IMG/VR virus record: IMGVR_UViG_3300027704_000009
Coordinates: 62,001-126,000 of that record
Source of the DNA: a virus
Strand: one strand, 5' to 3'
Length of the DNA: 64,000 bases
Shown here: in pieces, positions 1-64,000 of the stretch
Numbering within the stretch: position 1 is the first letter of the stretch
How the letters are laid out: every line of letters begins with the position of its first letter
The notes under the pieces: generated by a model
Told to the model about the DNA's origin: nothing
The model's database searches: none
Seen by the model: only the letters and a program-made list of their open reading frames with translations
Made by a program: the position numbers and the translations under genes

Positions 1-132
1 AGACCTTGCTTCTTTAAACATATTAAAGTACTCATCACTACCTAAACGAAAGACGCTTTCGTGCAGTGGAGTATTAGATTTTAGGTGATATTGTACACCT
101 TCGGAAATGGGTAATAATTCTGTATATTTCAT
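1..132 (-). CDS. Hypothetical protein, N-terminal 44 residues (runs off the left edge)
   Basis: An open frame begins with ATG at 132 and stays open to base 1, so only the N-terminus (MKYTELLPISEG...) is visible. A late-promoter-like box (ACTAAATA) ends only 5 bases before the ATG. No domain is recognisable. The start is inferred from this context and from the fit after the upstream gene, whose stop lies at 141. Confidence 0.55.
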   Translation of the reverse strand, partial: MKYTELLPISEGVQYHLKSNTPLHESVFRLGSDEYFNMFKEARS

Positions 133-137
133 ATTAG

Positions 138-145
138 TATTTAGT
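138..145 (-). promoter_or_regulatory. T4-type late promoter box (ACTAAATA)
   Basis: Reads ACTAAATA on the minus strand, one or two changes from the T4 late consensus TATAAATA. The following CTAATATG is identical to that at 5798-5791. Transcription would begin at or beside the ATG of the gene at 132. Confidence 0.45.
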
Positions 146-851
146 TCAAGACTTTGTTAAAGTAGTTTGCTAGAGCCTTGTGTCCTTGCTGATTAGGGTG
201 TTGCGTGTTATCAAATAGTTTACTAGTCATACTAAAGTCTGTTCTTTCGAAGTGTGCTTTACGCCAGTTACTGTCTACATTTTTATCTAGCCATGCTTGT
301 CCAAACGTATTAGGTTCTTGTAAATATCCTAATTCATATACTGGACAGTCGTACATAAAGTATCTTTGCTTTTCTTCGAAGTACAATACATTAATTAAAC
401 TGTGTGGCAAGAATGTTTCTTGTTTTCTCCAAAATTCTGTATCTTCAAATACAGGTATAAAGTGTACTGGGCAATCCCATACTTGAGCCACTATACATTC
501 AATTGCATGAAAGTTATATAACGAATAGTCCATAACATTCTTTACAGTTACATTGTCATCAAACACTCTCTTTTGTGCATCTGCATACCACGGGTCTGGG
601 TGTTGTGATATACAAAGTTCACTATTAACACTGATGTTTATAGTCATTCTGTTAATACTAGTAAATGCAATTATAACTGCTTCAACATCTTCGTCTGGAT
701 AATCAAGACTTGCTTCACTTACTTGATCTGTTATTTGTCTGTTACTGGCACCAGCTCGTGCAAAGTTTTTACAGTCCTTGTCTAGTAATTCGGGCCACGG
801 TGTGTGGTCTTGCCACTTTGCAGTCCAACTGTCACCAAACGTGAATATCAT
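141..851 (-). CDS. SGNH/GDSL-family hydrolase
   Basis: 236 residues. Block I is FGDSW at residues 5-9, placing the candidate nucleophile at Ser8. Block V is near the C-terminus, with Asp214, His218-Pro-Asn and GH at 223-224, matching the D..HPN..GH pattern of SGNH hydrolases. The family covers esterases and lipases that de-esterify lipids or acetylated sugars. In a phage, plausible substrates are host surface glycans or virion sugars, but the substrate cannot be read from sequence. No signal peptide is seen. The start overlaps the stop of the gene at 848 by 4 bases (ATGA), indicating co-transcription and translational coupling. Confidence 0.75.
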   Translation of the reverse strand: MIFTFGDSWTAKWQDHTPWPELLDKDCKNFARAGASNRQITDQVSEASLDYPDEDVEAVIIAFTSINRMTINISVNSELCISQHPDPWYADAQKRVFDDNVTVKNVMDYSLYNFHAIECIVAQVWDCPVHFIPVFEDTEFWRKQETFLPHSLINVLYFEEKQRYFMYDCPVYELGYLQEPNTFGQAWLDKNVDSNWRKAHFERTDFSMTSKLFDNTQHPNQQGHKALANYFNKVLN

Positions 852-1567
852 GTTACATACTCTGTAAAGATACTTAACCCTGTTTTTTCTTCCATACCGT
901 TTTCTAAAAAATTACTAGCACAATGTAGTCTAGCACAATCAAATATAATAGCATCACCTGGTACCCAAGGGCATTCTGATTCAATACTAAAACCTTCTAA
1001 CCATTCTTGTTTCATATGTCCTGTATCTGTATTAGGTATTCTATTGTCTTGATGTAAGTTATGTACTCCGGAGTATTCAAATATAGGCTCATTGCCTTTC
1101 TCATACATTTGTGCTGAATCTTTATTCTTAAAACACTTTACTGGTCTATCGAAATACATTTGATCAAATATGTAAAATTTTGCGTCATCTAACATAGGAA
1201 GTTGGTATGTTGTGTATACTTTTTCTAAAGGCAATACAATACATTTACCCGGAATAATAGCATGATCTTTAGGAACATCATTATGGAGTATGTGTGGTTT
1301 CCTTACTGTAAAGTAATTACCACCGAATGGTTTAATTTTTGCATCTAGTACACTTTCAACACGTTTCATTATGTTTTGATAATGATGATCACTTTTATGA
1401 GGTAACTTACTAACAACAGGACCTGTGTTCTTAAACACCTTCTCATGGTCCGGTCTATCTTTATGTATGTTTAGTAAGTGTATTTGTTCAACTTCGGATA
1501 AGAAGTTTTTAATTGTGATTGTCGGTGAAGTGTTGTCTATTATTTGCTGTTGTCGTTCGTTGAGCAT
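848..1567 (-). CDS. Putative 2-oxoglutarate/Fe(II) oxygenase-like protein
   Basis: 239 residues. Two HxD candidates are visible: His95-x-Asp97 and His172-x-Asp174. The C-terminal part has a typical jelly-roll ending: PGD at 203-205, then a distal His215 in RLHCAS, then Lys228 in a position where the family usually has a co-substrate-binding basic residue. This fits a cupin-fold 2OG oxygenase, though the ambiguity over the metal triad and the Lys lower confidence. Substrate unknown. It overlaps the small Cys-rich gene at 1540-1707 by 28 bases and the SGNH hydrolase by 4 bases. Confidence 0.6.
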   Translation of the reverse strand: MLNERQQQIIDNTSPTITIKNFLSEVEQIHLLNIHKDRPDHEKVFKNTGPVVSKLPHKSDHHYQNIMKRVESVLDAKIKPFGGNYFTVRKPHILHNDVPKDHAIIPGKCIVLPLEKVYTTYQLPMLDDAKFYIFDQMYFDRPVKCFKNKDSAQMYEKGNEPIFEYSGVHNLHQDNRIPNTDTGHMKQEWLEGFSIESECPWVPGDAIIFDCARLHCASNFLENGMEEKTGLSIFTEYVT

Positions 1568-1707
1568 TGTTTACATCTACACTGTTTGCAGACTTCAATT
1601 TGTCTGTATTCTGCTGGTTGTTCGCTAGGGTAGTCTTTTTCTTCTCGCCATAACGGACTTCCACAATGGCTGTGGTGTCCACAATTTTGACAAGAATTAG
1701 AAGTCAT
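1540..1707 (-). CDS. Small cysteine-rich, probably zinc-binding protein
   Basis: 55 residues. Cysteines lie at 6, 9, 15, 40, 43, 45 and 48, with His at 11, 12 and 14. These form a CxxC pair near the N-terminus and a CxxCxC cluster near the C-terminus. This spacing suggests one or two zinc sites. It fills the gap between the 899-residue virion-type gene and the oxygenase-like gene and overlaps the latter in another frame. Function unknown. Confidence 0.55.
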   Translation of the reverse strand: MTSNSCQNCGHHSHCGSPLWREEKDYPSEQPAEYRQIEVCKQCRCKQCSTNDNSK

Positions 1708-1713
1708 TGTAAC

Positions 1714-4413
1714 TTATAATCCTGATAGGTATTTAATTCTATCTAACTCTACACTCTCGTTTACATCAGCGGCTAGTTTTTGCTTGTCGCCTTCGAGTTC
1801 TTTAGCAAGAGCAGGATCGGCTTTGTATTTGTCCGAACCAGATATAAATCTTTGGTATGCTATACTGTTTACTTTTTTATCAGCAAGTGTTACTAACATT
1901 TGTTCCATTTCTTTAACTCCAATTGAGTCACCTGTGTATTCTGACACTGGTCCTTCTGTTTCAGCAACACTATGGTCACCTTTTTTATTCATCATACCAA
2001 ATACTAGGTTTGTTACTTTAATCATACCTGCTTTAGTACCCATCATGCCAAGTAACTTTGCTTGGTTTTGTGGATTAATCTTATCAAATACTTGTGTAAT
2101 AGCACTTGCACTATACAAGTCTACACTCATTTGTCCGTCTGCGAACTTAACAGGCATATTTTGCTTGTCTGCAACAATCTTTCTCAATGTATCTAATGCT
2201 ACATTACTATGTGTTGCTTGTTCATCTGGACTTGCTATTTCTGTAATTTTGTTTTGTGCATAATAGTCAATTATTTCTTGTGCAGTGTCAAACGATTCTT
2301 GTCCTGCTTCGCCAGTGCTTACCCAGAAACTATCTGAACCACTATCAAAACTAGCACCGCCAATTATTTCATCATTGTACATAATATGTATGTCATCGCC
2401 ATCGTCTTTAACTACTGAATACCCGTCTGCTTGTGCAAGTACGGCATCAATTGCTTCTGACTTAATAGGTAACTCAGGATCAAATGCTTTCCATTCATCA
2501 TATGTTAGATAAATGTCTGTGTCTGGATCGTAATACTTGCCTTCTTTAGGATCGTAATAAACAACTTTACCTGAACGTGTCATAATAGGACCTTCTAGTC
2601 CATCTCTTGCTACATACTTGGAAGGCATATCTGGAAGAATTGAATATCCTTCATCTATGTCTAACCAACTTTTATATTGTGAAATTTCTTTTTCATAAGA
2701 TGCTTTACCTGTGTCATTCATCTTTGCCATCATGTACTCTGCATACTTGATAGCCGCTTTTAAATCTTCTTTTGAAGAATCTTTACTAGGATTAATAACT
2801 TCTGGTGGACTTGTGCTTTCCATAGGTTGTCCTGCCATCGGTGCACTTAATGTAAACTGTCCATGTTTAACGTTACCTTGATGTTTAAACTGTGGTCTAA
2901 TAAAAGTCATATTAAACTTATATTTCTTTGCCGCAATACTCATCTGTAGTTTGTCAACAATCTTGCCTTGTGCATTTGTGATAACAATTACTGGATCTTC
3001 AACTCCCATTAATGTATCTTTAACTGCTTCATTTAATGAAGCACTGTAGTTTTTAATACGTTCGTACATATCTTCTGGTATCTCTACATTGATATCTTCG
3101 TTCGCTTTAACATAATTCTTAATCATCTTTTGTATATCGCTACCTGCTTTTGTATATGCTTGAGCAAACTCTTTTTCACTCATGCCCATTGCATCAGCAA
3201 GTCCAGGTTCGCCGTCACCACTATACATCATCATTAAATCTTTTTCCATGTCAGACATCATACCTTCGTCTAATCCTTCTAACATTGGGTAATATTTTTT
3301 AACTATAGCATCACGTTCAGCCATTTCATCACCGAGAATATGTCCACGTTGGTTATGAGCTTTCATAATCATTTCCATACGCTCTTGTTCATTTCTAGTA
3401 CCAAACATTCTTACAAGTTCCATTGCATTTTCTGTATGCATATTATAGTGTTCGTTTTCTTCAAATTCTTTTTTGCCAAATACATAAGGTATTTTAGCAA
3501 CACCTGTAGTATCTCTTGCTTCGTTTTCAATACTTTTTAATTGAAAGTCTGATAACTCTTGCATTGTGTCAAAAGGTCCACCTACCATCTTACCATGTCT
3601 AAATGCGTAAAACTTGCCTTCTTTGTTTACTGCTGTAAGTCCGTACTTGTTCATTTCATTCATTGCTTCAACAAATACTTCTACCATGTCATCGCCATTG
3701 TTGAGTCCACCTGGTGTAACTTGTACGTTTTTCTTACCCCAAATTCTAATTGCATCTTCCGGAGACATACTAGTCTGTTTCCAACGCTTTTCTTCTTCAA
3801 CTTTTTTAGTTTTTGGATTATCGTGTGTCCAACCCATGTCTTTCATATCTAAATGGTCTTTTTCTACCTTCGCCATTTTGCCTTCACCTGTTTTAGGATC
3901 GTACATCATGTGTGGTTTATATTCTTCTTCGGCGTGCATAGCCGCCATATGTTTCTTGTACTTTGCAGTACCTTTTTTATGTGGGCTTTTGCCTTCTTCT
4001 AAATCTGCACGGCTTATAAAGTCTTGAATTACATCAGCATCTAAACTTGTTAATAGTTCGTGCATTACTTTTTCATAACCATGCTTTTCGATCATGTCGT
4101 ATACTGGTTGTGTATAATATCCGCCTGCTTCAGTTACTATATCTTCGTTAGCACGTTTCATTGCGTTTGCTACACTAGGATGTTTTGATAGACCTTTTGC
4201 TAATTTCTCAATAGTTGCATGGGCACCATCATAATTACCATCTTTGTATCTTGGATCATTTAGAATTCCAAATGCCATTTTAATCTGTTTGTCTGTAAAC
4301 TGTGGTCTCATAGCCTTTGCTTGTGCCATGTTTTCTTCGCCTGCAGTTTCGACTGACATAGGCTTACGAGCTTCTAGTATTGGTTTGTTTTTTGCTATAT
4401 CAGTTAACTTCAT
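1714..4413 (-). CDS. Large acidic/lysine-rich virion-type protein
   Basis: 899 residues, very hydrophilic and rich in Lys, Glu, Asp and Met. Visible elements are a short basic block near residue 145 (KSPHKKGTAKYKKHMAAMHA) and a later Tyr/Asp-rich segment (YYDPKEGKYYDPDTDIYLTY). From memory, such blocks recur in proteins of marine T4-like phages, often annotated only as structural. No enzymatic motif is seen. The gene follows 4415-5098 with a one-base gap and begins a run of proteins sharing the MK/MR...L.E N-terminal style. A virion or internal-head role is inference. Confidence 0.6.
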   Translation of the reverse strand: MKLTDIAKNKPILEARKPMSVETAGEENMAQAKAMRPQFTDKQIKMAFGILNDPRYKDGNYDGAHATIEKLAKGLSKHPSVANAMKRANEDIVTEAGGYYTQPVYDMIEKHGYEKVMHELLTSLDADVIQDFISRADLEEGKSPHKKGTAKYKKHMAAMHAEEEYKPHMMYDPKTGEGKMAKVEKDHLDMKDMGWTHDNPKTKKVEEEKRWKQTSMSPEDAIRIWGKKNVQVTPGGLNNGDDMVEVFVEAMNEMNKYGLTAVNKEGKFYAFRHGKMVGGPFDTMQELSDFQLKSIENEARDTTGVAKIPYVFGKKEFEENEHYNMHTENAMELVRMFGTRNEQERMEMIMKAHNQRGHILGDEMAERDAIVKKYYPMLEGLDEGMMSDMEKDLMMMYSGDGEPGLADAMGMSEKEFAQAYTKAGSDIQKMIKNYVKANEDINVEIPEDMYERIKNYSASLNEAVKDTLMGVEDPVIVITNAQGKIVDKLQMSIAAKKYKFNMTFIRPQFKHQGNVKHGQFTLSAPMAGQPMESTSPPEVINPSKDSSKEDLKAAIKYAEYMMAKMNDTGKASYEKEISQYKSWLDIDEGYSILPDMPSKYVARDGLEGPIMTRSGKVVYYDPKEGKYYDPDTDIYLTYDEWKAFDPELPIKSEAIDAVLAQADGYSVVKDDGDDIHIMYNDEIIGGASFDSGSDSFWVSTGEAGQESFDTAQEIIDYYAQNKITEIASPDEQATHSNVALDTLRKIVADKQNMPVKFADGQMSVDLYSASAITQVFDKINPQNQAKLLGMMGTKAGMIKVTNLVFGMMNKKGDHSVAETEGPVSEYTGDSIGVKEMEQMLVTLADKKVNSIAYQRFISGSDKYKADPALAKELEGDKQKLAADVNESVELDRIKYLSGL

Positions 4414-4414
4414 T

Positions 4415-5098
4415 TTATTTTTCCTCTGTAGATTCTTCGGTATTAATAGCAGTATCTAAATCTGCTTTTAATTTACCTTCAGAAGCAATGTGTCCCATTG
4501 CATCGTAATGTCCTGACTCTAGTGATTCGTAAGTACTTGACAAGTTTGTCACTACGTCCATTAATCCTGTAACATCTCCGCCAATGGCTTCAATCTTTCT
4601 TGCCATTAGTCCGTCTGCTCTAAATACTTTTTCCAATGAATTAATCATTGCTTGTGCCTTTTGAAACATATTATCAACATATGCTTCTTCAGGTGTTGCT
4701 TCTGTAACAACTTGTGCTTCTTTAAACTCTTTACCTTCTTCATGCGCCGTTTGTGCAAATGCTTCTACTACTTCGTCTGCACTAGCAAAGTCATCATTGT
4801 CAATAGTGTATGCATTATCTAATCTATCATACTGTCCACTAGCAACTACTTCTTCGTCAATATGCACATCAACATTAAAATGGTCTGAATGACTTTCTGT
4901 CATAACTAATTTAATATTGCCTTTTTGTGCAAGGATACTTTCATCTGATTTTGTTTCTTTATTAAACCTATCTAATATGCCACGCATATCATCAGCAGAT
5001 TCGTTCAAACTAGTTGTGTTAGTTTGTGGTGCTACTGTATAGTTGTCTTCCGACATCTCGTTAAGTTTATTTACTAGTGTTGCAAAATCATCTGACAT
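4415..5098 (-). CDS. Hypothetical acidic virion-type protein
   Basis: 227 residues, acidic, with an N-terminal LVNKLNEMSED-type segment common in scaffold or virion proteins of marine T4-like phages. No catalytic motif, signal peptide or membrane segment. It sits between two similarly hydrophilic genes, with gaps of 1 and 5 bases, so it is in the same operon. Confidence 0.5.
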   Translation of the reverse strand: MSDDFATLVNKLNEMSEDNYTVAPQTNTTSLNESADDMRGILDRFNKETKSDESILAQKGNIKLVMTESHSDHFNVDVHIDEEVVASGQYDRLDNAYTIDNDDFASADEVVEAFAQTAHEEGKEFKEAQVVTEATPEEAYVDNMFQKAQAMINSLEKVFRADGLMARKIEAIGGDVTGLMDVVTNLSSTYESLESGHYDAMGHIASEGKLKADLDTAINTEESTEEK

Positions 5099-5103
5099 AT
5101 TAA

Positions 5104-5457
5104 TTACCCTTTAATTGACTCTTCTGGTTGAATTGTAACCATTTCTGGTTCTGGTGCTTGAGTTGGTTCGTCAGCAATTACATCAATGTTAAGTTCGTCA
5201 CCTTGTTCTTGGTATTCCAAGTGGTGCTTAACACTACCCATGTAGTCTGCCGCTTTTGTAATTTTTGCCTGTACCCAGCCTTCAAGGCCTTGTTCTTCGG
5301 ATACGTTTTGTAACATTTTATGAAGCTCTATTGCATACTTGGCGATTTTATATAAATCCCCTTTAGCCATGCTAACTTCGTGATCTAATTCCATTGAACG
5401 TGTGTCAGAGGACAAATCTTCGTTTAATGTTTTGTTTTTAAAGTGCTTTGCTCTCAT
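5104..5457 (-). CDS. Conserved helical virion-type protein
   Basis: 117 residues. The central helical block (DHEVSMAKGDLYKIAKYAIE, then a conserved-looking segment ending AADYMGSVKHHLEY) resembles a short domain repeated in many marine T4-like phage proteins, recalled from memory and not searched. The gene starts the operon and has a late promoter box 30 bases upstream plus a GGAG ribosome-binding site. Confidence 0.55.
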   Translation of the reverse strand: MRAKHFKNKTLNEDLSSDTRSMELDHEVSMAKGDLYKIAKYAIELHKMLQNVSEEQGLEGWVQAKITKAADYMGSVKHHLEYQEQGDELNIDVIADEPTQAPEPEMVTIQPEESIKG

Positions 5458-5487
5458 AATAACTCCAATATGCTTTGTACTATGTTG

Positions 5488-5495
5488 TATTTATT
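5488..5495 (-). promoter_or_regulatory. T4-type late promoter box (AATAAATA)
   Basis: AATAAATA on the minus strand, 30 bases before the ATG at 5457, with GGAG between them. It would drive the virion-type operon 5457 to 1714. Confidence 0.55.
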
Positions 5496-5565
5496 CATTT
5501 AGAACAAATAAACTATCTTATATTAAACTACAATAGGTACTAATACACTGTAGTAAACAGTGGTA

Positions 5566-5793
5566 TTAAGCAAATATTGAGCTAACTTTTTGTGTGTAAG
5601 GCTGAAATTTAGTTTTCTTTTTACCTTTTGGGGTTGTATGCCCAAATGGATCTACTGCTTTACGAGCCTTTTTAGGACTAACAAACAATGGAAATGCAAT
5701 AGCGGCTCCTGCCACGTCAGCACTACTAGTAGCACCTGGTGTTGCGTCTTCTACAACATTGTTGTCTTGTGATGTTATTTCCCAAATTTTCAT
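5566..5793 (-). CDS. Hypothetical small protein
   Basis: 75 residues. The middle is small and hydrophobic (GAAIAFPLF), followed by a basic tail with KKARKAVDPFGHTTPKGKKK. The ATG lies 5 bases after a perfect late box, so a leaderless late transcript is expected. Function unknown, perhaps a minor virion component. Confidence 0.5.
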   Translation of the reverse strand: MKIWEITSQDNNVVEDATPGATSSADVAGAAIAFPLFVSPKKARKAVDPFGHTTPKGKKKTKFQPYTQKVSSIFA

Positions 5794-5798
5794 ATTAG

Positions 5799-5806
5799 TA
5801 TTTATA
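5799..5806 (-). promoter_or_regulatory. Perfect T4-type late promoter box (TATAAATA)
   Basis: Exact TATAAATA on the minus strand, followed by CTAATATG. The expected start site, about 6 bases downstream, coincides with the ATG at 5793. Confidence 0.65.
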
Positions 5807-5808
5807 CA

Positions 5809-6576
5809 TTAATGATGTTCAGTCATAGATAGTACTTTTAAGCAGTTTTCATATGTCTTTGGAACATTCATTACTAAATGAATACTTTCATCGCCCCAAC
5901 AGGCTGTTCTGTGTGTTTTTCTTGTATCCACATAGTAACATCTTCCTGGTTCGATATCGACTCGTCTATAGTTGTGTTCCCATTCGAAACTTCCGTGTCC
6001 TGTTGTGCCACTTAAGAATCCAACAAGTCTAAAACAATCTCTGCTTAAGAATGGTGCATCTCTGTGTGGTGGGAACCAACCGCCTTTGTTTAATTTTACT
6101 AGCATTGTTCTGCCTAGCATATCAAAGGCTTTTGTGATTGGGTGTAAAGCAGTTACATTATGAAATGCTTCAGTAGGGTAATGTAAATCAATTTCGTTAA
6201 TACGTTCGCCGTCTTTTTCTCCAAGACGTTTTCTAACTTCAGGCATACTTAGACTGTCACCGACACTGTCGCCTTCAGCACCTACAAGTAATAAACCTTC
6301 TCTATTGTTAGTGATACCTTCTCTGCGTAAGTAAGGTACCCACGAATCTTTGTACTGTTTCATTTCTTCTTTGAACAGTTTTAAATCAAAGTTAATTGAT
6401 AAAGGAACAAAGTCTCCAATAGCGTCTAACTGTAACTCACACTTAATGTCCTCTAACGTCGGCTCGGGCATAATGCCTTTGTTATAATGTCCTAGGTAGT
6501 TGGGTTGATGCTTCCGTTGTGGAACCCATTCAATCTTTTTACCATCTGATGTGAAGTCGTCGTCTTTGTGTGCCAT
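5809..6576 (-). CDS. 2OG-Fe(II) oxygenase, aspartyl/asparaginyl hydroxylase-like
   Basis: 255 residues. The metal site is visible as His171-x-Asp173 (PPHRD) and a distal His222 (KTHRTACW), with PGRCYYVDT before it, as in aspartyl/asparaginyl beta-hydroxylase-like enzymes. A second downstream His233 lies in IHLVMNV. Such enzymes hydroxylate amino-acid side chains, but the phage substrate is unknown. A sigma70-type promoter lies just upstream at 6604-6632, so the gene appears to be early or host-polymerase driven, unlike the flanking virion-type genes. Confidence 0.72.
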   Translation of the reverse strand: MAHKDDDFTSDGKKIEWVPQRKHQPNYLGHYNKGIMPEPTLEDIKCELQLDAIGDFVPLSINFDLKLFKEEMKQYKDSWVPYLRREGITNNREGLLLVGAEGDSVGDSLSMPEVRKRLGEKDGERINEIDLHYPTEAFHNVTALHPITKAFDMLGRTMLVKLNKGGWFPPHRDAPFLSRDCFRLVGFLSGTTGHGSFEWEHNYRRVDIEPGRCYYVDTRKTHRTACWGDESIHLVMNVPKTYENCLKVLSMTEHH

Positions 6577-6603
6577 ATGGATTTGTTTCCTTATTATGTT
6601 ATT

Positions 6604-6632
6604 AATATACTAGGGATTGGGTAGAAAGTCAA
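6604..6632 (-). promoter_or_regulatory. Sigma70-type promoter (TTGACT-17-TATATT)
   Basis: -35 at 6627-6632 and -10 at 6604-6609 on the minus strand, with 17-base spacing. It precedes the oxygenase gene starting at 6576. Confidence 0.6.
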
Positions 6633-6641
6633 GAAGAAAGT

Positions 6642-7133
6642 TTATTTTCTTTTCATTGCGGCAAATTTATCTGCTTGTGCTTTTCTGGCGGCTTTATCTT
6701 CAGCATCCATCTTGGCAACAGCCGCGTCTTTACGCTCCTGCGACTTAGGGTCTTCTGCCTTGGCTTTCTTTTTTTGCTTAGGGATACTCTTGCCACCATT
6801 ATAAGCGCCAGCCATCGCCGCTTGGTCTGATGCACTTGATCTTGCTTCGCCTACCTGTTCGCAGTCGTTAACTGTTTTGCCTTTATTCTTGCCAGTACCC
6901 GGTTTAGTGCCAACTTTTTTATATCCTGGCCAACACTTGTCTGGTCCCGCAGTTGCTTTTGCTTCATCAACGCCTTCAGTCTTTGGTGTCCACCAACTAC
7001 CTGTTTCGTCATTGCAATCATGTCCACAGTCTGTAGTAGGTTTGTGCATTTCGTCTCCACAATCCTTACATACCATTGTTTCTTTTATATTCTTAATCTT
7101 TGCGACTTCAGATAATAGTTCTTTAATTCTCAT
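6642..7133 (-). CDS. Basic, zinc-ribbon-containing hypothetical protein
   Basis: 163 residues. CxxC at 22-25 and further Cys/His to about 40 (CGHDC) suggest a small zinc site. A central CWPGYKKVGTK motif and an Ala/Lys-rich helical tail follow, of the sort seen in virion-associated proteins of marine T4-like phages. GAGGAT lies about 8 bases before the ATG. It overlaps 7123-7425 by 11 bases. Function unknown. Confidence 0.5.
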   Translation of the reverse strand: MRIKELLSEVAKIKNIKETMVCKDCGDEMHKPTTDCGHDCNDETGSWWTPKTEGVDEAKATAGPDKCWPGYKKVGTKPGTGKNKGKTVNDCEQVGEARSSASDQAAMAGAYNGGKSIPKQKKKAKAEDPKSQERKDAAVAKMDAEDKAARKAQADKFAAMKRK

Positions 7134-7425
7134 TGTTTGTATCCTCGGCTACCTTAAAATTGTAAGCAAAGTTAATTTGCTTTGCTAACTGATTGCCCCT
7201 GTCTCTTTCGGTTTTCTTAGAGCTTTTTTTTAAATGGTTTGCTTTGGCTCTAAGTCTTTTTAAATCTGTTTTACTTATCTTGTCTCCAGCGCCTTTACCT
7301 AAGTAAGCCGCCGCTTTGCGTTTTAAACTTCCTGGTCTACTTCCTGGTTTCTCTGCTCCAGTAAAGTCTTCTAATAAACTGTCTAGTTCCTCGATGACCC
7401 ATTGTACTCTGTCTTGATAATCCAT
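7123..7425 (-). CDS. Hypothetical basic protein
   Basis: 100 residues with an acidic N-terminal helix and a very basic middle (GSRPGSLKRKAAAYLGKG). No enzymatic motif. GGGAG ribosome-binding site. A late promoter box lies 22 bases upstream, inside the stop region of the preceding gene, so it is probably a late structural or DNA-binding protein. Confidence 0.5.
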   Translation of the reverse strand: MDYQDRVQWVIEELDSLLEDFTGAEKPGSRPGSLKRKAAAYLGKGAGDKISKTDLKRLRAKANHLKKSSKKTERDRGNQLAKQINFAYNFKVAEDTNNEN

Positions 7426-7445
7426 AACAAGTCTCCCTGCCCTTA

Positions 7446-9701
7446 TTATTTATTTTCAGATAACTCACTAGCATCTACTAACCAAACTTTTGCTTCACCT
7501 TGTGTGCTAATAAGTCCTATTAGTCTAGTGTTACCTGCTACTAAGTCTAAACTTCCATTAGGTTGTTTTACTACAATTGGCATTTCAACTGTACCACTGT
7601 CCATTGCTTTTCGTAGTCTTGCAACTTTGTCTGGCTCTAAGTCATCTAAACTTTCACTACCGTCAGCACCTGTGTTGCTTATTTTCTTTACACTGTCTGT
7701 TGTTAGTGTAATTACTTTGCCTGTACTTGCAAGTTCTTCCCAACCCGTTTGTCCTAGTTTATTAAAGTATGTATAACGATTTGCTTCTTCCCATTCTACA
7801 TCAAATTGTGGCTTGACATAGTTAACATCTTCTGTAAGTCCTAAATTGAATAGTTTGTTAGGGTCACTGTTTTTTGCCGCCGATTTGTGTAGTAGTGGCG
7901 GACTACCTTTGCTGTCAATACTCATACCAAGTTTTTTTGCTTGTCTCTGAATCTCGCCAGGCTTAACATCATCAGTTGTATTCTGTGATGTAATTATTCC
8001 GTTTTCATTAAGATCTGCTTCAGTTACTACTGCTTGGTCACCGTAGTGTTTAAGATATAATGTTACCAAGTTACGCCAGTCTGCACCTTTTACAGTGTTT
8101 GCCACACTTTGGGCATAGTAACCTAAACTATGGTGCAATCCTTCTTTTTCTTTACGTTGTAGGATTGAATGCAATAGTTCTACTGCATATGCATATGTTT
8201 TCGGTTTAGTTATTTTGTTAATAAATCTAGGTATAGCATCAAAGGCATCATCACGTAAGAAACTATAATCGTTATTTTCTTTTAGCTCTGGATGATATTT
8301 CATTGTAACTTTTTTAGCATCTTTCTTAATAGATATACCGTCTACTAATACTTCTACTGGATATGTTTTAAACTCGTCATACCAATACGCCATGTCGTAT
8401 CCGCCGTCTTCTAGTAACTCTATAAGTACACCTCTGTCGTAATCTTTATCTTCTGCTTTGAGAACTTTAATTTTTCCTCTAGGTAATACTAAGTCTACAC
8501 CTTCATTATCTAAAGTTGCTTCTTCAACTTTCATTAGTTTACTAATGCGTGGTTTGAATAACTTTTGATCGCCTTTGTTAGTTTTTAATACTGGTTGATT
8601 GTGATCGTCTTTATCAAAGCCTTTAACTGTTGCTTTGCGATTCTTAAACTTACCAACCATCACTTCGTCACCAACATCTATGTTAGGAAGTTTTAATGTT
8701 TCTGCTTCGCCAATATAGTCATCTAATTTATCAATAGTGTGTTGTACATTAGAGTTTTCGTGCTTAATAGCAATGCCACCTGCCGCTGTCCAACTAGCAA
8801 TATTTTTGCCATAGTCGTCTATTAAACCATTCGGAGTACCGTCTGGTTGTTTAGCATACTTGGCTTTGTTATGGTCTAGTATAATTTTTTGTGGTGGGAA
8901 AGAACTTAGGTTCTTTTTTATCCATGCCATCTTCTGTGGCTTGGAATTAGCGTCTCCCGGAAGTGGAGCACTTAATATATTATATCTACCTTTATAGGCT
9001 TTAATTGCTGACAACAGTTGCAATGCATTACTTGTTAATGGCAAGTTAACCCAAAAGTTAGGCTGTTCTTTAATTTTGTTTAATGCTGAATCAACATCTT
9101 TAATGTCTTTCCAGTTGTTTACACCTACTAGTTTAGCCCACTCACCAAAAAAGTCTGCAAGTACACCGTCCATGTCTACATATAGTTCTGCAGTTTCGTC
9201 AAGTTCTTCGAACATATTAGTTGCTTCAACTACTACGTCACCATATAACTCTTGCCATGCTTGTGTGTTATCTAATTCTTCGTCAGTCCAACTAAATTCT
9301 TCTACTGTAAACTCGGGATTACTAGTTTTAAAATTCTTCTTACGCATTACAGTCTTTGCAATTAAGTCTAGTTCATTGTTGGCACTATCCCATTGTAAAA
9401 CGAAAGGTATGTTAACATCGGTTCTCATGTCTTTCATTACTGCTTGTGCATCAGGTCCTAGTTGTGCAATCTTCTTGCCATAGTACTTGTACTCTTGCTT
9501 AAAGATTCTAATAAGTTCTGCTACGTTGATTTGTTTTTCGTTGCGACTATCATTTACTCTGTCAAGGAAGTGTCTAGTAAACTCTACGTCTACTCCAACT
9601 TTAGCAAACAAACGGTCTGCGTAATCTTCTAAGGATCGCAAATCGCCTTGTGTGACTGGTAGACTTTCGTTGCCACTTTCTCTTAACCAACTATAGGACA
9701 T
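7446..9701 (-). CDS. Multidomain protein: HAD-like phosphatase, KOW-like and ParB-like segments
   Basis: 751 residues with several apparent modules. Residues about 20-135 form a compact domain with FTRHFLDRVND at 41-51, unidentified. Residues about 172-320 are HAD-like, with Asp176-x-Asp178-Gly-Val, LIDDYGK at 293-299 and an intervening Lys-rich segment, resembling 5'(3')-deoxyribonucleotidases. Residues about 340-392 look KOW/SH3-like (VGDEVMVGKFKNRKATVKGF). The C-terminus (about 700-745) has VKQPNGSLDLVAGNTRLIGL, like ParB/Srx-type domains. The ATG immediately follows the stop of the nucleotidyltransferase gene. The overall role is unknown; the phosphatase part could act on nucleotides. Confidence 0.65.
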   Translation of the reverse strand: MSYSWLRESGNESLPVTQGDLRSLEDYADRLFAKVGVDVEFTRHFLDRVNDSRNEKQINVAELIRIFKQEYKYYGKKIAQLGPDAQAVMKDMRTDVNIPFVLQWDSANNELDLIAKTVMRKKNFKTSNPEFTVEEFSWTDEELDNTQAWQELYGDVVVEATNMFEELDETAELYVDMDGVLADFFGEWAKLVGVNNWKDIKDVDSALNKIKEQPNFWVNLPLTSNALQLLSAIKAYKGRYNILSAPLPGDANSKPQKMAWIKKNLSSFPPQKIILDHNKAKYAKQPDGTPNGLIDDYGKNIASWTAAGGIAIKHENSNVQHTIDKLDDYIGEAETLKLPNIDVGDEVMVGKFKNRKATVKGFDKDDHNQPVLKTNKGDQKLFKPRISKLMKVEEATLDNEGVDLVLPRGKIKVLKAEDKDYDRGVLIELLEDGGYDMAYWYDEFKTYPVEVLVDGISIKKDAKKVTMKYHPELKENNDYSFLRDDAFDAIPRFINKITKPKTYAYAVELLHSILQRKEKEGLHHSLGYYAQSVANTVKGADWRNLVTLYLKHYGDQAVVTEADLNENGIITSQNTTDDVKPGEIQRQAKKLGMSIDSKGSPPLLHKSAAKNSDPNKLFNLGLTEDVNYVKPQFDVEWEEANRYTYFNKLGQTGWEELASTGKVITLTTDSVKKISNTGADGSESLDDLEPDKVARLRKAMDSGTVEMPIVVKQPNGSLDLVAGNTRLIGLISTQGEAKVWLVDASELSENK
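7447..7454 (-). promoter_or_regulatory. T4-type late promoter box (AATAAATA)
   Basis: AATAAATA overlaps the last codons and stop of the 751-residue gene and lies 22 bases before the ATG at 7425. Confidence 0.5.
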
Positions 9702-11066
9702 TTATTTTCTCTTTTGTTTTCTAATCCAAGATTCCCTTAAATCTGTTTCAAAACTATCAAATACGTTTTTAGGGATACCTTGGCTTTGTTTGCCGCCTGC
9801 ACGTCTTTTCTTTTCAATATCATCAAATGCTGTTTCCAACGATGATACCATTAGTTGCACTATTCCACTATCTAAGTGGCTTTTAATATCTTTAAAGTCA
9901 CTTGGCATACCGCCGTTAGTTAATGTAGATGCTTTACTAGCCAAATCTTTTAACTTACTGTGTACGTTTGCCATTAATGATTTAATAGTATAACGCCCAA
10001 CACCTTGAACTAGTACTTCACTGTTCATAATGTCTTCACGGTCTAATGTGTAAAGGCTTTCAACGATTGCTGTATTGTTGTGTATTTGCACTACTGATTT
10101 TAACTGTTCAAGTTTAGTATTAATTTTATTTGAATCTTCAAACGTTAACGTTTTATCTTGTTTTAAAAGTTGTACTTCTTTTATAACTGCTTCCATTCTA
10201 CTAATGAAAGGTTTTTTCTTTTTACTACTTAAACTTAATTTCTTAACATTATCAAATTCGCCACCTACAGGAACATCTTTAGTTGCATTTTGTTTAGTAA
10301 CAATGCCTGCACCTGCGGCTTCCATGCTATACTTGGTATGCAAGTCGCTAATGCTATGTTCTGGCATTTTTTCAAGTTCTTTTCTTTTTACAAACTTGCT
10401 TGGTTTAGTTTGAATTTTTAAATTTGGTAACTTTTTATCTTTTTTCCATTGTCCTGTTTCTTTACGACCTGGATTCTTAACAACAAACTCTGTAATTTTT
10501 GCTTTCATCAGTTCGTGTATCTCTGGATTGTAACTACCAAATAAATCAGTAATCATTTGTTCCTGCATATCGTCGTCTGCTTTTGCAAAGTTGCTTCTAA
10601 ATTCTGTTGCACTTTTCATTGGCTCACCTAACACTTTAAAACTTAATGTTGGTACTGATACAATATATCCGTGCTTGTCTAATGACTCCATGCCTTTGCC
10701 TGCTTTTTGAAAGTAACTTGGGCTACCATCTTTCTTAGGCTTAAATGTAAAACGTGGATCTTCAGCCATATCTTTATCACTAACAGCAAACATTAATATT
10801 GTGTTTGCTGGATCGTAGTTTGCTACTAATTCTTGTGCTTGATATGGATTCTTAGTTTGTATAATAGCACTTGCAGGAATACCTGTGTGTATCATCATCT
10901 TCTTCTTTTCTTCAAAAGTAAAAGGACTTTTAGGTGGAAGAACTTTATCGCTTGTTGCAATGAATACTTTATCCGCACCGAACTTTTTAACTAATGCGGC
11001 ATACACACTAGCATGACCCTTATGAAAGGGGTGAAATCTGCCTGGATAAACTACTAAATGATTCAT
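9702..11066 (-). CDS. Cytidylyltransferase-like nucleotidyltransferase with C-terminal extension
   Basis: 454 residues. Residues 1-190 form a nucleotidyltransferase fold with the HxGH signature at 15-18 (HPFHKGH) and an N-terminal VVYPGRFHP strand, as in NadM/CoaD/RibF-type enzymes that join a nucleotide to a phosphate substrate. The second half is Lys-rich, helical and without recognised motifs. The fold is common in T4-like marine phages, where the substrate is usually unassigned. A late box lies 25 bases upstream with AGGAGAA between. Confidence 0.7.
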   Translation of the reverse strand: MNHLVVYPGRFHPFHKGHASVYAALVKKFGADKVFIATSDKVLPPKSPFTFEEKKKMMIHTGIPASAIIQTKNPYQAQELVANYDPANTILMFAVSDKDMAEDPRFTFKPKKDGSPSYFQKAGKGMESLDKHGYIVSVPTLSFKVLGEPMKSATEFRSNFAKADDDMQEQMITDLFGSYNPEIHELMKAKITEFVVKNPGRKETGQWKKDKKLPNLKIQTKPSKFVKRKELEKMPEHSISDLHTKYSMEAAGAGIVTKQNATKDVPVGGEFDNVKKLSLSSKKKKPFISRMEAVIKEVQLLKQDKTLTFEDSNKINTKLEQLKSVVQIHNNTAIVESLYTLDREDIMNSEVLVQGVGRYTIKSLMANVHSKLKDLASKASTLTNGGMPSDFKDIKSHLDSGIVQLMVSSLETAFDDIEKKRRAGGKQSQGIPKNVFDSFETDLRESWIRKQKRK

Positions 11067-11091
11067 ACTTGTGTTATTCTCCTATATAGTG

Positions 11092-11099
11092 TATTTATG
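11092..11099 (-). promoter_or_regulatory. T4-type late promoter box (CATAAATA)
   Basis: CATAAATAC on the minus strand, 25 bases before the ATG at 11066, followed by an AGGAGAA ribosome-binding site. Confidence 0.55.
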
Positions 11100-11790
11100 T
11101 TGTTGATGAAGAGAACGTATGATAACCACTGTGGCCCAATTTAACATCATTGTGTGCATATACTTTACCGCCCATATCTTTCCAACGTTTGCAGAAAGTA
11201 TAGTCTTCGCTAATGTAATTGCCATTTGGAAGTAGCCATGTGTCGAATAACGCATACATAAACGGCTCAAATCGCTCGTCTAAGTTGAGTTGATTGTTAT
11301 ACTTTAAGTCGTGATACCTAGTAAACATCTTTTCAATACAACTTCGTTTAATCAACATAAACCCTGTGCCTATGTCTTCAACTTCTTGTATACCTGTTTC
11401 TAGTTGTTCTTCGCCATTTATAGTATTAGTAACATACTGTATGGGATAATTCTTTTTAGGATATAAACCACCGATAACATCTTTGTTTGCAGTTAACAAA
11501 CGATACACATCAGTAACATCAAATGAAATATCTGCATCTATAAACATGAAGTGTGTTGCTTCGGGGTTTGCCATACTCTTGGCAATCAGATTGTTTCTAG
11601 CTCTAGTAACTAAACTTTCGTTGGATATTGTTTCTAATGAAAATTTTAAATTATTACCTGAGAACCCTATTACGTTTCTAACAAAACTAACAAAGAAACT
11701 TTCAAATACGGCGCCGCCATAACAGGGTACCATAAAACTTATATGACTGTTCCGGATTGCCGAAACATCATTGTCGGTGAAATCTAACAC
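11095..11790 (-). CDS. Glycosyltransferase (GT2/Anp1-like)
   Basis: 231 residues. N-terminal HISFMVPCYGG strand, then LVTRARNNLIAK and a DxD-type metal site (FMFIDADISFD). Further on are GTGFMLIKRSCIEKM and a C-terminal YISEDYTFCKRW acidic-base region typical of this phage glycosyltransferase type. It would transfer a sugar from a nucleotide-sugar donor to phage DNA, virion protein or host envelope. Its placement among structural genes favours a virion or envelope acceptor, which is inference. Confidence 0.75.
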   Translation of the reverse strand: MLDFTDNDVSAIRNSHISFMVPCYGGAVFESFFVSFVRNVIGFSGNNLKFSLETISNESLVTRARNNLIAKSMANPEATHFMFIDADISFDVTDVYRLLTANKDVIGGLYPKKNYPIQYVTNTINGEEQLETGIQEVEDIGTGFMLIKRSCIEKMFTRYHDLKYNNQLNLDERFEPFMYALFDTWLLPNGNYISEDYTFCKRWKDMGGKVYAHNDVKLGHSGYHTFSSSTT

Positions 11791-11803
11791 GGGTGTTTAG
11801 CCT

Positions 11804-12166
11804 TTAGTAATTGAATTGTACTTTAGTAATTGAACCAGCAGTAAATGATGTAACTTTTGCTCTTAGCCAAATAAAGTTGCCAGTCATGTTTCCAGTAACG
11901 GCAGTACTTGTACCTGTCGAACCATCGCCAACTGTTATTCCAGGTATATCAAACCAATCAGTATCTGCTGGGTCTGTAGCCAATGTACCTTGGAAAGTAA
12001 TTATACCTACAAATGCATTAGGAAACACTGCGACAGTATGTAAGCCATCAGTATATCCGTAGTATCCATCACCTTCAGCCTTAATACTAAAGAAAGAAGT
12101 TGCTGAACCGTCATAATTACCGGATGCCGCACCGTGTGTTGTACTTGTGATTAATGTTGTTGTCAT
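11804..12166 (-). CDS. Beta-rich small virion protein
   Basis: 120 residues, Gly/Thr/Ser-rich, with short alternating hydrophobic strands and no cysteine. This is typical of capsid decoration or fibre-tip proteins. A late box and AGGAATAC precede the ATG. Structural assignment is inferred from composition and position. Confidence 0.5.
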   Translation of the reverse strand: MTTTLITSTTHGAASGNYDGSATSFFSIKAEGDGYYGYTDGLHTVAVFPNAFVGIITFQGTLATDPADTDWFDIPGITVGDGSTGTSTAVTGNMTGNFIWLRAKVTSFTAGSITKVQFNY

Positions 12167-12188
12167 GTTGTATTCCTAATTGTATAAC

Positions 12189-12196
12189 TATTTATG
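12189..12196 (-). promoter_or_regulatory. T4-type late promoter box (CATAAATA)
   Basis: CATAAATAG on the minus strand, 22 bases before the ATG at 12166. It overlaps the 3' end of the preceding gene. Confidence 0.55.
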
Positions 12197-12875
12197 CTAT
12201 TCGGTAAGTGTATATCGTATTGATAACATCACCTGCTATTAAGTTAAGCATTAGAATGCTGTCATTATCTTTAGCATATATGTATTCTGGTAATGGCTTT
12301 TCCTTTAACGGGTGTCCATAATTATACATTCTTCTTGTTTCCCATGTCCAGGGCATTCTAATATCCCCTGACATTTGGTAATTTAGTAATGCATCAATAA
12401 CATCTTCTTGTACCCAGGAATACCGTGTAATACACTTTAAATTGTACACACCATATGGCAGTTTATCTGTAACAATAACGTTAGGATCTTCTGTAAGGCT
12501 TCTAGTGATTTCAACATTTTGTATACCGGTGTCTTCGGCACGTTTAACATAATCTTCACTATTAGAATAAAAGTCAACTATTGGACATTCGACTCTAACT
12601 TTACCTTGTGGATCAAAATTTTGTCTAAAAGCATATATGCTTAATAAGTACTCTACTTCTTTCTCATCAAGAACCCAATTACCACCTTTAGTAAAAAACC
12701 CTTGAGAAGTGTTTGCATACTCGAGTTCAGTGTTACGCATACGATCTAATGTATTAAGAACTTCCAAGTCGTCCTTGTAGTGATAACAACTTCGCATTAA
12801 ACTGGCTCCTCGTCTAAGACTGAACCTAATGCGATACTTAAATCGATTATAAAATAATCTCTGATTGGTACTCAT
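12192..12875 (-). CDS. Hypothetical protein
   Basis: 227 residues from the first ATG (12875). A longer reading from a TTG at 12938 would overlap the clpA-like gene and has no support. The protein is rich in Tyr, Arg and Asp with no recognised motif. A near-late box (GATAAGTA) lies 7 bases before the ATG, again in the leaderless arrangement. It might be a neck or head-completion type protein by position, but this is not demonstrable. Confidence 0.5.
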   Translation of the reverse strand: MSTNQRLFYNRFKYRIRFSLRRGASLMRSCYHYKDDLEVLNTLDRMRNTELEYANTSQGFFTKGGNWVLDEKEVEYLLSIYAFRQNFDPQGKVRVECPIVDFYSNSEDYVKRAEDTGIQNVEITRSLTEDPNVIVTDKLPYGVYNLKCITRYSWVQEDVIDALLNYQMSGDIRMPWTWETRRMYNYGHPLKEKPLPEYIYAKDNDSILMLNLIAGDVINTIYTYRIA

Positions 12876-12903
12876 ACTACTACTTATCGTATTAGTAATT
12901 GTA

Positions 12904-15240
12904 CTATACTGCTTTTGGTTTGAATTGATCCAGTACAATCAACCCGTTTGGGTCAACGCCTGGTGCTGGTGCAACTTTATCAACAATGTTATCTTCAACT
13001 TTATATTCAAAATCGAACTTGTCTTTTACAAAGTTTAACATAATTTTAGTTCCTGCAATAGGCTTGTCTTTTATAATTGCTTTGGATAACGGAATTTTAA
13101 TATCGTTTTCAATTACACGTTTCAAAGGTCTTGCACCCATCAATGGATCGTACCCACGTTTAGCAAGTTCCTCTACTGCACTTTCGCCAATAGTAATGTG
13201 CAATCCTTTTTCAATCATTAGTTCGTTTATCTCGTCAATAAACTTAATAACAATCTTACGCATAATGCCTTGATCCAGTTTATTAAACTTAATCATTCCG
13301 TCTAATCTGTTTCTAAATTCAGGAGCAAAGAACTTTTTAACTTCTTCTGTACTTGCATTGTCATTCTCTTCTGCAGAGTTAAAGCCAATACCTCGCTTCT
13401 CAGATTCTTTAGCACCTAAGTTACTTGTTAACAATATAATACAGTTTCGAGCATCTGCTCTTTTACCGTTTGTACTTGTTACAAATCCTTCGTCCATTAA
13501 CGATAGTAATACGTTAGTAACGTCAGGGTGTGCTTTCTCAATTTCATCAAACAAGATAATAGCATTAGGATTCTTTTCAACTTGGCTTACAAGTAAACCA
13601 CCACCTAAGTTACCATCTTCGTATCCTACATATCCTGGAGGTGCTCCAATAAGTCTAGCCACTGTGTGCTTCTCTTGGTACTCTCCCATATCAAATCTTA
13701 ACAATTTCATATGTAAGTTTTCACTTAATAGTTTAGCCAACTCTGTTTTACCAGTACCTGTTGGTCCTACTAGTAAGTAACTTCCGACTGGCTTACTGTG
13801 TGATTTTAATCCTGCTCTTGTTACAATTACTCTATCCATAATTGTGTCAACTGCTTTGTCTTGTCCGTATAGTTCGTGTTTAATTTTGCTTTGAATGTCG
13901 TCTAAATCTTCTTCTTCTTTGACTCCACTACTAGAACTACCTAATTGGTCTACAGGTATCTTAACTGCTTTACTTAATTCTTCAAGTATTTGTTGCTTTG
14001 TAATTTTAAAGTTACTTCTGTTTAATAACCGTTGTTTAGCACAAGCACTATCTATTAAGTCAATTGCTTTATCAGGTAAACGTTTATCAGTTTGGAACCT
14101 TACACTTAAATCAACTGCGGCATTAATTGCATCTACTGTAATTTTTGCAGTATGATACTCTTCAAAGTATTTCTTTAATCCTTTAAGGATATCTTTAGCA
14201 ACACCTGGAGTTGGTTCATCTACTGTTAGTCTGTAGAACCTTCTCATTAATGCTCTGTCTTTTTCAAAACTTGTGTTGTATTCTTCCCAGGTTGTACTTG
14301 CAATAACTCTTAGTCCTCTGGTAATATAAGGCTTAACCATTTGTGCAAAGTCAGGACCACTACCACTAGTAGCACCTGCACCTCTCATAGTATGTGCTTC
14401 ATCGATGAATACAATACTACCTTTTTTGGCTTGTAAACTTTCAAATACGTCTTTAATTTTTTCTTCGAACTCGCCTCTGTACTTACTACCTGCAACTAAT
14501 CCACCAATATCTAAACTGTAGATTGTTGCTTCTTTTAAGTACTCAGGTACTTCGCCATTAATAATTTTGTTTGCTAGTCCTTCTGCAATAGCAGTTTTAC
14601 CAACACCGGGATCGCCAACTAGTAGTACGTTACTTTTGTTTCTTTTACCTAGTATTTGACACAGTTCATCAATTTCAAACTGTCTACCGATAACAGGATC
14701 AATTTCGCCATTTTTTGCTAACTTGTTTAAGTCTACACAGAACTCATCTAATGTACGTTCTGCTTCTTCCTTATCTAATGCATCCATATGTGGATTGTCA
14801 TGTACATAAGTTTCATTAAAGAAATCAACTAATGCTTGTTTGCCAATACCAAACTTTTTGAACAAGAATACTGAATAACCTTTGTCCTCTTGACAGATAC
14901 TTAAAAAGATATCTATCGTTTGCATATGCTCTCTGCCACCAAATAGCACTTGTGTATATGCTCTGTTGAATACACGTTCTAATGCATGAGTTCTTAGAAG
15001 TTTAATCTCTTTACCTTCTGCTGTCTTTTTACCAAAGTTGTTTTCTGTAAGATACTTTACAAATGCATCATTAAGTCCTTGCCAATCTGAGCCATACTCT
15101 TCGATCATAATCCTAAAGTTTTTATAGTTGATTAACGCAAGTGATAAGTGTTCAGTTGTAACATATGTGTGTCCGTATTTTGCCGCGAACTCACTAGCCT
15201 TTTCGACTATCATTTCTATTTCTGGGTTAGGTCTTAACAT
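12904..15240 (-). CDS. clpA: ClpA/ClpC-like AAA+ unfoldase
   Basis: 778 residues, close to the usual ClpA length. The N-terminal Clp-N domain covers about 1-145. AAA+ domain 1 has Walker A GDPGVGKT at 209-216, Walker B FIDEAH at 278-283 and a KYRG pore loop at 253-256. AAA+ domain 2 has Walker A GPTGTGKT at 492-499, DEIEK at 565-569 and a GYVG pore loop at 536-539. An IGF tripeptide at 618-620 lies where ClpA has its ClpP-docking IGL loop. The protein would unfold substrates using ATP and could feed host ClpP; no clpP gene is in the window. Its start overlaps the deformylase stop, in an operon with dnaJ. Confidence 0.9.
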   Translation of the reverse strand: MLRPNPEIEMIVEKASEFAAKYGHTYVTTEHLSLALINYKNFRIMIEEYGSDWQGLNDAFVKYLTENNFGKKTAEGKEIKLLRTHALERVFNRAYTQVLFGGREHMQTIDIFLSICQEDKGYSVFLFKKFGIGKQALVDFFNETYVHDNPHMDALDKEEAERTLDEFCVDLNKLAKNGEIDPVIGRQFEIDELCQILGKRNKSNVLLVGDPGVGKTAIAEGLANKIINGEVPEYLKEATIYSLDIGGLVAGSKYRGEFEEKIKDVFESLQAKKGSIVFIDEAHTMRGAGATSGSGPDFAQMVKPYITRGLRVIASTTWEEYNTSFEKDRALMRRFYRLTVDEPTPGVAKDILKGLKKYFEEYHTAKITVDAINAAVDLSVRFQTDKRLPDKAIDLIDSACAKQRLLNRSNFKITKQQILEELSKAVKIPVDQLGSSSSGVKEEEDLDDIQSKIKHELYGQDKAVDTIMDRVIVTRAGLKSHSKPVGSYLLVGPTGTGKTELAKLLSENLHMKLLRFDMGEYQEKHTVARLIGAPPGYVGYEDGNLGGGLLVSQVEKNPNAIILFDEIEKAHPDVTNVLLSLMDEGFVTSTNGKRADARNCIILLTSNLGAKESEKRGIGFNSAEENDNASTEEVKKFFAPEFRNRLDGMIKFNKLDQGIMRKIVIKFIDEINELMIEKGLHITIGESAVEELAKRGYDPLMGARPLKRVIENDIKIPLSKAIIKDKPIAGTKIMLNFVKDKFDFEYKVEDNIVDKVAPAPGVDPNGLIVLDQFKPKAV

Positions 15241-15700
15241 ATAATAACTCTTCCGGTATATTTGTATTGTTAACTCTTTGTTGGAACGTAATGCCTTTTA
15301 AGTGATCGTATTCATGTAAACACACTCTAGCATTTATCCCATCTAATATTTTCTTACTTTTGTTTCCTTTATGGTCTTGCCATTCTAGTTTAATCCATTC
15401 AGGTCTTTCTACTATAATGCTTTCGCCTGCAAAACTTAAACAGCCTTCGTCAAACTTACTTAATTCATCTCCCCATTCTAGTAACACAGGGTTGTAATAA
15501 GCATTATATTTTCCGTCTACAAATGATACAAACAAACTAGTATCTATTCCTACTTGATTTGCGGCTAGTCCAATACCATTTGATTCTCTCATAAATCCAA
15601 ACATAATAACAGATAAACGTTCGTTTTCTATTTTCTGTGCAAAGGTATCAAACACCACAGGTTGTGTAGTAATATTTAACAGTTCTTTTGTTAGTCTCAT
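15227..15700 (-). CDS. def: Peptide deformylase
   Basis: 157 residues, full length for the family. Motif I GIGLAANQ at 42-49, motif II EGCLS at 85-89 (metal-ligand Cys87) and motif III HEYDH at 129-133. It removes the N-formyl group from nascent chains using Fe(II) or another divalent metal. No long C-terminal extension is present, as in other short phage-type deformylases. The start ATGA overlaps the dnaJ stop, and the 3' end overlaps the clpA start by 14 bases, so translation of the three genes is coupled. Confidence 0.92.
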   Translation of the reverse strand: MRLTKELLNITTQPVVFDTFAQKIENERLSVIMFGFMRESNGIGLAANQVGIDTSLFVSFVDGKYNAYYNPVLLEWGDELSKFDEGCLSFAGESIIVERPEWIKLEWQDHKGNKSKKILDGINARVCLHEYDHLKGITFQQRVNNTNIPEELLYVKT

Positions 15701-16494
15701 AATTGTCCATTCATTATACTTAATATAACTTGTTTTTGCTGATCTGTCAAGTCCTTAGGTACATTAATATGAAGAATAATGTAGTGATGTCCTTGGTTTA
15801 TGCCCTGATGTGCTAATTTTACACGACTTTCGGGTTGTGAACCGGGTTGAATCTTGTATTTTATCTTACGTTCGTTAACAGTTGTAAGTTCTTTCTCTGT
15901 GCCTATTAATGCTTCCCATACACTTATTTCTTGCATACTGTATATGTCGTTACCTTGTCGTTCAAAACGATGATGTGGTAACTCTTTGATATTTAATAAT
16001 AGGTCACCTGGTACTGCACCTGGATTACCTTCACCTGCATATCTAATTCGTTGTCCTCTTGGTACACCTGGCGGTATATCAACTTGTATAATCTTTTCTT
16101 TGCCTGCAACTGTAACTGATATAGTTTTCTTTATACCACTAGCAATTTCCTCTAGTGTCATTGGCATTGTTAAATTAACATCTTGTCCACGGCGTCCTGC
16201 TTGTCCAGGACGTTGAAATCCTTTACCAAACATATGTGCAAACATATCTGAAATATCAGGTGCATCTTCGCCAGCGGCCCAACCCTGTTGCCAACCTTGT
16301 GGTGCAGGATTATCGTACTGTTGTCTTTTGGCAGGATCTTTAAGTGTAGAGTAGGCTTCGTTAATTGCCTTAAACTGTTCTGCATCACCACCTTTGTCCG
16401 GGTGATGAGTCATACTTAACTTTTTGTATGCCTTCTTTAACTCTGACTGTGTGGCGTTTGCGTTAACGCCTAAGGTTGTATAATAGTTACTCAT
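15697..16494 (-). CDS. dnaJ: DnaJ/CbpA-type co-chaperone
   Basis: 265 residues. J-domain at about 1-65 with HPD at 31-33, a short Gly/Phe/Gln-rich linker (about 70-100), then two C-terminal substrate-binding beta domains. The CxxCxGxG zinc-finger repeats of class I DnaJ are absent, so this is a class II (CbpA-like) protein. It would stimulate host DnaK. First gene of the dnaJ-def-clpA operon, with a sigma70-type promoter immediately upstream at 16501-16529. Confidence 0.88.
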   Translation of the reverse strand: MSNYYTTLGVNANATQSELKKAYKKLSMTHHPDKGGDAEQFKAINEAYSTLKDPAKRQQYDNPAPQGWQQGWAAGEDAPDISDMFAHMFGKGFQRPGQAGRRGQDVNLTMPMTLEEIASGIKKTISVTVAGKEKIIQVDIPPGVPRGQRIRYAGEGNPGAVPGDLLLNIKELPHHRFERQGNDIYSMQEISVWEALIGTEKELTTVNERKIKYKIQPGSQPESRVKLAHQGINQGHHYIILHINVPKDLTDQQKQVILSIMNGQL

Positions 16495-16500
16495 GAATAT

Positions 16501-16529
16501 ATTATACTACATCTAGAGTAAAGATGCAA
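16501..16529 (-). promoter_or_regulatory. Sigma70-type promoter (TTGCAT-17-TATAAT)
   Basis: -35 at 16524-16529 and a perfect -10 at 16501-16506 on the minus strand, 17-base spacing. It drives dnaJ-def-clpA with a very short leader. Confidence 0.65.
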
Positions 16530-16537
16530 GTCTTTAT

Positions 16538-16831
16538 TTAACTTTTGTTTTTGGAAGTTCCAGTGTATAAACCAAACCAAGCCGCGCCAGCACCAACTAC
16601 GATTGAAACAAGACCTGATTGTTCCATACTCGGTGCATCTAAATTCATGTACCATAATACTACTTTGTATAGTAATACTATGTATACAGTCAAAAATGCT
16701 CTTGGGAATATTCTCCAACTGTCTACTGCTTTTGCTAAAAATATTAACCATTGAAAAGGGTTCTTGCTACTGTCTACTGTTTTGGTATCAACTTCAAGTT
16801 CGATGTTGATCTTTTTTGTTTGTGAATCCAT
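16538..16831 (-). CDS. Holin-like membrane protein
   Basis: 97 residues. A hydrophilic N-terminus is followed by two predicted membrane helices (about 43-62, beginning FPRAFLTVYIVLLYKVVLWY, and about 70-90, rich in Gly/Ala) and a short charged tail. This layout fits a class II holin or a holin-like accessory protein. It lies close to the lysis genes. A late box lies 38 bases upstream and AGGAG 8 bases before the ATG. Confidence 0.5.
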   Translation of the reverse strand: MDSQTKKINIELEVDTKTVDSSKNPFQWLIFLAKAVDSWRIFPRAFLTVYIVLLYKVVLWYMNLDAPSMEQSGLVSIVVGAGAAWFGLYTGTSKNKS

Positions 16832-16869
16832 AGATACGATCTCCTAGTGTGTTTTCTTAACTACACTGA

Positions 16870-16877
16870 TATTTATC
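16870..16877 (-). promoter_or_regulatory. T4-type late promoter box (GATAAATA)
   Basis: GATAAATAT on the minus strand, upstream of the holin-like gene at 16831. Confidence 0.55.
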
Positions 16878-16885
16878 GTAGATGG

Positions 16886-17605
16886 CTATTTTTTAAGGTT
16901 TCTTTCGCTATACCAACCTACTAAACTATAACGTGGTTTAGGTGCTACAAAACTAACTGGACTAACAAAATGCTTGTTAAACGACGTCTTTGACACATCT
17001 AAGAGCACTAATCTGTTGCCTGCGGGTGCTATTGTAGTGTGTACTTTGTTATGTTCATCTGTTAAACATAGTTGTCCACCCCATTCTGCTCTCCATTCTT
17101 CATTAAAGTAAAACAAAAAAGCAACTTTTCTAGTAGGATCATAATGTGGGGTGATCCAGTTATCGTAACTATAGTAACTAAATGTGGGGAATGTAGTAAA
17201 CAAGTTATCAAACTGTGTAACATTTTCTACCCATTCTTTAAACGTGCTGTCACCTTTAGTATTTCCAACATTGGATGCAAACTCATCTGTATTTTGACAT
17301 TCGAAATAACCATCTCTTCGAATCATTGCTACTCTGTGAAAATAGGAAAACTTATCATTATTAGGATTGCCATGAAGGATTTTCTGCTTTAGCAGTTCTC
17401 CTTCTGCAGGTTTTGTGGAAGGTACAGTTTCATACCAATCACCAACTCCGCCTCTGTAGTCGTATTCGAGTGTAGGTACCGATGCGTAAACTGATGTAAT
17501 GAATTCGTGTGTTAGGATGTTGTCTACGGCTAACCAGCCCTTGTTAGCGAAATGGTCTTTGTATTCTTGTTGTACCCCCGGATCATATATTCCAGGGTTA
17601 AACAT
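16886..17605 (-). CDS. 2OG-Fe(II) oxygenase, prolyl-4-hydroxylase-like
   Basis: 239 residues. The complete facial triad and co-substrate residue are visible: His154-x-Asp156 (TPHYDP), distal His212 (NKHFVSPV) and Arg225 (KPRYSLVGWY). A WGGQLCL strand lies between them, the hallmark layout of the P4H/2OG family. It would hydroxylate a protein or small molecule using 2OG, O2 and Fe(II). Substrate unknown. It directly follows the small membrane gene at 17606. Confidence 0.82.
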   Translation of the reverse strand: MFNPGIYDPGVQQEYKDHFANKGWLAVDNILTHEFITSVYASVPTLEYDYRGGVGDWYETVPSTKPAEGELLKQKILHGNPNNDKFSYFHRVAMIRRDGYFECQNTDEFASNVGNTKGDSTFKEWVENVTQFDNLFTTFPTFSYYSYDNWITPHYDPTRKVAFLFYFNEEWRAEWGGQLCLTDEHNKVHTTIAPAGNRLVLLDVSKTSFNKHFVSPVSFVAPKPRYSLVGWYSERNLKK

Positions 17606-17866
17606 TTATCTTCTTTTCTTTTCTAAACTTGTTAGTCTTTCTTCAATTTTATCTAGTCTAGTAGGCTGTTGTTGAAACCAAGTCCAACCCCAACGGTTTA
17701 CTAGAAAATCTACTGCACTATCGAACTTACTATATAACCAAAGTCCTATTCGTGTACTTTTGAAGTATGTTGAAAATGCTAAACCAACTATTGAACCTGC
17801 GATTGCAGTCCATATCCATAAGCGGTTTCCAAACATATCGCCAATCATTGTTGTAATATAATCCAT
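17606..17866 (-). CDS. Small membrane protein, holin-like
   Basis: 86 residues. One or two membrane segments (about 14-34, WIWTAIAGSIVGLAFSTYF), then an amphipathic middle and a basic C-terminal coiled coil (LDKIEERLTSLEKKRR). It could be a holin or antiholin given the lysis genes just upstream. AAAGGAT ribosome-binding site, late box 25 bases upstream. Confidence 0.5.
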   Translation of the reverse strand: MDYITTMIGDMFGNRLWIWTAIAGSIVGLAFSTYFKSTRIGLWLYSKFDSAVDFLVNRWGWTWFQQQPTRLDKIEERLTSLEKKRR

Positions 17867-17890
17867 GTTGTATCCTTTATTTGTTAATAT

Positions 17891-17898
17891 TATTTATT
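17891..17898 (-). promoter_or_regulatory. T4-type late promoter box (AATAAATA)
   Basis: AATAAATAA on the minus strand, 24 bases before the ATG at 17866. Confidence 0.5.
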
Positions 17899-18109
17899 AA
17901 AATGGACAAGACAGGATTGCTTTAGGATTAACACTAATAGTTGCATCACCTATTTCTGCAACATCTCCTTTTTTCGATGTTGTAGTTTCCGTACCATCTT
18001 CTGATGTTTCAACTTTAATCTCAGGAGTAGGGTCTAGTTTGCATTTTTTGTAGTTTACTGTACAACTGCTCATTAACATGGCTAATGCTATACACCACAT
18101 AAGTCTCAT
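17897..18109 (-). CDS. Small lipoprotein
   Basis: 70 residues. A short hydrophobic signal ends in a lipobox (MLMSSC, lipidated Cys16 expected). The mature part is hydrophilic with acidic Thr/Glu/Asp repeats. TAATG start/stop overlap with the preceding gene. It is in the lysis block, so it may be an accessory spanin or an envelope-protecting lipoprotein. Confidence 0.55.
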   Translation of the reverse strand: MRLMWCIALAMLMSSCTVNYKKCKLDPTPEIKVETSEDGTETTTSKKGDVAEIGDATISVNPKAILSCPF

Positions 18110-18297
18110 TACTTCGATCGAACTGAATCTATAAAACTATATACTCTACCAAATTGTTTATCAATACTGAATAAATCTTGTTGAATCATAGATACTAAAA
18201 GTTGTAATTCTATTAATGTAACTAATGTCCATGTTGCCAATCCCATTAGGATTGTACCTAGTAAGCCTATTAACATTGTATTAGTTTTTCTACTCAT
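18109..18297 (-). CDS. Small membrane protein
   Basis: 62 residues with a single membrane helix (about 8-30, LIGLLGTILMGLATWTLVTL) and a hydrophilic C-terminus. TAATG overlaps on both sides place it in the lysis operon between two lipoprotein genes. Function unknown. Confidence 0.5.
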   Translation of the reverse strand: MSRKTNTMLIGLLGTILMGLATWTLVTLIELQLLVSMIQQDLFSIDKQFGRVYSFIDSVRSK

Positions 18298-18683
18298 TAT
18301 TCCTTTTTGTTAGATTCTTCAGACTCGTAATACTTTTTATACTGTTTTATGATTGCGTCTTGTTTAATCATATAGGCTCTAATTTGTGCAAAGTTTTTAG
18401 ACAGTGCTTCGTAGCCTTCGTCAGTTAATCCGAATATAACTTGATCTGTATTCTCTTTTTCTAGTTTAGCAAATACTTCCTCTGCATTTTCACTATTAAT
18501 GATTATCCAACTTATATCATCTAATTGTGCTTGAGCAGGTGCTTCTAGATTAAGAGGTTGTCGCTTCTCTTCTACCTTAAATATTTCCAACTGTTTAACT
18601 GCTGATGAGCAACTAGTAAGGAACGTAATTAGGATTAGCGAGACTAGGACATTCACTATTGATTTGTGACTTCTTAGTAGCAT
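18297..18683 (-). CDS. Outer-membrane spanin-like lipoprotein (Rz1-type)
   Basis: 128 residues. Signal peptide with lipobox FLTSC (lipidated Cys about 25), then a periplasmic domain ending in a Tyr/Lys-rich coiled coil (IIKQYKKYYE). The start lies 71 bases inside the 3' end of the inner-membrane spanin gene in another frame, the classic overlapping Rz/Rz1 layout. GGAGAAAGAG precedes the ATG. It would pair with the inner spanin to fuse inner and outer membranes at lysis. Longer than lambda Rz1, like other T4-like marine phage versions. Confidence 0.72.
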   Translation of the reverse strand: MLLRSHKSIVNVLVSLILITFLTSCSSAVKQLEIFKVEEKRQPLNLEAPAQAQLDDISWIIINSENAEEVFAKLEKENTDQVIFGLTDEGYEALSKNFAQIRAYMIKQDAIIKQYKKYYESEESNKKE

Positions 18684-19098
18684 TGATCTCTTTCTCCGTT
18701 AAGGCACTACCCATTGCTATTTCAAAACAACGTTTGCTATTAGCAGTTCCTCGATTGATTATTTTCTCTATTGCTTTTGATTTCTTAACAGCAAGGTCGC
18801 CTAAATCTCTTGCTTCACCTTTGCCGTTAATTTTATTAAATTTTTGATCCAATGCAGTTAGTTCTGAATTTAGTACTTGTACCATACTTCTTAACTGTTC
18901 ATTGGCTTTATTAATGGAATTAAAATCTGCTTTCATTTGTCCAATGACTGCTTGTTGACTGTTTACACTGTCTTCCAATTTCACATTGTTGGCTTCACTT
19001 ACTGCCAAGTCTGCTTTAAGTCCTTTGACATACAAAAACCCGCCACCTGCTCCTGCAAGTACGAGTAAGAGTAGTCCGATTTTTAATCCACTAAACAT
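18613..19098 (-). CDS. Inner-membrane spanin (Rz-like)
   Basis: 161 residues. N-terminal signal anchor (about 5-25, IGLLLLVLAGAGGGFLYV), then a long coiled coil (about 30-110) and a C-terminal part with two cysteines. The type II membrane topology and periplasmic coiled coil match i-spanins. It lies between the endolysin gene and the overlapping Rz1-like lipoprotein. Confidence 0.75.
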   Translation of the reverse strand: MFSGLKIGLLLLVLAGAGGGFLYVKGLKADLAVSEANNVKLEDSVNSQQAVIGQMKADFNSINKANEQLRSMVQVLNSELTALDQKFNKINGKGEARDLGDLAVKKSKAIEKIINRGTANSKRCFEIAMGSALTEKEINATKKSQINSECPSLANPNYVPY

Positions 19099-19102
19099 AA
19101 AT

Positions 19103-19612
19103 TTATACTAGGCTTTTAGCCAAGTCCGTTGTTTCGTTTACACGTCTTGTCCAACCTCTTCCAAATGTTGCAAAGGTACTTAACTTTTCGTAGTAACTTT
19201 GACGTGCTTCTTGGAAGTTGATAATTGTGTCTATTAGTCCGTGCTTGTCTACATACTCGTCAACACATTTAAGTGTGTTAGGACCAATGCCACCATCGGC
19301 TACTGTTCCAATCATAGTTTGTAGATATTTTGCACTACGTCCAGGACCTGCATTAACACCAAAGTCGAATACACATAAGTCTAATCCACTTGGTAAGTCA
19401 TCACCTTTAACTTTGTCCCAGTAATTCTTTTTATAAATTGGAGCAACATCTTCGACTAATAAGTCTTTCATGTCTTTGCTTCCGCCCCATTCTACATAAA
19501 CTCTTTTAGTAACACCCAAGTTAGTTTCCCCGCCTGGATCTTTAGGATGGTTTACATATCCACCTTCATGATGAAGTATAGTTTCTAAACATTTTTGATA
19601 ATTGGTTTGCAT
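19103..19612 (-). CDS. Endolysin, GH108 N-acetylmuramidase
   Basis: 169 residues, normal for the family. The signature HHEGGYVNHPKDPGGETNLG holds the expected catalytic Glu16, followed by the peptidoglycan-binding C-terminal region (GIGPNT...). It cleaves the MurNAc-GlcNAc bond of peptidoglycan. No signal peptide, so it depends on a holin. First gene of the lysis run, followed by the two spanins. Confidence 0.88.
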   Translation of the reverse strand: MQTNYQKCLETILHHEGGYVNHPKDPGGETNLGVTKRVYVEWGGSKDMKDLLVEDVAPIYKKNYWDKVKGDDLPSGLDLCVFDFGVNAGPGRSAKYLQTMIGTVADGGIGPNTLKCVDEYVDKHGLIDTIINFQEARQSYYEKLSTFATFGRGWTRRVNETTDLAKSLV

Positions 19613-19629
19613 CTGGTTTTGCCTCTATT

Positions 19630-20205
19630 TTATTGTTTGGCAATACTCTGTATGAATGAGATATCTTTATCTTCAGGCGCTTTTGCGTATCGCTTACTTG
19701 GATCCAGTCCTGCCTGCATCATCATATTATCGAGTTCTTGCTCTTGCATTAATCTGTCCCTATATGCTTTTGGACTTTTAGGGATAATTTTTAAATTCTC
19801 TTCAGTAACTTCTAAAGGGTAATCGTTTTTGTAGTATGAAAACGTCCAATCCATTTTAGTTGTTAAATGATCTAAGTCGCTTAACAATTCTAATAATCTA
19901 TCTGTTACCGTAGTTCTACGATTGAATTCAACAAATACTGTAACTTTACCTTTTTCATCTGTTGCAGGACTTTCATTGGCATCTAGTACCCATTCGTATC
20001 CTGACTCAATAAAGTCTACTAAATCTTTTGCCGCTTCTTTGTGCATGGCTTTTAAACCGACCACAACGATTTGATCGTCGTCGCCCATCTTACTTTTGTA
20101 TCTGTCAATAGAGATATTAGGATCTATTAAGTCGTACAAGTCGCCTTTGCGAAGACCTTCGTTTAGTTGTTTATTCTGCTTCGGTGTTGTCATCAGTTGT
20201 TCCAT
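19630..20205 (-). CDS. Hypothetical conserved protein
   Basis: 191 residues from the ATG at 20205; an internal ATG at 20193 is an alternative. Mixed alpha/beta with a VVVGLKAMHKEAAKDLVDFI segment and an acidic C-terminus. No motif recognised. It overlaps the C-terminus of the preceding gene by about 35 bases. Possibly a tail or DNA-packaging component by position, but unproven. Confidence 0.5.
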   Translation of the reverse strand: MEQLMTTPKQNKQLNEGLRKGDLYDLIDPNISIDRYKSKMGDDDQIVVVGLKAMHKEAAKDLVDFIESGYEWVLDANESPATDEKGKVTVFVEFNRRTTVTDRLLELLSDLDHLTTKMDWTFSYYKNDYPLEVTEENLKIIPKSPKAYRDRLMQEQELDNMMMQAGLDPSKRYAKAPEDKDISFIQSIAKQ

Positions 20206-20626
20206 CAAAGTCTAAATCTTGTTGATATGCAGTGTTGATATCATCTAGATCAATTTTCTCACCTTCTAGTTCCATAGTACCACGATAAATGTCAGACATG
20301 ATTGTTTTTGGCATTCTAATTTCAACTAACCAAATAGGATCAGATTTCATTTTAGGATACCTGCCGCCTGGGGCCATATCTTCTGGTGCTTTAATAGTGA
20401 CTGGACTTTCTAGAATATCTTTTTTGTAACGTACTTTAATATTATAGTCTAGGAGTCTTTTTGCTCCTTGGGGCTCAGGCATCATCTTATGAGGCCACAT
20501 GAATGTACAAGTTACCCAGTGTTTATCAACCTTAGGACCCTCTACTAATTCGCCCTTCAACCAGTTTTCGTAGGCATATAAATGAACACTGTCTAAGACA
20601 CGTTCAAAGTCTACTAATGTTGTCAT
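20171..20626 (-). CDS. Hypothetical protein
   Basis: 151 residues from the ATG at 20626, preceded by GAGAG 5 bases upstream. A 57-base longer frame from an ATG at 20683 is possible but has weaker ribosome-binding support. Central part has KHWVTCTFMWPHKMMPEPQG and beta-strand-like stretches; acidic C-terminal tail. No family recognised. A late box lies at 20715-20722. Confidence 0.5.
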   Translation of the reverse strand: MTTLVDFERVLDSVHLYAYENWLKGELVEGPKVDKHWVTCTFMWPHKMMPEPQGAKRLLDYNIKVRYKKDILESPVTIKAPEDMAPGGRYPKMKSDPIWLVEIRMPKTIMSDIYRGTMELEGEKIDLDDINTAYQQDLDFDGTTDDNTEAE

Positions 20627-20714
20627 AAAACTCTCTGCTTGATAGAGCTTATTGACGTTTGTTACAATATTGTTTGATTTCATGTGTTACTTACCGTCTT
20701 TTCGTTACTCAAAG

Positions 20715-20722
20715 TATTTATC
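20715..20722 (-). promoter_or_regulatory. T4-type late promoter box (GATAAATA)
   Basis: GATAAATAC on the minus strand, facing the 20626 gene and the lysis block. Confidence 0.55.
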
Positions 20723-20784
20723 CTTTTCATTGGGCCTTATGTATTATTGGTTATTGTTGGATCTACAGTGTTAAATATTATTAA

Positions 20785-20806
20785 GTATACAACATAATTT
20801 GTATAC
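20785..20806. repeat. Perfect inverted repeat in the phoH leader
   Basis: GTATACAA, a 6-base spacer, then TTGTATAC. It lies 17 bases before the AGGAGG of phoH in the divergent 20.63-20.83 kb intergenic region. It could be an operator or an mRNA hairpin. Confidence 0.5.
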
Positions 20807-20832
20807 CCTAACAGAAACTCAGGAGGTTCAAA

Positions 20833-21558
20833 TTGGGCAAACGTAGACGCAATAAAGAAGAATATATGTATATCTCACAAGATACCAACGATCAAAACCA
20901 ACGACATAAGAAAAATGTTACTATTATTCCTAGAAGTAGAACGCAAGAATCTTATGTAGATGCTTTACTCACGTCAAACAAGAGTATTGTATTTGCATCA
21001 GGTCCAGCAGGCACAGGTAAAACTATGATTGCTATGCTTTCGGCTATTAAACATTATAAACAAGGTACAATAGATAAGATTATTATGACACGTCCGGCGG
21101 TCGGTGTTGACGACGAGAGACATGGATTTTTGCCAGGCGATCTCAATCAAAAAATGGAACCGTGGACTCGTCCATTGTTCGATGTTTTACATGAATATTA
21201 CTCCCCTAAAGAAACAGCCAAGATGCTAGAAGAACAAATCATCGAAATATCACCCCTAGCATTCATGCGTGGTCGCACATTTAAAAATGCATATATCGTC
21301 GCTGACGAAATGCAAAATGCAACGCCAAATCAGATGAAGATGCTATTGACCCGTATAGGCGAAGGAAGTAAAATTGTAGTAACCGGAGATGTTAAGCAAG
21401 CCGATCGAAAGAACAAGGATAACGGACTTTTAAACTTTATGCAACTTGTACAAACGAGAGATTCAAATCATATCGAATGTGTACAGTTTTCGCATAGTGA
21501 CATAGAACGTCATCCAGCAGTTGCCGAAGTGTTAGAAATATATGGTGATGATGATTAA
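20833..21558 (+). CDS. phoH: PhoH-like ATPase
   Basis: 241 residues. Walker A GPAGTGKT at 57-64, then MTRPAVG at 85-91, Walker B IVADEMQN at 155-162 and VTGDVKQ at 183-189, the standard order in PhoH proteins. The start is TTG at 20833, chosen because a strong AGGAGG lies 6 bases upstream and no ATG fits. PhoH is a common marker of marine phages. Its exact role (RNA metabolism or phosphate stress) is unsettled. It is one of few plus-strand genes and ends at a hairpin shared with the convergent HAD gene. Confidence 0.9.
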   Translation: MGKRRRNKEEYMYISQDTNDQNQRHKKNVTIIPRSRTQESYVDALLTSNKSIVFASGPAGTGKTMIAMLSAIKHYKQGTIDKIIMTRPAVGVDDERHGFLPGDLNQKMEPWTRPLFDVLHEYYSPKETAKMLEEQIIEISPLAFMRGRTFKNAYIVADEMQNATPNQMKMLLTRIGEGSKIVVTGDVKQADRKNKDNGLLNFMQLVQTRDSNHIECVQFSHSDIERHPAVAEVLEIYGDDD

Positions 21559-21575
21559 AAAATAACTTATTAATT

Positions 21576-21605
21576 AAGGTGCAGTGTTCCGGACACTGCA
21601 ACCTT
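21576..21605. terminator. Bidirectional terminator-like hairpin between phoH and the HAD gene
   Basis: AAGGT-GCAGTG and CACTGC-A-ACCTT form an 11-pair interrupted stem around TTCCGGA. It lies between two convergent genes; flanking T runs are modest. Confidence 0.55.
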
Positions 21606-21606
21606 A

Positions 21607-22188
21607 TTAGGCTGTAACTGTGTTATAAATCTGTTCCCAATCTTTAACGATAGGGTAATTGTAGTCACCGTTCATATTATGACCATGCTCTACAAGTAAT
21701 GGTTTAAGTCCTGCTTTGGCGCCTGCTTCGGCGTTCTCAGGTTTGTCTTCAATCCACCACATCTTAGAATTCTTGTAAACAGACAATGCTTCGTCTTTGT
21801 CGTCTCCAGTTCCTAAACAAACTAATTTAGTAAATACTCCTTTACCAAATAACTTGTCTAAGTTCTTTTGCCTTAAACGTTGTGCATACTTGTCATTACT
21901 TAAAGAAGTAATACAATGGAATTCCCATCCTTCGTCTGCTAGTTTAGTAACGTACTGTACTGCATCACGTAGAGCAGGCAAAAACCCAATAGTTGCACTT
22001 TCATTAAATTGCTTAATTAGTGTCTTAACCTGAGTCTTTGGAATACCGTATCGTTCAGCCATATCGTATTTGAACTGATATCCTTTAGTAGTTTTAAATC
22101 CGTGATTTTCCATCCAACAATTGAATGCAAACTCCCAATTAAGAAGCACACCATCCGCATCTGTTAATATAATTTTTTTCAACTTCAT
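21607..22188 (-). CDS. HAD-superfamily phosphatase (5' nucleotidase-like)
   Basis: 193 residues. N-terminal LTDADGVLLNWE gives the nucleophile Asp9 and the acid/base Asp11. Further motifs are ITSLSND (Ser of motif II, about 112-118) and WWIEDKPENAEAG (motif IV acidic residues). It resembles deoxyribonucleotidase or phosphoglycolate-type HAD enzymes; substrate unknown. Driven by the early promoter at 22219-22246. Confidence 0.7.
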   Translation of the reverse strand: MKLKKIILTDADGVLLNWEFAFNCWMENHGFKTTKGYQFKYDMAERYGIPKTQVKTLIKQFNESATIGFLPALRDAVQYVTKLADEGWEFHCITSLSNDKYAQRLRQKNLDKLFGKGVFTKLVCLGTGDDKDEALSVYKNSKMWWIEDKPENAEAGAKAGLKPLLVEHGHNMNGDYNYPIVKDWEQIYNTVTA

Positions 22189-22218
22189 TCTTTCCTTATT
22201 AATTTAACTTACTATACA

Positions 22219-22246
22219 AGTATAACACATTACGCCGACTTGTCAA
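22219..22246 (-). promoter_or_regulatory. Early sigma70-type promoter (TTGACA-16-TATACT)
   Basis: -35 at 22241-22246, -10 at 22219-22224, minus strand, followed by a degenerate AAGTTAAAT leader and AAGGA. It overlaps the 3' end of the small gene 22230-22397. Confidence 0.7.
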
Positions 22247-22397
22247 CCTTTTTCTTTGGTCGTCCTTTCCAACGATTTATCTTTGTTATATCCTCTGTAC
22301 GTTCGCCTGCAGGGCATTGCGTAATCTTATTGCCCTTTGCTAACCATAGTTTTACTTGTTCGTTATAATTAACTATTTCTTCTTCAGTCATTGCCAT
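22230..22397 (-). CDS. Small basic hypothetical protein
   Basis: 55 residues, acidic start then GNKITQCPAGERTEDITKI and a basic tail (GRPKKK). AAAGGA ribosome-binding site. Similar short proteins with an IT.CP.GERTE core are, from memory, found in other T4-like phages. Function unknown. Its 3' end contains the promoter of the next gene. Confidence 0.55.
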   Translation of the reverse strand: MAMTEEEIVNYNEQVKLWLAKGNKITQCPAGERTEDITKINRWKGRPKKKVDKSA

Positions 22398-22422
22398 ATA
22401 TGTATTCCTTTCAATGAGTGTA

Positions 22423-22462
22423 TAAAAAATGAACCTCCCAGAGACGGTACCACTCTGAGAGG
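22423..22462 (-). terminator. Intrinsic terminator
   Basis: On the minus strand CCTCTCAGAG and CTCTGGGAGG form a 10-base-pair stem with one mismatch, followed by TTCATTTTTT. It closes the operon 22703-22500. Confidence 0.6.
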
Positions 22463-22499
22463 CTCGGCGTAAGTTAAGAAGGAGATCGTACCGTAAACT

Positions 22500-22703
22500 T
22501 TATGAATCTAATTTAATAGTGTTAGCAGATGCAATGATCTCATATCGTCCTTTAACACCAATTTGTGCATCTAAGATAGTTTTCACTTTCTCTAGCATTG
22601 CACACGCCAGCATAAGGGCATCTTCGTGATTTGTTAGACTCATTATTGTTTCATCAATAGGCTCGCAAAGTTCCATCATGCGTTCTTGTACATTATCTGT
22701 CAT
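22500..22703 (-). CDS. Hypothetical small protein
   Basis: 67 residues, helical, with no recognised motif. Its ATG overlaps the stop of the preceding gene by 4 bases (ATGA), so the two are translated together. A terminator follows. Confidence 0.5.
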   Translation of the reverse strand: MTDNVQERMMELCEPIDETIMSLTNHEDALMLACAMLEKVKTILDAQIGVKGRYEIIASANTIKLDS

Positions 22704-23431
22704 TTGCTTTCCTCTACTAATTTAACATAATTTAATTGAGTTTCGTTAATACCTTGATACCAACGACTACTCATTTGCTTTTTAACCTTTGCAGTGATAT
22801 TAACAGTTTTACCTACTGCATCTAAAAAGTCTTTTTGGCTCCAAAACGTAACTAGTTCATCATTGTCTGTTATTGCAACATAAATGAAACTACTGTAGTT
22901 AGAACTATAAACACCTGTTTGTAGTTCAATGTTTAGGTTAACCTTATGACCAGGCTTAGAAATATATTCGCTGTCTTCACAACGTTGTGTAATTCTAAGT
23001 TCTAAATTCTCTTTCTTAACATTACGGATATAAGTTTGTGGCATATATGCAACTAAACCAAAATCAAAATGTTGAAGTTCTCCTTTTTCAAAGGTCATAT
23101 AGATACTACTGTCAAAGCCGTTGATTTCTCCGGAAAGAACTCCCATTGCAAGAGATTCTAACCATTCAACTGCTTCAGATGTATTCTTTTCGTCTGCTTC
23201 GGTAATACGAAGTTTCTTTTCGTTCTTCTTTAAATGATTAATTACACCAAGTTCCATACCTTGCTCATTGCCAGTTAGGAATCGCATAATTTGTTTGTTT
23301 GCAACTGAATACTTTATAGTATCGTTTGCAGTCATAGATGATGTAGTGTGCTTATTATAAGACTTATTAAAACGTTGAGCCACAAATGCTAGTGTTAATA
23401 CTTTGGTAAATGTAAAAGTTTCTTTTTTCAT
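22700..23431 (-). CDS. Hypothetical protein with possible OB-like C-terminus
   Basis: 243 residues. The C-terminal 75 residues alternate hydrophobic strands and aromatics (SFIYVAITDNDELVTFWSQ, then GKTVNITAKVKKQM), which resembles an OB-type nucleic-acid-binding fold. The first half is Lys/Glu-rich and unrecognised. First gene behind the early promoter at 23463-23491. A role in DNA or RNA binding is inference. Confidence 0.5.
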   Translation of the reverse strand: MKKETFTFTKVLTLAFVAQRFNKSYNKHTTSSMTANDTIKYSVANKQIMRFLTGNEQGMELGVINHLKKNEKKLRITEADEKNTSEAVEWLESLAMGVLSGEINGFDSSIYMTFEKGELQHFDFGLVAYMPQTYIRNVKKENLELRITQRCEDSEYISKPGHKVNLNIELQTGVYSSNYSSFIYVAITDNDELVTFWSQKDFLDAVGKTVNITAKVKKQMSSRWYQGINETQLNYVKLVEESK

Positions 23432-23462
23432 TTTGTATTCTCTCTATTTTTTAACTACGTTT

Positions 23463-23491
23463 ATAATACAACAAATTAAAGGCTTTGTCAA
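23463..23491 (-). promoter_or_regulatory. Early sigma70-type promoter (TTGACA-17-TATTAT)
   Basis: -35 at 23486-23491, -10 at 23463-23468, minus strand. A degraded AGTTAAAAAA leader and GAGAG follow. Confidence 0.7.
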
Positions 23492-23495
23492 CCTT

Positions 23496-23618
23496 TTAAT
23501 TATAACTATATTTCTTAATTTTAGCAATATCGGTTTGTGTTAATCCGTGGTTGGTAATTAATTTCTGTTCAGCAGACTTATCGCCTAATAACATTTTCTT
23601 AATTAAAAGTTTTATCAT
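23496..23618 (-). CDS. Very small hypothetical protein
   Basis: 40 residues, Lys-rich helix (MIKLLIKKMLLGDKSAEQKL) then GLTQTDIAKIKKY. AGGAAG lies 9 bases before the ATG, within the stop region of the gene upstream. Real by context, function unknown. Confidence 0.45.
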   Translation of the reverse strand: MIKLLIKKMLLGDKSAEQKLITNHGLTQTDIAKIKKYSYN

Positions 23619-23621
23619 ATT

Positions 23622-24056
23622 CTAACTTCCTGTAACTAGTTGTAGTGTTCCATCTTCTTGCATTACAAGATCTTCGACAAAGTAGTGCCAATCATTTAAT
23701 GCTAACTTGGCTTGTTGAAAGCAGTTTTCAGCGGCTTTCCAAAGTTCACCTACTGTACCATCTTTAGTAACGGCAGTGAATGTTTGATAGGTAGTAGTTT
23801 GAAAATCATCAGACATATCTTTGATTACTTTGTATGTAACAATAAAAGGCTTATCGATAAATATTTTTTGATCCAATTGAAGAATACCACTATCTAAACT
23901 CCAAACGGTATCATAGTTTAATGAAGTTTTAAGATCATCATAATGTTCATGTTCTAGTTCAAATTGCGAAACATCTTCGAATTTTAAGGATTCGATATCA
24001 CCAAATTCATCATTAAACTTGTATTCTGGTGTTTTTTTAACTGTATCTGTAAACAT
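23622..24056 (-). CDS. Hypothetical early protein
   Basis: 144 residues, acidic N-terminal half then a Thr-rich beta segment and an aromatic C-terminus. No motif recognised. Driven by the early promoter-leader unit at 24087-24114 with CAGGAG before the ATG. Confidence 0.5.
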   Translation of the reverse strand: MFTDTVKKTPEYKFNDEFGDIESLKFEDVSQFELEHEHYDDLKTSLNYDTVWSLDSGILQLDQKIFIDKPFIVTYKVIKDMSDDFQTTTYQTFTAVTKDGTVGELWKAAENCFQQAKLALNDWHYFVEDLVMQEDGTLQLVTGS

Positions 24057-24086
24057 TAGTATCTCCTGTTGTTTAACTTATACTTT

Positions 24087-24114
24087 ATAATAGCACATCT
24101 ACAGTACTTGTCAA
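24087..24114 (-). promoter_or_regulatory. Early promoter-leader unit (TTGACA-16-TATTAT)
   Basis: -35 at 24109-24114, -10 at 24087-24092, minus strand. The transcript begins with the repeated leader TATAAGTTAAACAACAGGAG. Confidence 0.75.
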
Positions 24115-24118
24115 CCTT

Positions 24119-24304
24119 TTATTTGCTATTATATGGAATAAATTTACGATAACTTTTGGACCATTGTTTCATAGGCTTTGAGAAGATAATCTCTTTAGTA
24201 GTGCCTTGTTTGATATAACCTACACACCAATTTACATCGTTGATGATATATGTATGATTCTGAACAGGTGAATCCCAAACTGTAACTTCTGTTAAGTACT
24301 TCAT
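24119..24304 (-). CDS. Hypothetical small protein
   Basis: 61 residues, Trp/Lys-rich with a short beta-like N-terminus and basic C-terminus. No motif recognised. It lies one base after the stop of 24306-24593 in the same early transcript. Confidence 0.45.
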   Translation of the reverse strand: MKYLTEVTVWDSPVQNHTYIINDVNWCVGYIKQGTTKEIIFSKPMKQWSKSYRKFIPYNSK

Positions 24305-24305
24305 A

Positions 24306-24593
24306 TTAGTTCCCGTAAATTACATAAGTCTTGTTCTTCGTCAAGTTCCACTTCTCTAATACAGGAAGACCAAACTCATCTTCGTCTACGCAAACATATG
24401 CAACTGTCTTCTTTACAATAGCATAACGATAACCTGAGTCGCCGCCAATCTGTCCACTGCCTACCCATACTTTGTGTGGATAGTCTTCGCATAATGCCAT
24501 ACTATCATCATTAAGTGAGTATTCGAAATAGTTACCGTGATCCTTTTCAGTAAAACATCCTATTGGATCTTTAGTGTAAGTGTAGTATCCCAT
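24306..24593 (-). CDS. Hypothetical early protein
   Basis: 95 residues, aromatic and Asp-rich, no motif recognised. The ATG at 24593 is chosen over an in-frame TTG six bases upstream because CGGAG lies at the right distance. Confidence 0.5.
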   Translation of the reverse strand: MGYYTYTKDPIGCFTEKDHGNYFEYSLNDDSMALCEDYPHKVWVGSGQIGGDSGYRYAIVKKTVAYVCVDEDEFGLPVLEKWNLTKNKTYVIYGN

Positions 24594-24623
24594 GAGCAAC
24601 TCCGTTGTTTAACTTATACTACA

Positions 24624-24651
24624 AGTATAACACAACTAGCCATGTTGTCAA
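24624..24651 (-). promoter_or_regulatory. Early promoter-leader unit (TTGACA-16-TATACT)
   Basis: -35 at 24646-24651, -10 at 24624-24629, minus strand, followed by TATAAGTTAAACAACGGAG. Confidence 0.75.
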
Positions 24652-24656
24652 CCGGT

Positions 24657-24782
24657 TTATAACTGATTGCCAATCTTTTCTTTAGTATATTCAGAGGCAG
24701 ACGTAATGTCTTTACCAACTCCTGCAACTGTTGAACAAGCACCTAACGTTAGGCAAACTAATAGTAATGTAAAGTATTTCAT
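24657..24782 (-). CDS. Entericidin-like small lipoprotein
   Basis: 41 residues. Signal peptide with lipobox LGAC (Cys16), then STVAGVGKDITSASEYTKEK, which matches the T.G.GkDI...g style of bacterial entericidin EcnA/EcnB lipoproteins. These are small cell-envelope lipoproteins linked to toxin/antidote or stress lysis in bacteria. A phage copy could act on the host envelope or block superinfection; this is inference. GGAG precedes the ATG, one base after the stop of the upstream gene. Confidence 0.65.
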   Translation of the reverse strand: MKYFTLLLVCLTLGACSTVAGVGKDITSASEYTKEKIGNQL

Positions 24783-24783
24783 T

Positions 24784-24930
24784 TTACTTCTCCTTGATAT
24801 AGTGATGGGGGTGAGCCTTTGGGCTCTGTTTAAAGATACTGTTCATATGTTTTTCTGCTTCTTGAACAGTATCAAATTCTGCGATGACGACCTCGTCTTC
24901 GACTTTGGGTGTGTAGATAACTTGCCACAT
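24784..24930 (-). CDS. Small hypothetical protein
   Basis: 48 residues: beta-like N-terminus (MWQVIYTPKVEDEVVIAEFD), a helix, and a His-rich end (KAHPHHYIKEK). Coupled to neighbours: it starts two bases after the upstream stop. No family recognised. Confidence 0.5.
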   Translation of the reverse strand: MWQVIYTPKVEDEVVIAEFDTVQEAEKHMNSIFKQSPKAHPHHYIKEK

Positions 24931-24932
24931 TT

Positions 24933-25256
24933 TTATTCTACCGGTGAAGATTGAATAAATGCTTTTTCAAGTTTCTCTTTTTGCAAGTCTCGTAGACGTT
25001 GCAATTTTTTAGCATTCTTAGGTGCTTGGACTTCCTTTTGAGCATAGTTTATTAACTGCTCTTCCTCTGGAGTAATGTCCTTTGCTTTCATACCAAACAG
25101 TTCACCAAAGTTACTTAAACGGTATCCCAGGTCAGACAGTGTATTAGCACGAACATCATCTTTTTCAATAAAGGATAAGTCCATTACATCTCTGCCAAAT
25201 GCTCTTACTTCCATTTCGTTGGAGGTTAAGTCGTAGATTGATTTAATCGGATTCAT
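24933..25256 (-). CDS. Hypothetical protein
   Basis: 107 residues, helical and charged, with a C-terminal Lys-rich coiled coil (KNAKKLQRLRDLQKEKLEK). No motif recognised. Early operon with the SprT-like protease upstream. Confidence 0.5.
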   Translation of the reverse strand: MNPIKSIYDLTSNEMEVRAFGRDVMDLSFIEKDDVRANTLSDLGYRLSNFGELFGMKAKDITPEEEQLINYAQKEVQAPKNAKKLQRLRDLQKEKLEKAFIQSSPVE

Positions 25257-25289
25257 AGATTTCTCTCTTTCGGTTGTGATTGATTGTTA

Positions 25290-25787
25290 TTATTGTTTGA
25301 TTTCGGCGTAGTCTTCGTTCTTTGTCCAAGGTTGCTTAGACAACTTGTTCTCTTGAGCCCAACGAACAAAGAGACCAATCTCTTTACCATGTGCTTCAAT
25401 TTCCCAAGGATAGTCGTAGTAGTTTGATTCTTTTTCTTCAAACATTTTACCACACCATCGAATTTTATCTGAGGTAGCAAGGTCAACCATTTCGCCTTTA
25501 GCAAATTGTTTAACGTGTACCATTTCGTGTGCAATAGTTTCCAACATTCTACGCATTCGTAGTTTGCTGTCTGCTCTAATAGAGAATTCACGTGGTCTCC
25601 AGTTGTTGTCTTCCCAACAAGAATCACCATACACTTCCTCCTTTTTCATTAAGTTCGGAACAAGTTGAATTTCTATTTCTATGTTTTTTTGGAGTCGCTT
25701 GGACATTAACAAGTCTGCACAGAATTTTGCTATAGACTCGGTGTAAGTTCTCTGGGTTTTGAACCCGCCTGTTACTGTTACTTTCAT
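25290..25787 (-). CDS. SprT-like zinc metalloprotease-like protein
   Basis: 165 residues. Zinc motif HEMVH at 87-91 (catalytic Glu88), with a likely third ligand in the later PWEIEAHGKE segment, about residues 126-135. This is the pattern of SprT-like/minigluzincin proteins. In cells the family includes DNA-protein crosslink proteases; the phage role is unknown. First gene behind the early promoter at 25822-25849. Confidence 0.7.
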   Translation of the reverse strand: MKVTVTGGFKTQRTYTESIAKFCADLLMSKRLQKNIEIEIQLVPNLMKKEEVYGDSCWEDNNWRPREFSIRADSKLRMRRMLETIAHEMVHVKQFAKGEMVDLATSDKIRWCGKMFEEKESNYYDYPWEIEAHGKEIGLFVRWAQENKLSKQPWTKNEDYAEIKQ

Positions 25788-25821
25788 GTCTGTTCTCTAT
25801 TGTATTTAACATCATTTAACT

Positions 25822-25849
25822 AATATAACATATATGCTTAATCTGTCAA
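25822..25849 (-). promoter_or_regulatory. Early sigma70-type promoter (TTGACA-16-TATATT)
   Basis: -35 at 25844-25849, -10 at 25822-25827, minus strand, for the operon 25787-24657. The AGTTAAA leader is partly kept. Confidence 0.7.
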
Positions 25850-25916
25850 CCTTTAAAAATCCTTCTAAATCAACGATTGTTAAAAATAGTAAGGAATCTT
25901 TTTTTAAGATTAATAA

Positions 25917-26375
25917 TTAAACTACCATATTATCCTTTCTTTTGCCTAGGAAGTCACCTTCCAAATACGTTTTAGCCATATGGCATAATACACACAATGT
26001 ATTAATATTATCCTGTGTATCTGCTCCACCATGACTTTTTAAGTGGATATGGTCACCATGCATTACGCCTCGCATGGCTCGATTTTGTATAAATGGGTCT
26101 TCATGGTTAAATCGTAGTGTATCTTCACGTGGATCATAACCGCAGGTTGTACATTCCCACCCTCTATAAAATGTATGTGGTCTTTCTGGCTTACCCATTC
26201 CACCATAAGCATTACATTCTAATTGATGTTCTCTGCATAGTACTTGACTACCAGGTCCTTCGAACATACTTAATTTGTTATCACAATCCTCTAACATACA
26301 ACACTTGTTCTTAAGTTGTTGTTCAGTTAGTACTGACGACGATTTAAACTTGTCTTTAGCAGGATCTCTTAACAT
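25917..26375 (-). CDS. HNH endonuclease-like protein
   Basis: 152 residues from the ATG at 26375. N-terminal Cys/His ligands (CCMLEDC..., LCREH), a central CTTCGYD knuckle and a C-terminal HNH-type core: GDHIHLKSHGGADTQDNINT, then LCVLCH. It would cut DNA, as a homing-type or defence-type nuclease. The ATG overlaps the stop of the ParB/DGQHR-like gene by one base (TAATG), so the two proteins are made together. Confidence 0.72.
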   Translation of the reverse strand: MLRDPAKDKFKSSSVLTEQQLKNKCCMLEDCDNKLSMFEGPGSQVLCREHQLECNAYGGMGKPERPHTFYRGWECTTCGYDPREDTLRFNHEDPFIQNRAMRGVMHGDHIHLKSHGGADTQDNINTLCVLCHMAKTYLEGDFLGKRKDNMVV

Positions 26376-27514
26376 TACCACAAGTCCTTTCCATCAACTG
26401 CAAACAAGTGTTTGTACTTTGGAGTTTTAAGTGTAGTACTTTTTTTCATTTGAGCAATAAGAAACGGAATACCAAAACGAGGTTCTGTAGTAAAACCTTT
26501 TAAACCATTTTCTGCGTATTCATCTGCGTTTGCTTGTGCATACCATGTTTCATATGATAGTTTTACTTTACTCCAGAATGAACCTGTTTCACTCCAATTT
26601 GCTTCAAAGTACTCTTTACAGAACAATGCAAAGTTTAATAGGTATTTGTCATCTACTTTAATACCATCTTTAAAACAAGCATCAAAGAATTCATATAGTA
26701 CCCTTGCTTCTTTGGCTTGTACAGGACGTTCTTCATTAATATATGTCCAATACTTTGCAAACATACGAGTAACATCAACGTCTTTACGTTTTGCTAAATT
26801 CTTTGTCATAATAGTATCTGCCAACAAAGTGAATGCACCTGCTTTGCGTTCGTCTCCAAACTTATCATGTGTAACAAACAATCCTGCTTCTTTAAGTATA
26901 TCGTTAATTTTAGCAGTGTCCTGCCAAATTTCATCATCACTTAAATCAACTTTAACACCGTATACCATTTGCTTGTAAGTATCGATAAAGTCTAGTTTCT
27001 CTTTTGCATCACCGTTAAGTAAAATAAAGTTACGTCTAATTTCCAACCTGTGTTTGATAGGATAAATGTTAACTGGGACCATTGCTTGTGCTTGTCTCTC
27101 ACCAAATACTTTTGTAAGTATAATGTAAAGTGCTATAGCAGTGTGTTGCCCGTCCCATGCAATATAGTTGTCTCCTTCTTTGTAAACTTGTATAGGCATT
27201 ACCATCGTTTGGCTAAAGTGATTTAGTATGCTTAAAACGTGACGCATATTAACAGGACGTTGCATTGTTGAGTCAATTAGTATTTTATTAAAATCTACAG
27301 GAATGGCTTCTACTAGACTTATGTCTGCAAAATCTTTCCATTTGTCCTTATTACGTCTTTTGAATTCTTCTACAACTGCTTCGAGTTGTGCTTGGAATTT
27401 AGGTGCTAGTAAGAATGCTTCGTCTATACGTTGTTGTAACGATACGAAGTGACTTTCTGTATGTTCATATTGTGCATTTACAATATCTGCGTGTGCAGTA
27501 AATGGTGTACTCAT
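26375..27514 (-). CDS. ParB/DGQHR-like protein
   Basis: 379 residues from the ATG at 27514, chosen over an in-frame ATG 24 bases upstream because GAGGAAAA precedes it. Residues about 115-140 hold the motif AWDGQHTAIALY, close to the DGQHR signature of DndB-like and ParB-like nuclease/CTPase folds; MRHVLSILNHFS precedes it. The C-terminal 200 residues are helical and unrecognised. Paired with an HNH protein. It could be a DNA-binding, modification-sensing or nuclease partner; function not proven. Confidence 0.6.
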   Translation of the reverse strand: MSTPFTAHADIVNAQYEHTESHFVSLQQRIDEAFLLAPKFQAQLEAVVEEFKRRNKDKWKDFADISLVEAIPVDFNKILIDSTMQRPVNMRHVLSILNHFSQTMVMPIQVYKEGDNYIAWDGQHTAIALYIILTKVFGERQAQAMVPVNIYPIKHRLEIRRNFILLNGDAKEKLDFIDTYKQMVYGVKVDLSDDEIWQDTAKINDILKEAGLFVTHDKFGDERKAGAFTLLADTIMTKNLAKRKDVDVTRMFAKYWTYINEERPVQAKEARVLYEFFDACFKDGIKVDDKYLLNFALFCKEYFEANWSETGSFWSKVKLSYETWYAQANADEYAENGLKGFTTEPRFGIPFLIAQMKKSTTLKTPKYKHLFAVDGKDLW

Positions 27515-27570
27515 TATATTTTCCTCTGTTATCGGCATATCCAGCCTAAGGTTTATTAACTTATAATACT

Positions 27571-27598
27571 ATAATAGCATCTTTACTCAAAGTGTCAA
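27571..27598 (-). promoter_or_regulatory. Early sigma70-type promoter (TTGACA-16-TATTAT)
   Basis: -35 at 27593-27598, -10 at 27571-27576, minus strand, followed by TATAAGTTAATAAACC. It drives the DGQHR/HNH gene pair. Confidence 0.7.
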
Positions 27599-27771
27599 TC
27601 GAAAAAATTACCTAATACCCAAACATACTTTGTATCAGATACTTGATCCCATCTTCCGTCTTTCCAATTTGGCCACAATATAGACCTATTAGCATCTTCC
27701 ATTACATCAAGCCCATTTTCTGCTTTTGCAGTAAACGTTTTGCCCATTGCTTCAAATATAAATGTTTTCAT
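27595..27771 (-). CDS. Small hypothetical protein
   Basis: 58 residues, beginning MKTFIFEAMGKTFTAKAENG and then Trp-rich (ILWPNWKDGRWDQV). AAGGATT ribosome-binding site and its own early promoter. The stop overlaps the -35 of the next promoter. Function unknown. Confidence 0.55.
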   Translation of the reverse strand: MKTFIFEAMGKTFTAKAENGLDVMEDANRSILWPNWKDGRWDQVSDTKYVWVLGNFFD

Positions 27772-27801
27772 AATGTAATCCTTTTATTTAAGTTATACTA
27801 T

Positions 27802-27829
27802 ATAATAACACATCTAGCCATATTGTCAA
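27802..27829 (-). promoter_or_regulatory. Early promoter-leader unit (TTGACA-16-TATTAT)
   Basis: -35 at 27824-27829, -10 at 27802-27807, minus strand, with leader TATAACTTAAATAAAAGGA. Confidence 0.7.
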
Positions 27830-27860
27830 CCTAAAAAGACAGGGTTTTTTGCTGTTTTTA

Positions 27861-27868
27861 GGTAAATA
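27861..27868 (+). promoter_or_regulatory. T4-type late promoter box on the plus strand (GGTAAATA)
   Basis: GGTAAATAC on the plus strand, 31 bases before the ATG at 27900, with GAGGAAAA between. Divergent from the early promoter at 27802. Confidence 0.45.
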
Positions 27869-27899
27869 CACTGAAGGGCATTCATAACGAGGAAAACCG

Positions 27900-28319
27900 A
27901 TGGAATTGAAAAAAGTATTTACATGGCTCCCTATTGCCCTTGCATTAATAGGTTCTCTTTACACAGGTATAAATGTTGTATCCACATTAAACAACACTAT
28001 TGCCGCACATACTATACTTCTAAGTGAACATACTCAAAAGATTGCATCTGTTGACGAGAAGTACGGTATAGAGATAAAAAATCTAACACAAAAATACAAC
28101 GAAGCACGTGAAGAACTTGTTATACAAATGACAGATGCATTCTCACGAATTACTGAAATTAGAGTTAAAACAGAAGCCCTTAGAGATGGATCATACAAAA
28201 TGGCTAGTCAGGCAGAGCTAAGAGCATTAGAAGATAGTTATTACAAATTAAGTGATTCACTTAATCAACTCACGTATGATATTAAAGATTTAAAACGTGA
28301 ACTGACAGGTGGTTACTAA
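27900..28319 (+). CDS. Membrane-anchored coiled-coil protein
   Basis: 139 residues. N-terminal membrane helix (about 9-29, WLPIALALIGSLYTGINVV), then a long coiled coil to the C-terminus. The layout is like inner-membrane spanins or envelope-spanning superinfection proteins. GAGGAAAA ribosome-binding site. Its TAATG stop/start overlap couples it to the next gene, which is exported. Confidence 0.6.
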   Translation: MELKKVFTWLPIALALIGSLYTGINVVSTLNNTIAAHTILLSEHTQKIASVDEKYGIEIKNLTQKYNEAREELVIQMTDAFSRITEIRVKTEALRDGSYKMASQAELRALEDSYYKLSDSLNQLTYDIKDLKRELTGGY

Positions 28320-28333
28320 TGGAGGGTGCAAGG

Positions 28334-28840
28334 ATGGACTTACGATTTACATTTTTACTACTGGCGGCTTTGGCTTTATTTGCATTTTTTGTTAGCCCTG
28401 CTCATGCAAGAAACGATTACTTAAACTCTGATCAACATTGTAGTGGTGCTAGATTAGAACCTTACATAGAATATTCTAAGACAGACAATAATGGTACAGG
28501 TACATCTAATAGTGGATACGACGATAACAGAGGCACTATTGGATTAAGATTAAGCATACCTTTACAAAGTACTTGTACAAAACGATACAGAGGTATTGTA
28601 ACAGAAAATGCCGCAATAAGACAGCAATTAGAATTGTTGAAAATGTGTGGTAGATACAAAGGACTTGAACTAGGACCCGACTTTAAAGAACTTAAACACA
28701 AGTGTAGTCAAGTATGGAAATCAGACGAGTTAAGAAAAAAACAAGATATTGCTGATGAAGAAGTTAAAGATAAAAGAATTAAAGAACTAGAACGCAAGTT
28801 AAAAGCAAACGAAGATAAGAAACGCAAAACACAAGATTAA
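28334..28840 (+). CDS. Secreted protein with C-terminal coiled coil
   Basis: 168 residues from the ATG at 28334 (GGAGG 8 bases upstream; a possible ATG at 28319 overlaps the previous stop). Signal peptide with hydrophobic core LLLAALALFAFFVS and cleavage after AHA. The mature N-half has Cys and Gly/Asn-rich segments with GLRLSIPLQ-like strands; the C-terminus is a very charged Lys/Glu coiled coil. Together with the upstream membrane protein it may form a periplasmic pair. Function unknown. Confidence 0.6.
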   Translation: MDLRFTFLLLAALALFAFFVSPAHARNDYLNSDQHCSGARLEPYIEYSKTDNNGTGTSNSGYDDNRGTIGLRLSIPLQSTCTKRYRGIVTENAAIRQQLELLKMCGRYKGLELGPDFKELKHKCSQVWKSDELRKKQDIADEEVKDKRIKELERKLKANEDKKRKTQD

Positions 28841-28849
28841 TAACTCATA

Positions 28850-28890
28850 AAAAAACCCAGTACACTTAATTGTATACTGGGTTTCTTTTT
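28850..28890. terminator. Bidirectional intrinsic terminator
   Basis: AAAAAAACCCAGTACA, loop, then GTATACTGGGTTTCTTTTT: a roughly 10-base-pair stem with A and T runs on both sides, between the plus-strand pair and the convergent outer-membrane protein gene. Confidence 0.8.
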
Positions 28891-28903
28891 GGCTGTATTA
28901 TAG

Positions 28904-29509
28904 TTAGAAACTAATTGTAAGTCCTACTGCTAATTCCTTGTCTTCAAGGTCAAAGCTCTTAGAACGGTCTTCAACAATAGATGCCTTTACTGACATAGTA
29001 TCAGTCATTGCAAATGAGGCACCATATTCTAAATAAGAGTCATTACGATCAAAGTCTAATGCATCATTAGAGTCTGCTTTCCAATCAAAGCCTGCTTCTG
29101 CGAATGGAGAAATTCTACCAAACGTTTTTGTTACACCTACATAAGGTGAAGCAGTGATTGTTTCTTGTGTTAAACTATCACCCCATTTGTAAGCCAAGCC
29201 TGCACCGACATATGTATCTAACAACGGAGCAATATCAACGCCACCACCGATTGGGAAGTTTAATTGCTTACTTGCTTTTAATTGCCAGTCTGTTACACTA
29301 CCGTTTTGGAAGTATGTTACACTAGCATCTACAGGGCCAACTGTTGTACCAAAGGCAAATTGATTAGCACCTGTCTCAGGAGTCTTTACTGAGATTGAAT
29401 AGTCTTCTGAAACTGCTGTAAGTTTCATAGTACCATTATCGTAGTTTTCAGCAAATGCTGATGTTGCCATCAGTGTTAGTGCCGTTACTACTGTCATCAT
29501 TTTTTTCAT
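28904..29509 (-). CDS. Outer-membrane beta-barrel protein
   Basis: 201 residues from the ATG at 29509 (AAAGGA 7 bases upstream). Signal peptide MKKMMTVVTALTLMATSAFA with cleavage before EN. The mature part consists of alternating strands and ends in a terminal Phe (LTISF), the signal read by the BAM complex. About 8 strands are likely. In a phage, such a protein could alter the host surface, for example to exclude superinfection, or be carried on the virion. Function is inference. Confidence 0.7.
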   Translation of the reverse strand: MKKMMTVVTALTLMATSAFAENYDNGTMKLTAVSEDYSISVKTPETGANQFAFGTTVGPVDASVTYFQNGSVTDWQLKASKQLNFPIGGGVDIAPLLDTYVGAGLAYKWGDSLTQETITASPYVGVTKTFGRISPFAEAGFDWKADSNDALDFDRNDSYLEYGASFAMTDTMSVKASIVEDRSKSFDLEDKELAVGLTISF

Positions 29510-29566
29510 ATTGTTTCCTTTAATTATGAATAATTGCAACTCTTATGTAGAGTCACAGTAACATCA

Positions 29567-29594
29567 CAAGTACAGACACCCTTCGGTGCCTGTA
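29567..29594 (-). terminator. Weak hairpin downstream of the clamp-loader gene
   Basis: ACAGGCACC and GGTGTCTGT on the minus strand form a stem with one mismatch around a short loop. No T run follows, so termination is uncertain. Confidence 0.3.
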
Positions 29595-29623
29595 ATTGTA
29601 AATTCTATATAGGTTGTCTTAGA

Positions 29624-30541
29624 TTAAATCTGAGATAACTCAACCAATGTTGCTGAAAGATTGATCTCGGGGTCACTTACTAAACTGTGATTAACTAGTC
29701 CAGTTCGTATAGTTAAGATTGCCTTGTCTTGTCCTTCTTCGGTGTCACTCCAAAGTTCTAAGTTGTCATACATCCAACGGAATAAGTCTTCCATTTCGTC
29801 TGCTCTTACTTGGCTTGTTAATAGTTTCCTTGCTTCGCGGATCTTACCCGCTTTAAACATATCTACCATTGCAAGTTTATAATCAGCAGTAGTATTCTCA
29901 CTTTGTTTTGGGCTTTGTAGCTCACCATCGACAGTATTCATCTGACATAAGTTTAAACTCTTACGCAAGTCTGGATATGTCGCCTTAACGTAACTATCTA
30001 GTACATCTAACTCAAACTTTACGTTCTCGTCAATCATAACCTTTGCCAAACGTGCAGTAAATTCAGTTGAATCAATCTTATCTATATGAAAGCCTTGACA
30101 CCTTGAATGTAATGCAGGTATAACTCTATTAGGATAGTTACACGTTAAAATAAATCTAGCAGTACTGGCATATGTTTCCATAACACCACGTAATGCCGCT
30201 TGACCATTTGGACTAATATAGTCCGCCTCGTCTAGTAGTACAACCTTAAACTCTCCAAAAGGCATTGTTTGTACAAAGCCAGTTATTTTGTCACGGATTG
30301 TGTCTACTGAGTTTTCCCTACTAGCATTAATTTCTAAAACATCATACTCGTCGATGTTTAGTGCCTTAATAAGGATTTTTGCTAAAGTAGTTTTGCCGAC
30401 ACCAGGTGCACCACTAAAAAGTAAGTGCGGTATGGCGCCAGACAAAACCCAAGATTCAACTTGTTTCTTTTGTGCTTCGTCACGAAACACATAATTCCCT
30501 ACAGTCGAGGGTCTATATTTTTCTGTCCATAATTCTTTCAT
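29624..30541 (-). CDS. gp44: Sliding-clamp loader large-ATPase subunit (T4 gp44-like, RFC small subunit)
   Basis: 305 residues, close to T4 gp44. Opening TEKYRPSTVGNYVF, Walker A GAPGVGKT at 44-51, Walker B LLDEAD at 102-107, and the SRC motif at 146-148 (LHSRCQG). It loads the phage sliding clamp on primer-template DNA by ATP hydrolysis, in a complex with a gp62-like subunit not seen here. A sigma70-type promoter at 30575-30603 suggests early expression. Confidence 0.9.
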   Translation of the reverse strand: MKELWTEKYRPSTVGNYVFRDEAQKKQVESWVLSGAIPHLLFSGAPGVGKTTLAKILIKALNIDEYDVLEINASRENSVDTIRDKITGFVQTMPFGEFKVVLLDEADYISPNGQAALRGVMETYASTARFILTCNYPNRVIPALHSRCQGFHIDKIDSTEFTARLAKVMIDENVKFELDVLDSYVKATYPDLRKSLNLCQMNTVDGELQSPKQSENTTADYKLAMVDMFKAGKIREARKLLTSQVRADEMEDLFRWMYDNLELWSDTEEGQDKAILTIRTGLVNHSLVSDPEINLSATLVELSQI

Positions 30542-30574
30542 TTCACGCCTGTCTCATTTAAGTAGTTGAATTAC

Positions 30575-30603
30575 AGTATATGCTATATTTGTGATGAAGT
30601 CAA
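30575..30603 (-). promoter_or_regulatory. Sigma70-type promoter (TTGACT-17-TATACT)
   Basis: -35 at 30598-30603, -10 at 30575-30580, minus strand, before the clamp-loader gene. Confidence 0.65.
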
Positions 30604-30623
30604 GAACTATTTAAAAATCTTTA

Positions 30624-30878
30624 TTATATAGTTACTTTTTCGATTTTAGTTACTGTAAACGCTTTGTCGGTAGTATTTGGGAAGAAAGCCTGAAATTGAG
30701 CTTCATCTTCAAATATGATTGTTCTACGAACACCAGTATTACCTTGCATTTCAAAGTTAATTGAAGTACAACCTGGGTTAGTACTACCACAAGGTCCGTG
30801 TTCTGACATGAACTGTACCGTGTTGTCGTATGTGTTTGCGTTGTTAGTTACTAAGTCTGCTATATGTCTTATTGCCAT
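30624..30878 (-). CDS. Hypothetical small protein
   Basis: 84 residues, mixed, with CGSTNPGC in the middle and a beta-like C-terminus. No motif recognised. AGGAG ribosome-binding site. A late box lies 75 bases upstream, so it may be late. Confidence 0.5.
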   Translation of the reverse strand: MAIRHIADLVTNNANTYDNTVQFMSEHGPCGSTNPGCTSINFEMQGNTGVRRTIIFEDEAQFQAFFPNTTDKAFTVTKIEKVTI

Positions 30879-30952
30879 GATATTATTCTCCTAAGATCCT
30901 TCTAGTATTTCTACCTCGAGGCGTATAGTTTATTGTACTAAATTGTACAGTG

Positions 30953-31384
30953 TTATTTATCAAAAGCCTTTAATGCATCTGAAACTTTACCAGGTCGTTT
31001 AGCAGGCATACTATCAGTATGACTTGAATGATCACTTTGATCTGTATCTGATACTAGCAGTAGTGCGTCTGGATCTACTCTACGAATTTTAAATTGCTCG
31101 CCGTTGGGTAATTCGACCATTACGCCACGTGTCCATCTACCATGTTCAACATATACCCATTGACCAGGCTTTAAGTTGTCTTTGTTTTTAGGACCTACTG
31201 CATAAATTTCAGCCCAACGTGGTCGAACGCCTTCTGATTTTCCGTCATCACTTCGTAGGATAATACCGCCTTGTGTTTTGCGTTCTTCGAAGTTCATATC
31301 TTTAACTAGTACGTTTTCATGTAATGCCCTTACGGACTCTATCTTATATACGCCTTGGTATGATGGTGCGTGATTTACTTGCAT
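30953..31384 (-). CDS. GroES-like co-chaperonin
   Basis: 143 residues from the ATG at 31384, the first codon after the upstream stop; longer readings overlap the neighbour in another frame without support. The Cpn10-type core is visible: LHENVLVKDMNFEERKTQGG, then WAEIYAVGP and a GQWVYVEHGRW strand, ending in a Ser/Asp-rich tail. The mobile-loop/GGI pattern (TQGGIIL) matches GroES. It would cap host GroEL to fold the phage capsid protein, as T4 gp31 does; the late context fits. Confidence 0.75.
   Translation of the reverse strand: MQVNHAPSYQGVYKIESVRALHENVLVKDMNFEERKTQGGIILRSDDGKSEGVRPRWAEIYAVGPKNKDNLKPGQWVYVEHGRWTRGVMVELPNGEQFKIRRVDPDALLLVSDTDQSDHSSHTDSMPAKRPGKVSDALKAFDK
30954..30961 (-). 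promoter_or_regulatory. T4-type late promoter box (GATAAATA)
   Basis: GATAAATAA on the minus strand, overlapping the 3' end of the GroES-like gene and facing the 30878 gene. Confidence 0.4.
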
Positions 31385-31385
31385 A

Positions 31386-31913
31386 TTATATTCTTTTAAT
31401 CCCTTTTTTGGATCTTGCTTTTTGTTTCGGAGTTTGCTCCATCGGAACACTCACTGATTTAGTCGAAGCAAGTGCATCTGCAATACCTTTAGTAGACGTC
31501 TTTTCAACATCTTCAGGTCTTACAAAGTTACCATCTTCGTCTTCTACCCAATCGTCTTCAGACGCTGGTTCATCTAATGGTCCTGTCGGATCATCTTCGA
31601 TTATTTTGTTTGCTTCTGGTGTTGGTGCTGGTGGAATTTCTTCTTGCGGCTGTTGAGAAACAGGAGCAATATTTTCGCCCTCAATGTTAGGATCTCTAGG
31701 CATACCTGTATCTTCTGGTATAACAGATCCTTTAACGTCATAATGTTCTTTCATAACGTCATCTCTAGTTTTAAGAATTTTTCCGCCTGGGCCTAATTGG
31801 TCGCCACGTGCATTTACACGCATATTGCCAACTGCGATAATCGTTTCATTTTTTAAACCTAATGTTTCGATATCAACCATTTTGCCATTTGCAGTTCTGT
31901 ATGACTTTGCCAT
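31386..31913 (-). CDS. Virion-type protein of marine T4-like phages
   Basis: 175 residues. N-terminal beta segment with NMRVNARGDQLGPGGKI, then a Pro/Glu/Asp-rich low-complexity region and a basic C-terminus. From memory this N-terminal block recurs in marine T4-like phages; role unknown, likely structural. A late box and GGAG precede the start. Confidence 0.6.
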   Translation of the reverse strand: MAKSYRTANGKMVDIETLGLKNETIIAVGNMRVNARGDQLGPGGKILKTRDDVMKEHYDVKGSVIPEDTGMPRDPNIEGENIAPVSQQPQEEIPPAPTPEANKIIEDDPTGPLDEPASEDDWVEDEDGNFVRPEDVEKTSTKGIADALASTKSVSVPMEQTPKQKARSKKGIKRI

Positions 31914-31941
31914 ATTTTTATCTCCAATTATATACTACTAT

Positions 31942-31949
31942 TATTTATC
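31942..31949 (-). promoter_or_regulatory. T4-type late promoter box (GATAAATA)
   Basis: GATAAATAA on the minus strand, 28 bases before the ATG at 31913 and overlapping the end of the DnaE-like fragment gene. Confidence 0.55.
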
Positions 31950-32457
31950 TAAGGAACTCACCTACGTCTAAATCATAGTACATACTATTAACTTTGTGGA
32001 CGCCTAGTTTGTATAAAACAAAACTTGATACACTGGAACCACGTCCTAATCCCATTACTGTATTGTTTTTTCTCATAGTTTCAACAAAATACTTTAAAAA
32101 TCTTAATAAGTTTAGTAAATTACGTTCTTGAAACATTAGTAGTTCTGTACCAACTCTTTGTAGTTCAGCATCATTATCACACTGTACTAATAACCATTCA
32201 CATATATCGAACTCTGCATATTCTTTTGGCATATTCCAAATGCTTTGATTCTCTTTATCAAAATCTTCTATAGATATCTTAGGAGGTTCAATGCTATGTA
32301 ATCGCGGACCTTCACTATAAAGTTTATCCGCACTATTATTATAAGTATCCGGATCAGTTACATTGAACTTGCCAATGTCTAGTTTAGGATTCTTATATAA
32401 TGCTTCAAATAACTCTAATTCGTTATGGTAAACAATACCGTATTCGTCTGTGTGCAT
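31945..32457 (-). CDS. DnaE (PolC-family) alpha-subunit-like fragment
   Basis: 170 residues from the ATG at 32457, which has GGAAAG 6 bases upstream; an ATG 12 bases earlier also exists. The last 37 residues match the bacterial Pol III alpha palm segment: GLGRGSSVSSF, then YKLGVHKVNSMYYDLDVGEF. In DnaE this is followed by the catalytic PDFD(x)DF, which is absent because the protein ends there. The N-terminal 130 residues are unrelated to the polymerase as far as seen. Probably not a polymerase; perhaps a nucleotide-binding or decoy role. A sigma70-type promoter lies upstream. Confidence 0.6.
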   Translation of the reverse strand: MHTDEYGIVYHNELELFEALYKNPKLDIGKFNVTDPDTYNNSADKLYSEGPRLHSIEPPKISIEDFDKENQSIWNMPKEYAEFDICEWLLVQCDNDAELQRVGTELLMFQERNLLNLLRFLKYFVETMRKNNTVMGLGRGSSVSSFVLYKLGVHKVNSMYYDLDVGEFLR

Positions 32458-32480
32458 ACTTCTTTCCATGTAATACTAGT

Positions 32481-32510
32481 ATTATACAGTATTTAGGTAC
32501 TACTTGTCAA
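32481..32510 (-). promoter_or_regulatory. Sigma70-type promoter (TTGACA-18-TATAAT)
   Basis: -35 at 32505-32510 and perfect -10 at 32481-32486, minus strand. The spacer also holds a late-like CTAAATAC. Confidence 0.65.
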
Positions 32511-32742
32511 GTATATTTTGTTTATCTTTTGCTTCTTGTTTTTCGGCTTGTAATTGGGTCTGTCTGTTCCAACGCCTAGATTGTTCTTCATTTGCTTCAG
32601 CCAACATAACGTTTAACTGCAATATTGCTTGTGTATTGCCAATACTCATAAAGAACTTCATACGACTGTGCAGTTGACTCACACGTTCAACTAAATCGTC
32701 TTCTTTTAATTTAGATAGGTCATCACCTCTAGGATCAAACAT
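32500..32742 (-). CDS. Hypothetical coiled-coil protein
   Basis: 80 residues, almost wholly helical and charged (LSKLKEDDLVERVSQLHSRM ...). No motif recognised. Overlaps the RpiB gene by 8 bases and carries the next promoter in its 3' end. Confidence 0.5.
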   Translation of the reverse strand: MFDPRGDDLSKLKEDDLVERVSQLHSRMKFFMSIGNTQAILQLNVMLAEANEEQSRRWNRQTQLQAEKQEAKDKQNILDK

Positions 32743-33196
32743 TTCGTAGTTTTCCTATTCTTTTTTCGTGTCTACCGCCTTCAAATTTTGTTGTAAAGAA
32801 TGCTTTAATCATGTCTTTAACATCTGTAATTTTAACAAAATCTGAACCTAAACACAATACATTTATATCATTGTGCTCACGAGCCATTTGGACTTCTCTA
32901 ATATTTCTACAGTTAGCCGCTCTAATGTGCGGATATCTGTTTGCGGCAATAGTTACACCAAATCCTGAACCACAAATTATGATTCCATGGGATTGGTATT
33001 CTAAGTTATTTGCAACTTCATGTACTATATCGGGATAATCTACAGACTTGTCATCATATGCTCCAACATCTGCTAATACACTAATGTTGAATAATGTAAC
33101 TTCTTCTTCTTTGTTTGGTGCTACATATTGATATATGAAGTTTTTAAGTTTTACACCTCTGTGGTCACTTCCCATTGATAAACTAACATCTTGCAT
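32735..33196 (-). CDS. rpiB: Ribose-5-phosphate isomerase B
   Basis: 153 residues, full length. GSDHRG at 9-14, DYPD at 53-56, the active-site Cys75 in CGSGFG, AANRYPHIRAA and REHND at 106-110 all match RpiB. It interconverts ribulose-5-phosphate and ribose-5-phosphate. The product is the substrate for the PRPP synthetase encoded 2.6 kb upstream, so the phage can pull pentose phosphate into nucleotides. The ATG follows a late-like box by 5 bases; an AAAGGAG sits 10 bases upstream for longer transcripts. Confidence 0.88.
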   Translation of the reverse strand: MQDVSLSMGSDHRGVKLKNFIYQYVAPNKEEEVTLFNISVLADVGAYDDKSVDYPDIVHEVANNLEYQSHGIIICGSGFGVTIAANRYPHIRAANCRNIREVQMAREHNDINVLCLGSDFVKITDVKDMIKAFFTTKFEGGRHEKRIGKLRNV

Positions 33197-33201
33197 AATA
33201 G

Positions 33202-33209
33202 TATTTACT
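33202..33209 (-). promoter_or_regulatory. T4-type late promoter box (AGTAAATA)
   Basis: AGTAAATAC followed by TATTATG, placing the ATG of rpiB 5 bases after the box. Confidence 0.4.
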
Positions 33210-33213
33210 CCTT

Positions 33214-34452
33214 TTAAAAGTAACGTTGTATTCCACCTTCTCTGACTGTATCTAGTGTTAAGCAGTGTAAACCGCCGTCCCAGAAGTTTCTGTGTCTAAA
33301 ACGACAGTAGATTGGTTCTATATTGTGTTGTTTTAACTTGTCATGTACTTGTTTTTGATAATTCATTGATAATATAGTGTTTTGATTAACACTTAACATA
33401 TTAACTTCAAATTGTGTTTCTTCTGAATATCCAGTCCAAGTACTTAACCATTGTTCAATAAAACTTGTATATCCTGGATTATCTTTAGCATCGGGCGTCC
33501 ACCATTTTCCATCAGTTATGTGCTTTTGTTGTTGCCAACTGCCATACTCTGAATCCATAGTTTTCTCTTTACCTGTACCAATTTGTAAAACTTCCCAACC
33601 CGGTAATGTTTCTTTAAAATCATCTTTGTTTAAATACGAAGCGGCAATAACAAGACCAGGCTTTGGTAAATTAAACGTTGCATCACTATGTCCGCCATTG
33701 GCAGTATTAGTACGTTTAAACTCTGGATACAATTCCACCATAGCGTCATCTAAATTTTCAACATCTTTTGTGTCGATAATTAAAGTGTCGCCTACTCGTG
33801 TTACTGTTGGTGCCCAGAACCCCCAAGTATAACTCATTGCTTTAATGTATTCAGGATCATTAGTAAATGTACCTTCTGGTATACTTGGATCAAACCATTC
33901 TGCTTTATATGTTGTATCGTATTCAACATAAGACTTTCTAGGTATTAATGGTCCTCTAAATTTTCTTTTCTTTGGATCAACTGTTAATCTCAAATCTAAG
34001 CAATCTGGATTAATAAAGTTTTGCCCACTTGTTGTCATAAACTTATGAAACTCTGGATACTGTTGTGTTAACAATATCTTTTTACCCATTGTTATAAGAT
34101 AATCTCTAGGCATTAATGCAGGTTTAGGAATTCCGTTAAATGCAGACTTCGTATCTTCGTAGTATTCCATAATATTGTCATACCCAACACCATGTGTGCT
34201 AGTGTCTGCCAATGTTGCGGCTTGTGTTAAATTAGGGTGTAAACGAACAACGTCAACTCCAAGGTCTTCTAACGTCTTTTGGATATTGTCTAAATCTTCA
34301 TGTGTTTCGTATAATAGTTTTTGCAGTAAATCTCTTAACTTGTGATCTTTAATGTCTTCAAAAAACTCTGGCTTATACACGTTACCAAGTACTACTTGTT
34401 TTAATGGATCCCATCCATTGTATGCATTTGCTTCGTTAATTCTATATGTCAT
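33214..34452 (-). CDS. Glycine amidinotransferase/DDAH-like amidinotransferase
   Basis: 412 residues. The catalytic Cys is Cys397 in GGLHCLTLDT near the C-terminus, and the general-base His255 lies in NGGHSDATF, both at the places expected for the arginine:glycine amidinotransferase / dimethylarginine hydrolase superfamily (beta/alpha propeller). It would transfer an amidino group or hydrolyse a guanidine. Substrate not readable. It is adjacent to RpiB and a small GNAT-like gene in a tight operon. Host-derived origin is likely. Confidence 0.78.
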   Translation of the reverse strand: MTYRINEANAYNGWDPLKQVVLGNVYKPEFFEDIKDHKLRDLLQKLLYETHEDLDNIQKTLEDLGVDVVRLHPNLTQAATLADTSTHGVGYDNIMEYYEDTKSAFNGIPKPALMPRDYLITMGKKILLTQQYPEFHKFMTTSGQNFINPDCLDLRLTVDPKKRKFRGPLIPRKSYVEYDTTYKAEWFDPSIPEGTFTNDPEYIKAMSYTWGFWAPTVTRVGDTLIIDTKDVENLDDAMVELYPEFKRTNTANGGHSDATFNLPKPGLVIAASYLNKDDFKETLPGWEVLQIGTGKEKTMDSEYGSWQQQKHITDGKWWTPDAKDNPGYTSFIEQWLSTWTGYSEETQFEVNMLSVNQNTILSMNYQKQVHDKLKQHNIEPIYCRFRHRNFWDGGLHCLTLDTVREGGIQRYF

Positions 34453-34453
34453 T

Positions 34454-34876
34454 TTATAAAGGTCCTAATACCTCAAATCCTTCTATTTGTTTCTTATACG
34501 AATGTGCTTCACCTAGGTACATATACTTAAAACCTAAATCTCTGTATATTGCACATTCACTTCTTAAACTCTTTAAGCCTAAAAATAGTTTAGGATTTTT
34601 ATAATCCCAAGCAAACTGTAGTGCTTCTACATTTTCTTTATCTTGTCTGATAATAATACTAAATGCTACTAACTTGTCGTTATCATAATAGCCTATAACA
34701 TCATTGTTAGTATAATCACTTTCGAAGATAGGCATAACACTTTTAAACTTCTTGTACCTACAGTACTTTTTGTAGATTTCGTTTAATTCTGGTATATTAA
34801 CTGATTTGAGAATTTTGTAGTTGTCCATTGGACTATAATTACACTTGGATAAATCAACACGGGCATATACTGACAT
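34454..34876 (-). CDS. GNAT-like (aminoacyl-tRNA protein transferase-like) acetyltransferase
   Basis: 140 residues. A GNAT-type core: IGYYDNDKLVAFSIIIRQ, then ALQFAWDYKNPKLFLGLKSL and a C-terminal YRDLGFKYMYLGE strand. This resembles the C-terminal domain of arginyl/leucyl-tRNA-protein transferases, which share the GNAT fold. Acceptor unknown. CAGGAG and a late box precede the ATG. Confidence 0.55.
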   Translation of the reverse strand: MSVYARVDLSKCNYSPMDNYKILKSVNIPELNEIYKKYCRYKKFKSVMPIFESDYTNNDVIGYYDNDKLVAFSIIIRQDKENVEALQFAWDYKNPKLFLGLKSLRSECAIYRDLGFKYMYLGEAHSYKKQIEGFEVLGPL

Positions 34877-34902
34877 AGTTACTACTCCTGATTATTAAGT
34901 AG

Positions 34903-34910
34903 TATTTATG
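34903..34910 (-). promoter_or_regulatory. T4-type late promoter box (CATAAATA)
   Basis: CATAAATAC on the minus strand, 26 bases before the ATG at 34876; overlaps the stop of the gene upstream. Confidence 0.5.
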
Positions 34911-35388
34911 GTTTTTCCGTTCTCCAAGAGACCACATCATCATAGTTCTCTTTTGACCAGTTATCGTAATATCCTTGTTTATCAAGGTGTTTACTTGCAT
35001 TATTTAATTTGCTTAATCTTTGTACTAGTATTAATATCGCTTTACCGAAGTTCATGTGTACTCCGTTAACAATTTCTTCATCTAACGGGTGATCTTCTAG
35101 TGCTACAACATCTTTCTTCATAGCAATTAAATTAAACTGCTTTACTAATAAAGATAATTCGCTTGGTGTGAATGTGTTTGTGTCTGCATACAATACAACA
35201 ACTTCGTACTTGTCGTCCCATTCTATTAAGTCAATTAATGTAGAAGCAGTCGTAACCGCATCTACTTTAGTATACTGGATTTTATCTACTGCCATAGCCT
35301 GTTTAGCAAATGGGCAAGGCACTGTGCCTATTGTTTCGTTATGCACAGAAACAAAATTTAAAATCCATGTTTTAATTTCTTCAATCAC
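34906..35388 (-). CDS. Hypothetical protein with PCPFAK motif
   Basis: 160 residues, GTG start at 35388 overlapping the MazG stop by four bases (GTGA). N-terminal NETIGTVPCPFAKQAM segment, then an alternating alpha/beta core. Not assigned; related proteins are known to me only as uncharacterised. It belongs to the MazG-PRPP synthetase operon and may share its nucleotide theme. Confidence 0.55.
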   Translation of the reverse strand: MIEEIKTWILNFVSVHNETIGTVPCPFAKQAMAVDKIQYTKVDAVTTASTLIDLIEWDDKYEVVVLYADTNTFTPSELSLLVKQFNLIAMKKDVVALEDHPLDEEIVNGVHMNFGKAILILVQRLSKLNNASKHLDKQGYYDNWSKENYDDVVSWRTEKP

Positions 35389-35792
35389 AAATCGCCGTCT
35401 TGCCTATTCTCTGAATAGTGAACATCGAATTCACCGCCTGGATAACGTGCTTTAAGTTTGTTTACATTTTCTGCAACTACTTCATTAGGGTCAATACCCA
35501 ATGCCCTGCAACTATTAATCCAATACCAAATAATATCACCAAGTTCTCGTTTAGCATGAAAGATAGTTTCATTATCCAACGGTTTACCTTGAAATATACA
35601 TTTTTTAACAATTTCTGCAAACTCTCCTCCTTCGCTCGCCATTCCAATCGAGCCTGTTAATAGTAATGCCATGTTAACACCACTGTCTTTTTCTAGTTTC
35701 TCTAACTGTGAAGTTAGTCCACCAGTTTCGTTACTTTGTAAAGAAGTTACCTTCTCTACGAATTCTTGATATTTATTTAGGTCTACCTGCAT
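35385..35792 (-). CDS. mazG: MazG-like nucleotide pyrophosphohydrolase
   Basis: 135 residues. The metal-binding signature of all-alpha NTP pyrophosphohydrolases is present: EGGEFAEIVKK (ExxE-type, about 54-64) and ELGDIIWYW (ExxD-type, about 82-90). It would hydrolyse (d)NTPs or (p)ppGpp-like nucleotides to monophosphates. Overlaps the end of the PRPP synthetase gene by 20 bases. Phage MazG is thought to tune nucleotide pools or stringent response. Confidence 0.82.
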   Translation of the reverse strand: MQVDLNKYQEFVEKVTSLQSNETGGLTSQLEKLEKDSGVNMALLLTGSIGMASEGGEFAEIVKKCIFQGKPLDNETIFHAKRELGDIIWYWINSCRALGIDPNEVVAENVNKLKARYPGGEFDVHYSENRQDGDL

Positions 35793-36759
35793 TAACTACT
35801 CCGTTTTTTAGTGTGGTATTGAACAATGAAGAAACACTTTCTTCATTTGTTATTCTTCTGATTGCTTCGCCGAACAAAGCACCCGTTGATAATTGAATTG
35901 TTTTCTTACACTCGTCGGGGCAACGCCACTCGATTGAATCTGTAATTACTAAACTGTCTAAACAACTGTTTTCTACTTTTTTACAAGCGTCATGTGTTAA
36001 TACACCGTGTGTTATGTATGCTCTAACAGATAATGCTCCTTGATCCATAATTACTTGTGCGGCATTACATAATGTTCCACCGCTATCAATAATGTCATCT
36101 ACTAATATTGCGTGTTTGCCTTCTACATCTCCTATTAGTCCCATTACTTCGCTTTCGCCTGCTTTGGGTCTACGTTTGTCTACAATAGCAATATCACCAT
36201 TAAACATTTCTGCAAATTTTCTAGCTCGTACTGTACCACCAGCATCCGGTGAAACAAATACAGTTTCAATAAATGTGTTGTCGTACATACCAAGTCTACG
36301 TTTGATATCTTTTGCAAATACAATACGACTTGTTAAGTCATCTACAGGAATATCAAAAAATCCTTGTATCTGTCCTGCGTGTAAGTCCATTGTAAGAACT
36401 CTGTCTGCACCTGATTCTGTAATTAAGTTTGCTACTAGTTTTGCCGTGATAGGAGTACGTGAAGCACTCTTACGGTCTTGTCTGGCATAGCCAAAGTAAG
36501 GAATAACTGCGGTAATACGTTTAGCACTACTACGTTTTGCGGCATCAATCATAACCATTAATTCCATAAGGTTATCATTAACTGGTGAACTTGTAGATTG
36601 GATAATAAAGACGTCTTCTCCTCTGAGATTTTCTAAAAACTCAACACTACATTCGCCGTCAGCGAATTTAGATATTTTAGAGGGAACAATGTTAGTGAAG
36701 CAATGTTCAGCAACTGCGTTAGCGAGTTCCTGATTGCTATTTCCTGCGATGATTTTCAT
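35773..36759 (-). CDS. prs: Ribose-phosphate pyrophosphokinase (PRPP synthetase)
   Basis: 328 residues, full length. YFGYARQDRK at 88-97, DLHAGQIQGFFD at 125-136, KRRPKAGESEVMG (flexible loop, 195-207) and the PRPP-binding LVDDIIDSGGTL at 219-230 are all intact. It makes PRPP from ribose-5-phosphate and ATP for purine, pyrimidine and NAD synthesis. First gene of an operon with MazG. A strong sigma70-type promoter at 36788-36816 and CGGAG mark it as early. Confidence 0.93.
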   Translation of the reverse strand: MKIIAGNSNQELANAVAEHCFTNIVPSKISKFADGECSVEFLENLRGEDVFIIQSTSSPVNDNLMELMVMIDAAKRSSAKRITAVIPYFGYARQDRKSASRTPITAKLVANLITESGADRVLTMDLHAGQIQGFFDIPVDDLTSRIVFAKDIKRRLGMYDNTFIETVFVSPDAGGTVRARKFAEMFNGDIAIVDKRRPKAGESEVMGLIGDVEGKHAILVDDIIDSGGTLCNAAQVIMDQGALSVRAYITHGVLTHDACKKVENSCLDSLVITDSIEWRCPDECKKTIQLSTGALFGEAIRRITNEESVSSLFNTTLKNGVVNAGRPK

Positions 36760-36787
36760 TGAAACTCCGTTGGTATATTATATTCTA

Positions 36788-36816
36788 ATTATAATACAAA
36801 CGTAGAGTGAAGTCAA
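36788..36816 (-). promoter_or_regulatory. Sigma70-type promoter (TTGACT-17-TATAAT)
   Basis: -35 at 36811-36816 and perfect -10 at 36788-36793, minus strand, for prs-mazG. Confidence 0.7.
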
Positions 36817-36834
36817 GTAAATTCTAAAAAAGAA

Positions 36835-37566
36835 TTACCAAGATAATGCTGTTCTTGTCCAAATTGCAGTACTGCCGTCGTAGTCTGCTATACATACATA
36901 TAGGTAACTGGCATCGTATGCCACCATGCCTGCAGTATGTCCTGCTACGCCAACATTTGTTGCTGGTGTTAATGCAACTACACCTTTTGCAACCTGTGGG
37001 CCACTCAATAATTGAACTGTAATAGTTGAACCATTGTCATCTGAAGAAAAACGTAACAAGTGATTACCTGTTGCACTGAATGTGACTACGTTTGAGGCGT
37101 ATCCTTGTAAAGCGTCTGTTCCATGTGATACAGTCGCTGGTAAAGTTAAAGTATGTGCAACACTTGAGATGTTAATCATAACATCTACTTCGGCATATTT
37201 GCCTGTTGCGGGCCAGTTACTAAAACCTTGTGTTACACTACCACTAGTTGTAAGTGTTTGGTAACCACCGCTTTGATAGTTAACAGTAAAAGTCCCTGTT
37301 ACAGTACCAATTGCGTTTTTAGTTCTAACTGCTCTGTTTAACTCAACGTTATATATAGTGTTTCCACCCATATCATTATCAAGTGATGTACCTGTTAATG
37401 CGGATTTTAAAACTACTTTTGTTTGTAAGTCTTCAATCTCAGTTTTAGCATAACCTAGGTTAGTCTTTACGTTAGTAAAGTTGTCTCTAAATCCTTGTGA
37501 ACTGTTATCCTGTCCTGCGACTGGAAACGTACCGTCTATATTTGTTGTATTAATCGAACTAGCCAT
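36835..37566 (-). CDS. Tail-fibre/baseplate protein
   Basis: 243 residues. N-terminal GTFPVAGQDNSSQGFRDNF and a following coiled coil, a beta-rich middle with tandem Thr/Ser/Gly strands, and a C-terminal tip ending YDASYLYVCIADYDGSTAIW. The N-terminal block recurs, from memory, in fibre proteins of marine T4-like phages, and the C-terminal tip is shared with the 40947 gene. A late box and GGAG are upstream. Confidence 0.7.
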   Translation of the reverse strand: MASSINTTNIDGTFPVAGQDNSSQGFRDNFTNVKTNLGYAKTEIEDLQTKVVLKSALTGTSLDNDMGGNTIYNVELNRAVRTKNAIGTVTGTFTVNYQSGGYQTLTTSGSVTQGFSNWPATGKYAEVDVMINISSVAHTLTLPATVSHGTDALQGYASNVVTFSATGNHLLRFSSDDNGSTITVQLLSGPQVAKGVVALTPATNVGVAGHTAGMVAYDASYLYVCIADYDGSTAIWTRTALSW

Positions 37567-37602
37567 ATTTTTTTAACTCCAGTATTACTTTATGTTGTAA
37601 TA

Positions 37603-37614
37603 TATTTATTTATC
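37603..37614 (-). promoter_or_regulatory. Two overlapping late promoter boxes (GATAAATAAATA)
   Basis: GATAAATA and AATAAATA overlap on the minus strand, about 37 bases before the ATG at 37566. Confidence 0.55.
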
Positions 37615-37620
37615 ATTTAT

Positions 37621-39939
37621 TTAAGGTAAGTCTATTATCTGAACTCTTGGGAATTTAATATAATGATTACCTTCGGTAATATCTGTGCGTCTTACGTCGA
37701 TATTAGGGAAAAATCTTGTATTTGTACTATCTACACTAGTTGTAGTCGAATCAAACGTTGTTTCTCCACCTACTAACCATGCTGTTGGACTACTAGTTTT
37801 ATCGTAGTTTTTACTAAAGTATTGGTCAACTACATATCTATCTACTGTAAAATCAATCTTGTTTAAGTCAACACCATCGTTAATACTTAGGTAATAAAGA
37901 ATACGTTTACCTGCACCTGGTTTCAAATATGCAATAACACACGCACTAGTGAATCCTAAAATGGTTCCATCATCTTGTACACTAGTCATCCAACGTGGAA
38001 GTGTTCTACTATCCTGGATACCTAGTTTATCTTCAACACGTTTTTTCATACGACTTAAACTTGCTGGATATAAAATTTTGTTATTGTTTGCACTTGCTCT
38101 TAATGTAGAGTTTTCAATGTGTGCAGACTCATCAGCAGTAATAGGGTTATTAATACTTGAGTATTTAATTTCTAAGTTACTAGTTGTTAACGTTGTTCCT
38201 GCTGGAGCGTCGAATTTGTCTAGTACTTCAACATACACAACATCATATATATGATTGTTATCGTTGTCAGTTGCTTTTGCAGTTTTAAAGTCACCAAAAC
38301 GTAAATTTATGTTATGATGGTTTCTATAAACACTTTCAAAGTACTTGCTCAATGTGTTTGCTGGTAGTCCTGGTAAAAACAACATTCTTGGGTATGCTTG
38401 TCTACCAAAGTAAATGTCTCTTGCTCTGTATAAATCTTCGTCTGGGATATCCTGTCTATTATAGATAACATTTTCCCATATGTTTCTATCAGTTTGTGTA
38501 GGCAATAAGTCGATATATAAGTCTTCATAAGGAGCACTATACTCGTTCTTAACTACAACACTAAATGTTCTAGTATTGTACAATGTACCTGTATTATCTC
38601 TTGCCTTAATTGTAAAATTATATGTTCCATCAACTGTAGTTGTTGCTGAACTAGTTACCACATCTAATTTTGTTGTTCCTGAGTCCATTTGGAATGTTTT
38701 AAAACTTGCTCTGCCTTCTAATTCTCCAGTGGAGTTTAGTAGTAGTCCTTGTGGCAGTTTACTACCTGCTTGTAGTTCGTATATAAGTTTTGTATTGTTC
38801 TTACTACTTGCATTTACATACAATGTACTAACTGCACCGGCTTGTAATATGCCTAAATTTTTAACAGTATTCCAAGTAATATCTAAATCTTTATTAGTTA
38901 TTAATTGCATTGTAAACGTATGTGTATCACTAAAGTTAGCCGCATCGCTTGTTCTTGCCGCTTTAACTGTAAATGAATAATCTTGTATAACTTTGTTTAA
39001 GTATGGAAGTTTACCATGTATCCAACCTGTTCCAGAATCAATAGTTAATCCCGATGGTGTTGCTCCACTTTCAATACTGTATGTAATATCGGCGCCACTG
39101 TAGTCAATAGCATCTACTTTAAAACTAAACATATTGTCGTGCAAGAATGTTCCAATTTTAGTTGCACTGTGTCTAATAATTGGACCATATGCACTACTTG
39201 TATCTGATTGGATTAAGTTGTCATCTTTATCAGCAGTAATTGTGTTACTATCTGCTTTTAAATCAAATGCACCATATACATATATACTAAATTCCTTAAC
39301 GATAAATGCTTTACCGTCACTTGCTCTAACAACAAAGTGATGTCTTTTACTGTAACTACCAACACCTGTACCAAAGTCGAATATAACTGTATCAAATGCT
39401 GAAGTATCAAAACTTCCTGCTTCACTTGATCCGTCTACTAACTGTGGTTGAATAAATCCGTTAACATAACCATCGGTTGTCAACTTTGTTCCAACAGGCA
39501 ATGTACCACTTAACAATTCGTATGTTAGTGTATCTTCACTATCGCTGTCATTTACTATAATCTTTTTATTAATATACTGGAAATCTATAAAGTCACCTAA
39601 ATCTGATGCACTTTCCCATACTGGAACGTCTTGTCCTGTAACGATTAATTGGAATGTTTTGTCGTTAACAATACCGGTTGAATCTTTTGCTCTAATAGTG
39701 AACTTGCTGGCAACATCTCTGCTTACTTCCACAGGTACGCCTTGGATAACCTTTCTAGGGTTACCAAATAATGTACCATTACTTGCTAGTTCGATACCGT
39801 CAGGTAATGTTCCAGAAACAACTGAATACGCAATAACACCCGAAGACGGGTCTCTTGCGTCTAAAGAGAATCTGTAGAATTGACCTTCTTGTATTACGCC
39901 TAGGTTACTTGTGGTTGTGTACCAAACTGGTGCCGCCAT
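37621..39939 (-). CDS. Large baseplate/tail protein with Ig-like repeats
   Basis: 772 residues. At least four Ig-like (He_PIG/cadherin-like) units are visible by their signature: YSVVSGTLPDGIELASNGTL, YELLSGTLPVGTKLTTDG, YSIESGATPSGLTIDSGTG and YELQAGSKLPQGLLLNSTG, spaced over the first 450 residues. The C-terminal 300 residues carry no repeat and include NLEIKYSSINNPITADES. Such proteins form tail or baseplate adhesins. A perfect late box lies upstream. Confidence 0.75.
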   Translation of the reverse strand: MAAPVWYTTTSNLGVIQEGQFYRFSLDARDPSSGVIAYSVVSGTLPDGIELASNGTLFGNPRKVIQGVPVEVSRDVASKFTIRAKDSTGIVNDKTFQLIVTGQDVPVWESASDLGDFIDFQYINKKIIVNDSDSEDTLTYELLSGTLPVGTKLTTDGYVNGFIQPQLVDGSSEAGSFDTSAFDTVIFDFGTGVGSYSKRHHFVVRASDGKAFIVKEFSIYVYGAFDLKADSNTITADKDDNLIQSDTSSAYGPIIRHSATKIGTFLHDNMFSFKVDAIDYSGADITYSIESGATPSGLTIDSGTGWIHGKLPYLNKVIQDYSFTVKAARTSDAANFSDTHTFTMQLITNKDLDITWNTVKNLGILQAGAVSTLYVNASSKNNTKLIYELQAGSKLPQGLLLNSTGELEGRASFKTFQMDSGTTKLDVVTSSATTTVDGTYNFTIKARDNTGTLYNTRTFSVVVKNEYSAPYEDLYIDLLPTQTDRNIWENVIYNRQDIPDEDLYRARDIYFGRQAYPRMLFLPGLPANTLSKYFESVYRNHHNINLRFGDFKTAKATDNDNNHIYDVVYVEVLDKFDAPAGTTLTTSNLEIKYSSINNPITADESAHIENSTLRASANNNKILYPASLSRMKKRVEDKLGIQDSRTLPRWMTSVQDDGTILGFTSACVIAYLKPGAGKRILYYLSINDGVDLNKIDFTVDRYVVDQYFSKNYDKTSSPTAWLVGGETTFDSTTTSVDSTNTRFFPNIDVRRTDITEGNHYIKFPRVQIIDLP

Positions 39940-39963
39940 TAAATTATCCTTTAATTACACTAG

Positions 39964-39971
39964 TATTTATA
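39964..39971 (-). promoter_or_regulatory. Perfect T4-type late promoter box (TATAAATA)
   Basis: TATAAATAC on the minus strand, 24 bases before the ATG at 39939; AAAGGAT lies between. Confidence 0.65.
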
Positions 39972-39973
39972 TA

Positions 39974-40933
39974 CTATAGTGCCGCTATTCTCGTCTGAAA
40001 ATCAGCGAAGTCTGTACTTGCCGCGACAGTTGATTTTAACGTTGCTAAAGTAATTGTGATATCAGTTACTAATGCTACTGTACCGTTTTCGTCTTTAAAT
40101 GTAATTGTTCTATCAGCAGTTGGGTCTGTAACTGTTAATGTTGTTTCAAAATCATCAGCAGTTGCACCTTCAAATGTTAACTGGTTCTGTACTATAACAT
40201 CAGTTGTTTCTAATGTAGTAGTTGTACCTTGTACAACTAAATTACCCGCTACGTTTAAGTTTTGAACGTTTGTGGCACCTGTTGCAGTTATGTTAACACT
40301 AGTTGTGTCAGTGTTATTAATGTCTGCTGTCATTGTACTTGTCATAACACCAGTAAATGTACCACTAATACTACCACTAGCATCTACGTTTACTACGTTA
40401 AGAGCTCCCCAACGATTAGTTCCTCCGCCAAGGTTTTGTGTAGTACTTACTGGTAAAAAGTCTGTGCTTGATTTTGCATTAAATGTAATAGTGTTTGATG
40501 CACTGGCACCAAGTGTTGTATTACCTACTACAAAACTACCAGCAGTCATTGTTCCGGAACTCGTAATATCACCTGTTACGTCAAGTGCTACTGTTGGAGC
40601 ATTATTTTTAATACCAACAAAACCATTGCTTCCTTTAACATATAAAACGTTACTTGCTAAGTCTGTGTTAATAGTAAAGTTATAATTACCGTTGTTTGGA
40701 TTAATAATTGTATCGCCGGTTACTTTAAAAGCACCTGAATCTGCAGGATTCATGATAACATCAGTTGTTCCTGCGATACTGTCAGCAGTAATATTTAAAT
40801 TACTATTAACTGCATCATATGTCCACACATCGTCGAAGTTTAAATTGATTTTTTCAAATGCCGCACGAAGTAAGTCGCCTGTACCGTCGTCTGCGTTTGT
40901 ACCAATGTTAATTACTCTTTTAGTTCCAGCCAT
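39974..40933 (-). CDS. Tail-fibre protein
   Basis: 319 residues. N-terminal INIGTNADDGTGDLLRAAFE attachment-type block, then long Thr/Asn/Ala/Gly-rich beta repeats and a C-terminal ADFQTRIAAL helix. The N-terminal block is shared with the next gene upstream (INIGSSANDGAGDPLRTAFT), so the two are paralogues. No enzymatic motif. Late structural gene. Confidence 0.72.
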   Translation of the reverse strand: MAGTKRVINIGTNADDGTGDLLRAAFEKINLNFDDVWTYDAVNSNLNITADSIAGTTDVIMNPADSGAFKVTGDTIINPNNGNYNFTINTDLASNVLYVKGSNGFVGIKNNAPTVALDVTGDITSSGTMTAGSFVVGNTTLGASASNTITFNAKSSTDFLPVSTTQNLGGGTNRWGALNVVNVDASGSISGTFTGVMTSTMTADINNTDTTSVNITATGATNVQNLNVAGNLVVQGTTTTLETTDVIVQNQLTFEGATADDFETTLTVTDPTADRTITFKDENGTVALVTDITITLATLKSTVAASTDFADFQTRIAAL

Positions 40934-40946
40934 AATCTATCTCCTA

Positions 40947-41645
40947 TTACCAAGTTGCTATTGCTACACGTTTCCATATTGCCGCTGAACCTGGACTTAC
41001 CCAAGTAGCAGTACAATAATAGATGTAACTTGCATCTGCAGATATATCGCCTATCAAATCGCCTGAAGCGCCTGCATTTGTTGTTGGAGTATGCACTGTA
41101 GAAATGTTGATTCTGTCGCCAGTTGCTGTTAGTTTAGTACCAAAGATACTACGCCAAGCATTTGCTGACGTTCCTAAATCTCTTGTGTTTGTTGTATCAC
41201 TTAAAATGTGTCCAGTAACATTAACTTCGCCACCACCTGGTACTAAATTAATATCATTAGTTGTTGTTGTAAGTGTAGACGTTGTTCCGTTTACTGCTAT
41301 GTCGCCCATAACGACTGTAGTACCGTTGTCAACGATTGAACTTATTGCCACGTTACCACTTGCATCAAACTTTAAGATTGCATTGTCAGTATGTGACGTA
41401 AATTGTAAATTTTTGGAAGTGTCTATTACGATTGCACCAGTACCATTCGGACTTAATAAAATATTTCCGTTAGTATCGTCGGTTCCAATAGTATTACCTG
41501 TAAAACTAATATTACTTAAACTTGATCCGCCTAATTCTGTATAGACTTCAACGAAGTTTTCGTTAATTTTAGTAAAGGCAGTTCTTAAAGGATCACCGGC
41601 ACCATCATTTGCACTGCTTCCAATGTTAATTGCTTGTTTTGCCAT
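40947..41645 (-). CDS. Tail-fibre protein, paralogue
   Basis: 232 residues. Same N-terminal attachment block as 39974-40933, a Gly/Thr-rich shaft, and a C-terminal tip (ASYIYYCTATW, AIWKRVAIATW) similar to that of the 36835 gene. AGGAG ribosome-binding site and late box upstream. Probably a fibre subunit with a conserved receptor-binding or trimerisation tip. Confidence 0.72.
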   Translation of the reverse strand: MAKQAINIGSSANDGAGDPLRTAFTKINENFVEVYTELGGSSLSNISFTGNTIGTDDTNGNILLSPNGTGAIVIDTSKNLQFTSHTDNAILKFDASGNVAISSIVDNGTTVVMGDIAVNGTTSTLTTTTNDINLVPGGGEVNVTGHILSDTTNTRDLGTSANAWRSIFGTKLTATGDRINISTVHTPTTNAGASGDLIGDISADASYIYYCTATWVSPGSAAIWKRVAIATW

Positions 41646-41679
41646 TGTTATAACTCCTGCAGATTATATTGTGTACTAC

Positions 41680-41687
41680 TATTTATC
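41680..41687 (-). promoter_or_regulatory. T4-type late promoter box (GATAAATA)
   Basis: GATAAATAG on the minus strand, 34 bases before the ATG at 41645. Divergent to the box at 41717. Confidence 0.55.
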
Positions 41688-41716
41688 CTCTACAATTGGT
41701 AACCGAACGCTAATAA

Positions 41717-41724
41717 CATAAATA
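41717..41724 (+). promoter_or_regulatory. T4-type late promoter box, plus strand (CATAAATA)
   Basis: CATAAATAC followed by TTGTATG; the ATG at 41730 is 5 bases after the box, so the transcript would be leaderless. Confidence 0.5.
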
Positions 41725-41729
41725 CTTGT

Positions 41730-42008
41730 ATGTATTTAGGATATACATATATCAAACAATGGCATCAACGACTGCAAAAAGCAACACATCGTCGACTGCA
41801 AGTATTCGCATTAATATGTGATAATTGCCAAAATATGATTCTTAAAAGTTCAAGCGAACTTAATAAGAGTCAAAGAAATGGTTATGTCAAACATTACTGC
41901 GGTTCGTGTGGAGACGTTTATAAACTTGCACAAAAAGATAGTGCATTAAGAAAAAGGACATTAAAACATGACGCAAGTTCAACGGTATCTATTAGTAGTT
42001 TACGTTAG
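41730..42008 (+). CDS. Small zinc-ribbon protein
   Basis: 92 residues, very basic N-terminus, then CDNCQNM and CGSCGD forming a four-Cys zinc ribbon at about 30-60. It overlaps the protease gene by 41 bases in another frame. Might bind nucleic acid or RNA polymerase. No ribosome-binding site is seen, consistent with a leaderless late transcript. Confidence 0.5.
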   Translation: MYLGYTYIKQWHQRLQKATHRRLQVFALICDNCQNMILKSSSELNKSQRNGYVKHYCGSCGDVYKLAQKDSALRKRTLKHDASSTVSISSLR

Positions 42009-43065
42009 TCTTTTCGTTTTTGTAGGAGCAAGTATACAACCTGCTCATAGTGGTCTTGCGAATATCGATAATAATCTAAAATCAACAGTTCTAGTTTCAA
42101 TTAAAAACGTAAAACCTTTATTAGACGAAACAACTAATAACACTGCTCCGGTTCCAATGCCGGAAAGTGGTGGATTGGGATCAGGTATTATTGTGTCCCC
42201 ACAAGGACATATTATTACTAACTACCATGTTATAGAAAAAGGGAATACAATTTCAGTATGGATGCATGATGACAAATCCATGACTGAATACGAAGCAACA
42301 ATCGTGGGCTACGATAAATTATCGGATATTGCAGTAATAAAAATCGACTTACCAGAAGATTATATTTTTCGCTACATCGAGTGGGGAAAAGAACCTGATT
42401 TTGGTGACGACATTTATGTCATTGGTCATCCGCAAGGTATGATTTGGAGTGTTAGCAAAGGTGTTGTTAGCAATCCGAAACGTTTCGTATCTTCGCCGTG
42501 GCAACGGCTGATCCAATCCGATGCATTAATAATGCCTGGCAATAGTGGAGGTCCACTATTTGATAATAAAGGTAATTTAATAGGCATCAATACACTAATG
42601 ATTCTAAGTCGAGATCCAAATGCCAAGACGCAAGCCTGGGCAATGAGTATTCACGTTGATGATGTAAGATGGGTCTATGACAGGATAATTTCGTACGGGG
42701 AAGTACGAAGACCGGCTTTAAACATCGAAGTTGATTTCGACGTTGATAAGAAGTTGGTTAAAATAAAAGCCTCGCCTGACAGTAATCTATATAAAGCAGG
42801 AATGATTGAAGAATCATACCTAACAGAGATAGATAGTGTTAAGGTACAAGAGTATGGCGACATCTTTAAGTATCTAAAAACAAAGTTAGATGGAGATGCC
42901 GTTACGGTAAAGGTGGTTACAATAGAATCGGGAGAAGTGTTAACCCTAGAGTTTGTTCTAGGTAGTTGGAAGGACATGGAAGAAAAGATGTCTCAGCCAG
43001 TGGATATGGAAGTGGAACCAAAAGAAAAGGAGGATACACCTATGCGTATTCCTCCTCCTAAGTAA
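41968..43065 (+). CDS. HtrA/DegP-like secreted serine protease
   Basis: 365 residues. Signal peptide at 1-27 (cleavage near PAHS). Trypsin-like catalytic triad His87 (TNYHVI), Asp120 (LSDIAVIK) and Ser193 (PGNSGGPLF), then one PDZ domain at about 245-335 and an acidic, Lys-rich tail. Acts in the periplasm on unfolded or envelope proteins, or on a phage component such as a receptor or capsid. One PDZ rather than two. Plus-strand late island with the zinc-ribbon gene. Confidence 0.85.
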   Translation: MTQVQRYLLVVYVSLFVFVGASIQPAHSGLANIDNNLKSTVLVSIKNVKPLLDETTNNTAPVPMPESGGLGSGIIVSPQGHIITNYHVIEKGNTISVWMHDDKSMTEYEATIVGYDKLSDIAVIKIDLPEDYIFRYIEWGKEPDFGDDIYVIGHPQGMIWSVSKGVVSNPKRFVSSPWQRLIQSDALIMPGNSGGPLFDNKGNLIGINTLMILSRDPNAKTQAWAMSIHVDDVRWVYDRIISYGEVRRPALNIEVDFDVDKKLVKIKASPDSNLYKAGMIEESYLTEIDSVKVQEYGDIFKYLKTKLDGDAVTVKVVTIESGEVLTLEFVLGSWKDMEEKMSQPVDMEVEPKEKEDTPMRIPPPK

Positions 43066-43476
43066 TTAGAATCCTACGGATTCTCCACAACCACACGAAG
43101 AAGTTGCTTGGGGGTTTTCTACAACAATTTGAGAACCTCCAAAGCCTTCTTGTAAATCAATAGTTGTACCCATAATATAAAATAAACTTGTCTTATCTAT
43201 AATAAGATTCTTTTCTTCATTAAGTTTAATAACTTCATCAGCAGGATCAATTTTATCTGTTTCGATAGAATCCCACTTATATTTAAAACCTGCACAACCT
43301 CCGCCTTGTACACCAAAGTATACATTGGTTGCGTTTTGTTTATCAGCAGTTTTAATTAAAAATTCTTTTGCGGCTTCTGTAATAGCCGGTATCATACTAA
43401 ACTTCTGTACAGCCGGTTTATCAGTAGCAATGTTTTTACCTAAATCTGGTGGTGTTGGTAACGTATTCGTCTTCAT
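43066..43476 (-). CDS. IscA/ErpA-type Fe-S cluster carrier
   Basis: 136 residues from the ATG at 43476 (GGAGAGGAC upstream); an in-frame TTG is 15 bases earlier. The HesB/IscA core has the ligand Cys in GGGCAGFKY and the C-terminal CGCGESVGF pair, with VQGGGCAG between helices. It would accept and deliver Fe-S clusters. Overlaps the SufT-like gene by 41 bases. Confidence 0.85.
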   Translation of the reverse strand: MKTNTLPTPPDLGKNIATDKPAVQKFSMIPAITEAAKEFLIKTADKQNATNVYFGVQGGGCAGFKYKWDSIETDKIDPADEVIKLNEEKNLIIDKTSLFYIMGTTIDLQEGFGGSQIVVENPQATSSCGCGESVGF

Positions 43477-43858
43477 GTTCGTCCTCTCCAAGGTTTAATG
43501 TGAAACGTGCTATCTCACTCATTTGATCCGGGTTAAAAGTAGGTTCAAATGTCATTTCCACATCTACTTCATTAATTCCTGGTACTTTCAATAATGCGTC
43601 TTTTACCCATTCTGGCATTTCGCCTGCTACTGGGCAAAAAGGACTTGTTAATGTCATAACAGTCTTACATTTACCGTCTACTATATCGCAATGGTAAATT
43701 AGTCCTAACTCAAATATATTTATATGAATATCTGGATCATTAACAGTTCGTAATTGTTCTCTAACATCATCTAATTTTACATTTGTATCTGTAATACTAA
43801 AATCAAAACTACCTTCGCTATTAGAACTTCTGTTAAAGTCTTGTATTGCTACTGTCAT
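43436..43858 (-). CDS. SufT/MIP18-family Fe-S assembly protein
   Basis: 140 residues from the ATG at 43858, which overlaps the ferredoxin stop (ATGA). DPDIHINIFELGLIY and MTLTSPFCPVAGEM are the two conserved blocks of the MIP18/PaaD family, with the key Cys in FCPV. It helps mature Fe-S proteins. The operon order ferredoxin, SufT-like, IscA-like is itself strong functional evidence. Confidence 0.8.
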   Translation of the reverse strand: MTVAIQDFNRSSNSEGSFDFSITDTNVKLDDVREQLRTVNDPDIHINIFELGLIYHCDIVDGKCKTVMTLTSPFCPVAGEMPEWVKDALLKVPGINEVDVEMTFEPTFNPDQMSEIARFTLNLGEDEHEDEYVTNTTRFR

Positions 43859-44142
43859 ATCCTTATTAAAATCTTTCCGTCTGGAGCATTGTCCAAATCT
43901 AATTGACAACCTAGTCTTTGCCCAGGTCTTCCTTCTAAGTCAAGCATATCTTGTTCTTCTTGACTTGGTTCTTTAAAATATTGTTCACCTTCTAACACTG
44001 TGCAACAACATGAACCACAGGCTACTGAACCTCCGCAAGTTCCCCAATCGACATCGTCGTATAGAGCAATCATTACATTGTCCGTGCCTGTGTATTCTCG
44101 TTGAATCTTCTTGCCTTTATACAAGGCTGTTAGAATTGGCAT
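43855..44142 (-). CDS. [2Fe-2S] ferredoxin
   Basis: 95 residues. The cluster ligands are in CGGSVACGSCCCTV and a later LGCQL, matching the plant/adrenodoxin-type CX5CX2C...C pattern. Small soluble electron carrier. A ferredoxin-NADP reductase is encoded at 60151. TGA/ATG overlap with the SufT-like gene. Confidence 0.82.
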   Translation of the reverse strand: MPILTALYKGKKIQREYTGTDNVMIALYDDVDWGTCGGSVACGSCCCTVLEGEQYFKEPSQEEQDMLDLEGRPGQRLGCQLDLDNAPDGKILIRI

Positions 44143-44148
44143 TAATGA

Positions 44149-44310
44149 CTAACCTTTTTTATAGATTTGCCATGCGCCAAAGATAATTGCGGCATAAGCC
44201 GCCATACTAGCAAACGGTCCTGCAATTAGGACAACTACACCTATTGCGACTAGTGCCGCACCTGAATGTGATGTTCGTTCTTTTATTCTGTCTTTAATCC
44301 AATTTGTCAT
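44149..44310 (-). CDS. Small membrane protein
   Basis: 53 residues: a basic N-terminus (MTNWIKDRIKERT), then two membrane segments (LVAIGVVVLIAGPFA and AAYAAIIFGAW). Short membrane proteins with the KDRIKERTS...AL start occur, from memory, in other T4-like marine phages. AGGAG precedes the ATG. Function unknown. Confidence 0.6.
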   Translation of the reverse strand: MTNWIKDRIKERTSHSGAALVAIGVVVLIAGPFASMAAYAAIIFGAWQIYKKG

Positions 44311-44363
44311 ATTTGACTCCTTTTCTTTTTGTTATAATAGTGATAGAGAAAATTCGTTTTCCT

Positions 44364-44591
44364 TTATCCTTCTTTATGCCTAAAGATTATTCGTCCTTTG
44401 TTCATATCATAGACGCTTATCTCTAGGTCTACTTTATCCTGTAGCAAAACTTTAATGTTATTTTTTCGCATCTTTCCATTTAGGTGAGCGACTACGGATG
44501 TATCGTGTCCTTCGACTTTGACTTTGAATTGTGCATTTGGTAGTACTTGTGTCACTACGCCCTGCACGTTAATGGTGCCGTCTTTTGCCAT
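44364..44591 (-). CDS. infA: Translation initiation factor IF-1-like protein
   Basis: 75 residues, the usual IF-1 size. The OB-fold sequence pattern is intact: INVQGVVTQVLPNAQFKVKV, AHLNGKMRKNNIKV and YDMNKGRIIFRHK, all close to bacterial InfA. It binds the ribosomal A-site during initiation. Phage IF-1 is unusual and could tune host ribosomes to phage messages. The ATG lies just after a GGTAAATA box, and the IF-1 gene also lies within the transcript from the promoter at 45136. Confidence 0.88.
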   Translation of the reverse strand: MAKDGTINVQGVVTQVLPNAQFKVKVEGHDTSVVAHLNGKMRKNNIKVLLQDKVDLEISVYDMNKGRIIFRHKEG

Positions 44592-44598
44592 TGTGTAT

Positions 44599-44606
44599 TA
44601 TTTACC
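44599..44606 (-). promoter_or_regulatory. T4-type late promoter box (GGTAAATA)
   Basis: GGTAAATAA followed by TACACAATG; the ATG of the IF-1 gene is 7 bases after the box. Confidence 0.4.
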
Positions 44607-44609
44607 TGT

Positions 44610-45041
44610 TTATCGCCTCATTTGAGCCAGCTCAACTGCTTCGTCTTCGCTGAATACGGGCACTAGATTGCTCTTATGCATAGTTGCTATGCCTAAAAGT
44701 TTCCTTTCACCGCTATAAACCATAACTTCTTTTCTTAAAGCAGGTCCTCCAATATTATTACCTAAACTTGGATAAACCTTTCCTTCACGTACCTTTGGAG
44801 GTTCGTAGGTTTTAGCAGTTGTCTTTACTTTTGGTGCTTTATAAGTACCATTTACATATGCACAAAAGTCTTCAAACTTTTCAAACTGTGCTGAATGTAT
44901 GTGTCGTCTACGACAATCTTTATTATGTGCTTTCCACTGTCTTACAAGATTTTCTTGTTGTGAAACACTTAAATTTTTTTGTTTCTTTTTACGATTATAT
45001 TTCGTTGTGGTCATATATGGACCTACTAAATGCATTGTCAT
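44610..45041 (-). CDS. Conserved basic hypothetical protein
   Basis: 143 residues. Very basic N-terminus with KYNRKKKQKNLSVSQQENLV, a middle Lys/Pro-rich part and a C-terminal TMHKSNLVPVFSEDEA block. An internal ATG at residue 10 with TAGGTC upstream is an alternative start. A similar protein occurs in marine T4-like phages (from memory). Function unknown. Confidence 0.5.
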   Translation of the reverse strand: MTMHLVGPYMTTTKYNRKKKQKNLSVSQQENLVRQWKAHNKDCRRRHIHSAQFEKFEDFCAYVNGTYKAPKVKTTAKTYEPPKVREGKVYPSLGNNIGGPALRKEVMVYSGERKLLGIATMHKSNLVPVFSEDEAVELAQMRR

Positions 45042-45042
45042 A

Positions 45043-46056
45043 TTATCTTGTCCTATTCATTACTTTAGTTTTATTGATACAAAACTTATTACACACTACA
45101 GACTCTCTATTGTCTATAATGCTGGATAGTCTTTTATTATACCACGAATTGGATAGAATGTCAAGTAGTTTGTTTTCATATATGTTGTTAACCTGTGGAT
45201 CAAATCCAGGCATATCGAACGGTTCTGCTTTGGCTTGTGGTGCTCTAGTGGCTGTCCAACAACAAGGCCAAACTGTTCCCCATGGATCTATTTGTATTCT
45301 CATGTCTTGATACCATATACACGGAGTATCTAGTTCTGCTTGTTCCGGTATATATGTTGTTTTATACTTGTCTTCTTTAAGTATTATGCTCTTACGTTTA
45401 AAGTTTTTAACTTTATCGTGTGATATTTTATAACTCTTATCATACACTTCTAATGTCTCATTCTTAGCAAAACTAGGTCGAATCCAGTGGCTACAACACC
45501 CCAAATCCGTCGCTAGTTGGGTAATAGCGTCTAACTGCTCCACATTGTAGTCGAAAGCAGTAGTAACAATTTCGGCATTTCCGCCTACATCATTAAATGC
45601 TTTAACGTTTTCACATATCTTTTTGAAACTTGTATTACGTCTATATAAATGGTGAGTATCTTCTAATCCATCTATTGCAAACTCAATCTTATGTGATTTA
45701 GCACGTTGTAATACTTTAGATAGTTTTTCCCACCATTTAGTATCACGCATACTTCCGTTTGTAGCAATGCCAATAGATGCTTCTGGGTGGTGTGTTACAA
45801 TGCTTTCACAAATGGCAATAAGTTCAGGGTGCATACACGCATCTCCCCAAACTCCATTAAAATGAATTTTTTTGAATAGTGATCCTTTTGTATCTTTGGA
45901 CATAACTCTGTCCCATACTTTTGGATCTATATGGTTAAGTTGTAAATGAGGTATTGTGTCTCCGCCGTCTATGTTTCTTACACAACTGACACACTTTGCG
46001 TTACAATAACTAGTAGGGTCTACTTGAATGAATTGTACACGTTTTGACCATTGCAT
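45043..46056 (-). CDS. Radical SAM enzyme with C-terminal Cys cluster
   Basis: 337 residues. CX3CX2C at 18-25 (CNAKCVSC) binds the SAM-reducing [4Fe-4S] cluster. The rest has GGD, WGDACMHPEL and a GIATNGSMRD strand as in radical SAM barrels. The C-terminal 100 residues hold CIWYQDMRIQIDPWGTVWPC and further Cys (CWTA, CNKFC), like the SPASM auxiliary-cluster domain. It likely modifies a peptide or other substrate. A sigma70-type promoter for downstream genes lies inside its 3' end. Confidence 0.8.
   Translation of the reverse strand: MQWSKRVQFIQVDPTSYCNAKCVSCVRNIDGGDTIPHLQLNHIDPKVWDRVMSKDTKGSLFKKIHFNGVWGDACMHPELIAICESIVTHHPEASIGIATNGSMRDTKWWEKLSKVLQRAKSHKIEFAIDGLEDTHHLYRRNTSFKKICENVKAFNDVGGNAEIVTTAFDYNVEQLDAITQLATDLGCCSHWIRPSFAKNETLEVYDKSYKISHDKVKNFKRKSIILKEDKYKTTYIPEQAELDTPCIWYQDMRIQIDPWGTVWPCCWTATRAPQAKAEPFDMPGFDPQVNNIYENKLLDILSNSWYNKRLSSIIDNRESVVCNKFCINKTKVMNRTR
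45136..45164 (-). promoter_or_regulatory. Consensus sigma70 promoter (TTGACA-17-TATAAT)
   Basis: Perfect -35 at 45159-45164 and perfect -10 at 45136-45141, minus strand, inside the end of the radical SAM gene. It faces 45041, IF-1 and the Fe-S genes. Confidence 0.75.
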
Positions 46057-46338
46057 TTACTTAACTTCATTCCACTCTTTTTCTTCTACTTCTTTATCTT
46101 TGGATTTGGATTTGGTCTTATCCACACCTGATCCCAGAGTGTCCCAAAATTTCTCTAATACCATTAGTGGTGGATTCACTTTCTTGCTCCCTATCGTGCA
46201 ACCCATCAGCATACAGATTAATACTACTAAAAATGCTCCTTTTATAAAAGCCATCCAGTACATTGCATAATGAGATACGTTCAATATTAATCGAAGCCTC
46301 TCACAATAATCTTTATGCCAGTCTATAATTTTATTCAT
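46057..46338 (-). CDS. Small membrane protein
   Basis: 93 residues. One membrane segment (about 27-46, YWMAFIKGAFLVVLICMLMG) and a charged C-terminal tail rich in Lys/Glu. NVSHYAMYWMAF is the recognisable block. Role unknown; may affect envelope. Confidence 0.55.
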   Translation of the reverse strand: MNKIIDWHKDYCERLRLILNVSHYAMYWMAFIKGAFLVVLICMLMGCTIGSKKVNPPLMVLEKFWDTLGSGVDKTKSKSKDKEVEEKEWNEVK

Positions 46339-46340
46339 AG

Positions 46341-46529
46341 TTATTTGATTGGCTGTTTAAGTTCCTTGTTACCTTCTCTTACTGCTTTTGCAAGTTCCGG
46401 ATCTTTTTCAAGTTCTTTACGCATTTTCTTTGCTAACTTATAAGCCTTACGAGCATTTTCTCTACGTTCTGCTCTACTTTCGTTATTTTCACTTCGCGAC
46501 TGTAAAAAGTCGCCTACTTTATTAAACAT
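46341..46529 (-). CDS. Hypothetical small basic protein
   Basis: 62 residues, almost entirely helical, with RRENARKAYKLAKKMRKEL. Could bind nucleic acids. GATAAATATG at its start mixes a late-like box with the ATG. Function unknown. Confidence 0.5.
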   Translation of the reverse strand: MFNKVGDFLQSRSENNESRAERRENARKAYKLAKKMRKELEKDPELAKAVREGNKELKQPIK

Positions 46530-46531
46530 AT

Positions 46532-46768
46532 TTATCTCACTTTAACGTATAAAGGATCGGCTTCGCCTTCTGGCGTAGGTTCCTGATATTGTTGGATCAC
46601 TTGGTCGAGCAAGGCTTTTGTATCGTGCTTACCTTCATCTAACTGATTAATGGCATCACCTACATTTTTTGCTATTCCACTTCTGACCATTCTAGTTAAT
46701 ACTAGTATAAGTTCACTTTTATTATAACCTGTTGTATCAATAGTATCTTGAGTGTGGTTTCTTCCCAT
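46532..46768 (-). CDS. Hypothetical small protein
   Basis: 78 residues from the ATG at 46768 with GAAGGAC upstream; the frame is open further but without a ribosome site. Helical, with a central block (YNKSELILVLTRMVRSGIAK). No family recognised. It is first in a transcript from the promoter at 46806. Confidence 0.5.
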   Translation of the reverse strand: MGRNHTQDTIDTTGYNKSELILVLTRMVRSGIAKNVGDAINQLDEGKHDTKALLDQVIQQYQEPTPEGEADPLYVKVR

Positions 46769-46805
46769 AATGTGTCCTTCTGTTTTATTGTTATAATTAT
46801 ACTTT

Positions 46806-46833
46806 AGTATAGCACATTTACACTTGTTGTCAA
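46806..46833 (-). promoter_or_regulatory. Early sigma70-type promoter (TTGACA-16-TATACT)
   Basis: -35 at 46828-46833, -10 at 46806-46811, minus strand, between tRNA-Gln and the small gene. Confidence 0.7.
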
Positions 46834-46843
46834 GCACTTATTT

Positions 46844-46917
46844 TGGCTGGGATACAAGGATTCGAACCTCGATTGACTGGATCAAAACCAGTTGTCCTAC
46901 CATTAGACGATATCCCA
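46844..46917 (-). tRNA. tRNA-Gln (anticodon TTG)
   Basis: 74 bases including an encoded CCA. Acceptor TGGGATA/TATCCCA, D-arm, anticodon arm ACTGG-TTTTGAT-CCAGT (anticodon TTG) and T-arm with TTCGAAT all fold. Reads CAA codons, common in AT-rich genes. Confidence 0.95.
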
Positions 46918-46938
46918 ACGTTTTTGTTAATTTCTGGG

Positions 46939-47024
46939 TGGTGCGAATGGAGGGACTCGAACCCACACACCTTAAAGATAACGGATTTTAAGTCCGTTGC
47001 GTCTACCTATTCCGCCACACTCGC
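46939..47024 (-). tRNA. tRNA-Leu (anticodon TAA)
   Basis: 86 bases including encoded CCA, with a long variable arm as in leucine tRNAs. Anticodon stem-loop ACGGA-CTTAAAA-TCCGT (anticodon TAA). T-loop TTCGAGT. Reads TTA, a major codon in AT-rich genomes. Confidence 0.95.
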
Positions 47025-47026
47025 TT

Positions 47027-47206
47027 TTACTCACCCAAATTCGCTTTTCTTTTTAAGTCGTTTACTCTATCAACTAACCAACCAATAGCAGTATGTATAT
47101 GTCCAGTATCATGTTCTCTTATACAACTCTTGGCATATTTTATTTCTTCGTTTAGTATGCGAATCTTTGTTGTTGTATCAAAGATGTTTTCTTTTTCTTT
47201 CTTCAT
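47027..47206 (-). CDS. Small hypothetical protein between tRNA genes
   Basis: 59 residues from the ATG at 47206 with GGGGAAA upstream. Helical, with EEIKYAKSCIREHDTGHIHT then WLVDRVNDL, a block recalled from other T4-like phages. Starts 14 bases downstream of the tRNA-Trp gene and ends 2 bases before tRNA-Leu, so it shares their transcript. Confidence 0.55.
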   Translation of the reverse strand: MKKEKENIFDTTTKIRILNEEIKYAKSCIREHDTGHIHTAIGWLVDRVNDLKRKANLGE

Positions 47207-47220
47207 AATTTCCCCAACGT

Positions 47221-47295
47221 TGGCATAGGTGTACGGATTCGAACCGCAAATTTTGGATTTGGAATCCAACGTGTTACCGTTAACACCACACCCAT
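47221..47295 (-). tRNA. tRNA-Trp (anticodon CCA)
   Basis: 75 bases including encoded CCA. Acceptor ATGGGTG/CACCTAT, anticodon arm TTGGA-TTCCAAA-TCCAA (anticodon CCA), T-arm TGCGG-TTCGAAT-CCGTA, discriminator G. Uncommon among phage tRNAs. Confidence 0.92.
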
Positions 47296-47316
47296 ATTAT
47301 TCAACGTTTATAATGT

Positions 47317-47345
47317 ATAATAACAAAGATACTTGCTAGTGTCAA
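47317..47345 (-). promoter_or_regulatory. Sigma70-type promoter for the tRNA transcript (TTGACA-17-TATTAT)
   Basis: -35 at 47340-47345, -10 at 47317-47322, minus strand, directly upstream of tRNA-Trp. Confidence 0.72.
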
Positions 47346-47352
47346 CACCTAT

Positions 47353-47982
47353 TTACTCTAAAGGTAAAATAAAATTACCTTTTTTGTGTTTTTCTATTAA
47401 GTCATTGTATGTTTCTCCGTTTGTTCGAAAACGTAAAACAACTCTGTAACCTTTCATCTCCTCAACACTGTGAATAACTTTACCTGTTACAAGTGTTGGG
47501 TGTTCTGTACTGTAGTAAACTTTATAAATTTCTTTGCCAGGGTTACGAAAGTCGTCACCTTCTGAAAATGTTAAAGGTTCACCGCCATCATCTGGAATAA
47601 TTGGTAACATAATACTTACTTCTACTTCTTGATCAATATGAGGTACAAACGAAAAGCCTGGTTCATATGCTAATATTTGTACATCAGTAACTCCTAATGG
47701 AACCTTAAAGTTAAACTGTTTAATAAACTTTTGTATAACAGGATAATCTATTAACTCTTTACCTTCGAAGTTAGGAGCATACACTTGCCTAAACTTGTCT
47801 GTAAGTGTTTTACGATACGGATTATCTTTGTTGTACTTCTTTTTGAATTCGTTCCACGGTAAGTGACAACTGTCGTCGAACTGTTTGTAGAATTTTATTA
47901 ATTCTTGTTTATCCCACACAACACCTTCCAACACACAATGGTGTTCTGCTTCTGATGTGCCTTTGTATACTATACTGTCCAT
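47353..47982 (-). CDS. 2OG-Fe(II) oxygenase-like protein
   Basis: 209 residues from the ATG at 47982; a TTG two codons upstream is less likely. Metal site His115-x-Asp117 (FVPHID) and distal His171 (VIHSVEE), with Arg180 in YRVVLRFR as the 2OG-binding residue. Similar in layout to the oxygenase at 60875. The ATG overlaps the end of the methyltransferase gene. Last gene of a five-gene late operon. Confidence 0.75.
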   Translation of the reverse strand: MDSIVYKGTSEAEHHCVLEGVVWDKQELIKFYKQFDDSCHLPWNEFKKKYNKDNPYRKTLTDKFRQVYAPNFEGKELIDYPVIQKFIKQFNFKVPLGVTDVQILAYEPGFSFVPHIDQEVEVSIMLPIIPDDGGEPLTFSEGDDFRNPGKEIYKVYYSTEHPTLVTGKVIHSVEEMKGYRVVLRFRTNGETYNDLIEKHKKGNFILPLE

Positions 47983-48512
47983 TCCCAATAAAGCCTTTCC
48001 TGTCCTCTGTTACCAACTGTGTCTTCTCTAGTTTCCCAGATGGTTTTATATATAGTTCTAGGTCCATCTACGAATGTAAAATTAAACTCTTTAGCAAATT
48101 GTTTTACTTTTTCAACATTCCATGGATAATATAACCTATGTGTATGTTCGCACATAACTCTAAAGAATATATGACCACCAGGTTTAGTTACACGTTTTAC
48201 TTGTGCTAACTGTTTTCTAATTAAGTCTTCTTTACCAAAATTAATACTTCCTAGTGCAAGACAAACATCAACACTGTTATCTGCAAACGTTAAGTTTTCT
48301 ATTTCTATAATTATGTCTGCTTCTGGTGTTGCTATGTCTATACCAATTAAATTGTCTATTCTTGTTTTGTATAAATTTGCACCACAGCCTAAGTCTAATA
48401 CTTTTGAAGGCTTTAATGAGTTTACTTTTTCGATTAAAGGTTCAGCACAATCGGGCCATCTGTACAAGTCTGTACTACCTTCTTTAAATATTGATGTTAC
48501 TGTATCTTGCAT
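47970..48512 (-). CDS. Class I SAM-dependent methyltransferase
   Basis: 180 residues from the second ATG (48512). Motif I VLDLGCGA, acidic motif II (GIDIATPEADI) and a motif IV-like LALGSINFG strand, then PGGHIFFRV post-motif. It transfers methyl from SAM to a small molecule, sugar, nucleotide or protein. Set between two 2OG oxygenases in a translationally coupled operon, which suggests a joint modification pathway. Confidence 0.78.
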   Translation of the reverse strand: MQDTVTSIFKEGSTDLYRWPDCAEPLIEKVNSLKPSKVLDLGCGANLYKTRIDNLIGIDIATPEADIIIEIENLTFADNSVDVCLALGSINFGKEDLIRKQLAQVKRVTKPGGHIFFRVMCEHTHRLYYPWNVEKVKQFAKEFNFTFVDGPRTIYKTIWETREDTVGNRGQERLYWEWTV

Positions 48513-49287
48513 CATTTAAAAATTCTCTAGTTTTATCTGTTACTATGCCTGTTATATTTAACACGGGTCTTGGGCTGTGTCCGTAATTACAAGTTCCATG
48601 TGGAACATCTCTCCAGGGCCATGTAATACAATCACCACGTTTCCACTTTATTAATAGATTACCTAATTGAAATATCTGTCCTTGTCGTTGATCATCTAAA
48701 AATATCATTGTTCTCATTACTTTGCGTTGATCCAAGTCTCCCTTATCAGCATTATCATATTCTTGTCTGGATTTTTTAAGTACTCCACCAAAGTTATCTA
48801 AATGCCAATAAAAACATTGTCCAGGCTTTTGTACATCAAACTTTACTACACCCGGCTTTTCAAAACCAAATGCATCTACAATGTATTGTAAACTATCTTT
48901 TAATTTAGGGTGTAATGTTCTGTTAGCAATAGTGTATCCACCATCTATATCATAACCCCATTTTTTAAAGTCGTTTTCTTCCCAGTCGTTTGTCGTGTCT
49001 TTTCTTGTTTGTTTACGAAACTTAAAGTCTGCTGGTTTTGTTTCTGCACTTAATTCTGCAACTGCTTGATCCCAGTCACCACTAAAGTTTCCAACAGGTA
49101 TTACTGGTGGGCAATCGCCATCTAATTCTGCAATATCATCTCTCGATTCATCGAAATGATATCTACTTGTTGCTTTACAAAAATCGTATAAACTATTATA
49201 ACCATCTTTACTTACAGGTGGTTGTGTTTTTAGTTTTTCCCACATCGACAATGGGTCTCTACTAAATTCTAAATCATAAAATTGCAT
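48484..49287 (-). CDS. 2OG-Fe(II) oxygenase-like protein
   Basis: 267 residues from the ATG at 49287, which overlaps the stop of the QueC-like gene (TAATG) and has GGAG upstream. His162-x-Asp164 (YWHLDNF), distal His230 (VPHGTC) and Arg240 (SPRPVL) form the expected triad and co-substrate residue. The N-terminal 130 residues are distinctive and unrecognised. Cupin fold; substrate unknown. Confidence 0.75.
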   Translation of the reverse strand: MQFYDLEFSRDPLSMWEKLKTQPPVSKDGYNSLYDFCKATSRYHFDESRDDIAELDGDCPPVIPVGNFSGDWDQAVAELSAETKPADFKFRKQTRKDTTNDWEENDFKKWGYDIDGGYTIANRTLHPKLKDSLQYIVDAFGFEKPGVVKFDVQKPGQCFYWHLDNFGGVLKKSRQEYDNADKGDLDQRKVMRTMIFLDDQRQGQIFQLGNLLIKWKRGDCITWPWRDVPHGTCNYGHSPRPVLNITGIVTDKTREFLNDARYSNINI

Positions 49288-49874
49288 TAATATTCTCCAA
49301 AGGCCCAATGCCTTTCTTTACACCACCAACATTCTTTGCATGGTCTCGGTGGCTGTGTTGCTTCGCAACTTATAGTTAACGGAAAAAGTGTTTCAAGTAA
49401 GTTGTACTCTTTGTAACGTTTAGCAATGTCTTTTTTATCTAAGTCTGCTAAAGGTCTATACATAGTTAAACCGTTTTTAGTTGTAACTACTTTTTCTAGT
49501 TTTTGATTGCGTGTTTCGTCTGATCCTTCTCCAAGATACTCGGAAGGGTTTCGAGTAAAGCCGTTTATGTAACAATCTAAATTGTGGAATTCTGCAAACT
49601 TTTTTCGTAACTTGTCACGTTTTGCTTTTCCTTCGGCTCTATCTTTAAAAGTATATATTGCATATGCTTTAATATTACTTATCTTTAATTCGTTTAGTAT
49701 TTTGTCAACATTGTCTAAATGATATTGCCCATCATCTAATCTTGAACCTACATACAAGTATAATTCACTGTTAGGGTGTGTTTTAGATATTTGATACAAC
49801 ATAAGTGAACTGTCAGCACCTCCGCTAAACAATACACCAATCTTGTTATGTTGTGGTATTACACTCGTTTCCAT
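49287..49874 (-). CDS. queC: QueC-like PP-loop ATPase (7-cyano-7-deazaguanine synthase-like)
   Basis: 195 residues. The PP-loop SGGADSS at 17-23 binds ATP; DETRNQ and RPLADLDKKDI follow. The C-terminus has Cys170, Cys179, Cys182 and Cys185, exactly the CX8CX2CX2C zinc spacing of QueC. QueC turns carboxy-deazaguanine into preQ0 for queuosine/archaeosine or phage DNA deazaguanine. No queD, queE, folE or dpdA gene is visible in this window, so it could serve another nitrile/amide-type reaction. Coupled to a 2OG oxygenase downstream and the 377-residue gene upstream. Confidence 0.78.
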   Translation of the reverse strand: METSVIPQHNKIGVLFSGGADSSLMLYQISKTHPNSELYLYVGSRLDDGQYHLDNVDKILNELKISNIKAYAIYTFKDRAEGKAKRDKLRKKFAEFHNLDCYINGFTRNPSEYLGEGSDETRNQKLEKVVTTKNGLTMYRPLADLDKKDIAKRYKEYNLLETLFPLTISCEATQPPRPCKECWWCKERHWAFGEY

Positions 49875-50992
49875 AATTTTGCTCTTGAATCGCCACCGTC
49901 TTTCAACATTATTGAAGCGGCTTTAGTACTAGTTCCATTAAATGTATGGCAACAATGATCTGACCCATACACTAGTAGTTTAGGATTATATGATTCTAAG
50001 GTTTTCATAAACCGTTTTACATTTGTATAACTTTGTTGGCTAGTTTTGTTAACATTTGCTGGTTGTCTCTTTAATGCACCATTATACCAGAATACACTAA
50101 AGTCATATGCTTCATGTTCGTCTAATATTCGTTTGAGTGCAGTATGATCACCTAAATTACAAACATAAAAATTGTGTTTACACTTCTTATACGTTGTCCA
50201 ATGTGTTATCCATTCATCATGTGTCCATTTTTTGTTCATATGGTCCAATACTTCATGTGTAGGCTTGTGTCCACGTTGAAATTGTTTACCATTAAAGGTA
50301 CTTAATAGTGGAAACTTCTCATATAAATGGTCCAACCAGGATAGATAATCTTCCCCGTCCCAATTAGCAATAGTATACTTTCGAACTGCTATACTGCTTT
50401 TGCTTATATCAATATGGTTAACAATAGTATCTTCAGTAAAGCCACCATCTTCTAAAATATAGTTAATATAGAAGCCGGAGCTCACTGTCATTGCCCATTG
50501 TATAGGTGTAATACGCCCGTACACGGGCTTTGGTATCTCATTATGCACAACATATGCCAGATTTGAGTTCTTTAAAACCATGTCTATTGCACTATCGTGA
50601 GTAGCACTAAAAGTATCTGCATTTGAAGGATCAACTACAGGAAAGTCATAAGATAGTTCAAGTTTTGTATTATTGTGTGTGCCACTTGGATTATAAATTG
50701 TAATATCTGGGCCTATATCATACCAACGAAATTTTCCAATCTGTGGTTCAATCACTCTTTGGAAATACGAATAAGGAAATATAACTCCAGCCGTAACTAC
50801 GATTGTCATATCATAATCTATGAAATGTTCATAGTTTAGATTAGTAGTTTCAAAGAAATGCCAATCAGCATTTTCTTCAAAACGGTCTGCCATACAGTAA
50901 TCAAAATTTAATTTTGTGTAATTGGTGGCGACCTGATAAAACCATGTAGGAAGTTGATCTTCTTTTACATGATTAATGACAAAAGCCTTCAT
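49859..50992 (-). CDS. Unrecognised 377-residue protein, first gene of late modification operon
   Basis: 377 residues, aromatic-rich, mixed alpha/beta, with no sure motif. Distinct blocks are an N-terminal MKAFVINHVKEDQLP, a middle YDFPVVDPSNADTF and a C-terminal YNPKLLVYGSDHCCHTF. A glycosyltransferase-like role is possible but not shown. Its 3' end overlaps the QueC-like gene by 16 bases, and the late box at 51017 with AAGGTG drives the operon. Confidence 0.55.
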   Translation of the reverse strand: MKAFVINHVKEDQLPTWFYQVATNYTKLNFDYCMADRFEENADWHFFETTNLNYEHFIDYDMTIVVTAGVIFPYSYFQRVIEPQIGKFRWYDIGPDITIYNPSGTHNNTKLELSYDFPVVDPSNADTFSATHDSAIDMVLKNSNLAYVVHNEIPKPVYGRITPIQWAMTVSSGFYINYILEDGGFTEDTIVNHIDISKSSIAVRKYTIANWDGEDYLSWLDHLYEKFPLLSTFNGKQFQRGHKPTHEVLDHMNKKWTHDEWITHWTTYKKCKHNFYVCNLGDHTALKRILDEHEAYDFSVFWYNGALKRQPANVNKTSQQSYTNVKRFMKTLESYNPKLLVYGSDHCCHTFNGTSTKAASIMLKDGGDSRAKLWKRV

Positions 50993-51016
50993 TTTTTCAC
51001 CTTAGGATTATATTAG

Positions 51017-51024
51017 TATTTATT
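51017..51024 (-). promoter_or_regulatory. T4-type late promoter box (AATAAATA)
   Basis: AATAAATAC followed by TAATATAATCC and AAGGTG; 24 bases before the ATG at 50992. It lies just after the tRNA-Arg terminator. Confidence 0.6.
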
Positions 51025-51029
51025 CACCC

Positions 51030-51063
51030 AAAAAGGCGATGACACAATTAAGTATCACCGCCT
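51030..51063 (-). terminator. Intrinsic terminator after tRNA-Arg
   Basis: On the minus strand AGGCGGTGA, 12-base loop, TCATCGCCT then TTTT: a 9-base-pair stem with one mismatch and a T run. Confidence 0.8.
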
Positions 51064-51069
51064 ACGCAT

Positions 51070-51146
51070 TGGCCTGCCCTAGAGGATTCGAACCTCTGAC
51101 CTAGTGCTTAGAAGGCACTTGCTCTATCCAACTGAGCTAAGGGCAG
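51070..51146 (-). tRNA. tRNA-Arg (anticodon TCT)
   Basis: 77 bases including encoded CCA. Acceptor CTGCCCT/AGGGCAG, D-arm GCTCAGTTGGATAGAGC, anticodon stem-loop AGTGC-CTTCTAA-GCACT (anticodon TCT), T-arm AGAGG-TTCGAAT-CCTCT. Reads AGA, the favoured Arg codon in AT-rich genes. A terminator follows. Confidence 0.95.
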
Positions 51147-51155
51147 TAAGTAATT

Positions 51156-51722
51156 CTATAGTTTGTTCAAGTCTTTAAGAGCGTCTGCTTCTAACTTCTT
51201 CTTGAACTCATTTGCTTCTTGTGTTGCCTTATATTCCAAGACATCGTTCGTACCATTTATTGGATACTCAAGAAGTACATATGCTCTAACCTTGCCAGAT
51301 TCTAGTTCCAGAACTTTGTGCTTAACCTTATAGCCAGCAACGTTAACACCATCGATGATGTTTTGTGTTGCTTGTGTGTTTACTTCAGACCCTTGAGTCT
51401 TTACACTATTAGATTTTTGAGAAAGTTCGCCTTGCAGTCTGTCTGCTAACATAACTTTTGCTCTCAAAATAGCAAGATCCAAACTGTATTGTGGATCCTC
51501 TGAAATACCAGTACCAGCGGCATAAACGGCATAATCGCTTGTTGGTGTTTTCAAATACCATTTAGGCATATCGTCGAGTTGATCCTCAAGTACCTTCATT
51601 TTGGCTTTTTCGTTTTCCTTTTGCAATTTAGCAAGGGACTCTGGACTTCCAGGAGTCATTGTGCTACAAGCCGAAAGAAACACTACACCTACTAACGCAA
51701 TTATTGTTGTTGCTTTGTTCAT
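51156..51722 (-). CDS. LPP20-like lipoprotein
   Basis: 188 residues from the ATG at 51722 (AGAGGAAA upstream). Signal peptide with lipobox LSAC (lipidated Cys about 18), then WYLKTPTSDYAVYAAGTGIS and IDGVNVAGYKV, the core of LPP20-family lipoproteins. Coil-rich C-terminus. An outer-membrane or periplasmic role at the host surface is likely; the phage function is unknown. Ends just before tRNA-Arg. Confidence 0.7.
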   Translation of the reverse strand: MNKATTIIALVGVVFLSACSTMTPGSPESLAKLQKENEKAKMKVLEDQLDDMPKWYLKTPTSDYAVYAAGTGISEDPQYSLDLAILRAKVMLADRLQGELSQKSNSVKTQGSEVNTQATQNIIDGVNVAGYKVKHKVLELESGKVRAYVLLEYPINGTNDVLEYKATQEANEFKKKLEADALKDLNKL

Positions 51723-51732
51723 ATTTTCCTCT

Positions 51733-52269
51733 TTACCAGTTTTCGATTGAAATCCATTGTCCAGGACCAATCTCACAAGCGGGTTGACTTACATTATACA
51801 ACTTACCGGCTTGCTCGATAGTTTGCATGAAATACTTACATCTAAAACCTTTGTAAGTAAATTCTGGTTCGTAACCTGTTTTTTGTGTATAATCACTATT
51901 GTCATCACACACCATGTGTTGGTTACTAATAATTGTTTCAGCACCTGCAATACGCACTACTTCTTGTTGTGCATTTTCCAATGCTTGGTTACAAACAAAG
52001 TTTTTGTTTGTATGTCCATCTGCTTTACCATAAGCAGGATACCATTGTCCATTAATTAAAGCATTAAACATTACACTACATTGTAAAGTACCATCATTAT
52101 TTGGTATAACACTTTTTGTAACACTGTCATACTGCTTTATCTCTGTTACACTAATTGTTTCTGTTGCAGATATTATGTTGCAACGTTCTTTTGCGTAACT
52201 AGTACCCGATAGGCACAGTAGGCCAACAATGCTCACGAATTTGATCTTGTTTAAAATCGATGACTGCAT
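51733..52269 (-). CDS. Exported Cys-rich protein
   Basis: 178 residues from the ATG at 52269, preceded by AAGGAG 9 bases upstream. Signal peptide with VSIVGLLCLSGTSYA and cleavage before KE. The mature part has six cysteines in short loops, so disulfide-bonded periplasmic folding is likely. Overlaps the lipoprotein gene at 52199. Function unknown. Confidence 0.6.
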   Translation of the reverse strand: MQSSILNKIKFVSIVGLLCLSGTSYAKERCNIISATETISVTEIKQYDSVTKSVIPNNDGTLQCSVMFNALINGQWYPAYGKADGHTNKNFVCNQALENAQQEVVRIAGAETIISNQHMVCDDNSDYTQKTGYEPEFTYKGFRCKYFMQTIEQAGKLYNVSQPACEIGPGQWISIENW

Positions 52270-52564
52270 TTCGTAATCCACTCCTTGTTGTGTATGCCCA
52301 TTTTGTTTTCCCTGTAAAACTTGCATATATTTGTCCAGCTCTAGTATTACTATACACGGAAGATGTTAGTTTGTCAACCTTTCCGCTTTTTTCACTTTCG
52401 AGCCAATCATATTGGGCTTTTGCTATCTTACAGTCAATCACTAGGTGATTAATTCTTTCAAAATTCATATCTGCCGTACTAGTACGGTGAATACTCGTAG
52501 GTTGTGTAGTTGCCGAACAGGCGCCTAGATTAATTGCTACAAATACTAGTAATAGGTATTTCAC
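52199..52564 (-). CDS. Small lipoprotein
   Basis: 121 residues, GTG start at 52564 with GGAAAAAAGA upstream. Signal peptide with lipobox LGAC, then a Ser/Thr-rich region and an Arg/Tyr-rich mature part. The next gene starts inside its 3' end, and a promoter at 52349-52377 lies within its coding sequence. Function unknown. Confidence 0.55.
   Translation of the reverse strand: MKYLLLVFVAINLGACSATTQPTSIHRTSTADMNFERINHLVIDCKIAKAQYDWLESEKSGKVDKLTSSVYSNTRAGQIYASFTGKTKWAYTTRSGLRNAVIDFKQDQIREHCWPTVPIGY
52349..52377 (-). promoter_or_regulatory. Early sigma70-type promoter (TTGACA-17-TATAGT)
   Basis: -35 at 52372-52377, -10 at 52349-52354, minus strand, inside the lipoprotein gene; it faces the exported proteins and tRNA-Arg. 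Confidence 0.6.
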
Positions 52565-52745
52565 TCTTTTTTCCAGTTCTGTTATCGATTAATTTAAAGT
52601 CTAAATTAGTCCAGTTATACGTTTTGTTATCTACGATATCATATTCGACTTGTACTGTAAACTTCGAAGAGTCTACATCTCGTTGAACACTTGCTTGTAA
52701 TTGTTTTGCCGCAAACATTCCTTTAACGTCTATTACGTTATCCAT
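52530..52745 (-). CDS. Hypothetical small protein
   Basis: 71 residues, beta-like with Val/Asp/Thr alternation and no motif. Overlaps the lipoprotein gene by 35 bases and adjoins the next one at a TAATGGA stop/start. Function unknown. Confidence 0.45.
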   Translation of the reverse strand: MDNVIDVKGMFAAKQLQASVQRDVDSSKFTVQVEYDIVDNKTYNWTNLDFKLIDNRTGKKSEIPITSICSN

Positions 52746-53002
52746 TATGCTTCGTCCATTTTCTGATCCACTAAATCAATTAGTAAATCTGTGTGTTTAA
52801 TTTGTTCTGAAAAATTATTGTAATCATGAACCAATTCTTCAATAAGTTCCATTACTCCTGGAGTAATTTGATAATCTGGTCTCTCGCCATTCATTTGAAC
52901 TATTGCAGATAAAGTTCCTATTCCCCGGTGGGCAACAGTTGTTCTTTGTTCGCAGAGTTTCTTCATTTGTACGAGATAATTTTCTCTGGCTTTATTTTTC
53001 AT
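52745..53002 (-). CDS. Hypothetical small protein
   Basis: 85 residues, helical, with a central VAHRGIGTLSAIVQMNGERP block and an acidic C-terminus. No family recognised. Shares ATGA overlaps with its neighbours. Confidence 0.45.
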   Translation of the reverse strand: MKNKARENYLVQMKKLCEQRTTVAHRGIGTLSAIVQMNGERPDYQITPGVMELIEELVHDYNNFSEQIKHTDLLIDLVDQKMDEA

Positions 53003-53169
53003 ACTAATTCGAATTCCAGTTGTTTTTCAAACTCTTTGAATTGACTTTCTTTAGCAACAACCATGTTTTGCAACATTGTAATACCTTGTCGCTTTTCATC
53101 ACTTGCACCTTCTTGAAGAAGTGTTATTGCCGTATTCAAATCTTCGATATCATTTAAGACTTCGTTCAT
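52999..53169 (-). CDS. Small coiled-coil protein
   Basis: 56 residues, wholly helical with heptad-like spacing (LNTAITLLQEGASDEKRQGI ...). ATGA overlap with the gene at 53002. Function unknown. Confidence 0.5.
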   Translation of the reverse strand: MNEVLNDIEDLNTAITLLQEGASDEKRQGITMLQNMVVAKESQFKEFEKQLEFELV

Positions 53170-53381
53170 TAAATGTGTCCTTCCATAGTATAAGTTGCAT
53201 TAAGTTTGTTAATAATTCCATTACCAGCATCTTGTACCCAACAATTCTCAGGATTCATATCCATCCAATTTTTAACTTTGAATGATTTGTCTACAAGTTG
53301 TTCTGGTGTATAACGACATACACGTTCACGAAGATAGTTTGTATCAATCCAACTATTTTTTGATTGTTTATTTGTTATCAT
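53169..53381 (-). CDS. Hypothetical small protein
   Basis: 70 residues, Asn/Trp/Cys-containing with no motif. Lies between two coupled small genes in the early operon from 54516. Confidence 0.45.
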   Translation of the reverse strand: MITNKQSKNSWIDTNYLRERVCRYTPEQLVDKSFKVKNWMDMNPENCWVQDAGNGIINKLNATYTMEGHI

Positions 53382-53385
53382 ATTA

Positions 53386-53529
53386 TTACCCTTTTATCTT
53401 ATCAAATGCATTAGTTACAAAATCAAACACACCAGTAACATCAAAGTCATTACTGAACTGCTCCCAGCCATTCCCAATCATAGGATATACTGCTAAAAAT
53501 ATTGCAATTAAAATAGCAAGTCTAATCAT
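53386..53529 (-). CDS. Small membrane protein
   Basis: 47 residues with an N-terminal membrane helix (LAILIAIFLAVYPMIG) and an acidic-aromatic tail. TAATG-type coupling with neighbours. Function unknown. Confidence 0.5.
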   Translation of the reverse strand: MIRLAILIAIFLAVYPMIGNGWEQFSNDFDVTGVFDFVTNAFDKIKG

Positions 53530-53825
53530 TATGCCTCTACCTTCCCTACAATCATTGAATTGTAGATTTTAGTTATCTGGTATTGACTACCTGCTCCTGT
53601 GGTTTTAAGTTCACAAGTCTTTTTGTTAAGTTTAGTAATCGTTCCAGTTTTAACAACACCACGGTTTTCCCATTGTACAGTGTCGCCTTTCTTAACCATT
53701 CGTCCAATGCGATTGGCAATAAAAGTTTGTTGACTTTTCCATGCTTGTGCAAGTTCATTTAAATCTGTTTGTGTTCGAATTGCTCGTATGGCTTGGATTG
53801 CCATTTCTAATTCTTTAGTTTGCAT
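53529..53825 (-). CDS. SH3/KOW-like small protein
   Basis: 98 residues. N-terminal helix then MVKKGDTVQWENRGVVKTGT and an ITKLNKKTCELK strand, the pattern of a KOW or SH3-like barrel. It could bind RNA, ribosomes or polymerase. Function unknown. Confidence 0.55.
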   Translation of the reverse strand: MQTKELEMAIQAIRAIRTQTDLNELAQAWKSQQTFIANRIGRMVKKGDTVQWENRGVVKTGTITKLNKKTCELKTTGAGSQYQITKIYNSMIVGKVEA

Positions 53826-54139
53826 TATACTTGCTCCACAATTTGTATAGGATCTTTACCAGTTACTGTAAACATCTTAATTATTAAACTGTCAACTGCT
53901 GACTCTGTTAGAAATCCTTTTACTGTATTACCATCTTCAGTGATACCAGGCATCTCAACCATCAAGTTGTCTTTGTAGCAACCAATTTCATATAAACCCA
54001 TCTTGCTACCATACGAACCAGTATGCTTAACAATACTCATTTCGTAGTCCCCAAAACCTAACCTAACTTGGAAAGGATCTGGGTCTCCATAGAATTGCAA
54101 CGATGTTGCAGTGTTTATATAATTTGCTAACTTACTCAT
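53825..54139 (-). CDS. Hypothetical protein
   Basis: 104 residues, mixed alpha/beta with an acidic end. No motif recognised. TAATG overlap with the gene upstream. Confidence 0.45.
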   Translation of the reverse strand: MSKLANYINTATSLQFYGDPDPFQVRLGFGDYEMSIVKHTGSYGSKMGLYEIGCYKDNLMVEMPGITEDGNTVKGFLTESAVDSLIIKMFTVTGKDPIQIVEQV

Positions 54140-54516
54140 TAGTCTGCTCTTCCTACTCCGTATGCTTTAAGTCCGAAACTTTGTAGTACATTAGCAACTG
54201 CGTTAACACATTCTTCTTTGATATCCAAAGATTGTGTATGCCTAAATGGATGATCTTTTGGCATTACTGCATAATATGAAAACGACCAACCCTTAGGATA
54301 ACCGTTCCTACCAATTTCGTTTTGTTTAAGAAACTTAACAAAATGTCCTCTTGCAGGATAAATGTTTACACTACCAAAACCACAGTACATAGGTTCACCA
54401 TGTTTTGCCGTAAAGGCATCAACTGCGGCTATACCAGCCTTACAGGCTTCGTCCCAAATAATTTGAGGATCTGCACATTCACCATTAAATTTAACTAATT
54501 CTTCTGATTTCATCAT
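54139..54516 (-). CDS. Hypothetical protein
   Basis: 125 residues, with a GFGSVNIYPARGHFVKFLK block and an aromatic WSFSYYAVMPKDH segment. No family recognised. First gene of the early operon, after the promoter-leader unit at 54553 with AAGGAG. Confidence 0.5.
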   Translation of the reverse strand: MMKSEELVKFNGECADPQIIWDEACKAGIAAVDAFTAKHGEPMYCGFGSVNIYPARGHFVKFLKQNEIGRNGYPKGWSFSYYAVMPKDHPFRHTQSLDIKEECVNAVANVLQSFGLKAYGVGRAD

Positions 54517-54552
54517 ATCTTGTATCTCCTTATTTGTTTAACTTATAGTATT

Positions 54553-54580
54553 ATTATAACATCTTACGTCTATCTGTCAA
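54553..54580 (-). promoter_or_regulatory. Early promoter-leader unit (TTGACA-16-TATAAT)
   Basis: -35 at 54575-54580, perfect -10 at 54553-54558, minus strand, leader TATAAGTTAAACAAATAAGG. Confidence 0.8.
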
Positions 54581-54583
54581 GCC

Positions 54584-54865
54584 CTAATGTAACACTGTTT
54601 CTTCTACGTCTGGACTCATAAACGCATCTAAATAGTCTGGATTGCTAGTTTGCAATGTAACTACTGGACCAAAATACCTTTCAAACTCTTTTATTAAGTT
54701 TATGTAATCTCCTTCGGTCATTTTCTTTTCAATTTTAGTAAAATCAAGTCCTGCTTGTTTACACAAGTCTTTTGCAACACCAAGTAAATAAAATGCATTA
54801 CCATTTGGGCCATCAAGGTCAATAACTAGATTTTCAACTGCTTCTGGTTTCTTTTCTATTGTCAT
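54584..54865 (-). CDS. Hypothetical early protein
   Basis: 93 residues, acidic, with LDGPNGNAFYLLGVAKDLCK; similar short proteins occur in marine T4-like phages (from memory). Own early promoter with AGGAG. Function unknown. Confidence 0.5.
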   Translation of the reverse strand: MTIEKKPEAVENLVIDLDGPNGNAFYLLGVAKDLCKQAGLDFTKIEKKMTEGDYINLIKEFERYFGPVVTLQTSNPDYLDAFMSPDVEETVLH

Positions 54866-54896
54866 TTTTTGCTCCTTTTGTTTAACTTATATTACT

Positions 54897-54924
54897 AGTA
54901 TAGCACCTTTGCTCTATCTGTCAA
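54897..54924 (-). promoter_or_regulatory. Early promoter-leader unit (TTGACA-16-TATACT)
   Basis: -35 at 54919-54924, -10 at 54897-54902, minus strand, leader TATAAGTTAAACAAAAGGAG. Confidence 0.8.
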
Positions 54925-54937
54925 GACCCTAAATGCA

Positions 54938-55618
54938 CTATTTTCCATAAAATTTTACCAATATTTCTTCAATCTTTTTGGCTTTATTCTTAACTAATTT
55001 AGTGTATATTGGGTTAGTACTCCACTTGTCCAATTGGTCAATTTGTGCATCTAAATCGATTACTCCAGACTCTATTTGTTGGTCTCTTAGAGTGCGAAAT
55101 CCGTCGTATGCTGGGTGTGTATTAATAGTAGTAATCATATCAAGCACACTATCGCATTTAGTTTTATACACTTTTACACCGAATTTTGCATTAGGTAAAT
55201 CCAACGGTTTTAGTTGCGGAACCTTTGAATCCCATGTTCTTATACCAAATAAATTATTACCTTGTAAAGCGAATCTGCTTTTGCCGTGTCCTGTTTCTAG
55301 TACAGCCATTGCCACAATTATATCTCTGTGTACTCTTTGTTTTTGTGTTAATGTTAGGTTATGGAAACTAATACACTTGCCCACTGCTATTATAAATTCT
55401 GTATTGCTACTGTACACTATTTCTGGTGCTTGGTATCCGTATGATTTCCATTCATTAATCATCTGAGTTTCAGTGAATGTAGTAACTCGTTTAACTACCC
55501 AACTGTTTGGATAAAATGTTCCTACTGCATATACAGAGGAAGAAAAGACCATAAGATAAAGTGTCCACAATGTCCACTTTTTAATTTTCCTAAGAACTGC
55601 CTTTGTGTGGTTATCCAT
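54938..55618 (-). CDS. GH73 glucosaminidase-like peptidoglycan hydrolase
   Basis: 226 residues. N-terminal membrane anchor (about 16-36, TLWTLYLMVFSSSVYAVGTF), then a catalytic domain with VLETGHGKSRFALQGNNLFG (catalytic Glu108) and FGVKVYKTKC, typical of Bax/FlgJ-like GH73 enzymes. It cuts GlcNAc-MurNAc bonds in peptidoglycan. A membrane-tethered copy alongside a separate GH108 endolysin suggests an early cell-wall role or lysis accessory. Confidence 0.78.
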   Translation of the reverse strand: MDNHTKAVLRKIKKWTLWTLYLMVFSSSVYAVGTFYPNSWVVKRVTTFTETQMINEWKSYGYQAPEIVYSSNTEFIIAVGKCISFHNLTLTQKQRVHRDIIVAMAVLETGHGKSRFALQGNNLFGIRTWDSKVPQLKPLDLPNAKFGVKVYKTKCDSVLDMITTINTHPAYDGFRTLRDQQIESGVIDLDAQIDQLDKWSTNPIYTKLVKNKAKKIEEILVKFYGK

Positions 55619-55621
55619 ATA

Positions 55622-56005
55622 TTACTCCGGTGATGTTACCATCTGTTCTACCCTATTTGTGGGTTGAGAGGTTTCTTCTGCATAGGTATCGATTACAACT
55701 GAACCATCTTCTTCTGCATATTCATCATCTTCATCATATGCAACTTTTCCTAAGAAAGTCGTAGTATCCGAATCTGTATAATTTGCATCTACTACAGTTG
55801 TTTCAACTCCGCCAGTTGCTTCTGCAAGGCTCGAGTTAACGTTATCGTAATCTATTCCACCGCCATCTAAAAATAACTTATCGGCGTCATCACTGTCATT
55901 TGCTAGAACGTGTTGTTCTATCATAACTGTGTAATAAGTTTTTTTAGAGTAAAGGTTTTTGCCTAAATCTTCTTTAGTAAAAAAGACATCTGTGTCTATA
56001 CTCAT
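55622..56005 (-). CDS. Hypothetical acidic protein
   Basis: 127 residues from the ATG at 56005 (CAGGAG upstream); an earlier in-frame start overlaps the neighbour and lacks support. Asp/Glu-rich C-terminal half, beta-like N-terminal half (VFFTKEDLGKNLYSKKTYYT). No motif. Confidence 0.45.
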   Translation of the reverse strand: MSIDTDVFFTKEDLGKNLYSKKTYYTVMIEQHVLANDSDDADKLFLDGGGIDYDNVNSSLAEATGGVETTVVDANYTDSDTTTFLGKVAYDEDDEYAEEDGSVVIDTYAEETSQPTNRVEQMVTSPE

Positions 56006-56006
56006 A

Positions 56007-56237
56007 TTATTTCTCCTGTTCGTTAATTGCGTTTTGTAAAGCACCGTTCAATAGACCGATAACATTATCTCTTAATTCATTTGAGTTATCTCTATATCCT
56101 TGATATTCGCCTATCGCTGGTTTCATAATACTCTGGTCCCAGAACACTTCATCTTGTAACTGCTTAACTGATATTGAAATATAAACTAGCAATATTAAAA
56201 TTGCCATCTTTATTAGTGTATCAATTGTGCTTGTCAT
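56007..56237 (-). CDS. Small membrane protein
   Basis: 76 residues. One membrane helix (about 8-24, LIKMAILILLVYISISV) then a hydrophilic Asn/Gln-rich part. AAAGGAG before the ATG. Function unknown. Confidence 0.5.
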   Translation of the reverse strand: MTSTIDTLIKMAILILLVYISISVKQLQDEVFWDQSIMKPAIGEYQGYRDNSNELRDNVIGLLNGALQNAINEQEK

Positions 56238-56257
56238 TTTACTCCTTTGTTAGATTG

Positions 56258-56578
56258 TTAATTTCCGTTTGCATCAAAGTCATTGTACAATGTATATTTT
56301 GCAGTTAATTCTTCGCCTGCTTTAATTGGCTTTATTGTTTGCAAATATTTTACAGGTAATTGATGCCAAAATCCTTTTACATTTTTACAATTAGGATCAT
56401 CTGCATGATTGTAAAAAGCACCTAAGGCAGTTCTTATGCTACCATGTGGAAAGTTTTTATCTAATATATGCACTATGCCTAGTATCGTCCATGCTTCAAA
56501 GTCTTTTGTAGCAAACAAGCCTAAGCCTTGTACTCCTGATTTTTTAATTGTTAGTCCGTCTGGAAGTGGTTTATACAT
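56258..56578 (-). CDS. SET-domain protein
   Basis: 106 residues, SET core only. Signature parts: GVQGLGLFATKDF near the start, GAFYNHADDPNC in the middle, and TIKPIKAGEELTAKY near the end (NHs and the Tyr of the SET pocket). It would methylate a lysine of a host or phage protein. TAATG coupling upstream. Rare in phages. Confidence 0.8.
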   Translation of the reverse strand: MYKPLPDGLTIKKSGVQGLGLFATKDFEAWTILGIVHILDKNFPHGSIRTALGAFYNHADDPNCKNVKGFWHQLPVKYLQTIKPIKAGEELTAKYTLYNDFDANGN

Positions 56579-56838
56579 TAGTTGTTCCCCTTTGGTATTG
56601 TTGGTAACGGATTAGCATTTAGGTTCCCCTGAGTATTACTGCCCCTTGCTATATCCTTAATAATTTGGGCACCTTCTTCGTGTGCCGAATCTCCCCAGGT
56701 TCCGTCTTTTGTTTTTTCACTAATTTGGTAAATTACTTTACCAGTAGTTAAAATATCTTTACCAGTAACTGCGCCAGTTTCTGCAACACCAACTACTGTA
56801 AACCATATTGCTCCGAATATACTTGTAATGCTACCCAT
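56578..56838 (-). CDS. Hypothetical small protein
   Basis: 86 residues, hydrophobic N-terminus (SIFGAIWFTVVGVAETGAVT) then hydrophilic. Could be membrane-associated. TAATG overlap with neighbours. Function unknown. Confidence 0.45.
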   Translation of the reverse strand: MGSITSIFGAIWFTVVGVAETGAVTGKDILTTGKVIYQISEKTKDGTWGDSAHEEGAQIIKDIARGSNTQGNLNANPLPTIPKGNN

Positions 56839-57044
56839 TATTTTACACTCCTTTTATGATTCCAGATGTTATTGTTAAACACTTGTATCAACCTAGATAC
56901 TTCTACTTCGTGTTTATTGCCATGCTTGTCTTTGAACTGTACCTTTAAATTATTTGCCGGTCTGATTATAGTGTTATGTTCGTCCACTACTACTGCGTCA
57001 TCTGTAGTACTTCTATAATCATGCGAACTATATTGTTTTGGCAT
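56838..57044 (-). CDS. Hypothetical small basic protein
   Basis: 68 residues, Asp/Lys/His-rich and beta-like (NLKVQFKDKHGNKHEVEV). No motif. Early operon. Confidence 0.45.
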   Translation of the reverse strand: MPKQYSSHDYRSTTDDAVVVDEHNTIIRPANNLKVQFKDKHGNKHEVEVSRLIQVFNNNIWNHKRSVK

Positions 57045-57367
57045 TAAGCAACCTCACTTTCATTATCGATGTCTGCCATAATTTCTGCATCTGTCCAATT
57101 AGTAAGGTCAATGCTTCTAGCATAACCTTTAGAATACCTGTCCGCCATTATATAGTAATGATCGGTTTCTAGCATATACCTGTCAAACTGCTTTGGAGTG
57201 TATACATCATAACTTGCCCAATGCATTGGGTCAGTAACTAAATGACCTATCCATAGACCCTTAGTTTCTGCCATTTTCTTATCGGCATCTTTGTTCATTG
57301 CTTCAATGTGCTTAACAAGAGCAAGTTCGTTTTCTCTTAAAACGTTGTATTGTTTTGGTGTAACCAT
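57044..57367 (-). CDS. Hypothetical early protein
   Basis: 107 residues from the ATG at 57367, which has GGAG 10 bases upstream (an ATG three codons earlier abuts the GGAG). Helical N-terminal half, aromatic middle. First gene of the operon from the promoter-leader unit at 57402. Confidence 0.5.
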   Translation of the reverse strand: MVTPKQYNVLRENELALVKHIEAMNKDADKKMAETKGLWIGHLVTDPMHWASYDVYTPKQFDRYMLETDHYYIMADRYSKGYARSIDLTNWTDAEIMADIDNESEVA

Positions 57368-57401
57368 TTTATACATCTCCTTTTGTTTAACTTATAGTAT
57401 T

Positions 57402-57429
57402 ATAATAACACATATTGCTTATCTGTCAA
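57402..57429 (-). promoter_or_regulatory. Early promoter-leader unit (TTGACA-16-TATTAT)
   Basis: -35 at 57424-57429, -10 at 57402-57407, minus strand, leader TATAAGTTAAACAAAAGGAG. Confidence 0.8.
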
Positions 57430-57432
57430 CCA

Positions 57433-57465
57433 TAAAAAAAGCCTTATTAATAAGGCTTTTTAGTA
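57433..57465. terminator. Bidirectional intrinsic terminator
   Basis: AAAAAAAGCCTTA-TTAA-TAAGGCTTTTT: a clean stem with A and T runs. It ends the ligase operon just before the next early promoter. Confidence 0.85.
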
Positions 57466-57497
57466 TTCTTTTAGTAAAATATAGTTGTTTTCGAACA

Positions 57498-57629
57498 TTA
57501 TTGTATTAGTTTTACCAATATAATTACCTGAAGCCCTAGAATTATAATAGGAACTATGGTTCTAATTAATTCCATAGTATGATTATACTCGTCGAGTTTT
57601 CTTTCTAATTTATTTCTCTTTTTTTTCAT
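57498..57629 (-). CDS. Very small membrane protein
   Basis: 43 residues: basic N-terminus (MKKKRNKLERK) then a membrane helix (LIRTIVPIIILGLQVIILVK). AAGGAAA before the ATG. Ends before the terminator. Function unknown. Confidence 0.5.
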   Translation of the reverse strand: MKKKRNKLERKLDEYNHTMELIRTIVPIIILGLQVIILVKLIQ

Positions 57630-57644
57630 ATTTCCTTGTTAAAA

Positions 57645-57746
57645 TTATGCACACCCTGATACGCAAAACATCAGCATATCTGGATCAATTTCTGTTAAAA
57701 TAATGTTAATTACAAATAATATACCATAAATTTCTAAGCCAGTCAT
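57645..57746 (-). CDS. Very small hydrophobic protein
   Basis: 33 residues: MTGLEIYGILFVINIILTEI followed by a Cys-containing tail. TAATG overlap with the preceding SWIM-like gene and GGAG upstream. Likely a real micropeptide; function unknown. Confidence 0.4.
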   Translation of the reverse strand: MTGLEIYGILFVINIILTEIDPDMLMFCVSGCA

Positions 57747-57925
57747 TACCAGTCTCCTATAAGTCCTTTTTCAACTCCTTTGATGTGTTTACATTTAACA
57801 TATGCAGGACAGTTACATTCAAATCCTCTGTCTAACATAACAACTGTATACTCATCGCCCTTTGACCCAATCACGGGCCACTCAAATCCTACTAGATGAT
57901 GACCTTCTGTGTTTATTTCAGTCAT
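57746..57925 (-). CDS. SWIM-type zinc-finger-like small protein
   Basis: 59 residues from the ATG at 57925, which overlaps the ligase stop. Its CNCPAYVKCKH stretch matches the CxCx6CxH SWIM zinc-binding pattern, following a beta strand (YTVVMLDRGFE). SWIM domains bind DNA or proteins. It is coupled to the DNA ligase gene and could be its partner. Confidence 0.65.
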   Translation of the reverse strand: MTEINTEGHHLVGFEWPVIGSKGDEYTVVMLDRGFECNCPAYVKCKHIKGVEKGLIGDW

Positions 57926-59036
57926 CTCGTTTTCCAATACCATAATCAATAACTACAGGAAACCTAGGAACTCCGTCATTTGATAACTCAAAATATCTAC
58001 AAGTTACCCAAGTAGGCTTTTCTGTACTTTCCCATAATGCTTTCAATTGTGCTTGTGAACCTCGCACTCCTGAACTAAACTGCTTACCGTCGGATAATAC
58101 AAGAACAAACTTTTTAGCATAACCTGACCAGTTACCCTGTCCTTCTACTACTTCTACTACTGAATATTCTTCAGTAATAAACTCTTTCCGTTTTAGTAAA
58201 TTTTTACTTCTTTTACATTCATAAGCACTATCTTGACGAACCATTTGACCTTCGTAACCCGCCTGTGTGTATTCACCATATAACTTATCAATATCTTCTG
58301 TACTGTCTGCTTTGTCAGTTGGAACAAGTACAATTTGATTACCTGAAACATTATCTGCTAACCACTTACTACGTTGAGTAAAGGTCATACTAGGATTGTT
58401 TTTATCAAACATATCGTAGATATGATATTGTACTTTCTCACTTGCTTCAGCGATCTCTTCTGGTCGACACTTTACTTTACGAACTAAACTAACAATCTTT
58501 TGAAAGTCTGCTTTTAGTTCATGATTATAAAGTTCTCCATCAAGTACAATACTTGGGTTAGACTTAATTAGTTCACTTAAACTCTCCATAACGTGCGGAC
58601 AACTGTTAATAGGTTTACCACCACGTGTATGCATACCATTTGTATCAGTGACACAACGGATACCATCTAACTTAGGTTGTGTGTATCCACTTGTTACAGG
58701 AGTTTTTGTAAAATCGTGTGCCAACATAGGCTTAAATAATTCGTAACTATCTACATCATCTACGTTTTCAAAATACTCTTTGTCTGCTTTTTTAGTCCAT
58801 TCACTTTTGGCTTCTGCAAGAGCTTGACTTTGTGAAGTAGTAGAATTTGCTCTACCTGTATTTTTAGCAACTGATATATTCCATGCACCTGTAATTTTTT
58901 GACCATCAACTAAACCTGAAATGGTCCTAATACCTGCTACATCTTCGGAATCGTAACCATGCTCGATAGTCCAAATTCTTAATTTACCTTTAGTATCTCT
59001 TTTGTATAGACTTGCTAAACTAGTAATATTCTTCAT
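57918..59036 (-). CDS. ATP-dependent DNA ligase
   Basis: 372 residues. An N-terminal WGR-like region (about 1-85), then the nucleotidyltransferase domain with Lys122 in KLDGIR (motif I), LDGELY (motif III), EGQMVRQ (motif IV) and LLKRKEF (motif V). It seals DNA nicks using ATP. Early, coupled to the downstream SWIM-like gene and one base after the upstream small gene. Confidence 0.88.
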   Translation of the reverse strand: MKNITSLASLYKRDTKGKLRIWTIEHGYDSEDVAGIRTISGLVDGQKITGAWNISVAKNTGRANSTTSQSQALAEAKSEWTKKADKEYFENVDDVDSYELFKPMLAHDFTKTPVTSGYTQPKLDGIRCVTDTNGMHTRGGKPINSCPHVMESLSELIKSNPSIVLDGELYNHELKADFQKIVSLVRKVKCRPEEIAEASEKVQYHIYDMFDKNNPSMTFTQRSKWLADNVSGNQIVLVPTDKADSTEDIDKLYGEYTQAGYEGQMVRQDSAYECKRSKNLLKRKEFITEEYSVVEVVEGQGNWSGYAKKFVLVLSDGKQFSSGVRGSQAQLKALWESTEKPTWVTCRYFELSNDGVPRFPVVIDYGIGKRDD

Positions 59037-59371
59037 TATTTGCTATCCCTTTCGTCAACCATTTTACGAATTATTGCCATATAGTTCTCATTAGTAGGTT
59101 CCATGCCATATTGCTTACACAATTTCTTTGCTTGTGGAGTAACAAAACCTTTAGATTCTAGTATTGTTAACGGACTTTCACCTGCTTTATATCTAGCAAA
59201 ATACTCATCAGTAGTAAAGTTTTTAATAAGAAAAGACTTAAATGCACCTGCAAATTTAACATATTTAAACCTAGCAACAAACTCATTGTTACCATAATGT
59301 TGTGTACTATCGTTGTTATACGTTAAGTACATTCCGTCATAATTAAAATTGTCTTTTACAAATGTTGTCAT
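59036..59371 (-). CDS. Hypothetical protein
   Basis: 111 residues, with no motif recognised. Contains FARYKAGESPLTILESKGFV and a C-terminal MVDERDSK. First gene of the ligase operon with AGGAG upstream. Confidence 0.5.
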   Translation of the reverse strand: MTTFVKDNFNYDGMYLTYNNDSTQHYGNNEFVARFKYVKFAGAFKSFLIKNFTTDEYFARYKAGESPLTILESKGFVTPQAKKLCKQYGMEPTNENYMAIIRKMVDERDSK

Positions 59372-59402
59372 TTAGTATCTCCTTTTGTTTAACTTATACT
59401 TT

Positions 59403-59430
59403 ATAATAGCACATCTAGCCTGTTTGTCAA
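59403..59430 (-). promoter_or_regulatory. Early promoter-leader unit (TTGACA-16-TATTAT)
   Basis: -35 at 59425-59430, -10 at 59403-59408, minus strand, leader TATAAGTTAAACAAAAGGAG. Confidence 0.8.
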
Positions 59431-59470
59431 CCTTTTATTTTAGTGCTATTATATTGGCTTTTTTGTTAAC

Positions 59471-59893
59471 TTACTCACTAATTATAGCATCTTTCATCGC
59501 TTTGTCAACCATTTCTTGGTCGTCTTCGACTTCATCATATGCCATCTTTTTCTTTAAAAGCGAAGTATCTGTAGCACTTAAACGGACATCACTATCACTA
59601 TTAAACATTGCTTGTTCTAATAAGAACATCTGTTCTAACCCATCATTGTTCCATATTGTGTTTAATAGTTCATTAACTTTTTCTATATCCATTCGACGAA
59701 GACGATACTGTTGAAAATGTCGTTGCAAGTATGCATGGAACACTTCCGGAATCTTCTTGTAATCACTAAATGCAAATGTACCCTTAAATCCTGCAGGGTG
59801 GTGGATGTTGTTAAGCAAATGTGGTTGATTGTAGTAATCAATCTTTGTTTGTACACAATCATCTAAACTACGTTCATATACTGTAATACCCAT
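59471..59893 (-). CDS. Hypothetical early protein
   Basis: 140 residues, helical with RHFQQYRLRRMDIEKVNELL and an acidic tail. AAAGGAAAGG ribosome-binding region and an early promoter upstream. No family recognised. Confidence 0.5.
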   Translation of the reverse strand: MGITVYERSLDDCVQTKIDYYNQPHLLNNIHHPAGFKGTFAFSDYKKIPEVFHAYLQRHFQQYRLRRMDIEKVNELLNTIWNNDGLEQMFLLEQAMFNSDSDVRLSATDTSLLKKKMAYDEVEDDQEMVDKAMKDAIISE

Positions 59894-59929
59894 AATACCT
59901 TTCCTTTAGTTTTTCTTAATTACGAAACA

Positions 59930-59959
59930 ATTATAACACAAAATAAACCCACCCGTCAA
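59930..59959 (-). promoter_or_regulatory. Early sigma70-type promoter (TTGACG-18-TATAAT)
   Basis: -35 at 59954-59959, perfect -10 at 59930-59935, minus strand. Confidence 0.65.
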
Positions 59960-59967
59960 CCTTTTTG

Positions 59968-59975
59968 GGTAAATA
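59968..59975 (+). promoter_or_regulatory. T4-type late promoter box, plus strand (GGTAAATA)
   Basis: GGTAAATAA followed by TTGTATG; the ATG at 59981 is 5 bases after the box. Confidence 0.4.
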
Positions 59976-59980
59976 ATTGT

Positions 59981-60181
59981 ATGAGATATAGTCATAAGAA
60001 TATTGTACTTGAGTACGCAACTACAAGATCAAGGTTATATATCGATGATAGATTGGTGTTTTTAGGTTCCGGGCTTATTGCTATAAAAATGTTTATAGAA
60101 CAATCGGGAAATAATCCTGCGGTTATAGAACGTTTTAAGGCTCAATTATTTTACCCAACAAACGCTCGTTCTAATGTATAA
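59981..60181 (+). CDS. Small plus-strand hypothetical protein
   Basis: 66 residues, beta-rich start then a helix (GLIAIKMFIEQSG). No ribosome-binding site, but a late-like box lies 5 bases before the ATG, as for the plus-strand gene at 41730. Convergent with, and overlapping by 31 bases, the reductase gene. Could be spurious. Confidence 0.4.
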   Translation: MRYSHKNIVLEYATTRSRLYIDDRLVFLGSGLIAIKMFIEQSGNNPAVIERFKAQLFYPTNARSNV

Positions 60182-60873
60182 GATCCTGCAGAACGATTGT
60201 TCCCTTCAGTGTAACCTTTGTCTTCTAAACGTTGTTTCATTTCTAAGTTAAAATCCATGCTACCACATATCATAACTTTATCAGTTTTTGGAGTAATGTC
60301 GTCCCATATACCGGCGTCAATGTATTTGGTAATTCGTCCTTGGTTCTTAAATTCTTCTCTAGTTACTGTTGGGAAATATGTAATGTCTTGTTCTTCTAAG
60401 AATGTGTTATATGATCTCAAATCTTGTACAAGTGGAACAGTCCAATACACTGATATACTATCAAAGTAATCATATGTTGTTGGGTCTCTTAATAAACTAA
60501 TAAACGGAGCAATGCCTGTACCAGTTGCAACTAAATGCAAATTGCCTCCTAGTTCTAAATTATTAAGTGTAAGAGTGCCAGTGGGTTTTTCACCTACTAT
60601 TAATTCATCATCTACTTTAATATCTTTTAGTCTACTAGTTAATGGACCATCTTCTACTTTAATACTGTAGAATTCTAAAAACTCATCATACGGTCCACTA
60701 GTAAAACTGTATGCTCTCATTATAGGTTTATTTTTTTGTAGTTTTTTTGACCAGTTATCTAATCCAATCATAGTAAACTCACCCGCAACAAATCTGTATG
60801 TTGGTGGTCTTTCTAATTTTATTTTAAATAGTTTATCAGTGTAATGTGTAACTTCTATGACTTTTAAATTCAT
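60151..60873 (-). CDS. fpr: Ferredoxin-NADP reductase
   Basis: 240 residues. FAD-binding RAYSFTSGPYDEFLEFYSI with IKVEDGPLTSRL, then NADP-binding TGTGIAPFISLLRD and ICGSMDFNLEMKQ. The C-terminus (AGSYTLERAFVG) stacks on the flavin as in bacterial Fpr. It moves electrons between NADPH and ferredoxin or flavodoxin; the [2Fe-2S] ferredoxin at 43855 is a candidate partner. Stops 30 bases inside the plus-strand small frame. Confidence 0.87.
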   Translation of the reverse strand: MNLKVIEVTHYTDKLFKIKLERPPTYRFVAGEFTMIGLDNWSKKLQKNKPIMRAYSFTSGPYDEFLEFYSIKVEDGPLTSRLKDIKVDDELIVGEKPTGTLTLNNLELGGNLHLVATGTGIAPFISLLRDPTTYDYFDSISVYWTVPLVQDLRSYNTFLEEQDITYFPTVTREEFKNQGRITKYIDAGIWDDITPKTDKVMICGSMDFNLEMKQRLEDKGYTEGNNRSAGSYTLERAFVG

Positions 60874-60874
60874 A

Positions 60875-61507
60875 TTATTTTACAAATGTTCCTTGCTTTA
60901 ATTTTCCTACAACAGAGTCATATGTTTCACCTAAACATTTTAGTCTAAGAATTACACGTTCTGAGGTTATCTCTGGAACACCGTGTACTGCCATTCCGTT
61001 AAACATAGTAGGGTGTTCTAGACTATAATGATGTAAGTAATCTATATCATTATCGTCCCAACCGTATTTCTTTTCGTAGTTGATATTTCTTTCTGGTTCA
61101 ATACCTTCTCTACTAAAGAAACTAATAGGAGTAATGTCTTTTACAGGTAATATTGGAAACATAATAGCACAATTCATAAAATGATCAGTATGTGGGTGAA
61201 ACTTGTAACCAACATCATAATGTAGTATATCAATATGGTCTGGATCAGGATATTCGCCCCAATTAAACTTATCTACTAAATCTCTAACAACAGGAAAGTC
61301 TAACAAAGACATATCGTTCTTTTTCCTTATTGCTATTGTATTCATTCCTTGCCGACCTTTAAATTCTCTTTTAGTACCTCTTGCTAGATACTGCATATAA
61401 TCACCAAAGTTTTCTATAAGGTGTCTATGCTCTTCAAATAAATCTTCCAAGGCTTGTCGGTCATAAGTTACTTCATCTATTTCTGTGTGAAACTTGCCTT
61501 GTATCAT
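60875..61507 (-). CDS. 2OG-Fe(II) oxygenase-like protein
   Basis: 210 residues. His106-x-Asp108 (HPHTDHF), distal His175 (AVHGVPE) and Arg184 (TSERVILRL) give the expected triad and co-substrate site. The C-terminal GETYDSVVGKLKQGTFV resembles the ending of the oxygenase at 47353, so the two are paralogues. One base before the reductase gene, so an electron-transfer link is possible. Confidence 0.75.
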   Translation of the reverse strand: MIQGKFHTEIDEVTYDRQALEDLFEEHRHLIENFGDYMQYLARGTKREFKGRQGMNTIAIRKKNDMSLLDFPVVRDLVDKFNWGEYPDPDHIDILHYDVGYKFHPHTDHFMNCAIMFPILPVKDITPISFFSREGIEPERNINYEKKYGWDDNDIDYLHHYSLEHPTMFNGMAVHGVPEITSERVILRLKCLGETYDSVVGKLKQGTFVK

Positions 61508-61510
61508 TTT

Positions 61511-61870
61511 TTAAATGTATCCTATTAATGTAACTATAACAAAGTAATTTATATAATGTAATGCTTGGTCAATAGTTTGTAATCCCCAAAACATTTTGCC
61601 ATTTTTAATTACTTTGTACTTGTTTAATATTATGTGTTTTAACCAATCTATTATACAATGTGTAGTGTAATCAAACATTGATAATAGTAATGCATATTTG
61701 ATATCTATAAAGAATAGTAATATGATTAGTGTTGCTACTGCATGGTCAATACAGTGTCTATGTAAACCTCGATTAAATAAGTTGCTCTTATCTGCGGATG
61801 GTCGTGTTGACTGCATGAATAAGTCACAAAATGTGTGCTTAATCAGAAGTAAAATAAAGACGGATGTCAT
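61511..61870 (-). CDS. DUF3307-like membrane protein
   Basis: 119 residues, four or so membrane helices. An N-terminal LIKHTFCDLFMQS, a mid HRHCIDHAVATLIILLFF, and a C-terminal FWGLQTIDQALHYINYFV follow the His/Asp pattern of DUF3307 proteins. Function of the family is unknown. Late promoter box at 62025 may reach it. Confidence 0.7.
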   Translation of the reverse strand: MTSVFILLLIKHTFCDLFMQSTRPSADKSNLFNRGLHRHCIDHAVATLIILLFFIDIKYALLLSMFDYTTHCIIDWLKHIILNKYKVIKNGKMFWGLQTIDQALHYINYFVIVTLIGYI

Positions 61871-62023
61871 ATGTTTCTCGATGTGTAAAGGACAATTAGT
61901 GGGTTGGAGAGAGAGTATTCAAATCCGTTAACACGTGAACTAATAATTAGTTTTTTCAAATCCGACCAATAAATTTAGTAATAGATATTACTAGGGAAAT
62001 TAGCACTTCCCTCCAACGTACAA
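61871..62023. other. Structured intergenic region with nested inverted and direct repeats
   Basis: No open frame. Contains AACTAATAATTAGTT (61938-61952), a perfect 8-base inverted repeat TAGTAATA/TATTACTA (61976-61993), GGGAA/TTCCC (61994-62011) and a repeated TTCAAATCCG (61918-61927, 61955-61964). May be structured RNA, terminators or binding sites. Confidence 0.5.
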
Positions 62024-62431
62024 CTATTTATCTAATACAATGAATACGCCTTGGTCTAAGGTAAAAATGTCAAACCCCCACCCTGTAATGCTTTGCCTGC
62101 CACCACCGACAGTTTTGTCGTCTACCATCTTCTCATCACTTACTGTACTACTATAATGCCATAGACCGTCTTTTTCCACCATAGCAAACTGCATACCTTC
62201 AACCATGTCAGCATTCATACTATATAAGGACCCACTATCCTTATCCCAATATATGCCAAAATACCCACGATGATCGTCAAGTCTAGGCTTGGACTTGTAA
62301 AAAATGTCAACAGGCACGTCAGGCTTATCGAGCTCAGTAGTGCAAATGTATCGTACTTCGCCTCCGGTTTCGACTCCATAATATTTCTCCACTTGATCAG
62401 TATCAGTTAAAGGTTCGTGATTAATCTTCAT
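62024..62431 (-). CDS. Hypothetical protein
   Basis: 135 residues, Asp/Gly/Tyr-rich beta-type protein, no motif. The first ATG (62431) overlaps the previous stop region by 11 bases. Late box at the 3' end. Function unknown. Confidence 0.5.
   Translation of the reverse strand: MKINHEPLTDTDQVEKYYGVETGGEVRYICTTELDKPDVPVDIFYKSKPRLDDHRGYFGIYWDKDSGSLYSMNADMVEGMQFAMVEKDGLWHYSSTVSDEKMVDDKTVGGGRQSITGWGFDIFTLDQGVFIVLDK
62025..62032 (-). promoter_or_regulatory. T4-type late promoter box (GATAAATA)
   Basis: GATAAATAG on the minus strand, at the end of the 62431 gene; it faces the structured intergenic region and the membrane gene at 61870. Confidence 0.35.
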
Positions 62432-62618
62432 TATTCTCTTTATCTATTTTATCCACTGTTTGATGTATTCTGTCATCTGTTATATCAATAACACCAGATT
62501 GTTGTAATACGTCTAATGTCGTAGTAACACCGTGTTCTACTCCTGCTTTCCAATTATAATAAGCACAAGCACCTGTAAAGATTATAAACGCACTGCAATG
62601 CCAAACTGTTAATACCAT
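62421..62618 (-). CDS. Small membrane protein
   Basis: 65 residues. N-terminal membrane helix (LTVWHCSAFIIFTGACAYY) then an acidic tail. AGAGGTAAT upstream. In the operon of the UV-damage endonuclease. Function unknown. Confidence 0.5.
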   Translation of the reverse strand: MVLTVWHCSAFIIFTGACAYYNWKAGVEHGVTTTLDVLQQSGVIDITDDRIHQTVDKIDKENNED

Positions 62619-62629
62619 AACATTACCTC

Positions 62630-63658
62630 TTAATTGTTAAAAGATTCAAAGAATTTTATACTTGCTAAATTCTTTGCTTTTGATTCTACCATAATATCTG
62701 CAAACTCATTAAATGTGGATGCCCAAGTATTTACCGCATTATTCCACATAAAGTCACTATGTCCACGCATCTTGCCTTTTTTGTAACCTTGTTCTAATAA
62801 TAATTCCTTATCAGGTAATGTGTTAACATCGTGGTCTATAAGATAGTCAAGTCTACTTACTGAATAATGCATTGCAGGACGTAAGCCACGCCAACTATCT
62901 ATTACGCCTTTAAATCTATCATCGGAGGGTTGTATGTATTCACCACTTTTGACCCAGTGATGGTGTATGTCAAGTACGAGTGCGAGGTGCTTGCCAAGTT
63001 CGAGACTGTCTTCGATGCCCCACGAGTTTTCGTCGTTTTCAATGGTAATAACATTTCTCGCCTCTTTAGAAAGTCTTGGGAGGACATTAATGATACCGGT
63101 TGGACCTTGTCTACCTGATATATGGACATTGCATTTGAAGTCTTGGAACTCCTTGCCGTAGCCCATGAATTTGATGCAATCAACATGATATTCGAACTCC
63201 TCTATACTACGTTCTACAACTTCGGGCCTATCACTTGCTAATACAACAAATTGACCAGGGTGCATACTAAGACGTACATCATGTTGTCTGGCAATGTCGC
63301 CTACTTTAATTAAGTTGTCTTCTAAATATTTTTGTACATATGCTTGTTGCCAAAAGTAACGCCAACTAGGTTCTGTGTATGCTGGTAGCAAGTCACTGCC
63401 TAGTCTAAGCATTCTTAGTTCTGGTTGTAATGTACTTACATAGGTAATAAGATTTTTGTACGATTCAATATTATGAACCATAATATCCCAAAGTCGTTGT
63501 TCAGCAACTTCTTTAGTTTGCCTATTAAGCCATGAGATTGTTGTCGACCTACTGTTGTAAGGACGTTGCAGTTCTTCTAATACTTTTTTATTTTGGGTTT
63601 GATCTGCTACCATGTACTTACAAGCGAAACCAACTCTTTTTATATCTTGATTAAACAT
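62630..63658 (-). CDS. uvsE: UV-damage endonuclease (UvdE-like)
   Basis: 342 residues, typical length. TIM-barrel metal-site motifs: RLSMHPGQFVVL, KCNVHISGRQ, VITIENDENSWG and LVLDIHHHW, plus RPAMHYS near the end. It nicks DNA 5' to UV photoproducts, starting repair of phage DNA in sunlit water. Early promoter at 63691-63719; followed by two small genes. Confidence 0.87.
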   Translation of the reverse strand: MFNQDIKRVGFACKYMVADQTQNKKVLEELQRPYNSRSTTISWLNRQTKEVAEQRLWDIMVHNIESYKNLITYVSTLQPELRMLRLGSDLLPAYTEPSWRYFWQQAYVQKYLEDNLIKVGDIARQHDVRLSMHPGQFVVLASDRPEVVERSIEEFEYHVDCIKFMGYGKEFQDFKCNVHISGRQGPTGIINVLPRLSKEARNVITIENDENSWGIEDSLELGKHLALVLDIHHHWVKSGEYIQPSDDRFKGVIDSWRGLRPAMHYSVSRLDYLIDHDVNTLPDKELLLEQGYKKGKMRGHSDFMWNNAVNTWASTFNEFADIMVESKAKNLASIKFFESFNN

Positions 63659-63690
63659 AATATCCTATACATTAAACTAAACATAACACT

Positions 63691-63719
63691 ATGTTAGCAC
63701 AATTATATTATGTTGTCAA
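63691..63719 (-). promoter_or_regulatory. Sigma70-type promoter (TTGACA-17-TAACAT)
   Basis: -35 at 63714-63719, weak -10 at 63691-63696, minus strand, overlapping the stop of the gene at 63708. Confidence 0.5.
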
Positions 63720-64000
63720 CAGTTGATTTTCTAAGTTTTCGTAAGTATCGGCATACGCATTTGGGTGATTTAAAAGACTGTCCGGTGTCCAGTCATTAAC
63801 AAATATAAACTTAACATCGTTGAAGTGTTCAATAATGTGTCCTATTTGTTGGACATCATATCCCATGTCACGTTGCTTTGCAGTTTCTTTTGGATTGTTT
63901 TGTGATCCTGAATAGATACAATTAATTGCACCAAAAGGATTTTTCATTGATCGTTCGCCAGAACCAATAAAATCATAACCAATAATAGTTACAATTTCAT
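63708..64000 (-). CDS. Hypothetical protein, C-terminal part (runs off the right edge)
   Basis: The frame is open from base 64000 to the stop at 63708: about 97 residues visible. An ATG at 63947 is internal, because EIVTIIGYDFIGSGERS lies in frame before it. Contains FNDVKFIFVNDWTPDSLL. No family recognised. Confidence 0.5.
   Translation of the reverse strand, partial: EIVTIIGYDFIGSGERSMKNPFGAINCIYSGSQNNPKETAKQRDMGYDVQQIGHIIEHFNDVKFIFVNDWTPDSLLNHPNAYADTYENLENQLLTT

Follow-up and report, generated by a model that had tools for sequence, protein, structure and literature searches.

Members of the QueC superfamily have recently been reported as repurposed in anti-phage defence (PMC13279940, PMC13329287). 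These include Cap9 of type IV CBASS and QatC of the Qat system, each of which is accompanied by a dedicated partner protein and is described as modifying partner proteins (PMC13279940, PMC13329287). In the published description, the characterised zinc-type relatives, QueC, Cap9 and, as proposed, QatC, act with 7-deazaguanines; YxQxHxxE, VPxRN and YPDC are given as canonical QueC motifs, and WbpG, which also belongs here, carries the annotation of an O-antigen N-sugar amidotransferase (PMC13329287). Among viral genes in the Baltic Sea, queC is reported as an abundant one (PMC9301287), and phage 7-deazaguanine DNA modification is described as involving DpdA or DpdA2 together with FolE, QueD, QueE and QueC (PMC6884629).

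Here we describe a cassette of a large uncultivated phage in which a separate branch of the QueC superfamily is tied to a new partner protein and, as often in this branch, to oxygenases. It lies within a stretch of 64,000 nt (the window) of a 136-kb record and includes five overlapping minus-strand open reading frames (47353-50992) of 377, 195, 274, 181 and 211 amino acids. These are, in order, u377 (49859-50992), with two predicted domains; a PP-loop (QueC-superfamily) ATP pyrophosphatase-like enzyme (49287-49874); oxyA, 2OG-Fe(II) oxygenase-like (48484-49308, with a probable ATG start at 49287); a class I SAM-dependent methyltransferase (47970-48515); and oxyB, a candidate 2OG-Fe(II) oxygenase (47353-47988). 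An earlier note on this DNA claimed overlaps of 4-32 nt. The genes do overlap in series, by 16, 22, 32 and 19 nt respectively. The second overlap, between the PP-loop gene and oxyA, is reduced to 1 nt if oxyA begins at its own ATG (the homologue in contig L003 starts at ATG), and the last, between the methyltransferase gene and oxyB, to 13 nt counted from the ATG. The five open reading frames are real genes under purifying selection, with dN/dS of 0.055-0.244 in comparison with L001 and L003. Literature searches returned no description of the u377/PP-loop pair or of the five-gene cassette and, as the five proteins are small, their chemistry is directly testable in a laboratory strain.

The cassette was said to stand behind a late box and just past a terminator, and this is the case. 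A terminator-like element, a 12-pair stem followed by a T run (51063-51034, minus strand), sits between a tRNA-Arg gene (51070-51146) and the cassette, and the box GAATAAATACTA (51025-51014, minus strand) ends 21 nt before the u377 ATG. Exact TATAAATA was rejected as the late box as it is rarer than in shuffled sequence (3 observed against a mean of 10.5). Allowing 2 mismatches in the extended pattern RAATAAATACTA gives no enrichment (50 against 44.8). The position of NATAAATA before gene starts is better evidence: 13 of its 20 minus-strand sites, two of which share one zone, fall 8-60 nt upstream of an open reading frame start, a zone covering 7.1% of positions, and the plus strand carries 2.

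The PP-loop protein resembles QueC in carrying both an SGGADS loop and the exact zinc motif CX8CX2CX2C, as first noticed in the earlier note, and in exceeding the Pfam cut-off (PF06508, E 1.2e-10, 41.8 bits with a gathering score of 22, best stretch residues 130-194). The NCBIfam QueC equivalog TIGR00364, in contrast, gives 30.1 bits where the cut-off is 150.3. Among 67 proteins of the PP-loop family, SGGxDS is found in 61 and a zinc spacing of 5-14 in 62 (exactly CX8 in 13), whereas each of the three canonical QueC motifs is absent from all 67. These patterns are strict, since only one of the three is found in QueC of phage nt-1 (E. coli QueC matches 3/3). In an alignment of six phage rows, K165 of QueC is conserved throughout and the position of R99 is occupied by K or R, while on the substrate side Y35 and Y189 give way to other residues in all six and Y131 is kept only in the row from the window. 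The gene is adjoined by u377 and not, like queC, by queD or queE. Judged from its sequence, the protein is a member of the QueC superfamily which lacks the canonical QueC signature and equivalog score. Plain preQ0/queuosine synthesis by the cassette was set aside, although FolE, QueD and QueE are encoded in the genome, because the protein falls short of the equivalog score and does not keep the residues of the substrate side.

Cap9 and QatC offer a second comparison. The phage enzyme likewise belongs to the QueC superfamily and has a dedicated partner and, like Cap9, the phage PP-loop proteins are short (~185-200 aa); their first zinc Cys is followed by Glu in five of the six aligned rows, as in CE(x)6C of Cap9. 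By analogy, the enzyme might attach a phage-made CDG to u377 or to a virion or host protein, for example in counter-defence, and both the constancy of u377 as a partner and the match to the PADLOC QueC model (E 5.5e-06) agree with this. We consider it improbable. Among the five genes, no CD-NTase was found by Pfam or PADLOC and no QatA, QatB or QatD is present; the phage partner is neither a CD-NTase nor QatB. A Met-Gly start is missing from u377, which consists of folded domains and not of a known flexible tail. The pair also differs from Cap9 and QatC in being phage-encoded and in adjoining oxygenases and a methyltransferase. With respect to the Cap9 motif CE(x)6CxxCxxCxD, the window protein has the CE but a CX8C spacing and no following Asp; the corresponding spacing of QatC is C(x)19C. 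The results that argue against a CDG substrate, given below, apply equally here. Amide chemistry by a PP-loop enzyme on a carbohydrate, of the kind annotated for WbpG, would fit the reading we prefer below, although the WbpG cluster (cluster 5, PMC13329287) carries CxxC(x)6CxC where the phage protein has CX8CX2CX2C.

The partner protein, u377, had been called unknown, and Pfam and PHROG searches indeed returned no match, but its AlphaFold2 model (pLDDT 79.2, pTM 0.76) permits a two-domain prediction. Residues ~136-370 are predicted to form a class I methyltransferase-like domain, with a Rossmann-like fold: residues 138-369 gave Z 11.1 to 6ulo and Z 9.7 to methyltransferases (VIA), and Foldseek returned E 2.1e-04, yet a TM of just 0.29 of the query. 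Residues 1-134 are predicted to be a nucleotidyltransferase/GT-A-like domain, residues 2-134 giving a single CobY row at Z 8.1 (VIA), a level at which chance matches occur. No DXD motif was seen for this domain. u377 is a protein of a hitherto unknown type and a new partner for a QueC-superfamily enzyme.

The fourth gene matches Methyltransf_11 above the Pfam cut-off (E 7.7e-08), in agreement with its description as a class I methyltransferase. In oxyA, the expected HxD...H triad and the 2OG-binding Arg (H169-x-D171...H237...R247) are invariant in 7/7 aligned rows, and a profile comparison relates it to AtsK, a 2OG enzyme, across 46 positions (E 4e-4); a match to Asp_Arg_Hydrox (E 0.01) lies under the Pfam cut-off. 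The triad and Arg of oxyB (H117-x-D119...H173...R182) are equally invariant (7/7 rows), while its family matches are marginal (PHROG 2OG E 0.033; PADLOC 2OG E 0.023) and a sequence search of the PDB gave none. Both are therefore candidate 2OG oxygenases, the identity of oxyB being based on the motif.

The five-gene order is kept in three further phage contigs, L001, L002, in which u377 is truncated by the contig end, and L003 (L065, L067 and L066 are contigs of these same three, respectively). In a wider set of 26 u377 loci, representing 17 lineages at 90% identity, the PP-loop gene is next to u377, next but one or fused to it in 20 loci and 13 lineages; in one contig, L075, the two form a natural fusion of 559 aa. 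Separation of the genes in related phages, which the earlier note had named as a refuting outcome, gives a mixed picture: six of the 26 loci lack an adjoining PP-loop gene, which counts against the reading we prefer, and in some related phages u377 occurs with oxygenases but no PP-loop gene, or the order is rearranged. As far as gene sequences and neighbourhoods tell, the conserved core is u377 together with the PP-loop protein and, as the two stand side by side or fused in many phages, they probably act together as one machine. As far as our searches reach, virus contigs are almost the only place where the branch occurs. A pattern-limited search of genome contigs found relatives in 2 small contigs, and two u377 and two PP-loop queries gave no match, at that sensitivity, among 50,697 phage records. 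Most contigs are fragments and absences are therefore weak.

The absence of any other deazaguanine gene, noted earlier, is true of the window but not of the genome: the same record carries, outside the window, genes for FolE, QueD, a QueE-like protein and a Vut_1 transporter, and the idea of a genome devoid of deazaguanine genes was abandoned. It also encodes a 487-aa protein, traced by gene context and a motif and afterwards by structure, which is predicted to have a TGT/DpdA-type fold, the structure modelled being that of a relative with 77% identity (pLDDT 69.0, pTM 0.77). The best Foldseek hit of this model is a TGT (6.5e-06), and the VIA comparison reaches Z 17.9, with TGTs making up 50/50 of the matches listed. 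By sequence, nothing in Pfam, PHROGs or the PDB matches the protein, PF01702 (TGT) matched in 0/10 records, and hhalign against DpdA2 of phage nt-1 is weak (probability 0.8%, E 0.073). No canonical queC was found in the cassette genome, whose sole PF06508 match is the cassette PP-loop gene. PF06508 misses many members of the PP-loop family (above cut-off in 7/26 records), and the absence of canonical QueC was therefore judged with a family model, which matches 12/14 control genomes, and with phmmer (E. coli and nt-1 QueC; 80 loci). The branch thus sits in a genome with CDG-pathway genes but without a detected QueC. The earlier proposal of a non-queuosine product has a premise, the lack of other deazaguanine genes, that is confined to the window.

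Given these genes, the substrate might be a 7-deazaguanine, although several results speak against it. The phage would make CDG with FolE, QueD and QueE, the TGT-fold enzyme would insert a 7-deazaguanine in DNA, the PP-loop enzyme would activate the 7-carboxylate in place of QueC, and u377, the oxygenases and the methyltransferase would hypermodify the base. This resembles the DpdA systems in FolE, QueD, QueE-like and TGT-like genes, and differs in the lack of a detected canonical QueC, in the weak DpdA2 match and in the location of the cassette in another part of the genome. A TGT-like gene accompanies u377 and the PP-loop gene in 12/14 records (G000 and G001, both counted in the 12/14, are the same virus) and u377 alone in 2/3, the PP-loop gene is the only PF06508 match of the record, and late expression would fit post-replicative work. 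The 12/14 association may, however, reflect plain kinship. A PP-loop match is absent from 12/15 records having the TGT-like gene and, of 80 TGT-like loci, none has a PP-loop, u377 or canonical QueC gene within the fetched 10 kb, while FolE occurs in 43 and QueE in 31. Conversely, the TGT-like gene was not found in 8/9 records with a PP-loop gene but without u377 (as judged on the fetched locus), and the replacement of Y35 and Y189 also argues against this substrate. DNA-base tailoring, which we hold to be rather doubtful, is the main rival to the reading we prefer. A broader proposal seems rather unlikely to us: a new QueC-like ligase, acting as a unit with its two-domain nucleotidyltransferase/methyltransferase partner, would link phage-made CDG, or a different carboxylate, to an acceptor carrying an amine (DNA, a virion protein or a glycan), and the oxygenases and methyltransferase would elaborate the product. 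If true, this would be a conjugation chemistry of phage origin for which our literature searches gave no precedent.

The reading we tentatively prefer, with a probability of about 0.45, is that the cassette acts late to tailor a small molecule or glycan, with the PP-loop enzyme forming an amide. The five genes would constitute one late-expressed unit. The PP-loop enzyme would adenylate a carboxylate with ATP and hand it over to ammonia or an amine; u377 may hold, methylate or glycosylate the same substrate, the oxygenases may hydroxylate it and the separate methyltransferase may cap it. The likeliest substrate would be a small molecule or glycan-type group provided by the wider block found in relatives, and the product would go, at a late stage of infection, onto the virion or the surface of the host and not onto a DNA base. 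This reading is based on the conserved order, on the conserved and once fused pair and on the composition of that block: near u377, oxygenase-type genes are found in 20 of the 26 loci, AMP-ligase in 18, sulfotransferase-like in 19 (the name reflects one match under the Pfam cut-off) and GNAT-like, our own label for proteins with no Pfam match, in 19, with sometimes an aminotransferase gene. On a 306-kb contig carrying the window's DNA, the AMP-ligase/GNAT-like/sulfotransferase-like block is ~90 kb from the cassette. Further arguments for a small-molecule or glycan substrate are the WbpG annotation (PMC13329287), the occurrence of PP-loop relatives in the eight records with no TGT-like gene found, and tail-fibre neighbours. 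In L224 a distant u377-like gene overlaps PP-loop, oxygenase and GNAT-like genes beside a tail-fibre-like gene, and in L068-L073 u377, with oxyA or oxyB, is close to an Mtd_N tail-fibre gene. A tail-fibre link as a general rule was rejected, as it is seen in only 6/37 u377 loci and 0/85 PP-loop loci of L001-L091, the fetched stretches of the other 31 and of all 85 lacking such a gene; L224 and L227 also show it, but were chosen for matching u377. Against the tailoring reading, no tail-fibre-like gene was found by profile in the window, and the presence of 7-deazaguanine genes in every genome of the virus group that was tested and proved a good case, as well as the 7-deazaguanine chemistry of the characterised zinc-type relatives, likewise count against it, as do the motif basis of oxyB and the weak Pfam support for the GNAT-like and, in part, the sulfotransferase-like labels. 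The idea of a coordinated late modification unit is upheld by the conserved order, the core pair and the missing canonical QueC signature and score.

Peptide (RiPP-like) maturation, in which the cassette enzymes would modify a phage-encoded peptide, appears very improbable. Some PP-loop relatives do share gene arrays with radical SAM proteins, of which one has a SPASM match, but no precursor peptide was recognised (with no dedicated search behind this), a radical SAM gene is missing from the fetched stretch of 17/26 u377 loci, and the nitrile-forming RiPP enzyme is described as asparagine-synthetase-like (PMC13060819). In the window itself, a gene of the radical SAM/SPASM type follows the cassette at 1.3 kb downstream, which would suit a peptide pathway, but outside the overlapping unit. 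PP-loop genes can also be present in several copies, as in L103, which carries three at the locus and four in the whole record.

The cassette comprises five head-to-tail overlapping ORFs, all on the minus strand (window 47353-50992), encoding a 377-aa protein (u377), a PP-loop protein of the QueC superfamily, a candidate 2OG-Fe(II) oxygenase (oxyA), a methyltransferase and a second candidate oxygenase (oxyB). Judged by their sequences these are real genes, since their dN/dS values against two relatives are 0.055-0.244. The window spans positions 62001-126000 of the virus record IMGVR_UViG_3300027704_000009 (136,449 bases) and is also present in a 306,714-base IMG/VR contig, where the PP-loop protein is 100% identical. 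A terminator-like stem separates the cassette from an upstream tRNA-Arg. The first cassette ATG has a late box 21 nt upstream. The minus strand carries 20 NATAAATA sites, 13 of them (two sharing one zone) located 8-60 nt upstream of ORF starts, a zone representing 7.1% of positions; the plus strand carries two. The T4 late consensus in its exact form, TATAAATA, is less frequent than in shuffled sequence.

All five genes occur in the same order in three related loci (L001, L002, L003). Among 26 u377 loci, the PP-loop gene is adjacent in 13, next but one in six, fused in one (a single 559-aa frame in L075) and not found in six; for three of these six (L068, L070, L073), a PP-loop search of the whole contig gave no match. 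u377 is accompanied by a PP-loop gene in 13 of 17 lineages. Other neighbours in the 26 loci are oxygenase-type (20), sulfotransferase-like (19), GNAT-like (19), AMP-ligase (18), methyltransferase (10), radical SAM (9) and tail-fibre-like (6) genes, and the 306-kb contig contains the same block, minus u377, about 90 kb away. L224, a locus reached via another gene, has an overlapping run of oxygenase, distant u377-like, PP-loop and GNAT-like genes adjoining a tail-fibre-like gene. The u377-like gene of L227 has oxygenase, GNAT-like and AMP-ligase-like genes around it, and no PP-loop gene was seen there. This u377-like gene and many Asp/Arg-hydroxylase-like genes are near a putative flavin-dependent tryptophan halogenase gene (L227 11829-12935; resemblance by eye). 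In the related record G007, u377, PP-loop, oxyA and methyltransferase genes lie within 7 kb in a rearranged order. G007 has three more PP-loop genes amid ten radical SAM genes (by profile) in a phage array (L103, G007:C1:68000-87900) that also encodes a B12-binding radical SAM protein and a nitroreductase and is reminiscent of specialised metabolism. In other phages, at L015, L021, L048 and similar loci without u377, a PP-loop gene is flanked by an Asp_Arg_Hydrox oxygenase gene on one side and DNA polymerase B on the other.

The PP-loop protein of the window exceeds the Pfam QueC cut-off and includes the ATP loop and zinc motif; scored as QueC itself it reaches 30.1 bits against the 150.3 required. 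Across 67 distinct PP-loop proteins, among them that of the window, there is no match to YxQxHxxE, VPxRN or YPDC, presented as canonical QueC patterns in PMC13329287; these are strict, E. coli QueC fitting all three and phage nt-1 QueC one. According to the same paper, function is lost in the Y35A, R99A, Y131A and Y189A variants. In an alignment with the E. coli and nt-1 proteins, Y35 and Y189 are replaced in all six phage rows, which have K or R at R99, and the window row alone keeps Y131; K165 and all four zinc cysteines are retained. The family has its own signature, C..C[WF][WF]CxE[RK] (59/67 proteins), and often a GxTxNP-like motif (39/67).

u377 gave no match in Pfam and PHROG profile searches. 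In its predicted model (pLDDT 79.2, pTM 0.76), residues 138-369 resemble class I methyltransferase-type folds (Z 11.1 and 9.7) and residues 2-134 resemble CobY at a weak level (Z 8.1); much of the fold is common to two uncharacterised phage proteins (TM 0.62, 0.63). The HxD...H...R motif is kept in all seven rows of both oxyA, which matches the 2OG enzyme AtsK locally, and oxyB, whose family matches are marginal only. The fourth gene encodes a class I methyltransferase.

Outside the window, the genome encodes FolE, QueD, a QueE-like protein, a Vut_1 transporter and a 487-aa TGT-like protein (L115 8778-10138 and 17281-20000; L116 5543-7006), with no canonical QueC found there; PF06508 has a single match in the record, the cassette's PP-loop gene. 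This set is likely a 7-deazaguanine insertion system. A modelled relative of the 487-aa protein (77% identity; pLDDT 69.0, pTM 0.77) has a TGT as top Foldseek match (6.5e-06), and all 50 VIA matches listed are TGTs (best Z 17.9); the direct match of the TGT-like protein to nt-1 DpdA2 is weak. The cultured Pseudomonas phage PA5oct encodes a TGT-like relative at 34% identity, about 3 kb from a QueE-like gene. Together with the TGT-like gene, 67 of the best 80 loci contain a weakly glycosyltransferase-like gene (L116 738-1865 and relatives; Pfam Glycos_transf_1, below cut-off), which is perhaps part of the base modification.

Could the cassette be part of the same pathway? Among records that carry both u377 and PP-loop, 12 of 14 have the TGT-like gene, as do two of three with u377 alone, in contrast to one of nine with PP-loop at a locus without u377, and known zinc-type relatives act with 7-carboxy-7-deazaguanine according to PMC13329287. 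However, phage kinship could explain this co-occurrence, 12 of 15 records carrying the TGT-like gene have no PP-loop match, and the best 80 TGT-like loci (10 kb fetched) include FolE in 43 and QueE in 31 but PP-loop, u377 or canonical QueC in none; the gene set accompanying u377 is a different one. Having weighed these record and locus counts, we consider DNA-base tailoring the main rival but rather unlikely, and place ahead of it, as the best explanation, small-molecule or glycan tailoring (probability about 0.45).

Given the observed parts, order, pair, fusion and motifs, and the modelled folds, such tailoring might proceed by adenylation of a carboxylate and its conversion to an amide by the PP-loop enzyme, hydroxylation by oxyA and oxyB, and methylation by one or two methyltransferases. 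The cassette would be used late, as the earlier note had proposed without fixing a substrate, and its target would be a molecule of the virion or a surface. The proximity of tail-fibre-like genes is suggestive and not general.

Four query proteins of the u377/PP-loop pair had no match among 50,697 phage records, and a pattern-limited search of a bacterial collection gave two small contigs with a match. The QueC family map in PMC13329287, in its accessible part, describes no phage cluster of this kind, and literature searches gave no account of the pair or cassette. We describe a largely viral QueC-superfamily branch with a new constant partner, u377.

The window also encodes Fe-S assembly proteins (A-type carrier, FeS_assembly_P and ferredoxin; 43066-44142 and 45043-46056), and others (NifU-like, SufE and IscU-like) adjoin radical SAM genes in the 306-kb contig (L117 4101-4851 and 8647-9063). 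One phage contig has a TctA-family transporter gene (Pfam) with a TctC-like neighbour identified by eye (L104 10486-13005), and another has a TctA-like gene, also by eye (L226 9614-10903).
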